The notes beneath the pieces are model-generated. The model was not told the origin of the DNA. It saw nothing but the letters and a program-made list of their open reading frames with translations, and made no database searches. The position numbers and the translations under genes were made by a program. A stretch of 64,000 nucleotides of DNA, from contig PHEW01000009.1 in NCBI GenBank assembly GCA_002841315.1, positions 1 to 64,000 on the forward strand. Reading direction: 5' to 3'. Positions 1-64,000 of the stretch are shown in pieces (the stretch's first letter is position 1; each line of letters begins with the position of its first letter). The stretch is from Actinobacteria bacterium HGW-Actinobacteria-4 (GTDB taxonomy: Bacteria > Actinomycetota > Actinomycetes > Actinomycetales > Demequinaceae).

Positions 1-43
1 CTACCAACCCACCGGCAGACCCCCAGGACCCACACCAAGACGC

Positions 44-77
44 AAAAACGGGCCGAACCCATAGGTTCGACCCGTTT
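44..77 (-). terminator. Rho-independent terminator downstream of tRNA-Arg
   Basis: On the minus strand an inverted repeat (arms at 64-77 and 46-59, each 7+6 paired bases around a single mismatch, 4-nt loop at 60-63) runs straight into a five-T tract read from 48 to 44. It lies about 25 bp beyond the tRNA 3' end, so it most likely ends the tRNA transcript. Confidence 0.8.
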
Positions 78-79
78 CC

Positions 80-95
80 GATGTCTTGAGACATC
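80..95. other. Perfect 7-bp inverted repeat in tRNA 3' trailer
   Basis: GATGTCT and AGACATC flank a TG centre, between the tRNA 3' end and the terminator. In RNA only part of the stem could close because the loop is so short. It may help tRNA 3' processing; this is inference only. Confidence 0.4.
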
Positions 96-101
96 ACAAA
101 G

Positions 102-174
102 TGCCCCCGACAGGAATCGAACCTGCGACCTTCGGTACCGGAAACCGGCGCTCTATCCTCTGAGCTACGGGGGC
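102..174 (-). tRNA. tRNA-Arg (anticodon CCG)
   Basis: A full 73-nt cloverleaf reads on the minus strand: acceptor GCCCCCG pairing with CGGGGGC, discriminator A, D stem GCTC/GAGC, anticodon loop TTCCGGT with anticodon CCG, and T arm GCAGG-TTCGATT-CCTGT. It decodes the Arg codon CGG. The anticodon stem has an unpaired C27-A43 at its outer end and the T stem one G-U pair. CCA is not encoded. A terminator follows at once, so it is probably a single-gene transcript. Confidence 0.95.
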
Positions 175-247
175 GTGCCACGAACTAGTCTGCGGCAGTC
201 GAGACTATCAGGCATGGGGCTTGCGCCGATAGCTGACCGCTGGAACG

Positions 248-1501
248 CTAGACGTCACCGCGAGGGACGAGCCGACGCAGTTGCGTGACGTGCTGCGTGT
301 TCAGTTCGCTGATCGATGCCACACCCAGCAGCTTCATGGTGCGTACAATCTCGCCGGTCAAGATGTCGATAGCGCGGTCCACCCCTTCGCGGCCACCGGC
401 CATCAATCCATACAAGTACGCACGCCCCACCAGGGTAAAGTCTGCGCCCATCGCGAGCGCCGCGACGATATCCGCGCCAGACATAATGCCGGTGTCCACG
501 ATGATCTCCGTGCGCTGGCCCAACTCGCGCTTGACCACTGGCAGCAAATGAAACGGAATGGGAGCCCGGTCCAACTGGCGCCCGCCGTGGTTGGAGAGCA
601 CAATCCCATCGACCCCCACGTCTACCACACGCTTTGCATCGTCGAGAGTCTGGATGCCCTTAACGACGACCTTGCCTGGCCATTCGTCGCGAATCCAGGC
701 GAGGTCATCAAACGTGACCGTGGGGTCAAAGAGCGTGTCGAGCAGCTCGGCGATGGTCCCGTCCCAATCTGTCAGTGATGCGAATCTGAGCGGCTCGGTG
801 GTAAGGAAGTTCCACCACCACTCGGTCCGTGGGATCGCGTTCAACACGGTCGCGGGTGTCAGCGTGGGCGGGATGGTGAAGCCATTGCGATTGTCGCGCA
901 ATCGCGCGCCCGCGACAGGAACGTCGACTGTAACGAGCAGGGTGTCGAAGCCGACGTCCGCGGCGCGGGAGACCAAGGTCATCGAACGGTCGCGGTCCTT
1001 CTGCATGTAGAGCTGAAACCAGTTGCGGCCCCTGGGGTTTGCGATGGCCACCTGCTCGGGAGTCGTGGTGCCCACTGTGGACAACGAGAACGGGATTCCT
1101 GCGGCACCAGCGGCTGATGCCCCCGCTTGTTCGCCTTCGGCGTGCATCATGCGGGTGAAGCCTGTGGGGGCGATCCCAAACGGTAGCGACGACGGTGCTC
1201 CCAAGATCCGAACAGATGTGTCGACCTGCGACACGTCGCGCAGGATCGCTGGATGGAACTCGATGTCCAGGAACGCCTGCCGTGCACGTGCGAGTGATAG
1301 TTCCTGATCTGCGGCGCCATCCGCGTAATCGAAAGCACCCTGAGGAGTACGGCGCTTCGCAATGGTACGCAGATCAGCGATCGTGAAAGCCTTGGCAAGT
1401 CGTCGGCGCCTCGCATTGGTGTCGAACTTCTTGAACGTGAGCAACGGGGCTAGGTCCCGTGGTCGTGGAAACCGACGTCGCAGGGTACGGCTACTCATCA
1501 T
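248..1501 (-). CDS. lldD: FMN-dependent L-lactate dehydrogenase (alpha-hydroxy-acid dehydrogenase family)
   Basis: 417 aa. This TIM-barrel flavoenzyme family oxidises L-lactate to pyruvate at the membrane or in the cytosol. Seen: the substrate/FMN motif SNHGGRQLD, a KGIQTLDDA strand carrying the catalytic-region Lys, and [20 protein letters not shown] for phosphate binding. The reading frame is open further upstream, but the ATG at 1501 overlaps the rhaB stop (ATGA), which argues for translational coupling and this start. In a rhamnose operon it would oxidise the L-lactate formed from L-lactaldehyde. The N-terminus is Arg-rich. Another 2-hydroxy acid substrate cannot be excluded. Confidence 0.88.
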
Positions 1502-2919
1502 GCCGACCCTTCTGGCATATAGACCGTTGGTGAGAACGACGCGTCCACGAGCGCTCGCAATGATTCCAGTGTGCCGGAAACCGCACCAAGCGCCCGTCCT
1601 TGGATGAGCACGTTGCCAATTGCCGTCGCCTCCACTGGTCCGGCGACCACGCGCAGCCTGGCGCGATCGGCGATGCGTTGGCACAGCAGCGTGTTGAGAG
1701 CGCCGCCTCCGACGATGTGAATCCTTGTGACAGTTTGGCCAGAGAGCGTCGAGGCACTGCGTACCGCTTCCGCGAAGGCGGCCGCAAGACTCTCGATCAC
1801 GCACCGGACAAACTCGGCACGCGATTGTGGCGCGGGGAGGTTGTGCTCAGTGCACCACGCCGCGATACGCGTGGGCATGTCGCCGCGCGCCAGGAAGGTC
1901 GGGTCGTTGGCGTCCACGAGCGGCACCTCGGTCTGAAGGGATGCCGCCTCGGCGATGAGGTGCTCCATCGTGACAGGTTTGCCGTCACGCTCCCACTCCC
2001 GCACGCATTCGCTCAGGAGCCACAGGCCCATCACGTTGTGTAAGAACCGGGTGCGTCCATCGACGCCGCCTTCATTGGTGAAGTTGGCCGCGCGCGCAGC
2101 GTCCGACAATATTGGCTTCTCAGTTTCGACGCCCACCAGACCCCACGTGCCGCACGAGATATAGGCACCGTCAGGCTCGTGCATGGGGGTGGCCACTACA
2201 GCCGATGCCGTGTCATGCGAGCCTACAGCCAGGACTTTCGTGTCGCTCGCCAAGCCGGTGAAGTCGAGAACGTGAGGAAGGAGTTCGCCAAGCTCATCTC
2301 CGGCGCCCACGAGCGGCGGAAACATGGTGCGACGTAGACCGAGGAGGTCGATGAGTTCCGTATCCCACTCGTGGGTGGCGATGTTGAGCAGGCCCGTGGT
2401 CGAGGCGTTGGTGCGCTCTGCGAAACGGTGGCCAGTGAGGTAGAAGTTCATGAGGTCGGGAATGAGTAGTGCAGTGTCGACGATCGCGAGCACAGCGGGG
2501 TCGTCTGCAGCCAATTGGTACAACGTGTTGAACGGTAGGTATTGCAGGCCGTTAAGCCTGTACAGCGCTTCGTGCGGGACGCGCGCGTGGACCGCCGCAA
2601 CTCCCCGCGCGGTGCGTTCGTCTCGGTAGTGGAACGGCGACTCGAGCACACGATCACCGCTCAACAGGCCATAGTCAACGCCCCAGGAGTCGACCCCAAC
2701 AGAACTCACCTGCGTGCCGTGCTGTGCCGCTTGCCGAAGTCCGTCGAGCACGCGTGAATACAGCTCCATCGTGTTCCATTGCAATCCGGCTGGAGTACGG
2801 ACGGGTGAGTTCGGGAAGCGGGCAATTTGCTGGATTTGTAGGGTGTTCGGACCGACCACGCCGACCATCACCCGGCCGCTTGTCGCGCCCAGGTCGACTG
2901 CAGCGACCGACGCACTCAC
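1498..2919 (-). CDS. rhaB: Rhamnulokinase
   Basis: 473 aa, usual length for the FGGY sugar-kinase family. It phosphorylates L-rhamnulose at C1 with ATP. The N-terminal phosphate-binding loop [13 protein letters not shown], a [10 protein letters not shown] segment with the expected active-site Asp, and the C-terminal ATP-binding GGGALN segment are all visible. The start ATG at 2919 overlaps the stop of the aldolase/dehydrogenase gene by 4 nt (ATGA), and its own stop overlaps lldD the same way, so the three genes look translationally coupled. Confidence 0.94.
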
Positions 2920-4958
2920 CTCAGGAACGCCGCCGCCACTCCGGCATCGACCGGAATGTGGAGCCCAGTGGTGTGTGAGAGATCAGGACCGGTGAGAACA
3001 GCGACGGCGTTCGCCACGTGGTCGGGTAGCACTTCACGCTTCAGAATGGTGCGTTGCGCGTAGAACTCGCCGAGTTCGCTTTCCTCAATGCCGTATGTCT
3101 TGGCACGGTTCGCGCCCCAACCGCTCGAGAAGATCCCAGAGCCTCGAACCACGCCGTCCGGGTTGATGCCATTGACTTTGATGCCGTACTCGCCTAGTTC
3201 CACCGCGAGTAGACGCACCTGGTGGGCTTGGTCAGCCTTGGTCGCTGAGTAAGCGATGTTGTTGGGGCCCGCGAACACCGCGTTCTTCGAGGCGATATAG
3301 ATAATGTCGCCTCCCATGCCTTGAGCAATCATCACGCGCGCCGCGGCCTGTGACACGAGGAACGAGCCCTTGGCCATGACGTCGTGTTGCAGGTCCCAGT
3401 CTGACTCGGTCGTGTCGAGGAGCGATTTTGATAGCGACAGCCCAGCATTATTGACGACGAGGTCAACTCCGCCGAACGCGAGTATCGCCTCGTCGAGTGC
3501 ACGCGCGACTGCGCCGGCATCGGCCACATCGATGGACACGCCTATCGCGACGTCGGCATCGCCCAGTTCGGCTGCCGCCTCCTGAGCTTTGGTCAGGTCG
3601 AGGTCCGCGATCACGACGCACGCGCCCTCCGCCGCGAGTCGGGTGGCGATCGCCTTGCCGATTCCAGACGCAGCTCCTGTGACGAACGCGATGCGACTGG
3701 CGTGGGACTTGGGCGCGGGCAGGCGCCGCAGTTTGGCCTCCTCGAGCGCCCAGTACTCGATGTTGAACTTCTCGGCATCGGAGATTGGCGTGTAGGTCGA
3801 GACGGACTCTGCTCCTCGCATCACGTTGATCGCGTTGAGGTAGAACTCGCCCGCGACGCGCGCCGTTTGCTTGTTCGCCCCAAACGAAAACATGCCGACG
3901 CCGGGCACGAGCACGATGAGCGGGTCGGCTCCGCGAATCGCCGGGGAGTTCACATCGGAGTGCGCGTCGTAGTAGGCCTGGTAGTCGGCCCGGTACTCCG
4001 TGTGTAGTTCAGTGAGTCGCGCCATGGAGTCTTCGATGGACGCGTTGGCGGGAAGGTCGAGCACTAGCGGCTTGACCTTGGTGCGCAGGAAGTGGTCGGG
4101 GCAGCTGGTGCCCAGCGCCGCAAGCCTTGGGTGCTCCGTTGACCCCAGGAACGCCAAGACTTCCGGAGCATCATTGAAGTGGCCCACCATCGGCTTGTCT
4201 GTCGAGGCGAGCCCTCTGATCGTGGGAGCGAGGCGCGCGGCCTTCATCTTTCTGGCGTCGGGATTCAGTGGCGCGTACCCAGGCAGGGGAGGACCGAAGG
4301 GCTCAGCCTTGCCGTGGTCAGCGAGGTAGGCGGCGGCGGTGGTGATGATGGAGAGCGAGTTCGCCTCGGCCGCGTCGGAGGTCTCGCCCCATGCGGTGAT
4401 GCCATGGCCGCCCAAGATGCAACCGATGGCTTGCGGGTTGGCTGACTTGATGCCAGCAATGTCGAGTCCTAGTTGGAACCCGGGCCGACGCCATGGTACC
4501 CATACCACTGTGTCGCCAAAGATCTTCTCCGTGAGTCTCGCGCCGTCGGCTGATGTTGCGATGGCAATCCCCGAATCGGGGTGCAAGTGATCGACGTGGG
4601 GCGCACCAATGAGTGCATGCATCGCGGTGTCGATCGACGGCGCAGCACCGCCGGTGCCATGCAAGCAGTAGTCGAATGCGGCAACCATGTCGTCTTCGCG
4701 TTCAACACCGAGGTAGACGTCTTGCAACGCTCGAACGCGGTCGAGGCGTAGCACGGCAAGCCCAGCCTCCGTCAGGGTGCCGAGGTCGCCACCGGAGCCC
4801 TTTACCCACATGAGCTCGACAGACTCACCGGTCACGGGGTCTATTTCCAGCCCCTTGGCCGAGGTGTTGCCGCCCGCGTAGTTGGTGTTCCTGGGGTCAG
4901 CGCCAAGGCGATGCGAGCGCTCAATGAGGCTAGCGGTTGCCGGATTGACGGGTGGCAT
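2916..4958 (-). CDS. rhaD: Bifunctional rhamnulose-1-phosphate aldolase / lactaldehyde dehydrogenase
   Basis: 680 aa. The N-terminal ~400 residues are a class II aldolase/adducin-type domain (HLHPDSGIAIATSADG, a zinc-binding His region) that splits L-rhamnulose-1-phosphate into glycerone phosphate and L-lactaldehyde. The C-terminal ~250 residues are a short-chain dehydrogenase: NAD-binding VTGAASGIGKAIA, then NNAG, then catalytic YSATK. It would oxidise lactaldehyde to L-lactate. The fused form is known from actinobacteria, Bacillus and rhizobia (RhaEW/RhaAD type). The open frame extends upstream, but ATG 4958 has GAAAGGA 6 nt before it. Next step: lldD two genes downstream. Confidence 0.93.
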   Translation of the reverse strand: MPPVNPATASLIERSHRLGADPRNTNYAGGNTSAKGLEIDPVTGESVELMWVKGSGGDLGTLTEAGLAVLRLDRVRALQDVYLGVEREDDMVAAFDYCLHGTGGAAPSIDTAMHALIGAPHVDHLHPDSGIAIATSADGARLTEKIFGDTVVWVPWRRPGFQLGLDIAGIKSANPQAIGCILGGHGITAWGETSDAAEANSLSIITTAAAYLADHGKAEPFGPPLPGYAPLNPDARKMKAARLAPTIRGLASTDKPMVGHFNDAPEVLAFLGSTEHPRLAALGTSCPDHFLRTKVKPLVLDLPANASIEDSMARLTELHTEYRADYQAYYDAHSDVNSPAIRGADPLIVLVPGVGMFSFGANKQTARVAGEFYLNAINVMRGAESVSTYTPISDAEKFNIEYWALEEAKLRRLPAPKSHASRIAFVTGAASGIGKAIATRLAAEGACVVIADLDLTKAQEAAAELGDADVAIGVSIDVADAGAVARALDEAILAFGGVDLVVNNAGLSLSKSLLDTTESDWDLQHDVMAKGSFLVSQAAARVMIAQGMGGDIIYIASKNAVFAGPNNIAYSATKADQAHQVRLLAVELGEYGIKVNGINPDGVVRGSGIFSSGWGANRAKTYGIEESELGEFYAQRTILKREVLPDHVANAVAVLTGPDLSHTTGLHIPVDAGVAAAFLR

Positions 4959-4989
4959 GATGATCCTTTCGAGTCCGGAGGCAGGGCGG

Positions 4990-6156
4990 TTACGCGCCCC
5001 ACCCTGCTTGATTGCCGCCCACGCGTGCGGCAGCAATGGTCGTGGCGTAGCCGCTGTCTGCGTAGGCAGCCATCGGGTCAGCGGGGTAGCCGCGCTTCTC
5101 GCGCCAGGTCGCGAGCATCGGCCGCACATCGGTATAGAAGGCGTCCATCAGCAGGCCGTTCGCTGCAAGGACGTCGCCGGCTTGCTGGGCCGCTTCGAGC
5201 TCGCCCGTGTTGACCAATAGCGCACGTGCCGTCATCTCTTGCACGTTCAGTACGGATCGGATCTGACCGGGGATCTTGTCTTCGATGTTGTGGCATTGGT
5301 CAAGCATGAATGCGGTGTCACCGTCGGACCCGTAGCCGCCACCCCGAACCACCTCGACGATGATCCGGAACAGTTGGAAGGGGTCGGCGGCGCCAACGAT
5401 GAGGTCGTCGTCGGCGTAGAAGCGTGAGTTGAAGTCGAACGAGCCCAGCTTGCCTAGGCGCAGCAGTTGCATCACGATGAACTCGATGTTGGTGCTAGGC
5501 GCGTGATGGCCGGTATCGAGGCAGACAACAGCGCGTTCGCCCAGTGCCGCACAGTGCGCGTAGCTCGTGCCCCAGTCGGGAACGTCCATGTGATAGAAGG
5601 CCGGTTCGAAGATCTTGTACTCGAGCACGAGCCGTTGGCTTTCGCCGATCCGCTCGTAGATCTCCGCGAGCGCTTCGCCCATGCGGTCCTGGCGACCACG
5701 CATGTCGTCCTGACCCGGGTAATTGGTGCCGTCTGCGAGCCAGATCTTAAGGTCGCGCGAGCCGGTCTCGTCCATAATGTCGATGCACTCAAGGTGGTGA
5801 TCGATGGCCTTGCGCCGGATTCGGTCGTCGCGGTGTGCAAGGGAGCCAAGTTTGTAGTCGTCGTCCTGGAAAGTGTTGGAGTTGATGGTGCCGAGCGCGA
5901 CGCCTTCCTCTTGCGCGTGAGCCTTGAGCGCTGAGTAGTCATCGACCTTGTCCCACGGGATGTGCAGTGCGACAGTCGGCGAAAGCCCTGTGTGCTTGTG
6001 TACCTGCGCGGCGTCGGAGATCTTCTCGAACGGATCGCGCGGTACGCCTGCCTGCGTGAAGACCTTGAATCTGGTCCCCGAATTGCCGAATGCCCACGAG
6101 GGAAGCTCGATGGCTTGCTCGGCCAAGCGTGAAGAGATCGAGTCAAAGGTAGTCAC
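4990..6156 (-). CDS. rhaI: L-rhamnose isomerase (RhaI, Gram-positive/Pseudomonas type)
   Basis: 388 aa from a GTG start. It interconverts L-rhamnose and L-rhamnulose. It belongs to the xylose-isomerase-like TIM barrel type rather than the E. coli RhaA type: LEYKIFEP, CLDTGHHAPS and SFDFNSRFYADDDL carry the expected metal-binding Glu, Asp and His residues. The frame is open upstream to 6732, but that part overlaps rhaS in another frame and has no rhamnose-isomerase character. GTG at 6156 is the best start even though its ribosome site is weak. A 115-bp gap with a strong hairpin separates it from rhaS. Confidence 0.9.
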   Translation of the reverse strand: MTTFDSISSRLAEQAIELPSWAFGNSGTRFKVFTQAGVPRDPFEKISDAAQVHKHTGLSPTVALHIPWDKVDDYSALKAHAQEEGVALGTINSNTFQDDDYKLGSLAHRDDRIRRKAIDHHLECIDIMDETGSRDLKIWLADGTNYPGQDDMRGRQDRMGEALAEIYERIGESQRLVLEYKIFEPAFYHMDVPDWGTSYAHCAALGERAVVCLDTGHHAPSTNIEFIVMQLLRLGKLGSFDFNSRFYADDDLIVGAADPFQLFRIIVEVVRGGGYGSDGDTAFMLDQCHNIEDKIPGQIRSVLNVQEMTARALLVNTGELEAAQQAGDVLAANGLLMDAFYTDVRPMLATWREKRGYPADPMAAYADSGYATTIAAARVGGNQAGWGA

Positions 6157-6213
6157 AGTCGCGTCCGTATCGTGTGGTGGGTACCAGCGGGTCGTGTATG
6201 CGAGGGGAGGGCC

Positions 6214-6262
6214 GCTGACCCGGCAGGGGGCGTCAGGGGGGGTTGGAGCCTGCCGGGCCAGC
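6214..6262 (-). terminator. Intercistronic hairpin downstream of rhaS
   Basis: CCCGGCAGG (6219-6227) pairs with CCTGCCGGG (6249-6257). After one A-C mismatch, GCTG/CAGC add four more pairs, giving a 13-bp stem over a 21-nt G/C-tract loop. No U-tract follows. Its place just behind the solute-binding-protein gene suggests 3'-end protection or partial termination that keeps rhaS mRNA above the downstream enzyme genes (inference). Confidence 0.65.
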
Positions 6263-6271
6263 GATCTCGCC

Positions 6272-7321
6272 CTAGAAGTTGAAGTCCCCGATGTTGTTGG
6301 CGTCGAAGACGTACGGGTCTCCGAGCAACACGGTGCCATTGGGTCCAACGGTGTAATCGCCGAGCTTGCCGGCACTGAAGGTGTCGCCTTCTGCTCCGGT
6401 GATCTCACCTTCGATGAGTGCCTTCGCTGCGTATGCCGCAAGGTACCCAAGATCGCCTGGGTTCCACAGTGCAAAAGCAGCGACGGTGCCGTCCTCGACA
6501 TACGAGCGCATTTGGTTGGGCGTACCCAATCCAGTGATGGCAACTTGACCCTTCGACTCGGAGGTCGAGAGGTAGCGAGCAGCCGCAGAGATTCCCACGG
6601 TGGTAGGCGACACGATTCCCTTGAGGTCCGGGTAGGTCTGCAGCAGCGCCGCAGTCCGGTCAAAGGAGGTCTGATCGTCGTCGTCGCCGTAGACCACGTC
6701 GACCAGTTCGATGTTCGGGTGATCAGCAGCAAGGATCTCCTTCATCATCTCGATCCAGGCATTCTGGTTCGTCGCGTTGGCGGTTGCGGAGAGGATGGCG
6801 ATCTGGCCCTCGCCACCAATCTGTTCGGCGATCATGTCAACCTGCACCTGCGCGATTCCCTCGGCCGTTGCCTGGTTAATGAACAGGTCTCGGCACTCAG
6901 GGTTGGTGTCAGAGTCGAAGGTTACGACCTTGACACCGTTGTCGCGGGCTTCGTTGAGTGCGCCGCAGATCGCTTCCGGGTCGTTTGCCGAAATTGCGAT
7001 ACCGCCTACACCCTGTTGGGTGAGAGTGTTGATGTAGCTGACCTGGGCGTCAGGCGATGCTTCCGCCGGACCCACCTCCGCGTAAGTGCCGCCAAACTCG
7101 GCGATAGCCTCGGCGCCTCCTGCGTCGGAGGTGTCGAAGTACGCGTTGCCCAGGTTCTTGGGCAAGAAGGTGATAGCGAGGTTGGCATCAGGGGTGCCAT
7201 TGTCGCCGTTGGGGGTCTCGCTCGATCCGGGCTCAACCGTGGTGGAGCAGCCAGCCATGACGAGCGCTGCGCTAGCAACGATCGCGGCGGCCGCGCCCCT
7301 TCGTTTCACATTCGAAAACAT
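6272..7321 (-). CDS. rhaS: Rhamnose ABC transporter substrate-binding lipoprotein
   Basis: 349 aa. A lipoprotein signal peptide ends in the lipobox LVMAGC, so the protein should be lipid-anchored outside the membrane. The rest is a periplasmic-binding-protein type I (ribose/rhamnose) fold: LGNAYFDTSDAGG, VSYINTLTQQGVGGIAISAND and KVVTFDSDTNPE. The start ATG at 7321 is preceded by GGGAG; the longer frame upstream overlaps rhaQ. It would capture L-rhamnose and deliver it to RhaP/RhaQ. Unusually it is the last gene of the transporter set (order T-P-Q-S). Confidence 0.93.
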   Translation of the reverse strand: MFSNVKRRGAAAAIVASAALVMAGCSTTVEPGSSETPNGDNGTPDANLAITFLPKNLGNAYFDTSDAGGAEAIAEFGGTYAEVGPAEASPDAQVSYINTLTQQGVGGIAISANDPEAICGALNEARDNGVKVVTFDSDTNPECRDLFINQATAEGIAQVQVDMIAEQIGGEGQIAILSATANATNQNAWIEMMKEILAADHPNIELVDVVYGDDDDQTSFDRTAALLQTYPDLKGIVSPTTVGISAAARYLSTSESKGQVAITGLGTPNQMRSYVEDGTVAAFALWNPGDLGYLAAYAAKALIEGEITGAEGDTFSAGKLGDYTVGPNGTVLLGDPYVFDANNIGDFNF

Positions 7322-7332
7322 CTTTGTTCTCC

Positions 7333-8439
7333 CTAGTGGTTGTGCGATGTGGGGACATCGACTTGTGTGGTGGCGGGCGTCGCATCGGTATGTGCCGCGG
7401 CGGCGCGCGCCCTTCTCCCTCGCGATCGAGTCCAATGCTCATGGACCCAGGCGAAGAAACTTGGTGACACCACCGAAGCAACCAGGAGCGTCCCGGTGAT
7501 GATGTTGATCACGTCAGAAGTGACATTGGCTAGCCGCAGTGCGCTGGCAAGAGTGCCGATGAGCAGCACCGCTGCAATGACGCCGTGCAGTGCGCCGCGA
7601 CCTCCGAAGATGGACACTCCGCCCAGCAGTACGGCGGCGATCACTCCGAGCTCCAAACCGGTCGCGTTGTCGCCCCGAGCACTCCCATATCGCAACGTGT
7701 AGTAGACGCCAGCGAGTGCAGCGACAGTTCCACTCAGCACAAACAGAATGAGCTTGGTGCGCTCGACGGAAACGCCCGAGAATCGCGCTGCCTCGGATGA
7801 CTGGCCAATCGCGAAGACGCCACGACCGAAGCTCGACCCATGAAGCAGCCACACGAACACGATGGTGAGCGCCCCAAAGAGGATCATCACGCTGGGGATT
7901 GGCGTACCAGGGATCGTGGAGGTCGCGAGGTCTGACCAGGTAGCAGGGAAGCCGGTCACTGCCGTCGTTCCGAGCAATCCCACCGCCAAGCCGCGGAACA
8001 GTGCAAGCGTTCCAATCGTCACGGCCAGTGAAGGCAGGCGCATCACCGTGACCAGGAAGCCGTTGATGAACCCAGCTACCGCCCCTACGACGATGGCGAC
8101 CGCGATGGCCAAGGGAATGGGAAGTCCTGCCTGGTACATCGTTCCAAACACGACGCTCGAGAGTCCGACAACCGACGCCACCGACAGGTCGATCTCGCCA
8201 GTAATGATGATCATCGTCATGGGCAACGCAATGAAGAGGATGGCTGCGACATCAAGCAGCAGGTACGTGATCGTGATGGGTGCCGCGAAGTTGGGCACGC
8301 TGAAAACGGCGACGACGTACACCGCCACGAGCGCGGCGAAGACAGCAATCTCTCGAGTGAAGAGAGCTCGGCGCCACAGGGGCTTCGAGTGGTGGCGGTA
8401 CCCGCGAGGTGCGGCCGACGTCAGTGCAGCGTCAGACAT
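7333..8439 (-). CDS. rhaQ: Rhamnose ABC transporter permease
   Basis: 368 aa, about nine to ten hydrophobic segments, branched-chain-amino-acid/ribose permease family (BPD_transp_2). The MIIITGEIDLSVASVVGLSS segment is typical of sugar RbsC/RhaQ permeases, and LELGVIAAVLLGGVSIFGGRG is the ATPase-facing motif. It overlaps the end of the partner permease by 8 bp and is 11 bp before rhaS. The assignment to RhaQ rather than RhaP rests on gene order. The C-terminus is Arg/Ala/His-rich and cytosolic. Confidence 0.9.
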   Translation of the reverse strand: MSDAALTSAAPRGYRHHSKPLWRRALFTREIAVFAALVAVYVVAVFSVPNFAAPITITYLLLDVAAILFIALPMTMIIITGEIDLSVASVVGLSSVVFGTMYQAGLPIPLAIAVAIVVGAVAGFINGFLVTVMRLPSLAVTIGTLALFRGLAVGLLGTTAVTGFPATWSDLATSTIPGTPIPSVMILFGALTIVFVWLLHGSSFGRGVFAIGQSSEAARFSGVSVERTKLILFVLSGTVAALAGVYYTLRYGSARGDNATGLELGVIAAVLLGGVSIFGGRGALHGVIAAVLLIGTLASALRLANVTSDVINIITGTLLVASVVSPSFFAWVHEHWTRSRGRRARAAAAHTDATPATTQVDVPTSHNH

Positions 8440-9538
8440 TGTTCACCGCCTTGGTGTTGTCGCTCGGTAGCTCGCGGTCGCGGTCGCTGTCGCTGTCGCC
8501 AGGTTGCTGGTCGAGATCTCGGAGTGCGACCAGCCGGCGTATCTGCCGGTTCGCGGCGAGCCGGTCAAGGACGATTGCGCCAATAATGAGTGCTCCCACG
8601 ACGGCGCGTTGCCAGAAGTCATCCACTCCCAGCACAGGCAGCGCGCGGTTAATGGTGAGCAACAAGAAGGCGCCAATCGCCGCGCCGAAGACTGAACCGC
8701 TACCGCCGAAGATGGCCACACCACCGATCACAGCGGCGCCGACGGATTGCAACTCGAGGCCTAGACCGACCTGGGAGTTCACAGTCCCGTACCGGGCGGC
8801 GTAAAGCACTCCGGCGAGTCCGGCAAGCGCGCCAGAGATGACGAAAGCGCTAAGCACGCGCCTGCGAACCTTTAACCCATAGAGGTTGGCGGCATCGGGG
8901 TCGGAGCCAATCGCGTAGAGCTCACGCCCGCCTCGCTGGGTATAGGTGTACCAGCCAGCGATCGCAAGCACGAGAACTGCGATCACCGTGATGACGGGGA
9001 TTCGGTACCATGCGCTGGTGCCGAGCGCGAGAAAGTCTGCTGGCATATCTGAGGCATTGATGCGCTTCGATCCTGTCCACATCACGTTGATGCCGCGAAA
9101 TGCGTAGAGAGTGCCGAGAGTGATCACCAGTGATGGCACCTTGGCGAATGCAACCAGAGCTCCGTTGATCAGGCCGAGCAAGGCTCCGAACACCACGCCA
9201 AGCAGGAACACGGTGGGCCACGGTAGCCAGGTCATGTCCATGAAGACGCGGCCCGTGAGGTACGCGCTCAGTCCAACGACGGATCCCACGGAGAGGTCGA
9301 CGTTCCTCGTGATGATCACGATGGCTTGGCCGACGGCCACGATCATGAGCAACGCAGGCGTTACCAAGAGGTCGCGAAACCCGTCGGTCGAGAACAAGAA
9401 GTTTGGATTCTTCGTGGTGGTGACGGCTACGACGAGGATAAAGGCCAGCAGGATTCCAGCTTCGCGTGCCTTTCCGATGCTTCCTAGTCTGGCGAAGACG
9501 TTCGATTGGCCGAGGATGTTGGTGGGGCTCGCCATCAT
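8432..9538 (-). CDS. rhaP: Rhamnose ABC transporter permease
   Basis: 368 aa, paralogous to the next permease gene. It carries IIITRNVDLSVGSVVGLSAY and LELQSVGAAVIGGVAIFGGSG, the same two hallmark segments of RbsC-type permeases. The ATG overlaps the rhaT stop (ATGA at 9535-9538). A hydrophilic C-terminal tail contains a short Asp/Ser/Arg run. Together with RhaQ it should form the heterodimeric membrane channel for L-rhamnose. Confidence 0.9.
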   Translation of the reverse strand: MMASPTNILGQSNVFARLGSIGKAREAGILLAFILVVAVTTTKNPNFLFSTDGFRDLLVTPALLMIVAVGQAIVIITRNVDLSVGSVVGLSAYLTGRVFMDMTWLPWPTVFLLGVVFGALLGLINGALVAFAKVPSLVITLGTLYAFRGINVMWTGSKRINASDMPADFLALGTSAWYRIPVITVIAVLVLAIAGWYTYTQRGGRELYAIGSDPDAANLYGLKVRRRVLSAFVISGALAGLAGVLYAARYGTVNSQVGLGLELQSVGAAVIGGVAIFGGSGSVFGAAIGAFLLLTINRALPVLGVDDFWQRAVVGALIIGAIVLDRLAANRQIRRLVALRDLDQQPGDSDSDRDRELPSDNTKAVNNV

Positions 9539-11061
9539 GCCACCGCGCTTCTGTGAGTCGCAGCGTACATCACAGTCTCCGCAGTTGCTTCCGCGCGATC
9601 GAGTTCGGCGGTAATGCGGCCCTCGTGGACTACCAGCACTCGATCCGCCATTCCCAGCACCTCAGGGAGCTCCGAAGAGATCATGAGTACGGCCAGTCCG
9701 TTCCCGGCGAGACGCGACAGGGCGCGGTGGACTTCGGATTTGGTGCCTACGTCGATCCCGCGAGTCGGCTCGTCCACGATCAGCACGCTTGGGTTGGTGG
9801 CGAGCCACTTCGCTAGCACGACCTTCTGCTGGTTCCCTCCACTAAGCGTGCCAGCCGTAGCGTCGAGGGCACTGGTCTTGACTTCGAGGCGGCTGGCCCA
9901 TTCGCTCGCAGCAGCGTTCTCCGTTTGAGCCCTGAGCAAGCCGTATTTCCGCAGCGATTGCCGGATGGCCAAAGTGATGTTGCGCGCCACCGAGGACTCG
10001 AGGATGACGCCTTGCTTTCGCCGGTCTTCTGGCACGAGTGCTAGACCAAGGCGCATGGCGGCGACTGGATCGTGCTTGCGCAGCTGAGTGCCGTTGACGG
10101 TAACCGAACCAGACTCATATGAATCGACGCCGAAGATCGCTTGGGCAATCTCGCTGCGCCCAGCGCCCACGAGTCCCGCGAGCGCGACAATCTCCCCCGC
10201 ACGGACGGTGAACGAGACGTCGTGAAAGCGACCAGGTTCATTGAGCTTGCTCACCACGAGCACATCGTCGCCAATCTCAGCGACCTCCTTGGGGTACAAC
10301 GTGCTGATGTCGCGCCCCACCATCTGGCGCACGAGCTGGGCGACTGTCGTGTCAGCGATCGCTGATGTCGCGATGTACTCGCCGTCGCGCATGACAGTGA
10401 CGGTGTCGCACAGTTCAAAGACTTCGTCGAATCGATGCGAGATGAAGAGGATCGCGCGGCCTTCATCGCGCAGAGAGCGAGCGACCTTGAAGAGGCGGTC
10501 AACTTCGACGCCAGACAGCGCCGCGGTGGGCTCGTCCATGATCAGAACCCGTGCGTCAAGTGAGATGGCCTTGGCGATCTCGACGATCTGCTGGTCAGCG
10601 ATTGACAGGCCGCGAGTAGGGCGGTCGGGGTCGAGCTTCACTCCGAGTTGCGAGAAAAGGTCCACCACCATGGCGCGCATCAGCGTGCGATTGACGCGAC
10701 CTAGCGACTTGGTGGGCTGGCGACCCATGAAGATGTTCTCGGTGACCGAGATGTCAGGGAACAGTGTGGGTTCTTGATAGATCACCGCTATGCCCGAGTC
10801 CTTCGACTGCGCGGTATTGGTGAAGTTGACCTCCTCGCCGCGATAACGGAATGTGCCACCGTCGCGCTGATACAAGCCGGCGATGATCTTGACCACCGTC
10901 GACTTTCCCGCGCCATTCTCGCCAATCAGGGCGTGGATGCTGCCGTGTTCCACACGGAGACTTGCGGACACGAGCGCGGCGACCGATCCGAAGGACTTCG
11001 ATACGCCTTCGAGCTCGAGCGCGGGCGGCTGCGCCGCCTTCACTGCACTGTTTGTCGACAT
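9535..11061 (-). CDS. rhaT: Rhamnose ABC transporter ATP-binding protein (two ATPase domains)
   Basis: 508 aa. Two ABC domains in tandem as in RbsA/RhaT: domain 1 has Walker A GENGAGKS and Walker B VLIMDEPTAAL; domain 2 has the degenerate Walker A GLVGAGRS, signature LSGGNQQK and Walker B VLIVDEPTRGID. I prefer the start at 11061 (MSTNS) because AAGGG lies 7 nt upstream; an in-frame ATG at 11079 would add six residues. It energises the RhaPQ/RhaS importer and heads the operon. A LacI-type operator lies 25 bp upstream. Confidence 0.92.
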   Translation of the reverse strand: MSTNSAVKAAQPPALELEGVSKSFGSVAALVSASLRVEHGSIHALIGENGAGKSTVVKIIAGLYQRDGGTFRYRGEEVNFTNTAQSKDSGIAVIYQEPTLFPDISVTENIFMGRQPTKSLGRVNRTLMRAMVVDLFSQLGVKLDPDRPTRGLSIADQQIVEIAKAISLDARVLIMDEPTAALSGVEVDRLFKVARSLRDEGRAILFISHRFDEVFELCDTVTVMRDGEYIATSAIADTTVAQLVRQMVGRDISTLYPKEVAEIGDDVLVVSKLNEPGRFHDVSFTVRAGEIVALAGLVGAGRSEIAQAIFGVDSYESGSVTVNGTQLRKHDPVAAMRLGLALVPEDRRKQGVILESSVARNITLAIRQSLRKYGLLRAQTENAAASEWASRLEVKTSALDATAGTLSGGNQQKVVLAKWLATNPSVLIVDEPTRGIDVGTKSEVHRALSRLAGNGLAVLMISSELPEVLGMADRVLVVHEGRITAELDRAEATAETVMYAATHRSAVA

Positions 11062-11085
11062 TGACAAGCCCTTCGCCATTGAGAA

Positions 11086-11097
11086 TGAAACGATTCA
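11086..11097. promoter_or_regulatory. Candidate LacI-family operator before rhaT
   Basis: TGAAACGATTCA has TGAA/TTCA half-sites around a central CG, the common LacI-family layout, with one imperfect pair. It lies 25 bp upstream of the rhaT start and about 700 bp from the divergent LacI-type gene. A possible -10 (TAACGT on the minus strand, near 11112) would put the site just downstream of transcription start, suiting repression. Confidence 0.6.
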
Positions 11098-11284
11098 ATA
11101 TGAGGACGTTAGTCCCGAACGGAGGCGCGGTCAAGCCCCGAAGGTCACAAGTCGGTAACAGGCGTGGCCGTGGAGGCGTCGGCCTCAACACGGTGATTCG
11201 CCGTGCTGGTTGGGGCGATCTGGGCCTGGGCAATGCCCAGGAACTCTCAGCGTTCTCTGCGCGCACTGCCGGGGACTGCGACGC
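11098..11284. promoter_or_regulatory. rhaM-rhaT intergenic region
   Basis: About 190 bp without a gene. It should hold the rhaT operon promoter. It also has two short hairpins just past the rhaM stop: CCTGGGC/GCCCAGG with a 3-nt loop (11225-11241) and a GC-rich one near 11188-11206. Neither is followed by a U-tract, so their role as rhaM terminators is weak. Confidence 0.45.
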
Positions 11285-11623
11285 TTAGTCGGAAGTGAGC
11301 TGTGCCTCGAGATTGAACACTTCACGCAGCTGTGTAGCCGCCTGATCAGGTCGTTTACCTGGCAGTTCTTCGAAATACTGTGCTGCTTCGCGCTCCCACT
11401 GTTCCGTCCGTGGGTCCTCTGCGAGAGCGCGTCGGGACGCGTCGTCGTCGTCAGTTTCGTAGTAACCCACCAAGAGTCCATCCTCGGCGAGGAAGAGGCT
11501 GTAGTTCCTACGTCCCGAGTCCGCGATAGCGGCGAGCATCTCGGGCCACACCTGTTCATGGCGGGCGACGTACTCGTCGATCAGCTCTGGCTTGACTCGC
11601 AAGGTGAAGCACACGCGTTGCAT
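11285..11623 (-). CDS. rhaM: L-rhamnose mutarotase
   Basis: 112 aa, usual family length (about 105-112). It interconverts alpha and beta anomers of L-rhamnose so that the isomerase has its substrate. Seen: the N-terminal MQRVCFTLRVKPE strand, the conserved His in ARHEQVWPE, and a Trp-Glu rich C-terminal half. I choose ATG 11623 because GAAGGG is 9 nt upstream; the earlier ATG at 11632 would sit directly on that site. It is transcribed divergently from the LacI-type regulator and seems to be its own unit. Confidence 0.88.
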   Translation of the reverse strand: MQRVCFTLRVKPELIDEYVARHEQVWPEMLAAIADSGRRNYSLFLAEDGLLVGYYETDDDDASRRALAEDPRTEQWEREAAQYFEELPGKRPDQAATQLREVFNLEAQLTSD

Positions 11624-11798
11624 TGTTCGCATCCCTTCTCGGCAGGTTCCTCACGACTTCACTGAAGGCTAGTGTGCACAGTACAGCGAGTGATGGTGGA
11701 GCGCGCGGTCGACACGTGTCTTCAGCGAGGCGTGGGCGCGCTCCCGTCCCTGTGAGCGATAATCCCCATGTGAGCCCACTTTGGAGGGAGGTGCACAG
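11624..11798. promoter_or_regulatory. Divergent promoter region between rhaM and the LacI-type regulator
   Basis: 175 bp. Two short palindromes are visible: CTTCACTGAAG at 11657-11667 and GACACGTGTC at 11711-11720. Either could be an operator, but neither matches the TGAA-CG-TTCA site before rhaT closely. I could not place convincing -35/-10 pairs. Confidence 0.4.
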
Positions 11799-12866
11799 AT
11801 GCCCGTGAGCGTGAAGGAAGTAGCAGAGCGCGCCGGGGTGTCGGTCGGCACCGTCTCGAATGTGCTCAACCGCCCAGAAAGCGTCAAGCCCGCAACGGTG
11901 GAGCGCGTGAATCAGGTTATTGACGAACTCGGATACGTTCCGAACGCGGCCGCGCGTCAACTGCGAGCGGGTCAGTCGACGAGTATTGCCCTCGTGGTGC
12001 TAGATGTCGCGAACCCGTTCTTCACCGACGTCGCGCGTGGCGTCGAGAGCCGTGCCTCGGAATCGGGGTTCAGCGTCTTGCTGGCGAATTCCGACGAGTC
12101 GGTCGAACGCGAGTCAATCTATCTCGACCTATTCGAACGCCAACGTGTTGCCGGAGTGCTTGTGAGCCCCATCGGTGACGACCTGCCGCATCTCTTGCGA
12201 TTGCGCTCGCGCGGTATCCCAGTGGTGCTGGTCGACCGCGTCAGCGCCGACGATAGGTTTCCATCTGTCTCTGTTGACGACGTCGCTGGTGGCAGGCTCG
12301 CGGCCCAGCATCTCCTCGACACAGGGCGTCGCAAGTTGCTTTTCGTAGGCGGACCTCAGAAGATTCGACAAGTAGAGGATCGCCTGCGGGGCGCCCGCAA
12401 AGCAGTCGATCAGGTTCCAGGCGCGATCCTCGAAGTCGTGCATACGGCGGCGCTCACTCTCGCGGAGGGGCGGGTCGCCGGAGAAGTGGCGCGGGCTCGA
12501 GTGCGTGCCGGCCAGTGTGATGCAGTCTTTGCGGCGAATGACTTGCTCGCGATCGGGATGCAACAGTCAATGCTCGGCGGCCCGGATGCGATCAGGATTC
12601 CCGCGGACGTGGCCCTGGTGGGGTACGACGACATCAGCTTCGCGGCCGCCGCGGTGGTCCCCGTGACATCGGTGCGGCAACCGAGTGGCTTGATCGGGGC
12701 GACTGCCGTGGACTTGCTGCTGGCCGAGAAGGACCTGGGAGTAGATGATCGGCGTCAACACATCGAGTTCCAACCCGAACTCGTGGTACGCGAATCATCC
12801 GCTGCGCGCCCGGAGTCCACGCGTCACGGTACGGCCACCGCGCAACTGACACCCGATGGAACGTGA
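11799..12866 (+). CDS. LacI-family transcriptional regulator, probably of rhamnose genes
   Basis: 355 aa. N-terminal helix-turn-helix VSVKEVAERAGVSVGTVSNVLNR followed by a hinge helix (GYVPNAAARQLRAG), then a periplasmic-binding-like effector domain (IALVVLDVANPFFTDVARGV, FAANDLLAIG, DVALVGYDDI). GGAGG lies 9 nt before ATG 11799. Its position, divergent from rhaM and next to the rha operon, makes L-rhamnose or rhamnulose the likely effector and the rhaT palindrome a likely target. It is not an AraC-type regulator as in E. coli. Confidence 0.85.
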   Translation: MPVSVKEVAERAGVSVGTVSNVLNRPESVKPATVERVNQVIDELGYVPNAAARQLRAGQSTSIALVVLDVANPFFTDVARGVESRASESGFSVLLANSDESVERESIYLDLFERQRVAGVLVSPIGDDLPHLLRLRSRGIPVVLVDRVSADDRFPSVSVDDVAGGRLAAQHLLDTGRRKLLFVGGPQKIRQVEDRLRGARKAVDQVPGAILEVVHTAALTLAEGRVAGEVARARVRAGQCDAVFAANDLLAIGMQQSMLGGPDAIRIPADVALVGYDDISFAAAAVVPVTSVRQPSGLIGATAVDLLLAEKDLGVDDRRQHIEFQPELVVRESSAARPESTRHGTATAQLTPDGT

Positions 12867-12881
12867 AGAGGCTGACAAGAT

Positions 12882-13634
12882 ATGACAGTGAACGCTTTGC
12901 TTGTTGGCGGCCCCACCGTTGTGCTCCGCTACGGGCCATTGACGTTCCTGACCGATCCCACCTTCGACCCACCGGGGCGCATCGGGAACCTCGTCAAGAC
13001 TGCCGGCCCTGCGGTGAGCGCGAGTGAGATCAGCAATGTTCACGCGGTCTTGCTCTCCCACGACGAGCATGAGGATAACCTCGACGAGTCAGGGCGTGCG
13101 TTCCTCAAAGCTGTTGATCACGTGTTCTCAACACCGGGTGCGGCCGGCCGCGTGCGTGGGGTCACGGGACTAGCGCCATGGCAGACGTTCACCCTCGATC
13201 ACGGCGATACGTCGACCACCGTCACCGCCGTGCCGGGACAGCACGGTCCCAAGGTGCTTCGCTCCTTACTGGGCGACGTGACTGGTTTCATCGTGCAAAG
13301 CGATGGCCTCCCCACGGTGTACGTCAGCGGGGATAACTCGTCGGTGAAGGTGGCTCGCACGGTGGCTGCACGTTTTCCGGACATCGCGATCGCGTTCCTG
13401 TTTGTCGGGGGCGCGGGGGTGAAGCCGATCTCGTCGGTGCGACTCACGTTGGACGCCGCCCGCGCGCTCAAGGTGGCGGAAGCGATGCCGGGCGCGAGCA
13501 TCGTCCCCGTGCACTTCGAGGACTGGGCTCACTTTCGTGAGCAGCGAGAGGAGTTTCTTGCGGCGTTCGCGGCCGCGGGGGCAACGGACCGACTCATGTT
13601 GCTTGAGCGCGGCGTGGAGCGCCAACTGGGCTGA
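12882..13634 (+). CDS. Metallo-beta-lactamase-fold hydrolase (UlaG-like)
   Basis: 250 aa. A metallo-beta-lactamase-fold protein of the L-ascorbate-lactonase/UlaG-like branch. The metal motif reads LSHDEHEDNLD, so HxHxDN rather than the classical HxHxDH; later VTAVPGQHGP, YVSGDN and VPVHFEDW supply further His/Asp ligands. The substrate is unknown. It starts 15 bp after the LacI-type gene and may share its transcript. It might process a sugar lactone, but nothing in the sequence proves this. Confidence 0.7.
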   Translation: MTVNALLVGGPTVVLRYGPLTFLTDPTFDPPGRIGNLVKTAGPAVSASEISNVHAVLLSHDEHEDNLDESGRAFLKAVDHVFSTPGAAGRVRGVTGLAPWQTFTLDHGDTSTTVTAVPGQHGPKVLRSLLGDVTGFIVQSDGLPTVYVSGDNSSVKVARTVAARFPDIAIAFLFVGGAGVKPISSVRLTLDAARALKVAEAMPGASIVPVHFEDWAHFREQREEFLAAFAAAGATDRLMLLERGVERQLG

Positions 13635-13685
13635 GGCAGCCTGGGAAGTCCGCCCGCCTCGCGCTGCACGCCTCACGGACCCCGA

Positions 13686-13691
13686 TACTCT
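13686..13691 (+). promoter_or_regulatory. -10 box of argS, leaderless layout
   Basis: TACTCT ends 6 nt before the GTG start. With transcription starting about 7 nt below a -10 box, the mRNA would begin at the start codon. GGAGG touches the GTG directly and is too close to act as a ribosome site. Confidence 0.55.
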
Positions 13692-13697
13692 TGGAGG

Positions 13698-15371
13698 GTG
13701 ACCCCTGAAGAACTCTCCGCGACCATCCGCGCCTGCCTGATTGAAGGCATCGAGGCCGGCACCTTTGACCTCGATGCAGCCGACGTGCCCGAGATCCAGG
13801 TCGAGCGGCCCCGCCAGCGCGAGCACGGCGACTGGGCCACTAATGCTGCGATGCTGCTCGCGAAGCGCGCTGGCAGTACTCCTCGCGAGTTCGCGAACGC
13901 GCTCGCGGGGATCCTCGCTACCAAGCCCGGCATCGACTCCGCAGAAACCGCAGGCCCCGGCTTCCTCAACATCCGCTTGGCGGCCGATGCTGCGGGCGAG
14001 CTTGCCCGCACCATCGTTCAGTTGGGCGCGGATTACGGTCGCGGCGAATCCTTGACGGGCAAGACCGTAAACATCGAGTTCGTATCTGCCAACCCCACCG
14101 GGCCCATCCACTTGGGCGGCACCCGCTGGGCCGCCGTCGGCGACTCCATCGCGCGCCTGCTCGAGTTCCACGGCGCCCGGGTGATTCGCGAGTACTACTT
14201 CAATGACCACGGCACTCAGATCGATCGGTTTGCGGCGTCATTGCTTGCCGTGGTGCTCGGGGAAGAGACTCCGGAGGACGGGTACGCGGGCCAGTACATC
14301 CAGGACATCGCAGACCAGATTCTGCAAGACGCCGCCATTGCCGGCGAGAAGTACCCGCTGAACGCACCGAGGGAAGAGGAACTCGAGTTCTTTCGCTCCC
14401 GCGGCGTGCGGCTCATGTTTGGCGAGATCAAGAAGTCGCTCGCCGCGTTCGGCGTGGAGTTCGACGTCTTCTTCCACGAGGACTCGCTTCACGACTCGGG
14501 CAAGGTCGCCCAGGCGCTCGCTGAACTCAAGGCGTCCGGCTCCCTCTACGAGGCCGAGGGTGCGTGGTGGCTCCGTTCGAGCGAGTTCGGCGACGAGAAA
14601 GACAGGGTGGTCATCAAATCCGACGGCAATGCCGCGTACATCGCGGGCGACATCGCCTACATCCGCGACAAGCACGAGCGCGGTGCGGACCTCTGCATCT
14701 ATCTCCTAGGCGCCGATCACCACGGATACGTGGCGAGGCTCAAGGCCGCCGCCGCCGCGCTGGGCTACGACCCCGACTCGGTGGAAGTGATCATCGGCCA
14801 GATGGTCAGCCTGGTCAAGGACGGTGGTCCTGTGCGGATGTCCAAACGGGCTGGCACCGTAGTAACTATGGAGGACCTCGTCGACGCGGTCGGAGTAGAC
14901 GCTGCGCGCTACGCGCTCGCGCGCTCGAGCGCGGACCAGACCATCGACATTGACCTCGATCTACTCTCCTCCAAATCAAACGCCAACCCGGTGTTCTACG
15001 TGCAATATGCTCACGCACGTACCGCTGGGGTGAGGCGAAATGCCGCCGAATACGGCATCGTCCGCGATGACGCGTTCGATGCGTCACTGCTCACCCACGA
15101 GGCCGAGGCCAAGTTGCTGGGGTTGCTGGGAGAGTTCCCCCGGGTGGTCGCCCAGGCAGCGGCGTTCCGCGAGCAACACCGCGTGGCCCGCTACCTGGAA
15201 GAGGTTGCGAACGCGTATCACGGTTGGTACGACCGCACCAGAGTCACCCCGCAAGGTGACGAGCCGATCACCGACCTCCACCGCACCCGGCTCTGGCTCA
15301 ACGATGCCGCGCGTCAGGTGATCGCGAACGGACTGGGACTGTTGGGCGTCAGCGCCCCCGAGAGGATGTAG
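13698..15371 (+). CDS. argS: Arginyl-tRNA synthetase
   Basis: 557 aa, class I synthetase that charges tRNA-Arg. Seen: the N-terminal ArgS additional domain, a HIGH-like motif in [13 protein letters not shown], the KMSKS-equivalent VRMSKRAGT, and the C-terminal DALR anticodon-binding domain (YVQYAHART onward). GTG start with a leaderless-type promoter. lysA follows after 2 bp, an arrangement common in actinobacteria (argS-lysA-hom-thrC-thrB). Confidence 0.97.
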
Positions 15372-15373
15372 CC

Positions 15374-16711
15374 ATGAGCACAGTGTGGTCTGACTCCGTT
15401 GAACGCGGACCTGACGGCGCGCTGTGGGTAGGGGGCTGCGACGTGCGCGAACTCGCGGGCGAGTACGGCACCCCCCTCTACATCGTTGACCAGAAGGACT
15501 TCCGCCGTCGCGCCGCCGCGTTCCGGGATCACTTCGCGGCAGCGTTCGGGCGCTTCCACGGCAAGGTCGACGTCTACTACGCCGGCAAGGCGTTCCTCAG
15601 CTCGCAAGTGGCACGGTGGATGTATGACGAAGACCTCTGCCTGGACGTGGCGTCGGGCGGCGAGCTTGAACTCGCGCTGCGCGGCGGGATGCCAGCTAAG
15701 CGCATTGCCATGCACGGCAACAACAAGAGCGACCAGGAGCTACGCCGCGCGCTCGAGGTGGGCGTGGGCCGGATCGTGGTCGACTCCCTCACGGAGATTG
15801 CGGAACTGGAACTCATCGCTCGCGACATGGGTGTGACCGCGCCCGTGATGGTGCGTGTCACGACCGGGGTTCACGCTGGCGGGCACGAGTACATCGCGAC
15901 CAGCCACGAGGATCAGAAGTTCGGGCTGTCGCTCGCCACTGGCGCGGCGCTCGAGGCCTTGCGCCTGTGCCACGCCTCGGAGCACCTCACGCTGTTGGGA
16001 ATCCACACCCACATTGGGAGCCAGATTCTGTCGCTGGAGGCGTTCGAGCAGAGCGCGGAACGCATGCTCGGCTTGCGCGCCGACTTCATGAAGGAGACCG
16101 GCGCTGAGATGCCCGAGGTGGACCTAGGCGGCGGCTACGCCATCGCCTACGTCAACGGCGCGACCTCTCTGGACCCACGCGAGGCCGCACACGCAATTTC
16201 CGATGCCGTCGCGAAGGTCCTCAAGAAGCTCGACAGCCCGTGGCCACGGTTCAGTATCGAGCCCGGACGCGCCATCGCCGGTCCGGCTGGCATGACGGTC
16301 TACCGGGTGGGAGTGGTCAAACACGTTGAACTCGAAGGCGGCGGGCAACGCCAGTACGTGGCTGTGGACGGTGGCATGAGCGACAACATGCGCACCATCA
16401 CCTACGGCGCGGACTACACCGCCACCATTGCCTCGCGGTTGTCCGACGCGGAGCCTGCGCAGTCCCGCGTGGTGGGCAAGCACTGCGAGTCCGGCGACAT
16501 CGTGGTGCGCGACGTCCAGCTGCCACACGACATCTCGCGCGGCGACCTGCTGGCCGTGCCAGCGACGGGCGCCTACGGGCGTTCTATGGCGAACAACTAC
16601 AACGCGGTGCTGCGCCCCCCTGTGGTGTCGGTGTGCAACGGCAGGTCCAGACTTCTGATGCGCCGTGACACGCTTGACGACTTGCTGAGTTGGGATGTCG
16701 CGCCAGGCTAG
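15374..16711 (+). CDS. lysA: Diaminopimelate decarboxylase
   Basis: 445 aa, PLP-dependent fold-type III decarboxylase, last step of lysine synthesis. The PLP lysine is in YYAGKAFLS; HGNNKSDQEL, HTHIGSQI, EPGRAIAGPAG and VGKHCESGD are family motifs, the last carrying the active-site Cys. It is coupled to argS by a 2-bp gap, with GAGG near the argS stop as its ribosome site. Confidence 0.96.
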   Translation: MSTVWSDSVERGPDGALWVGGCDVRELAGEYGTPLYIVDQKDFRRRAAAFRDHFAAAFGRFHGKVDVYYAGKAFLSSQVARWMYDEDLCLDVASGGELELALRGGMPAKRIAMHGNNKSDQELRRALEVGVGRIVVDSLTEIAELELIARDMGVTAPVMVRVTTGVHAGGHEYIATSHEDQKFGLSLATGAALEALRLCHASEHLTLLGIHTHIGSQILSLEAFEQSAERMLGLRADFMKETGAEMPEVDLGGGYAIAYVNGATSLDPREAAHAISDAVAKVLKKLDSPWPRFSIEPGRAIAGPAGMTVYRVGVVKHVELEGGGQRQYVAVDGGMSDNMRTITYGADYTATIASRLSDAEPAQSRVVGKHCESGDIVVRDVQLPHDISRGDLLAVPATGAYGRSMANNYNAVLRPPVVSVCNGRSRLLMRRDTLDDLLSWDVAPG

Positions 16712-16763
16712 CCACAGCATCGGCCGCGGAGCGTTTTGTCCCATTTGTTCGTTATCTAGGTGG

Positions 16764-16782
16764 CGGTGCCGCCCGGGCACCG
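16764..16782 (+). terminator. GC hairpin between lysA and the next small gene
   Basis: CGGTGCC and GGCACCG flank a 5-nt loop, about 50 bp beyond the lysA stop. No T-tract follows, so it may be a Rho-assisted or structural end rather than a strong intrinsic terminator. Confidence 0.4.
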
Positions 16783-16809
16783 TGCGTCACCAGACGTCAG
16801 GAGAATGCC

Positions 16810-17094
16810 ATGGCAAACCCCAGCGAGCACGACAGCGAGGAATTCCACAAGGGCACCGAGGACCTCCAGAAGTTGGCGGAGGCCGTTGAGCGTGACCGCG
16901 CAGTACGCGCAGCCCACCAGGGTGAGAAGGGCGAGGACGCGGTGGAGAAGTTCACCAAGACCGAAGCCGAGGCCCACCACGAGGACGACTCAGTGTTGGA
17001 CACACCCGAAAAGCTGGACGACCCCGAGAAAAGGTGGGAAGTTCCCATGGGTAGCGTTAATCGCGTTACCCACGAAGAGGGCCACCGCACCTGA
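16810..17094 (+). CDS. Small highly charged protein of unknown function
   Basis: 94 aa, rich in Glu, Lys, His and Asp, with no hydrophobic segment and little aromatic content; probably soluble and partly disordered or helical. CAGGAG lies 7 nt before ATG 16810, while the longer open frame upstream has no ribosome site. I do not recognise the family. It sits between lysA and hom. Confidence 0.65.
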   Translation: MANPSEHDSEEFHKGTEDLQKLAEAVERDRAVRAAHQGEKGEDAVEKFTKTEAEAHHEDDSVLDTPEKLDDPEKRWEVPMGSVNRVTHEEGHRT

Positions 17095-17112
17095 GTCCCG
17101 ATGGCACCGGAA

Positions 17113-17134
17113 CGGCCCAGGTGCCAATGGGCCG
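17113..17134 (+). terminator. Hairpin after the 94-aa gene
   Basis: CGGCCCA and TGGGCCG surround an 8-nt loop 18 bp after the stop codon. The downstream stretch is only mildly T-rich, so it is a possible, not certain, terminator. Confidence 0.45.
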
Positions 17135-17140
17135 GTCCTG

Positions 17141-17169
17141 TTGACCCTTTGGTACGCCAGTGGGACGAT
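17141..17169 (+). promoter_or_regulatory. Promoter candidate for the 65-aa gene
   Basis: A TTGACC -35 box, a 17-bp spacer and GACGAT as a poor -10, about 40 bp upstream of the next start codon and directly after a hairpin. The -35 and spacing are good but the -10 is weak. Confidence 0.4.
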
Positions 17170-17208
17170 TGATGCAGCGGAGATCCCGCAACACGGAGGT
17201 GCTTCACC

Positions 17209-17406
17209 ATGTCTACCAACGGCAAGAAGCCAGTCGACCTGACTGAACTCGCAAAGGAGTTCTCGATTCACGCCCCCAAAGAGGAGGCCGAGATGAGCGA
17301 ACGCGACAAGACCACCGACAAGAACGCCAAGGGTGTCAAGGGTCCGGCTCGCATGTCTCGCTCAATGATGGCCAACACCCTCACGGGTCAAGGCGGCGGC
17401 GCGTAG
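17209..17406 (+). CDS. Small Lys/Gly-rich hypothetical protein
   Basis: 65 aa. GGAGG is 8 nt upstream of the ATG, a strong ribosome site for so small a gene. The protein is hydrophilic and basic toward its C-terminus (VKGPARMSRSMM, then a TGQGGGA tail), with an acidic mid-segment. No domain is recognisable. Its own promoter candidate and its position between lysA and hom argue that it is real. Confidence 0.6.
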   Translation: MSTNGKKPVDLTELAKEFSIHAPKEEAEMSERDKTTDKNAKGVKGPARMSRSMMANTLTGQGGGA

Positions 17407-17435
17407 GTCTAGGCGTGACTCGCGGGCTCACCCGC

Positions 17436-17441
17436 TAGAGT
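17436..17441 (+). promoter_or_regulatory. -10 box of hom, leaderless layout
   Basis: TAGAGT lies 7 nt before the GTG start at 17449 and no ribosome site is visible between them. It probably drives hom-thrC-thrB as one transcript. Confidence 0.55.
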
Positions 17442-17448
17442 TGTAGGC

Positions 17449-18747
17449 GTGCCCGCATCGACCCCTGCCCCCGTGAGAATCGCCATTCTTGGCCCCGGAA
17501 CTGTGGGGACCCAGGTGGTGAGGTTGCTGACCGAACAAGCCGAGGACCTCGCCTCGAGGGTGGGCGCTCCGCTGGAGATCGTTGGCATCTACGTGCGCGA
17601 CACCGCTGCGGAGCGTGACCCCCTGATCCCGCGCGCGCTCCTCACCGATGACGTCGATGCGTTGATCGCGGGTGCGGACCTGGTGGTGGAACTCATGGGT
17701 GGGCTCGAACCTGCGCGCTCCTTCATCCTGCAGGCCATTGGTGCCGGAGCCTCTGTTGTCACCGCGAACAAGGCGTTGCTCGCCACCCACGGCCCCGAGC
17801 TTTTTGAGGCGGCAGACGCCGCCAACGTTGACCTCTACTTTGAGGCCGCCGTCGCTGGCGCGATTCCGTTGGTACGCCCTGTGCGCGAGTCCCTCGCCGG
17901 CGATCAGGTTCAGCGCATCCTGGGAATCGTCAACGGCACCACCAACTATGTGCTCGACGAAATGACCACCAGGCACCTCGGTTACGACGTGGCGCTCAAG
18001 CAAGCTCAAGAGTTGGGATACGCAGAGGCCGACCCAACTGCGGACGTTGAAGGGCACGACGCCGCGGCGAAGGCCGCAATCCTGGCGAGCCTCGCGTTCC
18101 ACCAGCGGGTGGCACTCGAAGACGTCTACTGCGAAGGCATCAGCGCGATCACGGCGGCCGACGTTGCCGCAGCGACCGAGTCTGGTCACGTCATCAAGTT
18201 GTTGGCCATCGCCGAACGCGCCGATGGCGGCGTCACGGTGCGCGTGCACCCGGCGTTGGTGCCGCTTGCTCACCCCTTGGCCGGCGTGCACGGCGCCTTC
18301 AACGCGGTGTTCGTGGAAGCCCAAGCCGCAGGTGAACTGATGTTCTATGGCCAGGGAGCCGGAGGCGCACCCACGGCATCGGCCGTCCTGGGAGACGTTG
18401 TATCCGTGGCACGCCACATCGCCACGGGCGGCAAGGGGCCCCGCGAGTCGAACTACGCGGTGCTACCGGTGCTGCCCATTGGTGCCGCGTCAACGCGCTT
18501 CCAGATCCGTATGAACGTGCCTGACCGCGCGGGCGTGCTGGCGAGCGTGGCAGAGACGCTCGCGAGCAAGGCAATCTCGATCGAGACGGTGCGACAGCAG
18601 GCCGGGGCCGCGGGGCCCGGGTGTGCTGAACTGATCATCAGCACGCACCGCGCACCCGAGCGCGACCTGGAGTCCACGGTGGCGTCGCTGCGAGAGTCTG
18701 CGGCAGTCAATAGTGTGCTGTCAGTGCTACGGATTGAAGGGGAGTAG
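17449..18747 (+). CDS. hom: Homoserine dehydrogenase
   Basis: 432 aa. It reduces aspartate semialdehyde to homoserine, the branch point for threonine and methionine. Seen: N-terminal NAD(P)-binding [37 protein letters not shown], and the substrate-side [19 protein letters not shown]; the last ~80 residues ([21 protein letters not shown]) are an ACT domain, usually the threonine feedback sensor. thrC follows after 2 bp. Confidence 0.96.
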
Positions 18748-18749
18748 AC

Positions 18750-19808
18750 GTGGCTGAGATGTGGGGCGGGATCATCCGCGAGTACATGGATCGCTTACCG
18801 ATTGACGCTGGCGACCCCATTGTGACGCTGGGCGAAGGCGGAACGCCTCTCGTGCACTCGCCGTCGCTGTCCACGCTCACGGGTGCCGCGGTCTACATCA
18901 AGGTCGAGGGCATGAACCCCACCGGATCCTTCAAGGACCGCGGCATGACCATGGCGATATCCAAGGTCGTGGCCGAGGGCTCGAAGGCCGTGGTGTGTGC
19001 GTCCACGGGGAACACGTCCGCGTCCGCGGCGGCCTATGCGGCCCATGCGGGCTTGACCTGCGCCGTGGTGCTACCCGAAGGCAAGATCGCCGCGGGCAAG
19101 ATGGCGCAGGCAATCGTCCACGGCGCGAAGCTCATTGCGGTGGACGGCAACTTTGACGACTGCCTCGACATTGTGCGCGAGCTCAGCGACCAGTACCCAG
19201 TGTCGTTGGTGAACTCGGTGAATCCCTTCCGACTGCAGGGCCAGAAGACGGCGGCATTTGAGATCTGCGACCAGCTGGGTGACGCGCCCGACATCCACGT
19301 GCTGCCCGTGGGCAACGCAGGCAACATCTCCGCGTACTGGATGGGATACAAGGAGTACGCGTTCGACGGGCCCGCGACCAAACGTCCCAAGATGTGGGGC
19401 GTTCAGGCCGAGGGTGCCGCGCCCTTTGTTGAGGGCGAGCCCGTCAAGAATCCCGAGACCATCGCGACCGCGATCCGCATCGGCAATCCCGCGTCCTGGG
19501 ACCTCGCCGTTGCCGCACGCGACGAGTCCGGCGGCTGGATTCGCGCCGTCAGTGACGATGCAATCTTGGCTGCCCAGGCGATGCTCGCGGCGGACGTTGG
19601 GGTATTTGTGGAGCCGGCATCGGCCGCTTCTGTGGCAGGGCTGTTGGCCGCCGCCCAGGCTGGCGAGGTGCCCAAGGGTGCCGTCATCACCTGCACAGTG
19701 ACAGGTAACGGGCTCAAGGACACCGACACCGCGCTCGCAGGCCGTTCGATTGAACCCACGGTGATCCCCGTGGATGTGACCGCCGCGGCCGAGGCGCTGG
19801 GGCTGTAG
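18750..19808 (+). CDS. thrC: Threonine synthase
   Basis: 352 aa from GTG, PLP-dependent fold-type II. It converts O-phosphohomoserine to threonine. The PLP lysine is in [28 protein letters not shown] and the [13 protein letters not shown] phosphate-binding loop are typical of the short actinobacterial form. It is packed between hom and thrB with 2-bp gaps, so the three enzymes are made from one mRNA. Confidence 0.96.
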
Positions 19809-19810
19809 CG

Positions 19811-20737
19811 ATGAGGTTGACTGCTGACCACGTGCGCGTCACGGTGCCCGCGACCGCCGGGAACTTGGGGCCGGGGTTTGATGCGCTCGGCATGGCGCTG
19901 GGCGTTGCCGATGAGGTTGAGGTACGTGCGCTCGCGAGCGGTGACGTGACGATCGAGGTCGAGGGTGAGGGCGCTGGGAGTCTGCCCGAAGGTGAGGATC
20001 ACCTGGTGGTGCAAGCACTGCGCGTGGCGCTCGACCATGTGAAAGCCCCGCAGGTTGGCTTGCACGTGCGGTGCGTGAATCGTATTCCCCACGGGCGTGG
20101 GTTGGGATCATCTGCCGCGGCCGTGGTCGCTGGGATCACTGCGGCGCGCGCCATGATCGCGGAGCCCGAGGCGCTCGGGGCTGCGGTCGCTCTCAAACTT
20201 GCGACGGTCTTTGAGGGGCATCCCGACAACGCTGCGCCGGCGATCTATGGAGGCGCGACGGTCGCTTGGCAGGACGCGGACGGCGCTCACGCCTCGCCAC
20301 TCATGATCGCCGAGGGTATTGAGACTGCGGTGTTGATTCCCGGCTCGGTGTTGCCAACAAAGCAGGCGCGGTCGGTGTTGCCTGCACAAGTGCCGCACCT
20401 CGATGCCGCCTTCAATGTGGGGCGCGCGGCGCTCCTGGTGAACGCGCTCGCTGGCAGGCCCGAGGATCTGTTCGCGGCGACCGAGGACCGGCTCCACCAG
20501 ACGTACCGCGCGGATGTCATGGCCGCCGCGATGTCGATGATGGCGCACGTGCGCTCACAGGGGCTGGCCGCGGTGGTTTCCGGGGCTGGCCCTTCTGTTT
20601 TGGTCATCGGGGAAGACCTGGCTGCGGCGGGGCTCGAGACCGGCGAGCCTGACTGGGCGCGTGGCATTGGCGGCCAGAACTGGCATGTGGTCCACACCGT
20701 GGAGCGCGTTCCCGGCGCGGCGGCCCAGCGGCTGTAG
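19811..20737 (+). CDS. thrB: Homoserine kinase
   Basis: 308 aa, GHMP kinase family. It phosphorylates homoserine for ThrC. The ATP-binding motif PHGRGLGSSAAAVVAG and the C-terminal VVSGAGPSVLVIG glycine-rich motif are present, as is the N-terminal VPATAGNLGPGFDALG. It is the last gene of the hom-thrC-thrB unit and converges with the nuclease-like gene downstream. Confidence 0.95.
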   Translation: MRLTADHVRVTVPATAGNLGPGFDALGMALGVADEVEVRALASGDVTIEVEGEGAGSLPEGEDHLVVQALRVALDHVKAPQVGLHVRCVNRIPHGRGLGSSAAAVVAGITAARAMIAEPEALGAAVALKLATVFEGHPDNAAPAIYGGATVAWQDADGAHASPLMIAEGIETAVLIPGSVLPTKQARSVLPAQVPHLDAAFNVGRAALLVNALAGRPEDLFAATEDRLHQTYRADVMAAAMSMMAHVRSQGLAAVVSGAGPSVLVIGEDLAAAGLETGEPDWARGIGGQNWHVVHTVERVPGAAAQRL

Positions 20738-20783
20738 AGCGGCGCACCGTCCGCGCGCTGCGCGTGCCCCACCTACCTGAGAT

Positions 20784-20840
20784 GTGGCGCTCACGGTCGG
20801 TTCAGCGGTATCTCCCCGCGCTACGTGGCGCTGACTGTCG
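20784..20840. repeat. Imperfect 16-bp direct repeat in a convergent gap
   Basis: GTGGCGCTCACGGTCG (20784-20799) recurs as GTGGCGCTGACTGTCG (20825-20840), with two differences and starts 41 bp apart, between the ends of thrB and the next minus-strand gene. No terminator hairpin is obvious here. The meaning is unknown. Confidence 0.4.
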
Positions 20841-20841
20841 C

Positions 20842-21756
20842 TTAACCATGCGCACCGCGCTCTCGCAGCGCCTCGCGCACCGTCTCGCGGCACCATCCGG
20901 GCCTGTCCATGATGTCGCGGTAGGTCAGCCGCAGCGTCAGGATCCCGATGCGAGCCAGCTCGGCATCACGCCGTACGTCGCGCTCGCGATAGTCGACCCC
21001 GCTGTGGAATGCGGCACCGTCAAGCTCGATTGCCGTGCGGGTCTTCTCGTCGTATAGATCCAGCCGGTAGCGTCGCTCTCCACATGTGACGCGATGCTGC
21101 CTCAGGAGCCCGGCGAACTCGGCGGTGTTGAAGACCGTCCGGAAGGACCTCTCCTCGAGGTAGCTCTCCGCGCCTTGCGCTGCGGCATCAAGCGTGCGCA
21201 GTAGTTCCCGGCGCTGAGGGACGCGCGGGAGTTGGTGCATGACGTCAATGATGGCTGCGGGAGTCGTCAAGCCCGAGGCGATAGTGCGATACACGACCCC
21301 AGCTCTCTGTCCGTGCGGCAAGGTGCCGAATCCCTGCGCAATGGCCCATGGCAATGTCGACACCTTGAGGCCGCGCCAATGTGCGACCGGCGCCACCACG
21401 TTGGTGTTCGTGAGTTGAAGCCATGCTGGCACCGATTTGCTCGTGCCTCGCGGCACGGAGAGACGACACAGCTTGGGAGGCGCATCGAGCAGTCCCCACA
21501 CGAAGATTGCGGACTCACCTCGCACGAGCGAGGGTTCGGGGAGCCACAACGCGGCGGCATGGATGCGCGCGGCAAACGAGGACTCGTGTTCCCGCGCGAC
21601 ATACCGGTCGGGGAGGGTACGCACCACCAGCCCGCGGCTGATCGCCGTCCGCGCCGAGCGAGGTGACGACGCTGCCGCGAGTTCCGCGAAACTAAACGAC
21701 CGGGCCTCGCGCGCCGCGAGTGCGGCGAGACCGTCGGCAGCGGGGGAGCGGGGCAT
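20842..21756 (-). CDS. DUF559-type nuclease-like protein with AbiEi-like N-terminus
   Basis: 304 aa. The N-terminal ~75 residues look like a winged-helix antitoxin-type domain (SFAELAAASSPRSARTAISRGLV). The C-terminal ~110 residues match the Vsr/DUF559 restriction-fold nuclease: RRYRLDLYDEKTRTAIELDGAAFH, then YRERDVRRDAELARIGILTLRLTYRDI, with the Asp and ELDG acids expected in the active site. Such proteins are frequent orphans in actinobacteria, of unproven function. No toxin partner gene lies beside it. A near -10 TACACC sits 6 nt before the ATG. Confidence 0.65.
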   Translation of the reverse strand: MPRSPAADGLAALAAREARSFSFAELAAASSPRSARTAISRGLVVRTLPDRYVAREHESSFAARIHAAALWLPEPSLVRGESAIFVWGLLDAPPKLCRLSVPRGTSKSVPAWLQLTNTNVVAPVAHWRGLKVSTLPWAIAQGFGTLPHGQRAGVVYRTIASGLTTPAAIIDVMHQLPRVPQRRELLRTLDAAAQGAESYLEERSFRTVFNTAEFAGLLRQHRVTCGERRYRLDLYDEKTRTAIELDGAAFHSGVDYRERDVRRDAELARIGILTLRLTYRDIMDRPGWCRETVREALRERGAHG

Positions 21757-21971
21757 GGTTCAGGTGTACCCGGGAGACGGGTTCGCGCGAGGGCTGCGCC
21801 TCAGATCTGTGGACAGCCCCGGTGCCAACCGACCATGAGCGCCACGTTGCAGAGTCAGAACTGCTGGTGCCGACCATGACGCCACCTTTGGGGGCACGGC
21901 GCGGAGCGGGCGGCGGGCGGGGCGCACCGCAGGGCGCGGGGGATGGCGACGACGGGTGGGCCGCGCCGCAG

Positions 21972-21977
21972 TAGCCT
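21972..21977 (+). promoter_or_regulatory. -10 box of the GNAT gene, leaderless layout
   Basis: TAGCCT ends 6 nt before the ATG at 21984 and no ribosome site intervenes. Confidence 0.5.
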
Positions 21978-21983
21978 CGAGAC

Positions 21984-22574
21984 ATGAGCATTCGCCCAGC
22001 CACCGCTGCTGACTCCGCCGCGATCGCCCGTATCTGCCTGCTCACTGGTAGCTCCGGCACCGACGCAACTGGCAAGTTCTGTGATGACGCCGCCGTCTCA
22101 GACGTGTACGCGACGCCGTATCTCCACGGACCCGGCGGATTCGCATTGGTGTGGGAGCTCGACGGCGAGCCGGTGGGCTACATCCTGGGGACCACCGACA
22201 CCCACGCGTTCCAGGAGTGGTTCTCGAGTGACTGGTGGCCGCGCAAGGGTGCTGGCCGCAGCATCAAGACGGCCGACGACGGGTGGCTGATCCCCAGCGC
22301 CGCGGACCCCGCTCGCATGCTCAACGCCTTCGTTGACGACTACCCGGCTCACCTGCACATCGATCTTCTGCCCGAGGCTCAGGGCCAGGGAGCGGGGCGC
22401 GCGCTGATCGAGGCCATGATGGGGGAGTTGCGCGAGCGCGGAGTGCCTGGCGTCCACCTCGAGACGGACATCGCCAACGAGGGCGCGAATGCGTTCTACC
22501 CGCGGGTGGGCTTCTCGGAGCTGCTACGCACCGAAGGCGGGTTCATCTGGGGTCGCAAGGTGGACCAGCAGTAG
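21984..22574 (+). CDS. GNAT-family N-acetyltransferase
   Basis: 196 aa. A GCN5-related fold: N-terminal MSIRPATAADSAAIARIC, then HIDLLPEAQGQGAGRALIEAMM, where the QGQGAG loop binds acetyl-CoA, and GVHLETDIANEGANAFYPRVGF, the last family strand. A mid insert (residues ~75-120, Trp- and Lys-rich) resembles eukaryotic-type GNATs acting on amino sugars or antibiotics. The substrate cannot be named. Monocistronic between rho and the nuclease-like gene. Confidence 0.8.
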   Translation: MSIRPATAADSAAIARICLLTGSSGTDATGKFCDDAAVSDVYATPYLHGPGGFALVWELDGEPVGYILGTTDTHAFQEWFSSDWWPRKGAGRSIKTADDGWLIPSAADPARMLNAFVDDYPAHLHIDLLPEAQGQGAGRALIEAMMGELRERGVPGVHLETDIANEGANAFYPRVGFSELLRTEGGFIWGRKVDQQ

Positions 22575-22870
22575 TCTTGCGCCCGCTGCGCGTGGCGGGG
22601 GAACAGTGCCGCGCAAGCACACTGATCCGGGTCGCGCGGTCCACGCCGATTGTGCAGGCACTCCCACGGTGGTAGCCTTAGAGGGCTTCCCACGGAGGGC
22701 GTTGCGTCGTGACAGACACCTCGTCCCTTTCAGGCAACTAGCCCCGACGGCAAGCAATCCACGACACGCGTTGGCTGTATAGCGGCGTATGCGCAATGCG
22801 CTAAGCGCATGCGCACCGTGGAGTCCCGCATTTCTAGAGCCACCCTGGCTCGTGCGAGGAAAGGAACAGC
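22575..22870 (+). promoter_or_regulatory. rho promoter and leader region
   Basis: About 300 bp without a gene. Near its end, TGCGC-A-ATGCGC (22790-22801) pairs with GCGCAT-GCGCA (22805-22815), an 11-bp stem with one bulged A over a TAA loop, about 55 nt before the rho start. TATAGC just before it may be a -10. Rho genes are commonly autoregulated through their leaders; this hairpin may take part (inference). Confidence 0.45.
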
Positions 22871-24664
22871 GTGACCGACACGACAATGGCTGCGAGTAAG
22901 ACCGCGAGCCTCAGCGCCATGAAACTTGCTCAACTGCAGGCACTCGCCTCAGAGTTGGGTGTTTCTGGCACCACCAAGATGCGAAAGAGTGATCTCGTGG
23001 AAGCCATTCAGAATGGCGGTGTTGTCGCCCCCAAGGCAGACGCACCCAAGCACCGTGACACCAACCAAGACACCAACCAAGACACCAACCAAGACAGCAA
23101 CGACGCGACCAACGACTCCGGCAAGCAGGGTGGCCGCGACGACGATCGCGCCCGCCGCGCAGCCGAGGCTGTTGCGCTCGCCGCAAAGGAGGGCCCGGAC
23201 GGCGGCAACGCCGAGGGCTCTCAGCGCGGCAACGACCAGCGCCAAGGCGGCAACCGTCAGGGCGGCAACCGCCAGAACAACCAGGGCGGTGGCTCGAACA
23301 ATGGCGACGGCACCTCCTCAGGTGACGGCGACAGCCGCCGTCGCGAACGCGGCAACAACCAGAACAACCAGAACAACCAGAACAGCCAGAGCGACGACGA
23401 TAGCCGTGATGGCCGCCGCCGCCGCGGACGCGGACGCAACCGCAACCGCAACGAGGGCCGTCAGGGTGGCGGCAACGTCACCACCGACTCGTACGAAGAC
23501 GACGAGGTCAGGGATGACGAAGAGCTCAGCCCCGTAGGCGGCATTGTCGACATCCTCGACAACTACGCCTTCATCCGCACCACGGGCTACCTCGCAGGCA
23601 AGTCCGACGTCTACGTTTCGATGAACCAGGTCAAGAAGTACGGCCTGCGCCGCGGAGACGCCATCTCCGGCTCGGTGCGTCCGCCCCGTCCGGGCGAGCG
23701 TGGCCAGCGCCAGAAGTTCAACGCGCTGGCGCACATCGACAAGGTCAACGGACTCGACACCGAGGCCGCGAAGGCGCGCGCTCACTTTGGAGACCTGACT
23801 CCGCTGTACCCGCAGGAGCGCCTGCACCTCGAGACCGACTCCCGCAACTACACCAACCGCGTGATCGACCTGGTCGCCCCCATTGGTAAGGGTCAGCGCG
23901 GCTTGATCGTGTCCCCGCCGAAGGCAGGTAAGACGCTGGTCTTGCAGTCGCTCGCGCAAGCGATCACGACAAACAACCCCGACGTCCACCTCATGGTGGT
24001 GCTCGTGGACGAGCGCCCCGAAGAAGTCACGGACATGCAGCGCACCGTCAAGGGTGAGGTCATCGCCTCCACCTTTGACCGCCCCGCAGATGACCACACC
24101 GCGATCGCGGAACTCGCCATCGAGCGCGCCAAGCGCCTCGCGGAGATGGGTCAGGACGTGGTGGTGCTGCTTGACTCGATCACCCGCCTGGGCCGCGCCT
24201 ACAACATCAGCGCACCGGCATCGGGCCGAATTCTGTCTGGTGGTGTCGACTCCTCGGCGCTGTACCCGCCCAAGCGCTTCTTTGGCGCCGCGCGCAACAT
24301 CGAGCACGGCGGTTCGTTGACCATTCTTGCTACGGCGCTCGTCGAAACGGGTTCCAAGGCAGACGAGGTCATCTTCGAGGAGTTCAAGGGCACCGGCAAC
24401 ATGGAGCTCAAGTTGTCGCGCACCCTTGCCGACCGCCGCATCTTCCCGGCCGTGGATGTCAATGCGTCCGGTACGCGCCGCGAAGAGATCCTCATGAGCC
24501 CTGAAGAGCTCAAGGTGATGTGGAAGCTGCGTCGCGTGCTGACCGCGCTCGAGCAGCAGCAGGCCATTGAGTTGCTGCTGGGCAAGCTCAAGGAGAACGC
24601 GACCAATGCGGAGTTCTTGATGCAGGTCCAGAAGACTACGCCTGGCATGAGCGAGGACAAGTAG
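22871..24664 (+). CDS. rho: Transcription termination factor Rho
   Basis: 597 aa from GTG, preceded by GAGGAAAGGAAC. Residues ~10-45 are the Rho N-terminal SAP-like domain ([30 protein letters not shown]). About 45-215 form a low-complexity Asn/Gln/Arg/Gly/Asp insert typical of actinobacterial Rho. Then come the cold-shock-like RNA-binding domain ([21 protein letters not shown]) and the ATPase with Walker A SPPKAGKT and Walker [17 protein letters not shown]. It is a hexameric RNA helicase. The insert contains tandem DNA repeats listed separately. Confidence 0.97.
23057..23104 (+). repeat. 12-bp tandem repeat inside rho (DTNQ units)
   Basis: GACACCAACCAA occurs three times exactly (23057-23092), followed by a degenerate fourth copy. 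It encodes [16 protein letters not shown] in the disordered insert. In-frame unit length means slippage would only change insert length. Confidence 0.85.
23354..23389 (+). repeat. 9-bp tandem repeat inside rho (NNQ units)
   Basis: AACAACCAG occurs three times exactly, then AACAGCCAG, encoding [12 protein letters not shown] in the same insert. A second codon-multiple repeat 250 bp from the first. Confidence 0.85.
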
Positions 24665-24713
24665 GGCACCCAGCTCCAAGCACCACGGGGCTCAAGCGAG
24701 CCGCGAGCAGTAG

Positions 24714-24719
24714 TAAAGT
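24714..24719 (+). promoter_or_regulatory. Possible -10 box of rpmE
   Basis: TAAAGT (TANNNT) lies about 75 nt before rpmE, following a small GGCTC-AAGC-GAGCC hairpin (24689-24702) that may close the rho transcript. No clear -35 was found. Confidence 0.4.
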
Positions 24720-24792
24720 AGAACGCTGGCCACCGGTTCACCTTCGCGAGATTCGCGCTTGGACCCGGGGGCAACCTCAGGGAGAGAGAAAC

Positions 24793-25014
24793 ATGAAGAA
24801 GGACATTCACCCCGAGTACGTGACTACCACGGTCACGTGCACATGTGGAAACACGTTTGAGACCAAGAGCACCATCACCAAGGGCACCATGAGTGCCGAC
24901 GTGTGCTCCGAGTGCCACCCGTTCTACACCGGCAAGCAGAAGATTATGGACACTGGTGGACGCGTGGCGCGCTTCGAGAAGCGTTACGGCGCCGACAAGG
25001 CAGCCAAGAAGTAG
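24793..25014 (+). CDS. rpmE: 50S ribosomal protein L31 (zinc-binding form)
   Basis: 73 aa. The [10 protein letters not shown] start, CTCGN and [13 protein letters not shown] give the CxC plus CxxC cysteines of the zinc-containing (C+) form, and [11 protein letters not shown] is the conserved C-terminal region. GGGAGAGAGAAAC precedes the ATG. The C+ form is normally replaced by a C-minus paralogue under zinc limitation; no such copy is in this window. Confidence 0.95.
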
Positions 25015-25036
25015 CCCTCGGGCACCTTCTGTAGAC

Positions 25037-26122
25037 GTGGCCGAAGCTTTCGCGGCCGTCCAGCCGTTGCTGGACGAGTACGCCGACATCGAGCAGCAGT
25101 TAGCCGACCCCTCGGTTCACGCCGAGGCCGGCCGTGCGCGCACGCTCGGACGCCGGTTCGCGGAGCTCGGTCGCGTTGTAGCCGCCCACCACGTGTGGGA
25201 GGCCGCGGTGTCCGATCTGGACGCCGCGCAGTCGATGGCTGAGGCCGACCCCGAGTTCGCAGCCGAAATCCCTGCGCTCGAGGCCCAGGTGGAAGAGGCT
25301 ACGGAGAAGCTGCGCCGCATCCTCATCCCGCGCGACCCGGACGACGCCCGCGACATCATCATCGAGATTAAGTCAGGCGAGGGCGGCGACGAATCGGCGC
25401 TGTTCGCAGCCGACCTCCTCAAGATGTACCTCAAGTACGCGGAAAAGATGGGCTGGAAGTCGGAGGTCATCGACTCCACCGAGACCGAACTTGGCGGCTA
25501 CAAGGACATCTCCGTAGCCATCAAGCACAAGAGCAACCCCGATCCCGAGAACGGCGTGTGGGCTCACCTCAAGTACGAGGGCGGCGTGCACCGCGTTCAG
25601 CGCGTGCCTGCCACGGAGTCACAGGGCCGGATCCACACCTCGGCCGCCGGCGTGCTGGTGTTCCCTGAGGTTGAAGAGGTCGAGGAGATCGAACTCGACA
25701 TGAATGACGTTCGCGTGGACGTCTATCGCTCCTCAGGTCCCGGCGGCCAGTCAGTCAACACCACCGACTCCGCAGTACGCCTCACCCACGTCCCCACCGG
25801 GATCATCGCCCAGTGCCAGAACCAGAAGAGCCAGCTCCAGAACAAGGAAGCCGCGCTACGCATCCTCAAGGCGCGCATCCTGGCCGCGCAACGCGAGGCA
25901 GCGGACGCCGAGGCCCAGGACGCCCGCAAGTCTCAGGTGCGGACTGTGGACCGCTCCGAGCGCATCCGTACCTACAACTACCCCGAGAACCGCATCGCTG
26001 ACCACCGCACGGGCTACAAGTCTTACAACCTTGACCAGGTGCTGAACGGCGAGTTGCACCCCGTTGTGCAGTCGGCCATTGACGCCGACGAAGCCGCCCG
26101 CCTTGCCGCTACCGCGGAGTAG
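25037..26122 (+). CDS. prfA: Peptide chain release factor 1
   Basis: 361 aa from GTG. It recognises UAA and UAG: the codon-reading PAT motif is in [17 protein letters not shown], and [17 protein letters not shown] carries the GGQ that enters the peptidyl-transferase centre. The open frame extends back through rpmE in another phase, so GTG 25037, 22 bp after the rpmE stop, is the start fitting RF1 length. prmC, the enzyme that methylates the GGQ glutamine, follows directly. Confidence 0.95.
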
Positions 26123-26126
26123 CCAG

Positions 26127-27020
26127 GTGGCTGAGATCGCCGCATTGCTCCGCGATGCCGTCACCAGACTTGCCAACGCTGGCGTACCGTCCCCAGACGC
26201 CGACGCTATCGCGCTTGCCGCTTTCACCCTTGGGTGGGAGCCGGGCCAGGTCCGCACGGCCGCCGCGCGCGGCGACCACTGGCCTGAGGACTGCGACCTG
26301 GACCGCTGGGAGTCGCGCCTCAACCGTCGCGCCGATCGCGAGCCGCTTCAGCACATCACAGGGGTGGCGCACTTCCGGGGTATCGATCTTGAGGTGGGTC
26401 CGGGCGTCTTTGTCCCGCGCCCCGAGACCGAGATGGTGGCCCAGGCCGCAATCGATGCGGCCCGCGCCGCGAAGCCGGGAAGGGACGGCCTGGTGCACGT
26501 CACGGACCTGTGCGCAGGCTCAGGAGCAATCGGGCTGTCGGTCGCGAGCGAGGTTTCTCACGCACATGTCGCGCTACTCGAAGCCAGCGACGAGGCCACC
26601 GTGTACCTGCGCCTCAACACCCGTGCCATGCCGGCCGACGTCCGCGCGCGGGTGCGCACCATCCTGGGTGACGCCCGCAATTGCCTGCGTCACTTCGATT
26701 CCTGCGCCGATGTCGTGGTCACCAATCCTCCCTACATCCCGACCTCAGCGATCCCTCGTGACGCCGAGGTTGCCCTCCACGATCCCCCGGAAGCGCTGTA
26801 CGGATTGGGCGACGACGGGTTGCTGATCCCGCGCGCCATCATCGATGAGTCAGCGCGCCTGTTGCGTGTGGGTGGCACCCTGATCATGGAGCACGGCGAT
26901 GAGCAGGGACCCGCACTGCGCGCCTACGCCGAGTCGCTCGAGTGGTGGGACGACGTCGAGACTCGCCAGGACCTGACGGGCCGCGACCGCATGCTCGTCG
27001 CGCGGCGTGTGGGCGTCTGA
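26127..27020 (+). CDS. prmC: Release factor glutamine methyltransferase
   Basis: 297 aa. A SAM-dependent class I methyltransferase that N5-methylates the Gln of the GGQ motif in RF1/RF2. Motif VTNPPYIP binds the glutamine, VTDLCAGSGAIGLSVA is the SAM loop, and GVFVPRPETE is the family signature. I choose GTG 26127, four bases past the prfA stop, over the longer frame that overlaps prfA. Pairing with prfA matches its job. Confidence 0.93.
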   Translation: MAEIAALLRDAVTRLANAGVPSPDADAIALAAFTLGWEPGQVRTAAARGDHWPEDCDLDRWESRLNRRADREPLQHITGVAHFRGIDLEVGPGVFVPRPETEMVAQAAIDAARAAKPGRDGLVHVTDLCAGSGAIGLSVASEVSHAHVALLEASDEATVYLRLNTRAMPADVRARVRTILGDARNCLRHFDSCADVVVTNPPYIPTSAIPRDAEVALHDPPEALYGLGDDGLLIPRAIIDESARLLRVGGTLIMEHGDEQGPALRAYAESLEWWDDVETRQDLTGRDRMLVARRVGV

Positions 27021-27032
27021 CAGACTGAACCC

Positions 27033-27674
27033 GTGATTCTGCCGTGCCAAGACGCCGCGACGTGGGGGCCATCCCTCGATGCCGCCGTGCATGCCGTGCA
27101 GCGCGGCGAGGTTGTGGTTCTCCCGACGGACACGGTCTACGGCGTGGGAGCGGACGCCTTCAACCCTGACGCCGTTGCAGCGGTGCTGGCGGCAAAGGGC
27201 CGCGACCGCCAGATGCCGCCGCCCGTCCTCATTCCTGACATCCGTACCGTCGACGGCCTGGCTCGCGACGTACCCGCCGCGGCGCGTGCGCTCATGGAAG
27301 CCTTCTGGCCTGGCCCACTCACGGTGATTGTGCTCGCTCAACCCAGCCTCATGTGGGACTTGGGCGAGACGCACGGCACCGTGGCGCTGCGCGTTCCCGA
27401 CCACGCGGCTGCGCTTGCGCTGCTGGCCCGCACCGGTCCGCTTGCAGTGACGAGCGCCAACCTCACGGGTCAACCCCCGGCTACTACAGCGGCCGATGCC
27501 GAGGCCCAGTTGGGTGCCTCCGTTGCCGTGTACTTGGACGGCGGGAGAAGCCCTGGAGGCTCCGCGTCGACCATTGTTGACGCGACCTCTCCCGATGGCT
27601 TGCGGGTGGTACGCGAGGGTGCCTTGACTCAGGCAGACCTTGAGGCGCGCGTGGGTGCGGAGGCGTTCGCGTGA
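27033..27674 (+). CDS. tsaC: L-threonylcarbamoyladenylate synthase (Sua5/YciO/YrdC family)
   Basis: 213 aa from GTG. It makes threonylcarbamoyl-AMP for the t6A modification of ANN-decoding tRNAs. Seen: GEVVVLPTDTVYGVGADAFN, the KGRDRQMPPPVLI segment and SANLTGQPPATT, which hold the ATP and threonine sites. The Sua5 C-terminal domain is absent, so it is the short YrdC form. Its stop overlaps the wecA-like GTG (GTGA), so the two are coupled. Confidence 0.9.
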   Translation: MILPCQDAATWGPSLDAAVHAVQRGEVVVLPTDTVYGVGADAFNPDAVAAVLAAKGRDRQMPPPVLIPDIRTVDGLARDVPAAARALMEAFWPGPLTVIVLAQPSLMWDLGETHGTVALRVPDHAAALALLARTGPLAVTSANLTGQPPATTAADAEAQLGASVAVYLDGGRSPGGSASTIVDATSPDGLRVVREGALTQADLEARVGAEAFA

Positions 27675-28864
27675 AGGTCTACCTGACTCTCCTCGTCATC
27701 GCCGCGCTCGTGACGTACGTCGCGACCCCAGCGATGCGTCACCTCGCAGTCAAGGTGGGAGCGGTGACGGCTGTCCGTTCGCGCGATGTTCACTCCACCC
27801 CTACGGCGCGTCTGGGCGGCGTCGCTATCTTCTTGGGGCTAGCGGCCGGACTGTTCGCCGCGAGTGCCATTCCGTTCTTGGAGCCCGTGTTCGAGTCCTC
27901 GGGTGCCGTGTGGGCCGTGCTCGGAGGTGCCGCAATGGTGTGCGCGCTGGGGCTCGCCGATGACATCTGGGACCTCGACTGGATGGCCAAACTCGCGGGC
28001 CAGGTGTTGGCAGCGCTCATGATGGCATGGGGCGGCGTGCAGTTGGTGACGGTGCCGATCGCGGGTGTGACCATCGGATCGAGCTACTTGTCGCTCGTGG
28101 TGACGGTTGTGGTGGTGGTGGTCGCCATCAATGCTGTCAACTTTGTGGACGGTCTTGACGGCCTTGCTGCCGGCATGATCGCGATAGGCGGCGCGGCGTT
28201 TCTGACCTATACCTACGTCCTTGCCAGGTCGGCCTCGCCGGGGGACTACTCGTCGCTCGCTACCGTGATCCTCGCAGTGTTGGTGGGTGCCTGCATCGGG
28301 TTCTTGCCGCACAACGTCCACCCCGCGCGCATCTTCATGGGCGACTCCGGGTCGATGGTGCTGGGCCTGTCGATCGCCGCAGCCTCGATCGTGGTCACGG
28401 GTCAGATCGACCCCGAGGTGGTGTCCGAACGCGAACGGATTCCGGCCTTCATTCCCATTGTGTTGCCGCTGATGGTGGTCGCCGTGCCCCTCATCGACAT
28501 GTCGCTCGCCATCGTGAGACGGCTCGCGCGTCTCGAGTCCCCGTTCGCTCCCGACACTCACCACCTTCACCACCGATTGCTACGATTTGGGCACACGCAC
28601 CGCTGGGCGGTGAGTGTGCTCTATCTGTGGACGGCTGTACTGTCCTTTGGAACGGTGTCGCTAGTGTTTGTCGACACCGCTGCGGCGATCGCGCTGATCG
28701 GCGGCGGTGTGGTGGTGGCCGCGTACATCACCTTCTCGCCACGGACGCACGCATTGTTGTCGCGGTTGTGGAGCAAGTTCGGCGACCGCGCCGCCACCTT
28801 TCGTCGTGTGACGCCTGAGGGCCACGTGCCCAAACCTCGACCCAGCATCGGAGACCAACCATGA
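27671..28864 (+). CDS. wecA: Undecaprenyl-phosphate N-acetylglucosaminyl-1-phosphate transferase (WecA/MraY family)
   Basis: 397 aa, about ten membrane segments. It transfers a sugar-1-phosphate from a UDP-sugar to a polyprenyl phosphate, starting cell-wall polymer synthesis. Seen: ADDIWDLDW, NAVNFVDGLDGLAAG (Mg-binding Asp residues), ARIFMGDSGSMVLG and the His-rich HHLHHRLLRFGHTH loop that marks WecA/TagO rather than MraY. Its location just before the atp genes is common in actinobacteria. The exact UDP-sugar is inferred. Confidence 0.88.
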   Translation: MKVYLTLLVIAALVTYVATPAMRHLAVKVGAVTAVRSRDVHSTPTARLGGVAIFLGLAAGLFAASAIPFLEPVFESSGAVWAVLGGAAMVCALGLADDIWDLDWMAKLAGQVLAALMMAWGGVQLVTVPIAGVTIGSSYLSLVVTVVVVVVAINAVNFVDGLDGLAAGMIAIGGAAFLTYTYVLARSASPGDYSSLATVILAVLVGACIGFLPHNVHPARIFMGDSGSMVLGLSIAAASIVVTGQIDPEVVSERERIPAFIPIVLPLMVVAVPLIDMSLAIVRRLARLESPFAPDTHHLHHRLLRFGHTHRWAVSVLYLWTAVLSFGTVSLVFVDTAAAIALIGGGVVVAAYITFSPRTHALLSRLWSKFGDRAATFRRVTPEGHVPKPRPSIGDQP

Positions 28865-29292
28865 CCGCCGAAACCGCCGAATCACGTGTGTACCGGGCGG
28901 CCCTGCGCGCCACCCTCGCCAGCATCGGCGTCCTTGCCGTGGGTGGGGCCGCAGCAGGCTGGGTGATCGCAGGCGGCGCCGGCCTCACGGCGGCGCTCGT
29001 CGGAGCTGGTGTCGCGGCTCTGTCCGGGGCGTCCACCCAGGGCGCGATGATGTACGGCCACCGCAAGGGTGCGAACGCACTCGCGGTCGCGGTATTGGGG
29101 TCGTGGGCCGTCAAGATGTTGCTCATCATTGTGGCTCTGGTGGTGCTCCAGGGGATCGAGGACTTCCACCGGCCGATGTTCGCGGCGGTCGCGATGACGG
29201 GCGTGATTGTCACCCTCGCGATCGACGTCTGGGTGATCCACCGCGCACGGATTCCGTACGCCGAGCCGGGTTCGAATCAGACTCACGAATAG
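28861..29292 (+). CDS. atpI: AtpI-like membrane protein upstream of ATP synthase
   Basis: 143 aa with four hydrophobic segments (around 15-35, 40-60, 75-100 and 105-125). The ATG overlaps the wecA stop (ATGA). Its place before atpB and four-helix layout match the AtpI/UncI group, which helps assemble the c ring or carries Mg2+. Sequence conservation in this group is poor, so the call leans on position. Confidence 0.65.
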   Translation: MTAETAESRVYRAALRATLASIGVLAVGGAAAGWVIAGGAGLTAALVGAGVAALSGASTQGAMMYGHRKGANALAVAVLGSWAVKMLLIIVALVVLQGIEDFHRPMFAAVAMTGVIVTLAIDVWVIHRARIPYAEPGSNQTHE

Positions 29293-29307
29293 GTTAGGCT
29301 TCTAACC
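29292..29307 (+). other. Small hairpin upstream of atpB
   Basis: GGTTAG and CTAACC flank a GCTT loop directly behind the atpI-like stop. It contains TAGGCT, which could serve as a -10 for the atp operon. A role is not established. Confidence 0.35.
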
Positions 29308-29373
29308 AGTCCACAGCGTCCCCGCCTCGGCCAGTTCCACCTGCTTGAGGCTCTCATCCTTTCTGGAGAATCT

Positions 29374-31095
<1,722 letters not shown>

Positions 31096-31099
31096 CGCG

Positions 31100-31912
31100 A
31101 TGAGAGGCAAGAGTCAGGCGTCCCACGATGCCGTGTTGAGGCTGTTCGATCCCGTGGTGACCGCCGCGGGCAAGGACGGACTCATGATCGCGGAGCAGTT
31201 GTTCTCTGTGGTCGACGCGCTGGACTCTTCCGCCTCCTTGCGCCGAGCAATGACTGACCCCGCTCGGCCTGGCACCGACAAGTCCGTGCTGGTGAAGCAG
31301 TTGTTCGCGGGCGTGGACTCACGTGTCGAGGACGTCCTGGTGCAGTTTGTGAGCCAGCGGTGGTCGAGCGAGCAGGATCTTGCTCAGTCGATCGAGAACG
31401 CAGGTGTCAATGCGCTGCTCGCTTACGCCGAGTCTGACAAGACTCTCGCGACAGTTGAGGAAGAACTGTTCCGCATTGAACGACTGCTGGTTGGCGAGCG
31501 GGATCTCCTGGTCGCCATGGGCAACCGTGCCGCCACCAAAGAGACCCGCCTCGAGCTCCTTGACGATGTCCTGGGCGGCAAGCTGGCACCGGTGACGAAG
31601 GCGCTCATGGAGCGTGCCGTGGGAACACCTCGCGGCAATCGCCTTGTGGGCGCCATCAAGTCGATGATGGACGTGGCTGCATGGCGCCGCGAACGGCTCG
31701 TCGCCTGGGTGAGCGCGGCCGTCGAGATGAGCGCGTCGCAACGCAAGCGCCTAGGCACCATCCTCCAGAACATCTACGGGCGCGAGGTCCAAATCAACGT
31801 AGCCGTTGACCCTGCGGTCATTGGCGGCATCCGAGTACAGGTCGGCGCGGAGGTGGTGGACGGTACCGTCCTCACCCGGCTCGACGAAGCACGACGACGA
31901 CTTGTTGGCTAG
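31100..31912 (+). CDS. atpH: ATP synthase F1 subunit delta
   Basis: 270 aa, the longer actinobacterial form (about 180 in E. coli). It caps the F1 head and binds subunit b. The C-terminal motif EVQINVAVDPAVIGGIRVQVGAEVVDGTVLTRL is diagnostic. The extra length is N-terminal. ATG 31100 is 4 bp past the atpF stop, with AGGGG inside the preceding codons. Confidence 0.92.
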   Translation: MRGKSQASHDAVLRLFDPVVTAAGKDGLMIAEQLFSVVDALDSSASLRRAMTDPARPGTDKSVLVKQLFAGVDSRVEDVLVQFVSQRWSSEQDLAQSIENAGVNALLAYAESDKTLATVEEELFRIERLLVGERDLLVAMGNRAATKETRLELLDDVLGGKLAPVTKALMERAVGTPRGNRLVGAIKSMMDVAAWRRERLVAWVSAAVEMSASQRKRLGTILQNIYGREVQINVAVDPAVIGGIRVQVGAEVVDGTVLTRLDEARRRLVG

Positions 31913-31957
31913 TCCAACACCAACAGCCGCTCACGCGGAACTGACAGGAGAGATGTA

Positions 31958-33592
<1,635 letters not shown>

Positions 33593-33595
33593 CCG

Positions 33596-36033
<2,438 letters not shown>

Positions 36034-36036
36034 CTG

Positions 36037-36309
36037 ATGGCTGAGTCCTTGACCGTCGACATCGTGGCTCCCGACAGCGTGCTGTGGGCCGGGCAAGCGG
36101 AGCGCGTCAGCGCCCCCACGGTGGAGGGGGAGATCGGTTTGCTCGCCAACCACGAGCCCATCTTGTCGGTGCTCGGAGCGGGCAACGTTCGCGTGCGGGG
36201 TATCGATGGCCAGGATCACTCGTTCGCGGTGGCGGGAGGCTTCATCTCCTTTGACCACAACACCATTACCGTGGTGGTGGACGAGGCACTTCCCGACCAG
36301 GTGGAGTAG
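36037..36309 (+). CDS. atpC: ATP synthase F1 subunit epsilon, short form
   Basis: 90 aa. Only the N-terminal beta-sandwich domain is present ([49 protein letters not shown]); the C-terminal two-helix domain that acts as a ratchet inhibitor in E. coli (total ~139 aa) is missing. The frame ends cleanly and nucS follows at once, so this is not an obvious recent truncation. Start ATG 3 bp after the atpD stop. Confidence 0.93.
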
Positions 36310-36311
36310 CC

Positions 36312-37007
36312 GTGCGCGTGGTGATCGCGCAGTGTGCGGCTCGCTACAGCGGCCGGCTTAATGCGCACCTCCCACGCGCCACTCGGGCTATCATGGTGAA
36401 GGCCGACGGCTCGGTGTTGTTGCACTCCGATGGTGGCTCGTACAAGCCGCTGAACTGGATGAGCCCGCCGTGCACGTTGCGAGAGTCGGAGCCGCTGTCC
36501 GATCCCGCAGCCGCTGGCGTGGTGCGCGTGTGGACCGTCCAGCACGGCAAGACCGACGATCGCCTTGAGATTGACATCTTTGAGATCTTCTCGGATACCG
36601 AACACGAACTGGGCGTTGACCCCGGCCTGATCAAGGACGGCGTCGAGTCCCACCTCCAAGAGTTGCTCGCCGACCATATTGCGCTGTTGGGTGCAGGGCA
36701 TTCGCTGGTACGCCGCGAGTTCCCCACGGCGATTGGCCCTGTCGATATTCTGGCGCGCGACCAGGCTGGGCGTGCCGTCGCCGTGGAGATCAAGAGGCGC
36801 GGCGACATCGACGGCGTCGAGCAGTTGACTCGCTACTTGGAGTTGCTCAACCGCGACCCGTTGCTCGCGCCTGTGGTCGGCGTGTTCGCGGCGCAGGAGA
36901 TCAAGCCACAGGCACGTGTGCTCGCGGAGGACCGCGGGATCCGCTGCCTGGTGCTCGACTATGAGGCCATGCGCGGACTCGACGACGTCACCGCCCGGCT
37001 GTTCTAG
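36312..37007 (+). CDS. nucS: Mismatch-specific endonuclease NucS/EndoMS
   Basis: 231 aa from GTG. It cleaves both strands at mismatches and replaces MutS/MutL in most actinobacteria and some archaea. N-terminal dimer/DNA-binding part begins [20 protein letters not shown]; the C-terminal RecB-like nuclease core is seen in [15 protein letters not shown] and [23 protein letters not shown], with the D, E and K of the active site. Position just behind atpC is the usual one. Confidence 0.94.
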
Positions 37008-37037
37008 CGAGCGGCACTGCCGGTTCCGCACACTTGT

Positions 37038-37043
37038 TACGCT
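37038..37043 (+). promoter_or_regulatory. -10 box, leaderless layout, of the 195-aa membrane protein
   Basis: TACGCT ends 6 nt before the ATG at 37050; no ribosome site is visible. Confidence 0.5.
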
Positions 37044-37049
37044 CTAGCC

Positions 37050-37637
37050 ATGACGCAATCGGCATCGAGGAGCAAGCCTAAGAACGTGCGCCAAGGACTG
37101 TCACGGTACGAGCCCGGTGCTCACCTGTGGGCTCCCTTTGTGGTGCACTTCCGTGGCGGAGTCGCGAGCCTACTCGCGTTCGTGATCGCGTACTTCGCGA
37201 CGGTTCCCTTGGAAGACGCCATGGCGCTGTTGACCTTGGGGGCGTACACCATCGTGCCGGCAGCGGGTGCGCTCTATGCGACGGTGTGGGGCTTCATGAG
37301 CGTCGCGATCCTTCACCGCCTCAGGTACCGTGACCGGCTGCGATTGCACTTCGCGTGGTACGCGGGAGTAGGTGCTGTGGCCTTGACACTGTTTGCGCTC
37401 GCAACCTTGGCGGTCTCTCGAGGAATCGCGACCGGCTACTACGATCCGTCTACCTCCCCTCTGTTCCTCGCGTTCCTGGCGGGCGCGCCCGTGGTGGGAG
37501 CCGCGGGGGCGGTGTTCGGGCGGTGGGTCATCGACAAGGGCATCATCTGGCATCGCTGGATTGTGCGCGAGCCCCTTCCTGACGTGTTCACGTTTGTCGA
37601 GGGAAAGCACGACAAGGACGACTTCAAGCGCCTCTAG
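37050..37637 (+). CDS. Hypothetical membrane protein
   Basis: 195 aa with about four hydrophobic segments (GVASLLAFVIAYFATV, LLTLGAYTIVPAAGALYATVWGF, YAGVGAVALTLFALATLAV, LFLAFLAGAPVVGAAGAVFG). Termini are charged and probably cytosolic; the C-terminus ends EGKHDKDDFKRL. I do not recognise a family. Its gene is monocistronic and lies between nucS and the GH1 gene. Confidence 0.7.
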   Translation: MTQSASRSKPKNVRQGLSRYEPGAHLWAPFVVHFRGGVASLLAFVIAYFATVPLEDAMALLTLGAYTIVPAAGALYATVWGFMSVAILHRLRYRDRLRLHFAWYAGVGAVALTLFALATLAVSRGIATGYYDPSTSPLFLAFLAGAPVVGAAGAVFGRWVIDKGIIWHRWIVREPLPDVFTFVEGKHDKDDFKRL

Positions 37638-37691
37638 GTCACTGATCGCAAGTGCTGCAATGTGCCGAAGGACGTGAGGAGGTCGGCGCAT

Positions 37692-37703
37692 CGAAACGTT
37701 TCG
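37692..37703. promoter_or_regulatory. Perfect LacI-family operator before the GH1 gene
   Basis: CGAAACGTTTCG is an exact 12-bp palindrome with the CG centre typical of LacI-family operators. It sits 3 bp upstream of the -10 box and 15 bp before the start codon, so a bound repressor would block RNA polymerase. No LacI gene is adjacent; the regulator must act from elsewhere. Confidence 0.7.
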
Positions 37704-37705
37704 GC

Positions 37706-37711
37706 TACACT
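37706..37711 (+). promoter_or_regulatory. -10 box of the GH1 gene, leaderless layout
   Basis: TACACT followed by 7 nt and ATG 37719, with no ribosome site. The LacI-type operator occupies the spacer just upstream. Confidence 0.6.
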
Positions 37712-37718
37712 CGTCCGC

Positions 37719-39146
37719 ATGACTGAAACTCCCCGCACGTTCCCCGCAGACTTCCTGTTCGGCGCCGCCACCGCGTCCTATCAAATCGAGGGGGCCGTCA
37801 ACGAAGACGGTCGCGGCCCGTCCATCTGGGACACCTTCTCGCACACGCCAGGACGCACCCACAACGGAGACACCGGCGACGTGGCCGACGACCACTATCA
37901 CCGCTACGCGGCCGACGTCGCGATCATGAAGGAACTAGGACTCCAGGCGTACCGGTTCAGCTTCGCGTGGCCGCGGGTCCAGCCCACCGGATCGGGGGAG
38001 TGGAACCAGGCAGGCTTTGACTTCTATCACAAACTGCTCGACGAGCTTGAAGCCGCAGGCATCAAGCCCATCGCCACCTTGTACCACTGGGATCTGCCGC
38101 AAGCGCTCGAGGACCAAGGCGGCTGGCCCAACCGCGAGACGGTGTACCACTTCGAGACGTACGCCGCGAAGATGGCGGAAGAGTTCGGAGACCGCATCGA
38201 CACCTGGACCACGTTCAACGAGCCGTGGTGCACGGCGTTTCTGGGATATTCGTCTGGAGCTCACGCGCCTGGCCGTGGAGAACCTGCGGCATCCCTTGCG
38301 GCTATGCACCACCTCAACCTCGCACACGGGCTCGCGGGCCGTGCCATCCGCGCGCAGAACCCGTCTGCCCAGATCAGCTATGTGCTCAACGCCCACGTCC
38401 CGCGCGTGTGGGATCCCGCCAACCCGCTCGACATCGCCGCAGCGACGCTCATCGACGGGCTCGCCAACCGGGTGTGGTTCGAGCCCGTGGTGCACGGAAA
38501 GTACCCCCAGGACGTCATTGAAGCCACCAAGGACATCACGGACTGGTCCTTCGTCCACGACGGAGACCTAGACCTCTGTAAGGGACCCCTCGACTTCATC
38601 GGCGTGAACTACTACTCGAGCCACATGGTGCGTCACAACGAGCACCCTGACCGCTCCACGGGAGCCGACGGTCACGGCACCACGCAGTTCTCCTGCTGGC
38701 CCGGTGCCGATCACGTCGAGTTCATGCCGCTCGTTGGCCCACGGACCTCGATGGGCTGGAACGTCGACCCAAGCGCGTTCACGGGACACCTGCTCCGCAT
38801 GGCCCGTGACACCGGCATGCCCTTGATCGTGACCGAGAACGGTTCCGCGTGGGAGGACACGGTCAGCGCCGACGGGCGCGTCCACGACCCCGAGCGCACC
38901 GCCTACATTCACGACCACCTTGGTGCCGTGCTCGACGCAATCGACCAAGGTGCCGACATTCGCGGCTACATGGTGTGGTCCTTCATGGACAACTTCGAGT
39001 GGGGCCGCGGTTACTCCAAGCGCTTTGGCGTGATCCGCGTGGACTATGACACCCAGGAGCGCATCTGGAAGGACTCGGCGTACTACTACCAGGCCGTCCT
39101 GCGCGAGCGTGCGCTGGTTGAGCCAGACGCCGTCACGCCGTCATGA
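37719..39146 (+). CDS. GH1 beta-glucosidase
   Basis: 475 aa, cytosolic (no signal peptide). It hydrolyses beta-glucosides such as cello-oligosaccharides to glucose. Acid/base Glu at about residue 168 in TFNEPWC, nucleophile Glu about 373 in VTENGSAWED, N-terminal FPADFLFGAATASYQIEGAV, and the aglycone motif WSFMDNFEWGRGYSKRFG. The open frame reaches back to 37662, but that part holds the promoter and operator; ATG 37719 is the sensible start. Beta-galactosidase or fucosidase side activity is common in the family. Confidence 0.93.
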   Translation: MTETPRTFPADFLFGAATASYQIEGAVNEDGRGPSIWDTFSHTPGRTHNGDTGDVADDHYHRYAADVAIMKELGLQAYRFSFAWPRVQPTGSGEWNQAGFDFYHKLLDELEAAGIKPIATLYHWDLPQALEDQGGWPNRETVYHFETYAAKMAEEFGDRIDTWTTFNEPWCTAFLGYSSGAHAPGRGEPAASLAAMHHLNLAHGLAGRAIRAQNPSAQISYVLNAHVPRVWDPANPLDIAAATLIDGLANRVWFEPVVHGKYPQDVIEATKDITDWSFVHDGDLDLCKGPLDFIGVNYYSSHMVRHNEHPDRSTGADGHGTTQFSCWPGADHVEFMPLVGPRTSMGWNVDPSAFTGHLLRMARDTGMPLIVTENGSAWEDTVSADGRVHDPERTAYIHDHLGAVLDAIDQGADIRGYMVWSFMDNFEWGRGYSKRFGVIRVDYDTQERIWKDSAYYYQAVLRERALVEPDAVTPS

Positions 39147-39187
39147 GCTGAGTCACGACGCCTCGGGGGCGGTTTGCACCCGCCGGT

Positions 39188-39193
39188 TAGAAT
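39188..39193 (+). promoter_or_regulatory. -10 box, leaderless layout, of the 102-aa protein
   Basis: TAGAAT lies 7 nt before the ATG at 39201 with no ribosome site between. Confidence 0.55.
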
Positions 39194-39200
39194 GGTCACC

Positions 39201-39509
39201 ATGCCGTCCAAGCGCCGCTCGACCAAGCGCCCCTATCACCAGCCGCATCCCGAACTCGACGTGGAGCGCGTGCGGGGCGGTGGGTCGCGCACGGAAATAG
39301 GCCCTGGCGGCGAGGAGTATCACGTCGCGATTCCGCGTCCCACCGACAAGACGTACGTGTGCCCCAGTTGTAGCCGTGACATACCGCCCCGCACCCAACA
39401 CATCGTGGCGTGGGCGTCCGACGGCCTGTTTGGGGTTGAGGCCGCCGCTGCAGCACGTCGTCACTGGCACACGCACTGCTGGGAGACGTTTGGGAGGCGC
39501 CGTGGCTGA
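39201..39509 (+). CDS. Small zinc-ribbon-like hypothetical protein
   Basis: 102 aa. The N-terminal half is basic and Pro/Gly-rich (PSKRRSTKRPYHQPHPE). The C-terminal half contains YVCPSCSRDIPPRTQHIVAW and later RRHWHTHCW, giving CxxC plus His/Cys ligands that suggest a single zinc site. Proteins of this size and pattern occur widely in actinobacteria, some labelled ATP/GTP-binding without evidence. Function unknown. It overlaps the next gene by 8 bp. Confidence 0.7.
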   Translation: MPSKRRSTKRPYHQPHPELDVERVRGGGSRTEIGPGGEEYHVAIPRPTDKTYVCPSCSRDIPPRTQHIVAWASDGLFGVEAAAAARRHWHTHCWETFGRRRG

Positions 39510-40245
39510 GGACGCACCGATGGAAGAGATTCGCTCCATGACCGTCCTTCCTGCCGTGCGCGAGGACATCACCCTGGTCACGGAAGATGGACTCGAACTG
39601 GTGGGTGAACTCGCGACGCCGGTCTCCGGCGAGATCGACGCGACGCTGATCACCCTCCACCCGCTGCCCACTCACGGCGGCTTCATGGATTCCCACGTGC
39701 TCCGCAAGGCCGCGTGGCGCCTGCCTCACCTCGCCAACATCGCCGTGCTGCGGTTCAACACCCGCGGGACGAGTTCGCCTCGCGGGACATCACAAGGCGA
39801 GTTTGACGGGAAAGGGGCCGAAGGCGCCGACCTGCGAGCCGCCGTTGCTTTCGCCAAGGAACGTGGGCTCCCCAACCGATGGTTGGTGGGCTGGAGCTTC
39901 GGCACGGAGGTGACGCTGATGGACGGCGCGGATCAGGATGTCAACGGCGCGATCCTGCTGTCTCCACCGCTCCACCGGGCTGGACAAGAGCACCTGCACG
40001 CCTGGTCGGAGACGGGCAAGCCCGTCACGGTGCTCGTACCAGAGCACGACGACTTTCTGCAGCCTCCCGCTGCGATGACCCGGTTCGCGCCGCTCACGCA
40101 GGCCAAGGTGGTACCGGTGGCGGACGCCAAGCACCTATGGGTGGGGGAGAAGTTCGTGCGGATCGTCCTGGACGCGATTGTGGCCCAAGTGGTTCCGCAT
40201 CGCGCGCCGCTGCCTACCGAAGTGCCCACGGAGCTCGTCGCATGA
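39502..40245 (+). CDS. Alpha/beta-hydrolase, dienelactone-hydrolase-like
   Basis: 247 aa from GTG 39502, which has GGGAGG 5 nt upstream inside the preceding gene; the frame further back is noise. Fold elements: TLITLHPLPTHGGFMDS, VLRFNTRGTSSPRG, LVGWSFGTEVTL (nucleophile Ser in GWSFG), LVPEHDDFLQPP (acid) and VADAKHLW (His). This matches small acyl-peptidase/hydrolase-like proteins such as COG2945. Substrate unknown. Its stop overlaps the next hydrolase gene (ATGA). Confidence 0.78.
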   Translation: MAEDAPMEEIRSMTVLPAVREDITLVTEDGLELVGELATPVSGEIDATLITLHPLPTHGGFMDSHVLRKAAWRLPHLANIAVLRFNTRGTSSPRGTSQGEFDGKGAEGADLRAAVAFAKERGLPNRWLVGWSFGTEVTLMDGADQDVNGAILLSPPLHRAGQEHLHAWSETGKPVTVLVPEHDDFLQPPAAMTRFAPLTQAKVVPVADAKHLWVGEKFVRIVLDAIVAQVVPHRAPLPTEVPTELVA

Positions 40246-41030
40246 ACACCGTGATCCCTGCTGGTACGCCCGTGGTGTTCGTGAACGCGTTTCCCGTGGA
40301 CCGTGCACAGTGGGAACCGTTGATCGCGGTTCTTGCTGAAGCCCACCCGGACCTCGGCGACATCATCACGTTCGACGTCCCCGGCATCGGCGACATGCCC
40401 CTTGTCGATGAGGAGCCCACCCTCGAACTCATTGCTGACGGCGCGGTTGCGGCCATGCGGGAGGTCACGGGCCATGATGCCGCGATCTGGATCGGTTGCT
40501 CGATGGGCGGCTACATCGCCATGGCGATCGCCGAGCGTGATGCCGATGCCGTGGCCGGGCTGGGATTGCTGGGCACCAGGTCGACGGCCGACGACGATGC
40601 GGGCGTGGCGAAGCGGCTCAGCGTCGCTAGCGATCTCGAGGGCAAACCCGGAGCGAGCGACCCCCACGGCATGGCTGAGGGACTCGTCGGCACGCAAGGG
40701 TCAGAACGCGCGGCGCTGGTGGATTACGTGGCGGAGAACATCGCCCGCCACGCCGGCGACGGGATCGCCTGGGGTCAGCGCGCCATGGCCGTGCGCCCGG
40801 ACCGCACGGAGGTGCTGCGAGGGCTCGATGTTCCCGCAGTGGTGATCCGTGGCGAGCGCGACGCGGTGGTGAGCCGCGAGGACGCCCTGACCATGGCATC
40901 GGCCCTCGGTGTGGAACTCGTGGAACTCGCCGGGGTAGGTCATCTCAGTGCCCTCGAGGATCCCGCTGCGGTAGCGAGGGCCCTCGCGCCGCTGTTTGCC
41001 GCAACGCGCCGGAAAGCTAGCGGCTCCTAG
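40242..41030 (+). CDS. Alpha/beta-hydrolase fold protein
   Basis: 262 aa. Nucleophile motif IGCSMGGYIAMAIAE, acid Asp in VIRGERDAVVS, and base His in LAGVGHLSALEDP complete a classic triad; the N-terminal PVVFVNAFPVDRAQWEPLI is the oxyanion-side strand. Close to the esterase/haloperoxidase-like group. Coupled to the preceding hydrolase by a 4-bp overlap. Its 3' end overlaps the convergent gene by 4 bp. Confidence 0.8.
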   Translation: MNTVIPAGTPVVFVNAFPVDRAQWEPLIAVLAEAHPDLGDIITFDVPGIGDMPLVDEEPTLELIADGAVAAMREVTGHDAAIWIGCSMGGYIAMAIAERDADAVAGLGLLGTRSTADDDAGVAKRLSVASDLEGKPGASDPHGMAEGLVGTQGSERAALVDYVAENIARHAGDGIAWGQRAMAVRPDRTEVLRGLDVPAVVIRGERDAVVSREDALTMASALGVELVELAGVGHLSALEDPAAVARALAPLFAATRRKASGS

Positions 41031-41452
41031 ACCCAGTCGTTGCCGGCAGCCAGGCGCTTCGCCAGTGCCGTCTCGATGGGCATGGACTCGCCGTCCCGGC
41101 CGCCCTTGCCGAGTTCGAGCGGCGGCTCCGCAGGCTCCACGTGGGTTCCGGTGAAGTGCGACATAAACCGGCGCGGTGCAGTCAAGACATAGAAGACCCC
41201 ATCCGTGCTGACGCCCACGCTGCGGTCCTTCTTGAGGTACCAGCCGTAGATGTGGGTGCGATAGCGCGCGTTGCCGTCGTAGGTACGCGCGCTGAACTGC
41301 ACGGGTGTGATGCCAGCCGCGGTGGCACGGTCAGCGAACTCGCGCACCATCTTCGCGGCGACAAGGGTCTCGCCGTGGCGCTTGCGAGCCAGGGCATCCG
41401 CCTTCTTGAGCGCAGCCTCTCCGCGCTGTTCCGGCCACGACTGGTCAGCCAT
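41027..41452 (-). CDS. Hypothetical protein with wide charge distribution
   Basis: 141 aa. Soluble, with an N-terminal helix rich in Ala/Lys/Arg (RGEAALKKADALARKRHGE) and an aromatic central part (YRTHIYGWYLKKDRSVGVSTDGVFYVLTAP). No family is recognised. It starts 15 bp after the coiled-coil gene, with TAGGGT 11 nt before the ATG, so it could have its own near-leaderless promoter. Confidence 0.65.
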   Translation of the reverse strand: MADQSWPEQRGEAALKKADALARKRHGETLVAAKMVREFADRATAAGITPVQFSARTYDGNARYRTHIYGWYLKKDRSVGVSTDGVFYVLTAPRRFMSHFTGTHVEPAEPPLELGKGGRDGESMPIETALAKRLAAGNDWV

Positions 41453-41466
41453 GAGCGGCTGGCACC

Positions 41467-42798
41467 CTAACGATCGTCGCCGTCTACCGGAGCGTAAGGC
41501 GTGGACTCAGGCGTGTAGGGAGCGGGCTCGTCCACGATAGGCGTGGATTCAGGCGTGTAGGGAGCGGGCTCACTCGCGACCGCTACTGGCGCTGCCTGCG
41601 TCTGGATCTCTTCGCTGTGCTGCTGCTGCAGTTTAGTAGCGGCGGCGAGGTTCGAGACGGGGTCCGCGCCCAACAAGGAGCGAAGGTCATCGAGGTAGCC
41701 GGTGATGGACTCACGCTGGCGGTTGAGCTCTTCGACCTCGCGCTGCGACATGCTGCGCTCACGCTCAGCGTCGCTAACGGCCTCAGAGATAATCGTCTCG
41801 GCGTGTTCACGGGCCTCGGTGACGATCTCGTCCGCGTTGGTGCGGGCGTTACCCAGGACGCGTTGAGCGTGGGCCTCGGCTTCGCGGCGAACCGTCTCGG
41901 CGCGCTCAAGGGCACCGCTGAGACGCTCCTCGGCCTCGTCAGCGCGCTCACGGGCGTCGGCCACCATCGCGGCGGTCTCGGCCTGTGCGTCCTCGTGGCG
42001 CTTGGAGAGCTCCTGCTCTGCTTGCTCTCGGCGGTTCGCGATCTCGATTTGGAGATCCTCGCGGGCCCGAGTGGTGGCCTCGTTCATCGCGGTGGCTTCA
42101 GCTTGGGCTGCGGCAAGTACCTGCTCTGCCTCGAGGCGCATGGCCTTGGCTTCAGCCCTTGCCGCCTCGACCAGCTCGGTCGCTTCGCGCTGGCTTGAGA
42201 CGCGCAACTCAGTGGTCTCGCGCTCGGTTGTCGCACGCATGGTGTGGGTTTCGCGTTCCACGTTCGCGCGCTTCTCGGCAACTTCGGCTTCGACGCTCGC
42301 ACTCAGGCGCTCGGCCTCGCGGCGAGCCTTATCGAGGACGTCGGCTGCTTGGCGTTCGGTAGCCTCGCGGACGCTTGCGGCGTCGGATTCGGCCGAGGTC
42401 TTGACATCTTCCGCCTCGCGACGGGCCTGGGCGAGGATCTCCGCCACCTCGTTGTCGGCGCGAGCGCGCAGCTGCTGTGCAGCAACGTTGGAGCGAGCGA
42501 TCGTGTCCTGCGCGTGAGTGTTGGCGCGTGCGACGACGTCTGACGACTGCTCTTCTGCCGAGCGCAACAACTGCTCCACACGGGCGCCTAATCCCTTGTA
42601 AGAGGGCTGGTCGGCTTCACGCAGGTTCTTCTGAGCCTCGTCGAGTGCCTGCCGAGCCTGGGTCGCTTCGGCACGCGCCTCTTCGGCTGCGCGCTGGGCT
42701 TCTCGTGCAGTATCCTCAAGCCTTGCGATGTGAGCCCCGACCGCCTCGCGGTCGTATCCCCGCATGGTGACGGGAAATGGGAGGTTCTCTTCCGACAT
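41467..42798 (-). CDS. DivIVA-like long coiled-coil protein
   Basis: 443 aa. The N-terminus LPFPVTMRGYDREAVGAHIARLED matches the membrane-binding part of DivIVA/Wag31. Residues ~25-380 are nearly pure Ala/Glu/Arg coiled coil with repeated TERETTEL- and ARAEA-type heptads, resembling Streptomyces Scy/FilP-type filament proteins. A flexible Pro/Tyr/Glu tail carries a doubled EPAPYTPESTP unit. It probably organises polar growth or division. AAAGGAGA precedes the ATG. Scy- versus SepIVA-like identity cannot be settled here. Confidence 0.72.
   Translation of the reverse strand: MSEENLPFPVTMRGYDREAVGAHIARLEDTAREAQRAAEEARAEATQARQALDEAQKNLREADQPSYKGLGARVEQLLRSAEEQSSDVVARANTHAQDTIARSNVAAQQLRARADNEVAEILAQARREAEDVKTSAESDAASVREATERQAADVLDKARREAERLSASVEAEVAEKRANVERETHTMRATTERETTELRVSSQREATELVEAARAEAKAMRLEAEQVLAAAQAEATAMNEATTRAREDLQIEIANRREQAEQELSKRHEDAQAETAAMVADARERADEAEERLSGALERAETVRREAEAHAQRVLGNARTNADEIVTEAREHAETIISEAVSDAERERSMSQREVEELNRQRESITGYLDDLRSLLGADPVSNLAAATKLQQQHSEEIQTQAAPVAVASEPAPYTPESTPIVDEPAPYTPESTPYAPVDGDDR
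41498..41571 (-). repeat. 32-bp direct repeat in the coiled-coil gene tail
   Basis: Units 41498-41529 and 41540-41571 are identical except one base (GAC/GAT). They encode the repeated EPAPYTPESTP segment. The non-codon-multiple unit plus 10-bp spacer (42-bp period) keeps the frame. Confidence 0.85.
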
Positions 42799-42927
42799 GT
42801 TCTCTCCTTTAGGCGCGCAAAGCGGTGTCCGCTCCAGGGTAGTGCGGGTTCATGTTACAGACAAAGCGACATTCTGGGGTGCTCGCGCGTTGACACCTGG
42901 GAAGTTTGGTGACGAAGAGGAGTTTTT

Positions 42928-43845
42928 GTGAGATTGCGAACAATGACGCTGGTAGCAGGCGCACTCGGCCTGCTGGTACTGGCGGTGGGTCTTGTGGCCG
43001 ACGCTACTCGAGCGGACGTCGTGGCTGTTCCCGCGTCGGCACTCAAGACGTCGGTGGTGGTGATTGGACCCGAGGTGCTCGCTTTGGCGCCCGAGGGCCG
43101 TGTGGCAGTCACGAGTGACGGCGCCCTTGTCGCCAGCGCTGCGCGACCCGTCGACACGCAGGAATGGCTCAGCGACCTGAGTGCCACGCACGTGACTGGT
43201 CTCACGGACTGGGAGACGCTACGCGTGCGGACGTCGGACCGCGTGGCACCCCAAGACCCTGTGGTGACTCCGAGCCCGGAGCCCACGGTGGGCGCGACCC
43301 CAAGCCCCGAGCCCACGGACCCTGCCGCAGCGACACCCACCCCCGTCGCTGAGGGTGAACCGACCCAGGCCGATGCTGACGCCGCGCCTTCGCCTTCCAC
43401 TGATCACTGGCGCGCGACGTGGCGGGGCAACGGCAGGGTGTCAATCGCCATCGCTGACGTCCCCGCGGGTATGCCCCTGGTGGTGCAGTCCGCTGACGGA
43501 TCGCCACTCACGGACGTCAGCATGCGCATCGAACGACAGTTGAATGACGCGTGGATCTCACCTCTCATCTGGTGGGGTGGCATCTTGACAGTGCTGGGAT
43601 TGGTCGCCGCGTTGTTCTTGCTGATCGACTTGCGCCCTGTTCAAGAGCGGGCCGAGACCTGGGTCGCTCACCGACGCCGTGGTGCAAGCACTGCGGCGAG
43701 CATCGCCAACCCCGGCAGCCGGCGTGCGCGCCGCGCGACGGGGGATGCCATGCCGGTTGCGGACCTGGGCGAGGAATCGACCGCAGGCAAGAAGGCTCGT
43801 CCCACCGGTGACGATTCCACGAGTACCAAGGAGGACCGCTCATGA
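42928..43845 (+). CDS. Hypothetical membrane protein with Pro/Thr-rich stalk
   Basis: 305 aa from GTG, with GAGGAG 6 nt upstream. N-terminal hydrophobic segment (TLVAGALGLLVLAVGLVAD), an extracellular domain, a Pro/Ser/Thr/Glu stretch with two TPSPEPT repeats (~residues 112-140), a second membrane helix (LIWWGGILTVLGLVAALFLLID, ~212-233) and a charged cytosolic tail. Unknown family. It is coupled to the next lipoprotein gene by a 4-bp overlap, so the two may form a cell-surface complex. Confidence 0.68.
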   Translation: MRLRTMTLVAGALGLLVLAVGLVADATRADVVAVPASALKTSVVVIGPEVLALAPEGRVAVTSDGALVASAARPVDTQEWLSDLSATHVTGLTDWETLRVRTSDRVAPQDPVVTPSPEPTVGATPSPEPTDPAAATPTPVAEGEPTQADADAAPSPSTDHWRATWRGNGRVSIAIADVPAGMPLVVQSADGSPLTDVSMRIERQLNDAWISPLIWWGGILTVLGLVAALFLLIDLRPVQERAETWVAHRRRGASTAASIANPGSRRARRATGDAMPVADLGEESTAGKKARPTGDDSTSTKEDRS

Positions 43846-44825
43846 GGCGCCCCATGACCATCGTCGCCGTGGCTGCAGTGACCGCGATCGCGCTGACCGC
43901 GTGCACCCCGGAGTTGCCCGTCGCGGGAACGGCGCCCGCCGTTGAGGAGCCCTCGGCCATGACGGATTCCCAGGTTGACCGCGTGATTGATGAGACCTTC
44001 GCTGAGCTGAGGCTCGCCGATGCTGCACTGGATCCTGCACCTTTGACGCTTCGTGTGGGTGGCGATGCTGCGCAAGTGCGTGCAGCCCAGTACCTACAGG
44101 CGAAGGTTGCCGACGGGCCCGCGCCGGACGCTCTTCCGGAGGACATGCTTGCGGTGTATGTGACGTCTGCTGAGCAGTGGCCGCGGGTCATGGTCGGCGT
44201 GACGGCAGAACCCGAAGGCGGCTTGACGCCTGTGGTCATGATGTGGGTTCAAGACGACATCTCGACTCCGTACCAGTTGCGGCACTGGGCGCCGATGGTG
44301 CCCGGCGCGTCCATGCCTGCGATGGCAGGTACGTCTCAGGGGTCTGAGCAAGTGACGCTTGGTGAAAACAGCGTGACGCCATCGCCCCGCGCGGTCGTGG
44401 AGGACTACATGCAGCTATTGCGTGAAGGTCCCACCAGCGAACTCAACGCACAGTTCGCGGCCGATGGCTACCGTGACCGTCTCTTCGCGGCCCGTACTGC
44501 GCTGACCAGTGCGGCCGCTACCGCAGGCGGCAAGTACATCGATACGGTTCAGCCGCAGATGGACAAGACGTTCGCACTGAAGACGGCGGACGGCGGCACC
44601 TTTGTGCTGGCACCCATTCTGATCGCATCGTCGTTCTCCGTTACTAACGCCAAAGTCTCGGTGCCGGCTATCGATGCCCCGCTCGTTGATGGAGCGTTGA
44701 ACGCGACTGTCACTCACCACTATGTTGACTTCATCGTGCTCTATGTGCCGGGACCGGGATCGGAGCGAACGCTCCCCGCAGTGGTTGCTGCGGATCACCA
44801 CCTGGTGAGGGTGAGTGCCAGTTAG
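43842..44825 (+). CDS. Hypothetical lipoprotein
   Basis: 327 aa. Lipobox AIALTACTP near residue 20 marks lipid anchoring. Body: Pro/Glu-rich spacer, then a mixed alpha/beta region (VVMMWVQDDISTPYQLRHWAPMVPGA). Seen only as an actinobacterial-type secreted protein of unknown role. The ATG overlaps the upstream stop (ATGA). A leaderless-type promoter for the following gene starts within its last codons. Confidence 0.7.
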   Translation: MRRPMTIVAVAAVTAIALTACTPELPVAGTAPAVEEPSAMTDSQVDRVIDETFAELRLADAALDPAPLTLRVGGDAAQVRAAQYLQAKVADGPAPDALPEDMLAVYVTSAEQWPRVMVGVTAEPEGGLTPVVMMWVQDDISTPYQLRHWAPMVPGASMPAMAGTSQGSEQVTLGENSVTPSPRAVVEDYMQLLREGPTSELNAQFAADGYRDRLFAARTALTSAAATAGGKYIDTVQPQMDKTFALKTADGGTFVLAPILIASSFSVTNAKVSVPAIDAPLVDGALNATVTHHYVDFIVLYVPGPGSERTLPAVVAADHHLVRVSAS

Positions 44826-44828
44826 GGT
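44823..44828 (+). promoter_or_regulatory. -10 box of the YbbN-like gene, leaderless layout
   Basis: TAGGGT overlaps the lipoprotein stop codon and is followed after 7 nt by ATG 44836, with no ribosome site. Confidence 0.5.
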
Positions 44829-44835
44829 ACTAGGT

Positions 44836-45750
44836 ATGTCCCAACACGAGATGCCCCGCGTGCCATTGCGCGGCGCTGTTGACTTGTCCACGCTTGCCAA
44901 GCCAGCCGATTCGGCCGATGCCGGGGCGGGCTCGGCGCTCGTCGTCGAGTTGACGGAGGCGTCCGTTGAGGCGGTTGCGCAGCAGTCGATGACGGTGCCC
45001 GTCATCGTCAACCTAGGGTCCTCGGCCTCGCCGGCCAGCAAGGACCTCACGACTCGGCTCACCGCGCTTGTCAAGGAGTACGGCGGTCGCTTTGTCTTGG
45101 CGAACTGCGATGTGGACTCGCAGCCTGCGATCGCGCAGGCGTTCCAGGTTCAGGCAGTGCCAGCGGTGCTCGCGCTGATTGGTGCGCGCCCTGCACCGTT
45201 GTTCCAGGGCAACGCCGCTGATGATCAGGTTCGTGAGGTTGTGGGCCAGGTGCTCGAGGTCGCGGCGCGCTCTGGCGTGACCGGCACGGTTGCCGCGACG
45301 GAAGGCGACACGCCTCAAGAGCCGGAGCCCGAGCCGTTGCCGCCCCTGCATCAGGAGGCGTTTGACGCCATCGAGCGGGATGACTTGGCGGGCGCGATCG
45401 CCGCTTTCGAGAAGGCGCTGCGGGAGAACCCCAAGGACGTTGACGCGCGCGCAGGGCTTTCGCAGGTGCGTCTCATGCACCGCACCCGTGACACTGATCT
45501 CGCCAAGGTCAGGCAGGCGGCGGCGGACGCGCCCGGCGACCTTGACGCCCAGTTGGCGGTCGCGGATCTCGACATGGTGGGTGGCATGGTGGAAGATGCC
45601 TTCGCGCGGCTCATTGACCTCGTGCGAGTCAGCGCAGGTGCGGACCGCGACACGCTGCGTGAGAGGCTTGTCGAGTATTTCGATGTGGTCGGGAGTGACG
45701 ATCCCCGCGTGGTCCAAGCGCGCCAAGCCCTGGCATCGGCCCTCTACTAG
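44836..45750 (+). CDS. Thioredoxin-fold/TPR protein (YbbN/CnoX-like)
   Basis: 304 aa. An N-terminal thioredoxin-like domain (VPVIVNLGSSASPASKDLTTRL, RFVLANCDVDSQPAIAQAFQVQAVPAVLALIG) is followed by a TPR region from ~residue 170 (FDAIERDDLAGAIAAFEKALRENPKDVDARAGLSQ). The place of CxxC is SPAS, so it cannot be a dithiol oxidoreductase; YbbN/CnoX homologues are co-chaperones. The ORF can start earlier, but the TANNNT box and ATG 44836 fit best. Converges with glgB, 14 bp apart. Confidence 0.82.
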   Translation: MSQHEMPRVPLRGAVDLSTLAKPADSADAGAGSALVVELTEASVEAVAQQSMTVPVIVNLGSSASPASKDLTTRLTALVKEYGGRFVLANCDVDSQPAIAQAFQVQAVPAVLALIGARPAPLFQGNAADDQVREVVGQVLEVAARSGVTGTVAATEGDTPQEPEPEPLPPLHQEAFDAIERDDLAGAIAAFEKALRENPKDVDARAGLSQVRLMHRTRDTDLAKVRQAAADAPGDLDAQLAVADLDMVGGMVEDAFARLIDLVRVSAGADRDTLRERLVEYFDVVGSDDPRVVQARQALASALY

Positions 45751-45764
45751 CTGCCTTGCCCTCG

Positions 45765-47930
45765 CTACTTGTGTGGGCGGAAGAAGACCGCGCCCAGCGG
45801 CGGTAGTCGCACCTCGGCTGAGTACTCCCAGCCTCCGTGTGGGCGGGCCTTCGCCTCCACTTGACCCAAGTTGCCGACTCCGGAACCGCCGTAGGCCACG
45901 GCATCGGTGTTGAGCAACTCGGTCCAGGCACCGTCTGACGGCAGACCCAGCTGGTAGTGCTCATGCGGAACGCCAGCGAAGTTGATCGCGACGGCGATGG
46001 GCTGCCCGTCGTGACCCACGCGCAAGAAGCTCAACACGTTGTGCTCGGCGTCGTCGGCGTTGATCCAGACAAAGCCCTCCGGGTCCGCGTCCCGCTCCCA
46101 CAGCGGCGGGTTCTCCCGGTACACGGCGTTGAGGTCCCTGACCAGGTCCTTGGCACCCGCGTGGAGATGGTCTTCAAGGTGCCACCAGTCGAGCGAGCGT
46201 CCCTCCGACCATTCGGCTACCTGCCCAAACTCGCAACCCATGAACAGCAGCTGCTTGCCGGGATGCGCCCATTGGAACGCGAGCAGGGCACGTAGTCCCG
46301 CCAACTGTTGCCACTGATCTCCCTGCATGCGCGTCACGAGTGAACCCTTGCCGTGCACGACCTCGTCGTGACTGAGGGGGAGCAGGAACTGTTCGGAGAA
46401 CGCGTACATCAGGGAGAAGGTGATCGTGTGGTGGTGATGGCCGCGGTGGATGGGAGCCTCGGTCATGTATCGCAAGGTGTCGTTCATCCAGCCCATGTTC
46501 CACTTGAGGCCAAAGCCCAAGCCGCCTCCGCTGGTCGCGGTGGTGACGCCTGGCCACGCGGTGGACTCCTCGGCGACCATCACGATGCCGGGGCAGTTCT
46601 TGTAAGCCGTCGCATTGGTCTCTTGCAGGAAGGCAATCGCGTCGAGGTTCTCGCGCCCGCCGTGGATGTTGGGTCGCCACTGGCCGGCCTCACGCGAGTA
46701 GTCGAGGTAAAGCATCGATGCGACCGCGTCCACGCGCAACCCGTCGGCGTGGAACTCGTCCAGCCAGTAGAGGGCGTTAGCGACCAAGAAGTTACGTACC
46801 TCCGGGCGGCCGAAGTCAAAGATGAAGGTCCCCCAGTCGGGCTGTTCACCGCGGAGGGGATCGGGGTGCTCATACAAGGGAGTGCCGTCAAACCGGCCCA
46901 GCGCCCACTCGTCGCGCGGGAAATGGCCGGGTACCCAGTCGAGAATGACGCCCACGCCTGCTTGGTGAAGGCTGTCGACCAGGTAGCGGAACTCGTCGGG
47001 GGTGCCAAAGCGGGATGTGGGGGCGTAGTAAGACGTCACTTGGTAGCCCCACGAACCACCGAAAGGGTGCTCCATCACGGGCATGAGTTCAACGTGGGTG
47101 AAGCCCAGTTCCGTGACGTACTCGGTGAGCTCTTTGGCGAGATCCCGGTAGTTGAGGCCCTGGCGCCATGATCCCAAGTGGACTTCGTAGATGCTCATGG
47201 GTTCCTGGTGAGCCTGCGAGCCCGCTCGGTGATCCATCCACGCCTTGTCGTGCCACTCATAGGAGGTATCTGTCACGATTGATGCGGTCTGGGGCGGCAC
47301 CTCTGCACGCCTGGCCATGGGATCAGCCTTCTGACGCCACGCACCGTCCTTGCCCAGAATCTCGTACTTGTAGGTATCACCGTCGCCCACGCCGGGCACA
47401 AACAGTTCCCACACGCCCGACACTCCCAGCGAGCGCATCGCGTGACTCGCACCTTGCCAGTGGTTGAAGCCGCCCACTACTCTCACCGCACGTGCGTTGG
47501 GGGCCCACACTGTGAATGACGTGCCCTTGACGGGACCGAGTACCGAGTCGAACTCGCGGACGTTGGCCCCCAGCACCTCCCAGAGTCGCTCGTGGCGGCC
47601 CTCGCGGATGAGGTGCAGGTCCAACTCACCGGGGATGGGCAAGAACCGGTAGGGGTCGTCCGTCATAATGGGCGCGCCGTCGTAGGTGACGTGGACGCGG
47701 TAGTCGGGAGCTTCGCCGCCGGGCACAATCGCTACCCACACGCCCTCGTGCTCATGCTCCGCCTCGAATCGGCCCTCAAGCGTCTCAATCTCGACCTTGG
47801 TCGCGAGGGGACGGAGCACACGTACTGAGACTCCAGACGTGCCCACGTGGGGCCCCAAGACGGTGTGTGGTTCGTGGTGTGTACCCGCGGCGATGTCGGC
47901 GAGGGCGGCGTGGTCGACCTTCTTAGTCAT
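45765..47930 (-). CDS. glgB: 1,4-alpha-glucan branching enzyme
   Basis: 721 aa, GH13. It makes alpha-1,6 branches in alpha-glucan. N-terminal domain plus CBM48 ([16 protein letters not shown]), then the barrel: [22 protein letters not shown], nucleophile Asp in [16 protein letters not shown], acid/base Glu in [12 protein letters not shown] and [13 protein letters not shown]. It overlaps treS by 8 bp and is the last gene of glgE-treS-glgB. Branching GlgE-made linear chains is its expected role. Confidence 0.96.
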
Positions 47931-49608
47931 GGGCTATCACCAACCAGTAGAAGGAATGAGGACCAAAAGTGAGGCGCAGCTTGCCATCGTCCCCGACGTC
48001 CTGGAACGGAGTGTTGGAGACGATGGTCTTGACGGTACGCCCGGCGAAGTCAGGCAGGTCAAGCAGGGTAGAGCACTGATTGGTCGAGAAGTTCATCGCG
48101 ACCAGCACGGACTCCTCCGGGTGAGTGCGCAGGAACGAGAACACCGACGACTCCGACGATGGCACGTCGGCGTAGCCGCCGTCGGCGAAGGCAGGGTGTT
48201 GGGCGCGCGAGGTGAGGAAGCGACGAAGCCAGAAGAGCAACGACGTCGGTTGCATGAGCGAACTCTCGACGTTCACGCCGTTGTAATGGTGCAGCAGGGA
48301 CTGCACGACGGGAAGGTTGAGTGCGCCTGGGTCTGCGCGAGAGAATCCGGCGTTACGGTCCGGCGTCCACTGCATGGGGGTGCGCACCCCGTCGCGGTCT
48401 GGCAGCCACACGTTGTCGCCCATGCCGATCTCGTCCCCGTAGTACAGGCATGGGGTGCCCGGAAGGGACAGGATCAGCGCGTGCGCGAGTTCCATCGCGT
48501 GGCGCGAGTTGTCGAGCAGGGGCGCGAGACGCCTGCGTATCCCGACGTTCGCCTTCATCTGCGGATGCGGCGCGTACCACTCGAACATCTGGCGACGCTC
48601 TTGATCGGTGACCATCTCAAGGGTGAGCTCGTCGTGGTTACGCAAGAACGTGGACCACTGGCCCTTGGCCGGCGGCACGGGAGTTGCGTGCAGGATCTCG
48701 CGCAGCTTGGTCGCGTCTTGTGCCTTGATGGAGTAGAAGATCCGGGGCATGACGGGGAAGTGGAAGCATAGGTGGCACTCGGGCTCTTCCTCGGTGCCGA
48801 AGTACGCTGCCGCCTCTTCTGGCGGTTGATTAGCCTCGGCGAGGAGCACGCGGCCGGGGAACTCGGCGTCAACCATGGCGCGGAACCTGCGCAGGTATTC
48901 GTGGGTGCGAGGGTCGTTCTCGCCGCCGTTCGAGTCATCTTCAAAGAGGTAGGGCACCGCGTCTAGGCGGAATCCGTCGATGCCCTTCTCGAGCCAGAAC
49001 CTGGCGATGTCCATCATCTCCTGCTGAACTTTGGGGTTCTCGAAGTTGAGATCCGGCTGGTGGTGATAGAAGCGGTGCCAGTAGAACTGCTCACGGACGC
49101 TGTCCCATGCCCAGTTTGAGGTTTCGTGATCGGTGAAGATGATGCGCGCGTTCGCCCATTTCTGGTCGGTGTCTGACCACACGTAGTAGTCGCCGTATGG
49201 GCCGTCAGGGTCGGTGCGCGAGGCCTGGAACCACGGGTGCTGGTCCGACGAGTGATTCATCACCAGGTCAATCGTGATCCGCATCCCGCGCTTGTGTACC
49301 TCGGCGATGAGTTCCTCGAAGTCGGCCATCGTGCCGTAGCGGGGGTCGATGGCGCGGTAGTCCGCCACGTCGTAGCCACCGTCCCGCAGGGGTGACGGGT
49401 AGATGGGCGGCAGCCACAAGGCGTCGACGCCCAGCCACGCAAGGTAATCCAACCTCTTGATCAGACCCCGGAGGTCTCCAATGCCGTCACCGTCGCTATC
49501 GTGGAACGCGCGGACCATGACTTCGTAGAACACCGCAGTCCGATACCACAGGGGGTCCGTCATCAGGTTGCGCTCCCGCTTGGGGAGGTTCTTCAGGATG
49601 TTCATCAT
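47923..49608 (-). CDS. treS: Trehalose synthase (maltose alpha-D-glucosyltransferase)
   Basis: 561 aa, GH13. It interconverts trehalose and maltose. [13 protein letters not shown] carries the nucleophile Asp, [17 protein letters not shown] the acid/base Glu, and [11 protein letters not shown] the third acid; [22 protein letters not shown] is typical of TreS. Only the TreS part is present: no maltokinase domain is fused at the C-terminus. ATG 49608 overlaps the glgE stop; a later ATG at 49563 (MTDPLWY, with GGGAG upstream) is also possible. Confidence 0.93.
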
Positions 49609-51605
49609 TCGCGTCGGACTCCTGCCACGTGCGCCATGGTCGCCGCAGGATCAAATCGCACGTAGAACTCTTGACCCCAGGTGTAGGTACTGCCGGTGAG
49701 GACGTCGTCCACGATGATACGGTCGCCCTCATCGAGGCCAATGGCTCTCATGTCCAACCGGATGGTGGCGTCCTGAACGACGTCCGGGTCGAGGCTCACG
49801 GTAACAATCACCGTGTCGGCAATGCCGGTGGGGGACTGGTCGGCATCCAGGTGCTTGGTGAAACACAGGATCGCGGGATTGTTGGTCTTGTGGACCGTGA
49901 GGCCCCGCAGGGCGCGCAGGGCTGGATGCTTGCGGCGTGTCAGGTTCAGAGTCGTCAAGAGGTCAACGATGCCGTACTGGACGGCTTTGGACCAGTCGCG
50001 ATGCTTGAACTCGTATTTCTCATTATCGATGTGTTCCTCTGCGCCGGGGCGCGCGACGTTCTCGACCAGTTCGTAGCCGGTGTAGATCCCGTAGCTGGGG
50101 GAGCCGGTGGCCGCGAGTACCGCACGCGCCTGATGGAGGGCCTTGCCGCCACGCTGCATATCGGGTGTGAGGATGTCGTGAGTCGTGGGCCAGAAGTTGG
50201 GCCGCATGTAGAAGCTGCTGGGCCCTGCGAGTTCGGTGAGGTACTCGGCCATTTCTGGCGCGCTCTGTCGCCACGTGAAGTAGGTGTACGACTGGTGGAA
50301 GCCAATCTTCGCGAGGGTGTGCATCATCGCGGGGCGAGTGAACGCCTCGGACAGGAAGATCACCTCGGGGTGGCTCTCAGCGACATCTGCGAGCAGCCAC
50401 TCCCAGAACTCCAGCGGCTTGGTGTGGGGGTTGTCTACCCGGAACAGCGTGACTCCCGCATCGATCCACACTTCAAGGACGTCGCGCACCGCCTGGTAGA
50501 GCCCAGCGGGGTCGTTGTCGAAGTTCAGCGGGTAGATGTCCTGGTACTTCTTGGGTGGGTTCTCGGCATAGGCGATGGAGCCATCGGCACGAGTAGTGAA
50601 CCACTCTGGGTGCTCGGTGACCCAGGGGTGGTCAGGGGAGCATTGAAGTGCGAGGTCGAGTGCTACTTCGAGATCGAGTTCGCGTGCCTTCGCCACGAAG
50701 TTCCTGAAGGTGCGCATCGTGCCTAGGTCGGGGTGGATGGCATCGTGCCCGCCTTCGGGTGCTCCAATCGCATACGGGCTGCCGGGGTCCTGAGGTTCGG
50801 CCTTCAGCGAGTTGTTGCGCCCCTTCCGGCTGGTCGCGCCGATGGGGTGGATAGGGGTCAGGTAGACCACGTCGAAGCCCATCGCGGCGATGGCGGGAAG
50901 CCGCTTGGTCGCCGTGGTGAACGTGCCCGTTGTCCACTCCCCGGTGGCCTTGTTGAGCCGTGCGCCCTCAGAGCGGGGGAAGATCTCGTACCACGCCGAG
51001 AACAGGGCCTTCTCGCGTTGGACGCGCAACGGATAATCGCGAGATGGGCTCACCCAGTCTCTCAATGGCGCGGCAGTGAGAGCCTCCTTGACGTCCGTGG
51101 ACAGTGCGGGGGCCAGCCGGGCCTCGGGTGCACGCCGGATGTCGGTGAGTGCCGCGATCGCGTCTTTGAGAAGTTGTTGCTTGGCAGGGGGCCGGCGCAC
51201 CTCCTCAAGCGCCCGCGTCAGAACAAGCACGCCTTCGTCGAGCATGAGCTGGACATCAACTCCGGCCCTAATCTTCACTTCCGCGGCATGCGCCCAGGTG
51301 CCTACGGGGTCAGCCCAGGCCTCGACGCGGAAACTATAGTCGCCCTCGATACGCGGGATGTAGTGGACGCGGTAGAGGCTGTTGCCCCAGTCCGCCAGCG
51401 GCATGGGGAGCACGTCTTGGGTGCCGTCGGGCAAGGTGATGACGGCGGTTGCGCCCTCAGCATCGTGACCTTCGCGAAAGATGGTCGCGGTAATGGGAAC
51501 TGCCTCGCCCACGGTCGCGCGCGCGGGCCAGCGTCCCTCTTCAAGCGAGGGGCCCACCCCCACCACGGGGATGCGGCCGATGGACTTGTCACTGACGGAA
51601 GCCAT
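49605..51605 (-). CDS. glgE: Alpha-1,4-glucan:maltose-1-phosphate maltosyltransferase
   Basis: 666 aa, GH13 subfamily 3. It extends alpha-1,4-glucan with maltose from maltose-1-phosphate. The N-terminal beta domain (IPVVGVGPSLEEGRWPARATVGE) and helical insert precede the barrel: VYLTPIHPIGATSRKGRNNSL, nucleophile Asp in TLFRVDNPHTKPLEFWEW and acid/base Glu in IFLSEAFTRPAMM. A leaderless-type promoter lies upstream. First gene of the glgE-treS-glgB unit; the donor-making maltokinase is not beside it. Confidence 0.95.
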   Translation of the reverse strand: MASVSDKSIGRIPVVGVGPSLEEGRWPARATVGEAVPITATIFREGHDAEGATAVITLPDGTQDVLPMPLADWGNSLYRVHYIPRIEGDYSFRVEAWADPVGTWAHAAEVKIRAGVDVQLMLDEGVLVLTRALEEVRRPPAKQQLLKDAIAALTDIRRAPEARLAPALSTDVKEALTAAPLRDWVSPSRDYPLRVQREKALFSAWYEIFPRSEGARLNKATGEWTTGTFTTATKRLPAIAAMGFDVVYLTPIHPIGATSRKGRNNSLKAEPQDPGSPYAIGAPEGGHDAIHPDLGTMRTFRNFVAKARELDLEVALDLALQCSPDHPWVTEHPEWFTTRADGSIAYAENPPKKYQDIYPLNFDNDPAGLYQAVRDVLEVWIDAGVTLFRVDNPHTKPLEFWEWLLADVAESHPEVIFLSEAFTRPAMMHTLAKIGFHQSYTYFTWRQSAPEMAEYLTELAGPSSFYMRPNFWPTTHDILTPDMQRGGKALHQARAVLAATGSPSYGIYTGYELVENVARPGAEEHIDNEKYEFKHRDWSKAVQYGIVDLLTTLNLTRRKHPALRALRGLTVHKTNNPAILCFTKHLDADQSPTGIADTVIVTVSLDPDVVQDATIRLDMRAIGLDEGDRIIVDDVLTGSTYTWGQEFYVRFDPAATMAHVAGVRRE

Positions 51606-51611
51606 ACCCCG

Positions 51612-51617
51612 AACTTA
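51612..51617 (-). promoter_or_regulatory. -10 box of glgE, leaderless layout
   Basis: TAAGTT on the minus strand, then 6 nt to the ATG at 51605. It should drive the glgE-treS-glgB operon. Confidence 0.55.
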
Positions 51618-51879
51618 CCTGGGTTTGGAGGCAGTGTGTAGCGCGCTCGGGGTGCAACCGAATCGGGACGCAGGATGTGGCGCGCACGGCATATATGGGG
51701 CCCACTCCTGCGCGCCAAGAAACACCTGCGTGGGTCAGGCCCAGTCGCGGCACGCACCCGGCGAGGGCTTGACTTCCATCACGATGGGTGGGTGAGAGCC
51801 AGCGCTCGCGAAAGCATGGGTGCCCGACGCGGTGACATGGTGGACGCTATCGTCCGGCTCGAGTGCGATGGCGGCGCCC
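51618..51879. other. Non-genic stretch between glgE and the galT remnant
   Basis: About 260 bp with no credible gene. On the minus strand a stop-free frame (about 51885 down to 51735) reads FEGAAIALEPDDSVHHVTAS and onward with plausible composition, directly after the galT remnant, but has no start or recognisable homology. It may be further decayed coding sequence. Confidence 0.35.
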
Positions 51880-52459
51880 TCAAATCCTCGCCATGGATGG
51901 GCTGGGCGATTCATCGAGTGTGCCGACAGCTCGCAGCAGCGCTGGCGCGATGACGGCAAGCTCTGAGCGTTCCGCGAGCGAGGTCTCGGATAGGAGGCCG
52001 ATCTGCCTATGCGGAAGCACGGTGATCTCGAGGGGCCACCGCGCGGCGAACGGCACGAACCCTTGGCGCACACCCGGCATGCTGGACAACTCGTTGGTGC
52101 GGTGTGCCCAGGCCTCAATCGCGGTGCGCATGCGAAGCGTGCTGAGCTCTCCGAGCGAGCCTGTTGCCGAGGGGCTGTAGCTGAGGACTTCGCGGCGGCC
52201 GCCAGCGACCGCGTCGCATCGAGGCGCGCTGGCGGCAGGTGGACGCGTTCTTGCCGCGCCGTGGCGACTGCGACCCAGTCGCCAGAAGGGGATCGAAGCG
52301 CATGGTGGCGGTTGCCGGGCATTCGGGGAATGCGCGGGCGTCGACTCGCCGCGTAGGAGCGAGTCTGGATACGGGGTCATCGAAGTACGACAACGGGCGA
52401 CCATCGGCGAGCGCGGTCATACACACCGCTTGACTGGGAGCGATCTCAGTTCTGGCCAT
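51880..52459 (-). pseudogene. galT: Degenerate galactose-1-phosphate uridylyltransferase
   Basis: Three minus-strand pieces in different frames read in order as a GalT. Piece 1 (52459 to ~52284) has LADGRPLSYFDDP and TATMRFDPLL. Piece 2 (~52283 to ~52200) continues GDWVAVATARQERVHLPP; a one-base loss separates them. Piece 3 (~52200 to 51880) reads REVLSYSPSATGSLGELS, AIEAWAHRTNELSSMPGVRQ, then jumps to GFVPFAARWPLEITVLPHR near 52062. Both the zinc CxxC region and the catalytic HPH motif are deleted, so it cannot be active. About 193 codons remain of roughly 350-380. Confidence 0.82.
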
Positions 52460-52601
52460 CGGATCGGATGTTGCGCCACGGGCCCGGCGCAAGGCGTTCC
52501 TGTGGCATTCTTATGTGAACGGTCTCATGTACGCCTCGCCATGGGCGGTCGAGTGATCGTGCAGTACGCGAGATACTGGTAGTCGCGAGAGAGGAACAGG
52601 C
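52460..52601. promoter_or_regulatory. Divergent region between galT remnant and lacI
   Basis: 140 bp. It contains TGAACGGTCTCA (52516-52527), whose right half GGTCTCA equals half of the operator at the GH42 promoter (CGGTCTCAG on its other strand); the left half TGAA also fits, with two bases fewer between. It is a likely autoregulatory site, and once would have controlled galT too. Confidence 0.45.
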
Positions 52602-53615
52602 GTGGCGCAGAACGATCGACGGCGGCCTACTATCCAAGATGTTGCCCGAGAAGCCGGGGTCTCGCGAGCGACGGTGTCGAGAGTGCTCAACGGCGGAGTG
52701 TGGGTGTCTGGCGACGCGCTTGCGAGTGTCGAGAAGGCCATCAAGAAGACTGGTTACCGCATCAATCCCCACGCGCGGTCGTTGGCGACTCGCAGGGCTG
52801 GCTCGGTCGCGCTACTCCTCACCGAGTCGTACGAGCGCTTCTTTGAAGACCCCAACTTCTCGCTGATCATGCGCTCGGCGGCAACGGCTTTGGCTGAGCA
52901 TGACTACCCACTGGTCTTGATCCTCGCCGACACTGAGGTCGAGCAGCGCCGAGCCGTCAACTTCTTGACCGGCGGCCACGTAGACGGCGCCCTGTTGCTC
53001 TCTGCGCATCGAGGCAGGCAAGGGTTCCTTGACGACCTCATCGAGGCAGAGGTGCCGCTGATCGCGGGTGGCGTCCCGTTGGGTTTCGAGAACCGTGTGG
53101 CGTACGTCCAGGCGGACGATATTGATGGCGCACGGGTGATGACTCGCTACTTGCTCGGCTTGGGGCGCACCAACATTGCACACATCACTGGGCCGCAAGA
53201 CACGTCCGGCGGCGCTGGCCGGCTGGCTGGCTATCGAGAGGTGATGGGCGCGGCACTCAATGAAGACTTGGTGGCGTACGGAGACTATTCGCGCGCGAGC
53301 GGCGCAGCCGCGATGTCGGAACTGTTGGCGCGCGGTGTCGCGATCGACGCCGTCTTTGCTGGGAACGACCTGATGGCTGCCGGCGCGATGAGCGTCTTGG
53401 CTGAGGCTGGAATCTCAGTTCCCGAGACTATTGCGCTGGCGGGCTTCGACGACGCTCCGGTGGCCGTTGAGACGAGCCCCGCGCTCACCACGATGCGCCA
53501 GCCATTTGAGCGCATCGCCACGGAGATGGTGCGGCTCCTCCTTGACATGATTGACGGTCGGAGTCCGGCACGCGTGAGCTTGTCCACGGAACTTGTGGTG
53601 CGCGAGTCCGCGTAG
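52602..53615 (+). CDS. LacI-family regulator of the galactan locus
   Basis: 337 aa from GTG, with GAGAGGAAC upstream. DNA-binding domain PTIQDVAREAGVSRATVSRVLNGG plus hinge GYRINPHARSLATRRAG, then a sugar-binding core (VFAGNDLMAAGAMSVLAEAGISVPETIALAGFDDAPVA). It precedes the GH42-importer-GH53 genes in the same direction, so galactose or a beta-1,4-galacto-oligosaccharide is the likely inducer. Operator-like sites lie before it and before the GH42 gene. Confidence 0.86.
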   Translation: MAQNDRRRPTIQDVAREAGVSRATVSRVLNGGVWVSGDALASVEKAIKKTGYRINPHARSLATRRAGSVALLLTESYERFFEDPNFSLIMRSAATALAEHDYPLVLILADTEVEQRRAVNFLTGGHVDGALLLSAHRGRQGFLDDLIEAEVPLIAGGVPLGFENRVAYVQADDIDGARVMTRYLLGLGRTNIAHITGPQDTSGGAGRLAGYREVMGAALNEDLVAYGDYSRASGAAAMSELLARGVAIDAVFAGNDLMAAGAMSVLAEAGISVPETIALAGFDDAPVAVETSPALTTMRQPFERIATEMVRLLLDMIDGRSPARVSLSTELVVRESA

Positions 53616-53717
53616 CCTCCGTGCTGCAGCCCCAGGGGCGACTCACTCTTGCAGGGTCTCCGGACATGGGCGCCAGACTGTGCGCGGTTACAGTTCGGTA
53701 AAGAATCTCCGCCTGAC

Positions 53718-53748
53718 TTGACGCGTGCCTAGTGGTGCGGCCTAGACT
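53718..53748 (+). promoter_or_regulatory. Promoter of the galactan operon
   Basis: TTGACG (-35, 53718-53723), a 19-bp spacer and TAGACT (-10, 53743-53748). The spacer is longer than the usual 17. Transcription would start about 53755, leaving a ~65-nt leader before the GH42 start. Confidence 0.6.
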
Positions 53749-53763
53749 GAGACCGGTTTCAGT
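53746..53763. promoter_or_regulatory. LacI-family operator at the galactan promoter
   Basis: ACTGAGACCGGTTTCAGT is an 18-bp palindrome with a single imperfect pair and a central CCGG. It overlaps the -10 box and the expected transcription start, a position suited to repression by the LacI-type protein encoded just upstream. Confidence 0.72.
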
Positions 53764-53822
53764 CAATGATGAGAAACTGGGTTGCTCGAGGCGCCCTGGA
53801 GCTCACGATCCAACGGAGTGTC

Positions 53823-55892
53823 ATGAGAGCAAAGACCTGGCCCACGATTGCTGGCCTCGCGTATGGCGGCGACTACAACCCTGAGCAATGGCCCAGGGAG
53901 GTGTGGGATGAAGATGTGCGCTTGATGCGCGAGGCGGGAGTCTCGCTCGTGAGCGTTGGAATCTTCTCGTGGGCACTCCTCGAGCCCCGCCAAGGGGAGT
54001 TCGACTTTGGATGGCTCGACGAGTTGATTGACCTGCTCCACGCCAACGACATCTCCGTTGACCTGGGCACGCCTACCGCGTCCCCTCCCGCGTGGTTCTT
54101 TGTCGCGAACCCGGACGCGAGGGTCATCTCGCGGGACGGCAGGGTGATGGGCTTCGGCTCGCGCGGCATGGCATCGCACAGCGCGCCCGCCTATAGAGAC
54201 GCAGCCGTGCGGATCGCAACGGAGCTCGCACGCCGCTATGGCAAGCACCCGGCAGTGGTCATGTGGCACGTCCATAACGAGTACGGAGTTCCCGTGGGTG
54301 AGGACTTTTCACCCGCTGCCGTCACAGCCTTTCGGGCGTGGCTGCACCACAAGTACGGGTCGCTCGAAGCCCTCAATGCGGCGTGGGGGACTGCGTTCTG
54401 GGGGCAGCGCTACGGCGTGTGGGAGCACATTGGCGCACCCGCAGTCGCCCCCTCGGTGGTGAACCCGGCGCAGCGGCTGGACTTCGCGCGCTTCACTGAT
54501 CACCAACTGCGCCAGTGCTTTGTTGCGGAGAGGGACGCGATCCGCGCACACTCTGAGTACCCCATCACCACCAACTTCATGGCTAACCAGAGCTTCACCA
54601 CAGACTTGTGGGCTTGGGCGCGGGAACTCGACATCGTGTCGAACGACCACTACCTCACGGCGGCGGATCCCGATGGGCACATCGGTCTCGCACTCGCGGC
54701 GGACCTTACTCGTTCTGTGGCACGCGGGGCTCCTTGGATGCTGATGGAGCACTCGACGTCAGCCGTGAACTGGCAGCCCCGAAACGTGGCGAAGCGCGCG
54801 GGAGAGATGGCGCGCAACTCCCTGGCTCACCTGGCCCGCGGAGCGGACGCGATTCTGTTCTTTCAATGGCGCGCATCGCGTTCCGGTGCGGAGAAGTTTC
54901 ATTCCGCGATGATCCCGCACGCGGGCACGAACTCGCGAGTGTGGCGCGAGGTCGTCGACTTGGGGGCCACGCTCGGTGCGCTGGCTGATGTCCGCGACTC
55001 GCGCGTGAGTGCTGAGGTCGCCATCCTGTGGGACCCGGAGTCGATCTGGGCGCAAGGGCTCGAATGGCACCCCACGGTGGACCACAGCACGGGCGATGCG
55101 GTGCGCACCTACTACGAGCGGTTGTGGCGCGATGGGATCACGGTCGACTTTGTCCACCCTAGTGATGACCTGTCGAGGTATCGCCTTGTCGTCGCACCCG
55201 CCCTCTATCTCCTCACCGCGCAGCACGCGCAGCGGCTCAATTCCTACGTAGCTGACGGCGGAACATTGGTGGTGTCGTACTTCTCGGCCATCGTCAATGA
55301 ACACGACGCCGTGCACTCGGGCCCGTTCGGTTCAGTGCTCGCGGAGTCTCTCGGTGTGGTGGTGGAGGAGTGGCTACCCATGCGCATGGGCGAGAAGGCC
55401 TACCTGACGTGGCATGCCACGGCTGGCGCTGCGATTGAGTGCGACGTCTGGCAAGAAGACCTGCGACTCGAGGGCGCGCAGGCGATGGCGACCTACGCCT
55501 CGGGGCCCGCGGCCGAGCGCCCCGCCATCACGCGCCACGGATACGGCGCGGGCGCGGGATGGTACGTGAGCACGCGCATGGCTGTCAGCGAGCTTGCGCA
55601 AGTGATGCGCGCGGCCTACGCCGATGCAGGCATCGCGGTGTCCGGCTATGCCGAGTCGCTCGAGGTCGTCACTCGTCATGGACTTGATGCTGACTACGTC
55701 TTCGCGATCAACCATGGCGACGCGCCAGCGTCCATGGTGATCGAAGGCACCCAACTTGTTGCCAATGTTCCAGTTGACGGCAACGTCTCGATTCCCGCGG
55801 GAGAAGTGGTCGTCGTGCGATCCCCGCGCCCGGTTGAAGGGGGTGATGGTCAGCGACGAGAGCGGCCCGATGCCGTGATCAACTCCCGTTAG
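53823..55892 (+). CDS. ganA: GH42 beta-galactosidase
   Basis: 689 aa, no signal peptide, so cytosolic. It removes galactose from imported beta-1,4-galacto-oligosaccharides. LAYGGDYNPEQWP is the GH42 N-terminal motif; acid/base Glu about residue 153 in WHVHNEYG and nucleophile Glu about 309 in WMLMEHSTSAVNW. A trimerisation domain and small C-terminal beta domain follow. The frame reaches back to 53766, but ATG 53823 has ACGGAG upstream and fits GH42 starts. Matches Bacillus GanA in role. Confidence 0.92.
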   Translation: MRAKTWPTIAGLAYGGDYNPEQWPREVWDEDVRLMREAGVSLVSVGIFSWALLEPRQGEFDFGWLDELIDLLHANDISVDLGTPTASPPAWFFVANPDARVISRDGRVMGFGSRGMASHSAPAYRDAAVRIATELARRYGKHPAVVMWHVHNEYGVPVGEDFSPAAVTAFRAWLHHKYGSLEALNAAWGTAFWGQRYGVWEHIGAPAVAPSVVNPAQRLDFARFTDHQLRQCFVAERDAIRAHSEYPITTNFMANQSFTTDLWAWARELDIVSNDHYLTAADPDGHIGLALAADLTRSVARGAPWMLMEHSTSAVNWQPRNVAKRAGEMARNSLAHLARGADAILFFQWRASRSGAEKFHSAMIPHAGTNSRVWREVVDLGATLGALADVRDSRVSAEVAILWDPESIWAQGLEWHPTVDHSTGDAVRTYYERLWRDGITVDFVHPSDDLSRYRLVVAPALYLLTAQHAQRLNSYVADGGTLVVSYFSAIVNEHDAVHSGPFGSVLAESLGVVVEEWLPMRMGEKAYLTWHATAGAAIECDVWQEDLRLEGAQAMATYASGPAAERPAITRHGYGAGAGWYVSTRMAVSELAQVMRAAYADAGIAVSGYAESLEVVTRHGLDADYVFAINHGDAPASMVIEGTQLVANVPVDGNVSIPAGEVVVVRSPRPVEGGDGQRRERPDAVINSR

Positions 55893-55948
55893 ATCCACCG
55901 TGGGCGGGGCACACCGGCTCCGCACCACGCTTCTTGAAAGGCAAGGAT

Positions 55949-57187
55949 ATGCGAAACACGATTGCTTGGGGAGCCGCTGTTGTGGCGTCCGCTTTGATTC
56001 TCTCGGCATGCGGGGGCGGCACAGCCGAGCCCACGTCGACCGATGCCGGCCCTGGTGTCGACAACTCTGGGATCGAGTTGACCATTTGGGTCGACGCGAA
56101 CCGCGAGCCCGCTGTTGCGGCCGCTGCCCAGCTGTTCGAAGCTGAAACCGGCGCTACCGTCGTCTTGGTTCAGAAGAACTTTGAAGACTTGCGTACCGAC
56201 TTCATCGCCCAGGTTCCCACCGGCGAGGGTCCTGACATCACCATCGGAGCTCACGACTGGACCGGGGCCTTTGTGACTGCGGGCGTGGTGAACACCGTGG
56301 ACATTGGCGACAAGGCGGCTGACTTCGAGCAAGTCGCTCTCGACGCGTTCTCCTACGACGGCCAACTTTATGGCCTTCCCTATGCGCTCGAAACGATCGC
56401 GCTGATCCAGAACGTTGACCTGGTCGGCACCGACGCTCCGGCGACGTTCGAGGACATGATCGCTACTGGCCTTGCCGCTGGCACCGACCGGCCCTTTGTA
56501 ATCAACGTGGGCGCAGGCGGCGACGGATACACCAGTTACGGTTTCCAGACTTCGTTTGGCGCCCCGGTGTTCGTGCAAGAAGCCGATGGCTCGTACACGA
56601 GCGAAGTCGGCATGGGCGGCCCCGATGGAGTCGCCTTCGCCACCTGGCTGTCGGAGAACGGCATGGCCGGCAACGGCTACTTCAGCACGGACGTCGACTA
56701 CGACATCAACCAGAGCCTGTTCTCTGAAGGTGCCGCGCCGTACACGATCCAGGGGCCGTGGGCCATTGGTACGTACACCGATGCAGGTGTCAACGTTGCC
56801 GTGAACCCCATCCCGTCGGCTGGCGGCGGAACAGCTGCTCCGTTCGTTGGTGTGCAGGGCTTCTACGTGAGCTCGCAGAGCCAAAACACTCTGCTCGCGA
56901 ACGAGTTCTTGATCACCTACATCGCCACTGAAGAAGCTCAGCGTGCGCTCTACGACGCCGACCCGCGGATCCCGGCCTACATTGCGGTTGCCGAGCAGGT
57001 CGCTTCCGACCCGATCGTCGCGGGCTTCATCGCTTCGGCACAGAACGGTGTGCCGATGCCGTCGATTCCTGAGATGGGTTCCGTGTGGGACTTCTGGAAC
57101 GCTGCTGAAGCGGCGATCGTCTCTGGTGCCGACCCGGAGTCAACGTGGCTGCAGATGATTGCGGACCTCGAGGCTGCGATTAGCTAG
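55949..57187 (+). CDS. ganS: Sugar ABC transporter solute-binding lipoprotein (galacto-oligosaccharide)
   Basis: 412 aa. Lipobox LILSACGGG gives surface anchoring. The mature protein is a MalE-like binding protein (IELTIWVDANREPAVAAAAQLFEAETGATVVLV, GEGPDITIGAHDWTGAF, YAVVVE-type hinges such as FVGVQGFYVSSQS). Between GH42 and MalF/MalG-type permeases it should bind beta-1,4-galacto-oligosaccharides like GanS. ATG 55949 has AAGG upstream; a TTG five codons earlier is less likely. Confidence 0.88.
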   Translation: MRNTIAWGAAVVASALILSACGGGTAEPTSTDAGPGVDNSGIELTIWVDANREPAVAAAAQLFEAETGATVVLVQKNFEDLRTDFIAQVPTGEGPDITIGAHDWTGAFVTAGVVNTVDIGDKAADFEQVALDAFSYDGQLYGLPYALETIALIQNVDLVGTDAPATFEDMIATGLAAGTDRPFVINVGAGGDGYTSYGFQTSFGAPVFVQEADGSYTSEVGMGGPDGVAFATWLSENGMAGNGYFSTDVDYDINQSLFSEGAAPYTIQGPWAIGTYTDAGVNVAVNPIPSAGGGTAAPFVGVQGFYVSSQSQNTLLANEFLITYIATEEAQRALYDADPRIPAYIAVAEQVASDPIVAGFIASAQNGVPMPSIPEMGSVWDFWNAAEAAIVSGADPESTWLQMIADLEAAIS

Positions 57188-57194
57188 ATCCACT

Positions 57195-57238
57195 GTTGTC
57201 CTGGGCGGATTGCCGCACGGTAATCCGCCCAGGACAAC
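57195..57238 (+). terminator. Strong 17-bp hairpin after the solute-binding-protein gene
   Basis: GTTGTCCTGGGCGGATT (57195-57211) and its exact complement (57222-57238) flank a 10-nt loop, 8 bp past the stop codon and 46 bp before the next start. No T-tract follows. As with rhaS, it probably shields the upstream mRNA and lowers downstream expression (inference). Confidence 0.8.
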
Positions 57239-57284
57239 CACCTGCTAGCCCCACGAAGGCCACCGAACTCAAGGAGGAGACGCG

Positions 57285-58904
57285 ATGAGCGTTCGGCCAT
57301 CTCACGCCACGACCGGCGCCGGTCGACCATCACCTGCGGGCGAGCCGCACTCGCGCCAGTGGCGCGGCCTCGGCATTGGGTTCTTGATCAAGCTGCTACT
57401 GATGGGCATTGTCAACGCTCTGGGCGTTGCGGTCGTCCTCGCCGCCTGGGCGTCGGAGTCCTGGGCAATTCTTGGCGCCATGGTCGTGATCGTGGTGGTG
57501 GTGGACTGGATCTACTTCTCCAAGCGCGCACTTCCACTCAAGTACCTGACCCCCGGCCTCATCTTCCTCGCTATCTTCCAACTCTTCACGATGGCGTACA
57601 CAGGCTATGTCGCCTTCACGAACTACGGCACCGGCCACGCGGGATCGCAGACGCAAGCGGTTGACGCGCTCCTCATCCAGAACGAACGCAGGCTCGAGAC
57701 TTCGCCGTCATTCGTGTTGTCCATCGTGCGCGATGGCGACGAACTCGGCTTCGCGATCGTCGTCGACGGCGCGGTACGCGTGGGATCTCCAGAGTCTCCC
57801 TTGACCGAGGCACCTGACGCCGAGGTCGACCAGGCGGGTCGGGTCGTGTCACTGCCAGATTGGGAGGTCGTGAGCCGCGCCGAGCTGCTCAGCGACCGGG
57901 GACTTCAGCAAGCAGTCGTCGACCTGCGCGTGCCCGTTTCCGATGAGCCCGAAGACGGCTCCATCCGCACCAGGGAGGGCTCCACCGGTGCGATATATCG
58001 ATCCGTGCTGGAGTGGGACCCTGACGCACAGACGATGACCAACGTCGACACCGGAACCGTGTACTCCGTGACTGACCGCGGCAGGTTCGAGGCACCCGAC
58101 GGAACACAGTTGCCGGTGGGGTGGTACGTCACGGTCGGGTTTGAGAACTTCACTCGCGCCGTCACCGACAGCAACTACTCGACGCCGTTGTTGAGGGTCG
58201 CCGGGTGGACGTTCGCTTTCGCGATACTGACCGTGTTGTCGAGCTTCATCCTTGGCTTGATCCTCGCGATTGTGTACAACGACCCACGCGTGCGCGGGCG
58301 CAAGTTCATTCGCACGTTGTTCATCTTGCCGTACGCCTTCCCCGCGTTCATGTCGGGGCTGTTGTGGCGCGGCATGTTGAATCCGGAGTACGGGATCATC
58401 AACGAGTTCTTCTTCATGGACGCGTACATCCCCTGGCTGAGTGATCCTTGGCTCGCCAAGTTTGCAATCCTCTACGTCAACCTCTGGCTCAGTTACCCCT
58501 ATTGGTTCCTGGTTTGTACCGGTGCGCTACAGGCGCTGCCCACGGAGACCATGGAGGCCGCGCGGATCGACGGAGCCGGGCGCTGGCGCACGTTCCGATC
58601 CGTCACGATGCCGCTCATCACCGTCTCGACCGCTCCACTCGCGATTGCGTCGTTCGCCTTCAACTTCAACAACTTCACGCTGATCTACTTCTTGACCGAG
58701 GGGAGACCGCGCTTCACCGATACCTCTGCGCCGCTGGGCCACACGGATATCCTCATTTCCGCCATCTATCAGATCTCGGGAGTGGCAGGCGGGCGCGCAG
58801 ACTACGGCTTGGCAAGCGCGCTCTCGATCATCGTGTTCATTGTGGTGGGTGCCATTTCAGCGCTCGCGTTCCGCCAGACCCGCAAGCTCGAGGAGATGAA
58901 CTGA
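57285..58904 (+). CDS. ganP: MalF-type ABC transporter permease (galacto-oligosaccharide)
   Basis: 539 aa. AAGGAGGAGACGCG precedes the ATG. Three N-terminal helices, a large extracytoplasmic domain (~residues 120-295, MalF P2-like) and the permease core. The EAA loop reads METMEAARIDGAGRWRTFRSVTMPLI. It pairs with the next permease. The big external loop is typical of MalF/GanP. No ATPase gene is nearby, so a shared MsmX/MsiK-type ATPase must power it. Confidence 0.9.
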   Translation: MSVRPSHATTGAGRPSPAGEPHSRQWRGLGIGFLIKLLLMGIVNALGVAVVLAAWASESWAILGAMVVIVVVVDWIYFSKRALPLKYLTPGLIFLAIFQLFTMAYTGYVAFTNYGTGHAGSQTQAVDALLIQNERRLETSPSFVLSIVRDGDELGFAIVVDGAVRVGSPESPLTEAPDAEVDQAGRVVSLPDWEVVSRAELLSDRGLQQAVVDLRVPVSDEPEDGSIRTREGSTGAIYRSVLEWDPDAQTMTNVDTGTVYSVTDRGRFEAPDGTQLPVGWYVTVGFENFTRAVTDSNYSTPLLRVAGWTFAFAILTVLSSFILGLILAIVYNDPRVRGRKFIRTLFILPYAFPAFMSGLLWRGMLNPEYGIINEFFFMDAYIPWLSDPWLAKFAILYVNLWLSYPYWFLVCTGALQALPTETMEAARIDGAGRWRTFRSVTMPLITVSTAPLAIASFAFNFNNFTLIYFLTEGRPRFTDTSAPLGHTDILISAIYQISGVAGGRADYGLASALSIIVFIVVGAISALAFRQTRKLEEMN

Positions 58905-58906
58905 CT

Positions 58907-59788
58907 ATGGCTATCAGTCGAGCAACGAAGACACCCGCGACCCGCTTGAGCCGTTGGTGGGCGGAGGTCGGATGGAAGTATCCGCTCGCGTTGCTGGTGT
59001 TCTTCTATGCGGCGTCTCCATTGGTGTACGTGGTGTCGGCATCGCTCGCGCAGCGTGGAACGTTGGCAGGCACGGCACGACTCTTCGCGTCCATCAGCCC
59101 TAACAACTACGAGAACCTCAACAACACAGCCTTCTGGAGTTGGGTTGTGAACACGCTCATCATTGGCGGCTCGACGGCCTTCGGGGCGGTGCTGATGGGG
59201 GCTGCTGCTGCGTACGCCTTCTCCCGGTTCAGGTTCCGGGGCCGGCGCACAAGCCTGACCTCGTTGCTGATCATTCAGATGTTCCCGCAGACGGTTGCGT
59301 TCGTCGCGGTGTTCCTGTTGCTGATCTCCTTGGGACGAGTTACGCCGTTGCTGGGGATTAACTCGACGGTAGCGCTCATCTGCGTGTACCTCGGCGGCGC
59401 CCTGGGTGCGAACACCTTTCTCATGTTTGGGTTCTTCAACTCCATTCCCAAGGAGATTGACGAATCCGCCAAGATCGATGGCGCCACTCACGCCCAGATC
59501 TTCTGGAAGATCATCATGCCGCTTGTGACGCCGGTGCTCGCCGTGGTGGGCTTGCTCGCCTTCATCGGGGTGTTCGGGGACTTCATTCTCGCGAGAATCA
59601 TCCTCACGTCTGAACACAACTGGACGCTCGCGGTGGGTATGTATCAGTGGGTATCTGCGGAGCTTTCCGCAAACTGGGGCTTGTTCGCGGCGGGTGCCGT
59701 GGTCGCATCGCTCCCAGTCCTGGTGCTGTTCCTCGCACTCCAGAAGTACATTGTGGGCGGGTTGACCGCCGGCTCGGTGAAGGGGTAG
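58907..59788 (+). CDS. ganQ: MalG-type ABC transporter permease (galacto-oligosaccharide)
   Basis: 293 aa, six membrane helices. EAA loop IPKEIDESAKIDGATHAQIFWKIIMPLVTPV, and the typical MalG start after a basic N-terminus. ATG 58907 is 2 bp after the previous stop. Forms the importer channel with the MalF-type subunit. Its stop is followed directly by the GTG of the first GH53 gene. Confidence 0.92.
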   Translation: MAISRATKTPATRLSRWWAEVGWKYPLALLVFFYAASPLVYVVSASLAQRGTLAGTARLFASISPNNYENLNNTAFWSWVVNTLIIGGSTAFGAVLMGAAAAYAFSRFRFRGRRTSLTSLLIIQMFPQTVAFVAVFLLLISLGRVTPLLGINSTVALICVYLGGALGANTFLMFGFFNSIPKEIDESAKIDGATHAQIFWKIIMPLVTPVLAVVGLLAFIGVFGDFILARIILTSEHNWTLAVGMYQWVSAELSANWGLFAAGAVVASLPVLVLFLALQKYIVGGLTAGSVKG

Positions 59789-61759
<1,971 letters not shown>

Positions 61760-61776
61760 CGGCAAACCATTAGTCA

Positions 61777-64000
<2,224 letters not shown>

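Follow-up and report, generated by a model that had tools for sequence, protein, structure and literature searches.

In the window (the whole stretch of 64,000 nucleotides analyzed here), the segment that separates glgE from a divergently transcribed LacI-family gene very probably holds a decayed, redundant galT-galK pair. Similarity to class I GalT was found on the minus strand at 51889-52459, in three frames and as four pieces in order, and was followed by the tail of a galK (Table 1). The original prediction, which covered 51880-52459, was right in naming a decayed galT, given the similarity and the lesions: GalT similarity was present in all three minus-strand frames by profile and tblastn searches, in line with Pfam and NCBIfam. 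On the other hand, it overlooked the galK tail, and the true feature is a galT-galK remnant about 145 bp longer.

Table 1. Remnant pieces and neighboring genes, with their positions in the window.
Feature	Position	Strand	Evidence
glgE (maltosyltransferase), next gene downstream of remnant	49605..51605	-	Pfam GlgE_dom_N_S, GLGE_C
galK remnant (C-terminal end including stop codon), joined to galT interior	51735..51887	-	positions 338-385 of 386 in GalK profile (i-E 2.8e-7); NCBIfam galactokinase 315-360 of 363, E 0.0028
galT remnant piece 4, frame of piece 3, about residues 259-312	51889..52062	-	GalT profile i-E 3.4e-17; tblastn 59% over 54 aa, E 1e-15
galT remnant piece 3 (third of the frames), residues ~144-191	52057..52212	-	GalT profile i-E 2e-17
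galT remnant piece 2 (a different frame), reaching residue ~90	52215..52292	-	GalT profile i-E 1.5e-6
galT remnant piece 1 (N-terminal part), reaching residue ~67 of intact GalT	52283..52459	-	GalT profile i-E 1.7e-10; tblastn 48% over 42 aa
LacI-family regulator, divergent from remnant	52602..53615	+	Pfam LacI, Peripla_BP_3
GH42 beta-galactosidase, first enzyme gene of galactan operon	53766..55892	+	Pfam Glyco_hydro_42, E 1.5e-142
ABC transporter genes (binding protein and permease) between GH42 and GH53	55934-58904
GH53 endo-galactanase-type gene, end of galactan operon	59789..61759	+	Pfam Glyco_hydro_53, E 7.6e-122

GalT and GalK similarity, lesions and motifs

A GalT profile built from 33 intact GalTs, when run on all stop-to-stop frames in the window (1506), matched the four remnant pieces only, and the genome's own intact GalT, used as the tblastn query, showed 59% identity to the remnant over 54 aa (E 1e-15). 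The family models gave matches below their curated cut-offs: PF02744 (E 4.8e-4) and PF01087 (E 0.0097) in Pfam, and PRK11720 (E 1.1e-8) and TIGR00209 (E 1.2e-5) in NCBIfam. The GalK profile matched the window at the remnant tail only; this tail of about 48 aa runs to the natural protein end, and its stop codon is located 129 bp before the glgE start. The tail, whose best identity was 27 of 49, to a GalK from outside the genus, has too little length for placement in a tree; four rows of the comparison did not overlap with it. In 1000 dinucleotide shuffles of 51735-52492, scored for both proteins, neither observed score was reached: 70.5 bits for GalT (at most 28.1 bits in shuffles) and 42.0 bits for the GalK tail (at most 28.5 bits). 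This significant similarity to part of GalK (i-E 2.8e-7) is that of a galK pseudogene. Adjacent to the galK tail, a possible galE remnant was not accepted (best E 0.091).

At least four lesions were identified, with residue numbers counted on intact GalT: a frame change near galT residue 66; the loss of about residues 91-143 (about 53 codons) with a change of frame; the in-frame loss of about residues 192-258 (about 67 codons), HPHGQ among them; and a deletion leading from galT residue ~312 to about galK residue 362, again with a change of frame. The two changes of frame and two deletions inside galT that had been predicted were borne out by tblastn and alignment, and a third deletion was added here. 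With several GalT segments in correct order along one strand and disabling lesions of this kind, the remnant is a predicted pseudogene of class I galT. The HPH motif and single open frame of a functional GalT were not found in the remnant, in which the motif region is deleted and the similarity is spread over three frames.

The HPHGQ motif was kept in all 33 intact GalTs aligned and is deleted in the remnant, which bears out the predicted loss of the catalytic HPH. A CxxC pair of this sort in GalT binds zinc. This pair precedes the NYDV stretch in nine of the 33 aligned intact GalTs and is missing in the other 24; its cysteines were absent from all ten intact GalTs of the genus. The original prediction attributed the loss of the zinc CxxC to a deletion: the stretch covering this position is indeed gone, but the cysteines were probably never present. 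Since none of the ten GalTs of the genus has the pair, and since the remnant falls in the tree with the side of 22 GalTs without it (split 98/98), loss of the zinc cysteines was probably not an event of the decay.

The remnant showed 42-57% identity to the 33 GalTs (best 101 of 176, to that of G011), and its branch length was 1.86 versus a median end branch of 0.12. When the remnant was constrained to group with the genus, with the intact GalT of its own genome, or with the GalTs of another family, the AU p values were 0.42, 0.41, and 0.37, respectively; none was rejected, and the remnant may stem from within or from outside the genus. There was no match for a plasmid source in the plasmid collection. 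GC contents at the three codon positions were 0.70/0.58/0.74 in the remnant and 0.70/0.50/0.75 in intact galT; a coding signal persists but is fading. The long branch and raised second-position GC (0.58 vs 0.50) fit relaxed selection.

The same data bear on two other explanations. Assembly or sequencing error might have disrupted an intact galT-galK pair, the genome being in 17 contigs and the evidence coming from the assembly; however, at least four lesions, including three large deletions (about 53 codons, about 67 codons, and most of galK), are unlike base-call errors, as are the branch length of 1.86 and the 42-57% identity to the 33 GalTs, and we regard this explanation as scarcely credible. 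It is also very unlikely that 51880-52404, where the frame is open for 174 codons and the coding GC pattern is partly kept (0.70/0.58/0.74), is a short functional gene assembled from segments of GalT: only the last two thirds of the frame align with GalT, HPHGQ is absent, the start is located in another frame of the galT N-terminus, second-position GC is up, and the shortened form was not seen among the 43 congeneric stretches. In favor of a decayed galT-galK pair, we counted the shuffles (0/1000 for either score) and the usual galT-galK order elsewhere, while a relative with an intact galT-galK pair at the glgE site was not found (0/43 glgE stretches and 0/80 LacI loci).

Under the preferred reading of a decayed pair, an intact galT-galK pair would formerly have been present between glgE and the divergent LacI gene. 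Redundancy with the intact galT and galK-galE elsewhere in the genome may have allowed its decay through one change of frame plus three deletions, with the final deletion joining the galT interior to the galK tail, and neither GalT nor GalK is predicted to be made from the remnant now. The pair may either have arrived with the LacI segment by transfer or be an old resident of the glgE site.

Intact galactose genes and the site beside glgE

One intact galT was found in the genome carrying the window (referred to as the window genome), at G000:C1:164285-165451 (L001 1312-2487), with a LacI-family gene upstream of it and a GH42 gene nearby; its product of 391 aa scored above the TIGR00209 cut-off and contained HPHGQ. 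The galK gene (C1:195124-196311) and galE just downstream were both open frames. The broken pair is redundant because of these intact copies. A second galT had been suggested as one possibility, and the search for other galT, galK, and galE genes located all of them, at C1:164285-165451 and C1:195 kb (galK-galE). A search of the window genome with the intact GalT (E 0.001) detected that galT and three of the window pieces only; ahead of galK at C1:195 kb it showed no remnant of galT. We rejected the idea that the window genome has lost galactose metabolism, since intact galT, galK, and galE were found; from this gene content, galactose use is predicted not to have been lost. The alternative suggestion, a switch to another galactose route, found no support: the window genome encodes GalT together with a GalU-like enzyme, and PF01704 enzymes are absent from it.

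A galK follows galT on the same strand in 38 of 39 galT loci (32 of 33 distinct), and the intact galT of the window genome is the sole exception; thus, galT and galK are separated in this genome. In ten of the 33 distinct loci, galT lies divergent to a gene of the LacI family. The window genome also has a second galactokinase-like GHMP kinase (C15:67183; L003 1417-2655), which scored below the TIGR00131 cut-off and was about 40-44% identical to the first galactokinase; similar second copies were present in most genomes of the genus.

The site of the remnant and its LacI are unusual within the genus. In the 43 remaining genomes of the genus, the interval from glgE to GH42 contains a single LacI-family gene, on the strand of glgE, in 20 (gap of about 1.2-1.5 kb) and no gene in 13 (164-326 bp); ten have no GH42 on the glgE stretch examined, some of these stretches ending at contig ends. 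The gap in the window, about 2.16 kb with the remnant and LacI on the GH42 strand, was unique among the stretches seen. In a tree of 34 LacI proteins (site rows limited to more than 45% identity, and the split LacI of G009 excluded), the window LacI grouped with LacIs of seven congeners at another site (100/98), beside which lies a cluster that we take to be arabinose-type; a single group of the window LacI with the 20 site LacIs was rejected (AU p 1.6e-6). The remnant is divergent from the galactan regulator in the window, as predicted, but this regulator differs in type from the LacI that congeners carry at the site. Two weak operator-like palindromes were found in 51600-53800, both within the remnant.

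In 80 related LacI loci, galT was beside LacI in none and several kb away in three. One locus, L141 from a MAG, had the same order as the window on one strand (LacI, GH42, binding protein, two permeases, and GH53), with a frame other than galT upstream of LacI, presumably a maltokinase. The window GH42, SBP, and MalF paired with this locus in quick trees of 43, 37, and 14 rows (SH-aLRT 96, 92, and 93, respectively). Transfer of the galactan operon as a block was considered, but the AU rejections in these trees (p 1.4e-4, 1.3e-3, and 1.3e-3) do not demonstrate it, because rows of other genera also lie among the Demequina rows there. Three loci recorded as Sporosarcina (L172), an Acidobacteria MAG (L187), and a Hyphomicrobiales MAG (L206) had actinobacterial-looking LacI loci with 58-65% identity to the query; these records are possibly mislabelled or contaminated.

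No galT was found in the 43 congeneric glgE stretches, two of them shortened by contig ends. An intact galK-galE is located directly upstream of glgE, on the glgE strand, in G003 and G053 (L129 2095-4344 and L130 2617-4902), and the end of a galE, with 68% identity over 44 aa, is at the same place in G013 at a contig edge (L131 1-132); gal genes beside glgE are thus not unique to the window. These three genomes belonged to the group next to that of the window in the GlgE tree, with a support of only 83/88. In G009, a one-contig genome, TreS and LacI each occurred as two adjoining, frame-shift-like pieces (L053 5657-7331 and 9519-10519), which are either real lesions or sequencing errors.

GalT and UDP-glucose pyrophosphorylases in the genus

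The genus survey consisted of 44 Demequina genomes including the window genome (G000), the genus of which was inferred. GalT (PF01087) was present in ten and absent in 34, whereas the UDPGP pyrophosphorylase (PF01704) was present in 40, with the copy of G042 in fragments. A full-length GalU-like match (E < 1e-79, all below the curated cut-off) was found in four genomes (G000, G019, G039, and G046), exactly those without UDPGP, and the two enzymes were mutually exclusive in the 44 genomes. Weak GalU matches in 30 other genomes, mostly over part of the model and in a few cases over most of it, were taken for other nucleotidyltransferases. All 44 genomes had a GalK match at E 1e-40, with at least 54% identity in 43 and only 37% in G007, and all 34 GalT-less genomes had both UDPGP and this match. 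GalT was kept by all four GalU genomes and by six of the 40 UDPGP genomes (Fisher p 0.0015, descent ignored), and no genome was without both GalT and UDPGP. On the GlgE tree (43 rows; G007 dropped because its stretch was too short), two changes were needed for GalU and six for GalT, so that the link between GalT and GalU/UDPGP depends on a small number of events. Among 297 genomes belonging to the order, 36 had GalT and UDPGP, 112 GalT only, 92 UDPGP only, and 57 neither (Fisher p 7e-11, descent ignored), on the assumption that the same 297 genomes underlie both counts; GalT was called with a 109-residue remnant query at E 1e-6, by which some GalTs may be missed, and one sub-cut-off UDPGP match (G168) was counted as absent.

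For many GalT-less congeners, though not for the window genome, gene content makes another galactose route plausible. We tentatively consider it possible that the UDP-glucose pyrophosphorylase was exchanged across Demequina and that UDPGP may use galactose-1-phosphate, such that GalK, UDPGP, and GalE would replace GalT; GalT would then have been lost repeatedly (34 of 40 UDPGP genomes) and kept in all four GalU genomes, the remnant being one scar of this process. In work of 2013 on Bifidobacterium bifidum uridylyltransferases, De Bruyn and others reportedly found that a Bifidobacterium pyrophosphorylase accepts galactose-1-phosphate. Our estimate for this replacement was lowered slightly because a galT1 transposon mutant of Bifidobacterium breve, as described in an excerpt of PMC4252021, cannot grow on galactose, which argues against it. 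Galactose salvage by a UDP-sugar pyrophosphorylase is reported for Leishmania major (PMC4722067). A thin literature search found GalT loss in Demequina not named.

The remnant is a routine scar of a redundant pair, an ordinary leftover with no pathway loss. It is also a pointer: most genomes of the genus keep a galactokinase without GalT, in a pattern that tracks the type of UDP-glucose pyrophosphorylase, and whether the UDPGP enzyme can replace GalT is a pathway question testable in culturable type strains.

Comparison with known systems

The remnant resembles class I galT (TIGR00209; PF01087, PF02744) in that its four pieces align in order on one strand, and differs by its frame change, three deletions, absence of HPHGQ, and scores below every curated cut-off. 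Its tail aligns with the last ~48 residues of galactokinase (galK; TIGR00131) and has the same natural end, whereas about 85-90% of that gene is missing. With the galT-galK operons found in Demequina and in further families of the order, it shares the gene order on one strand and, as in some of them (10/33), a divergent LacI gene; it differs from these operons in being decayed, in having no galE alongside, and in adjoining glgE and the galactan operon.
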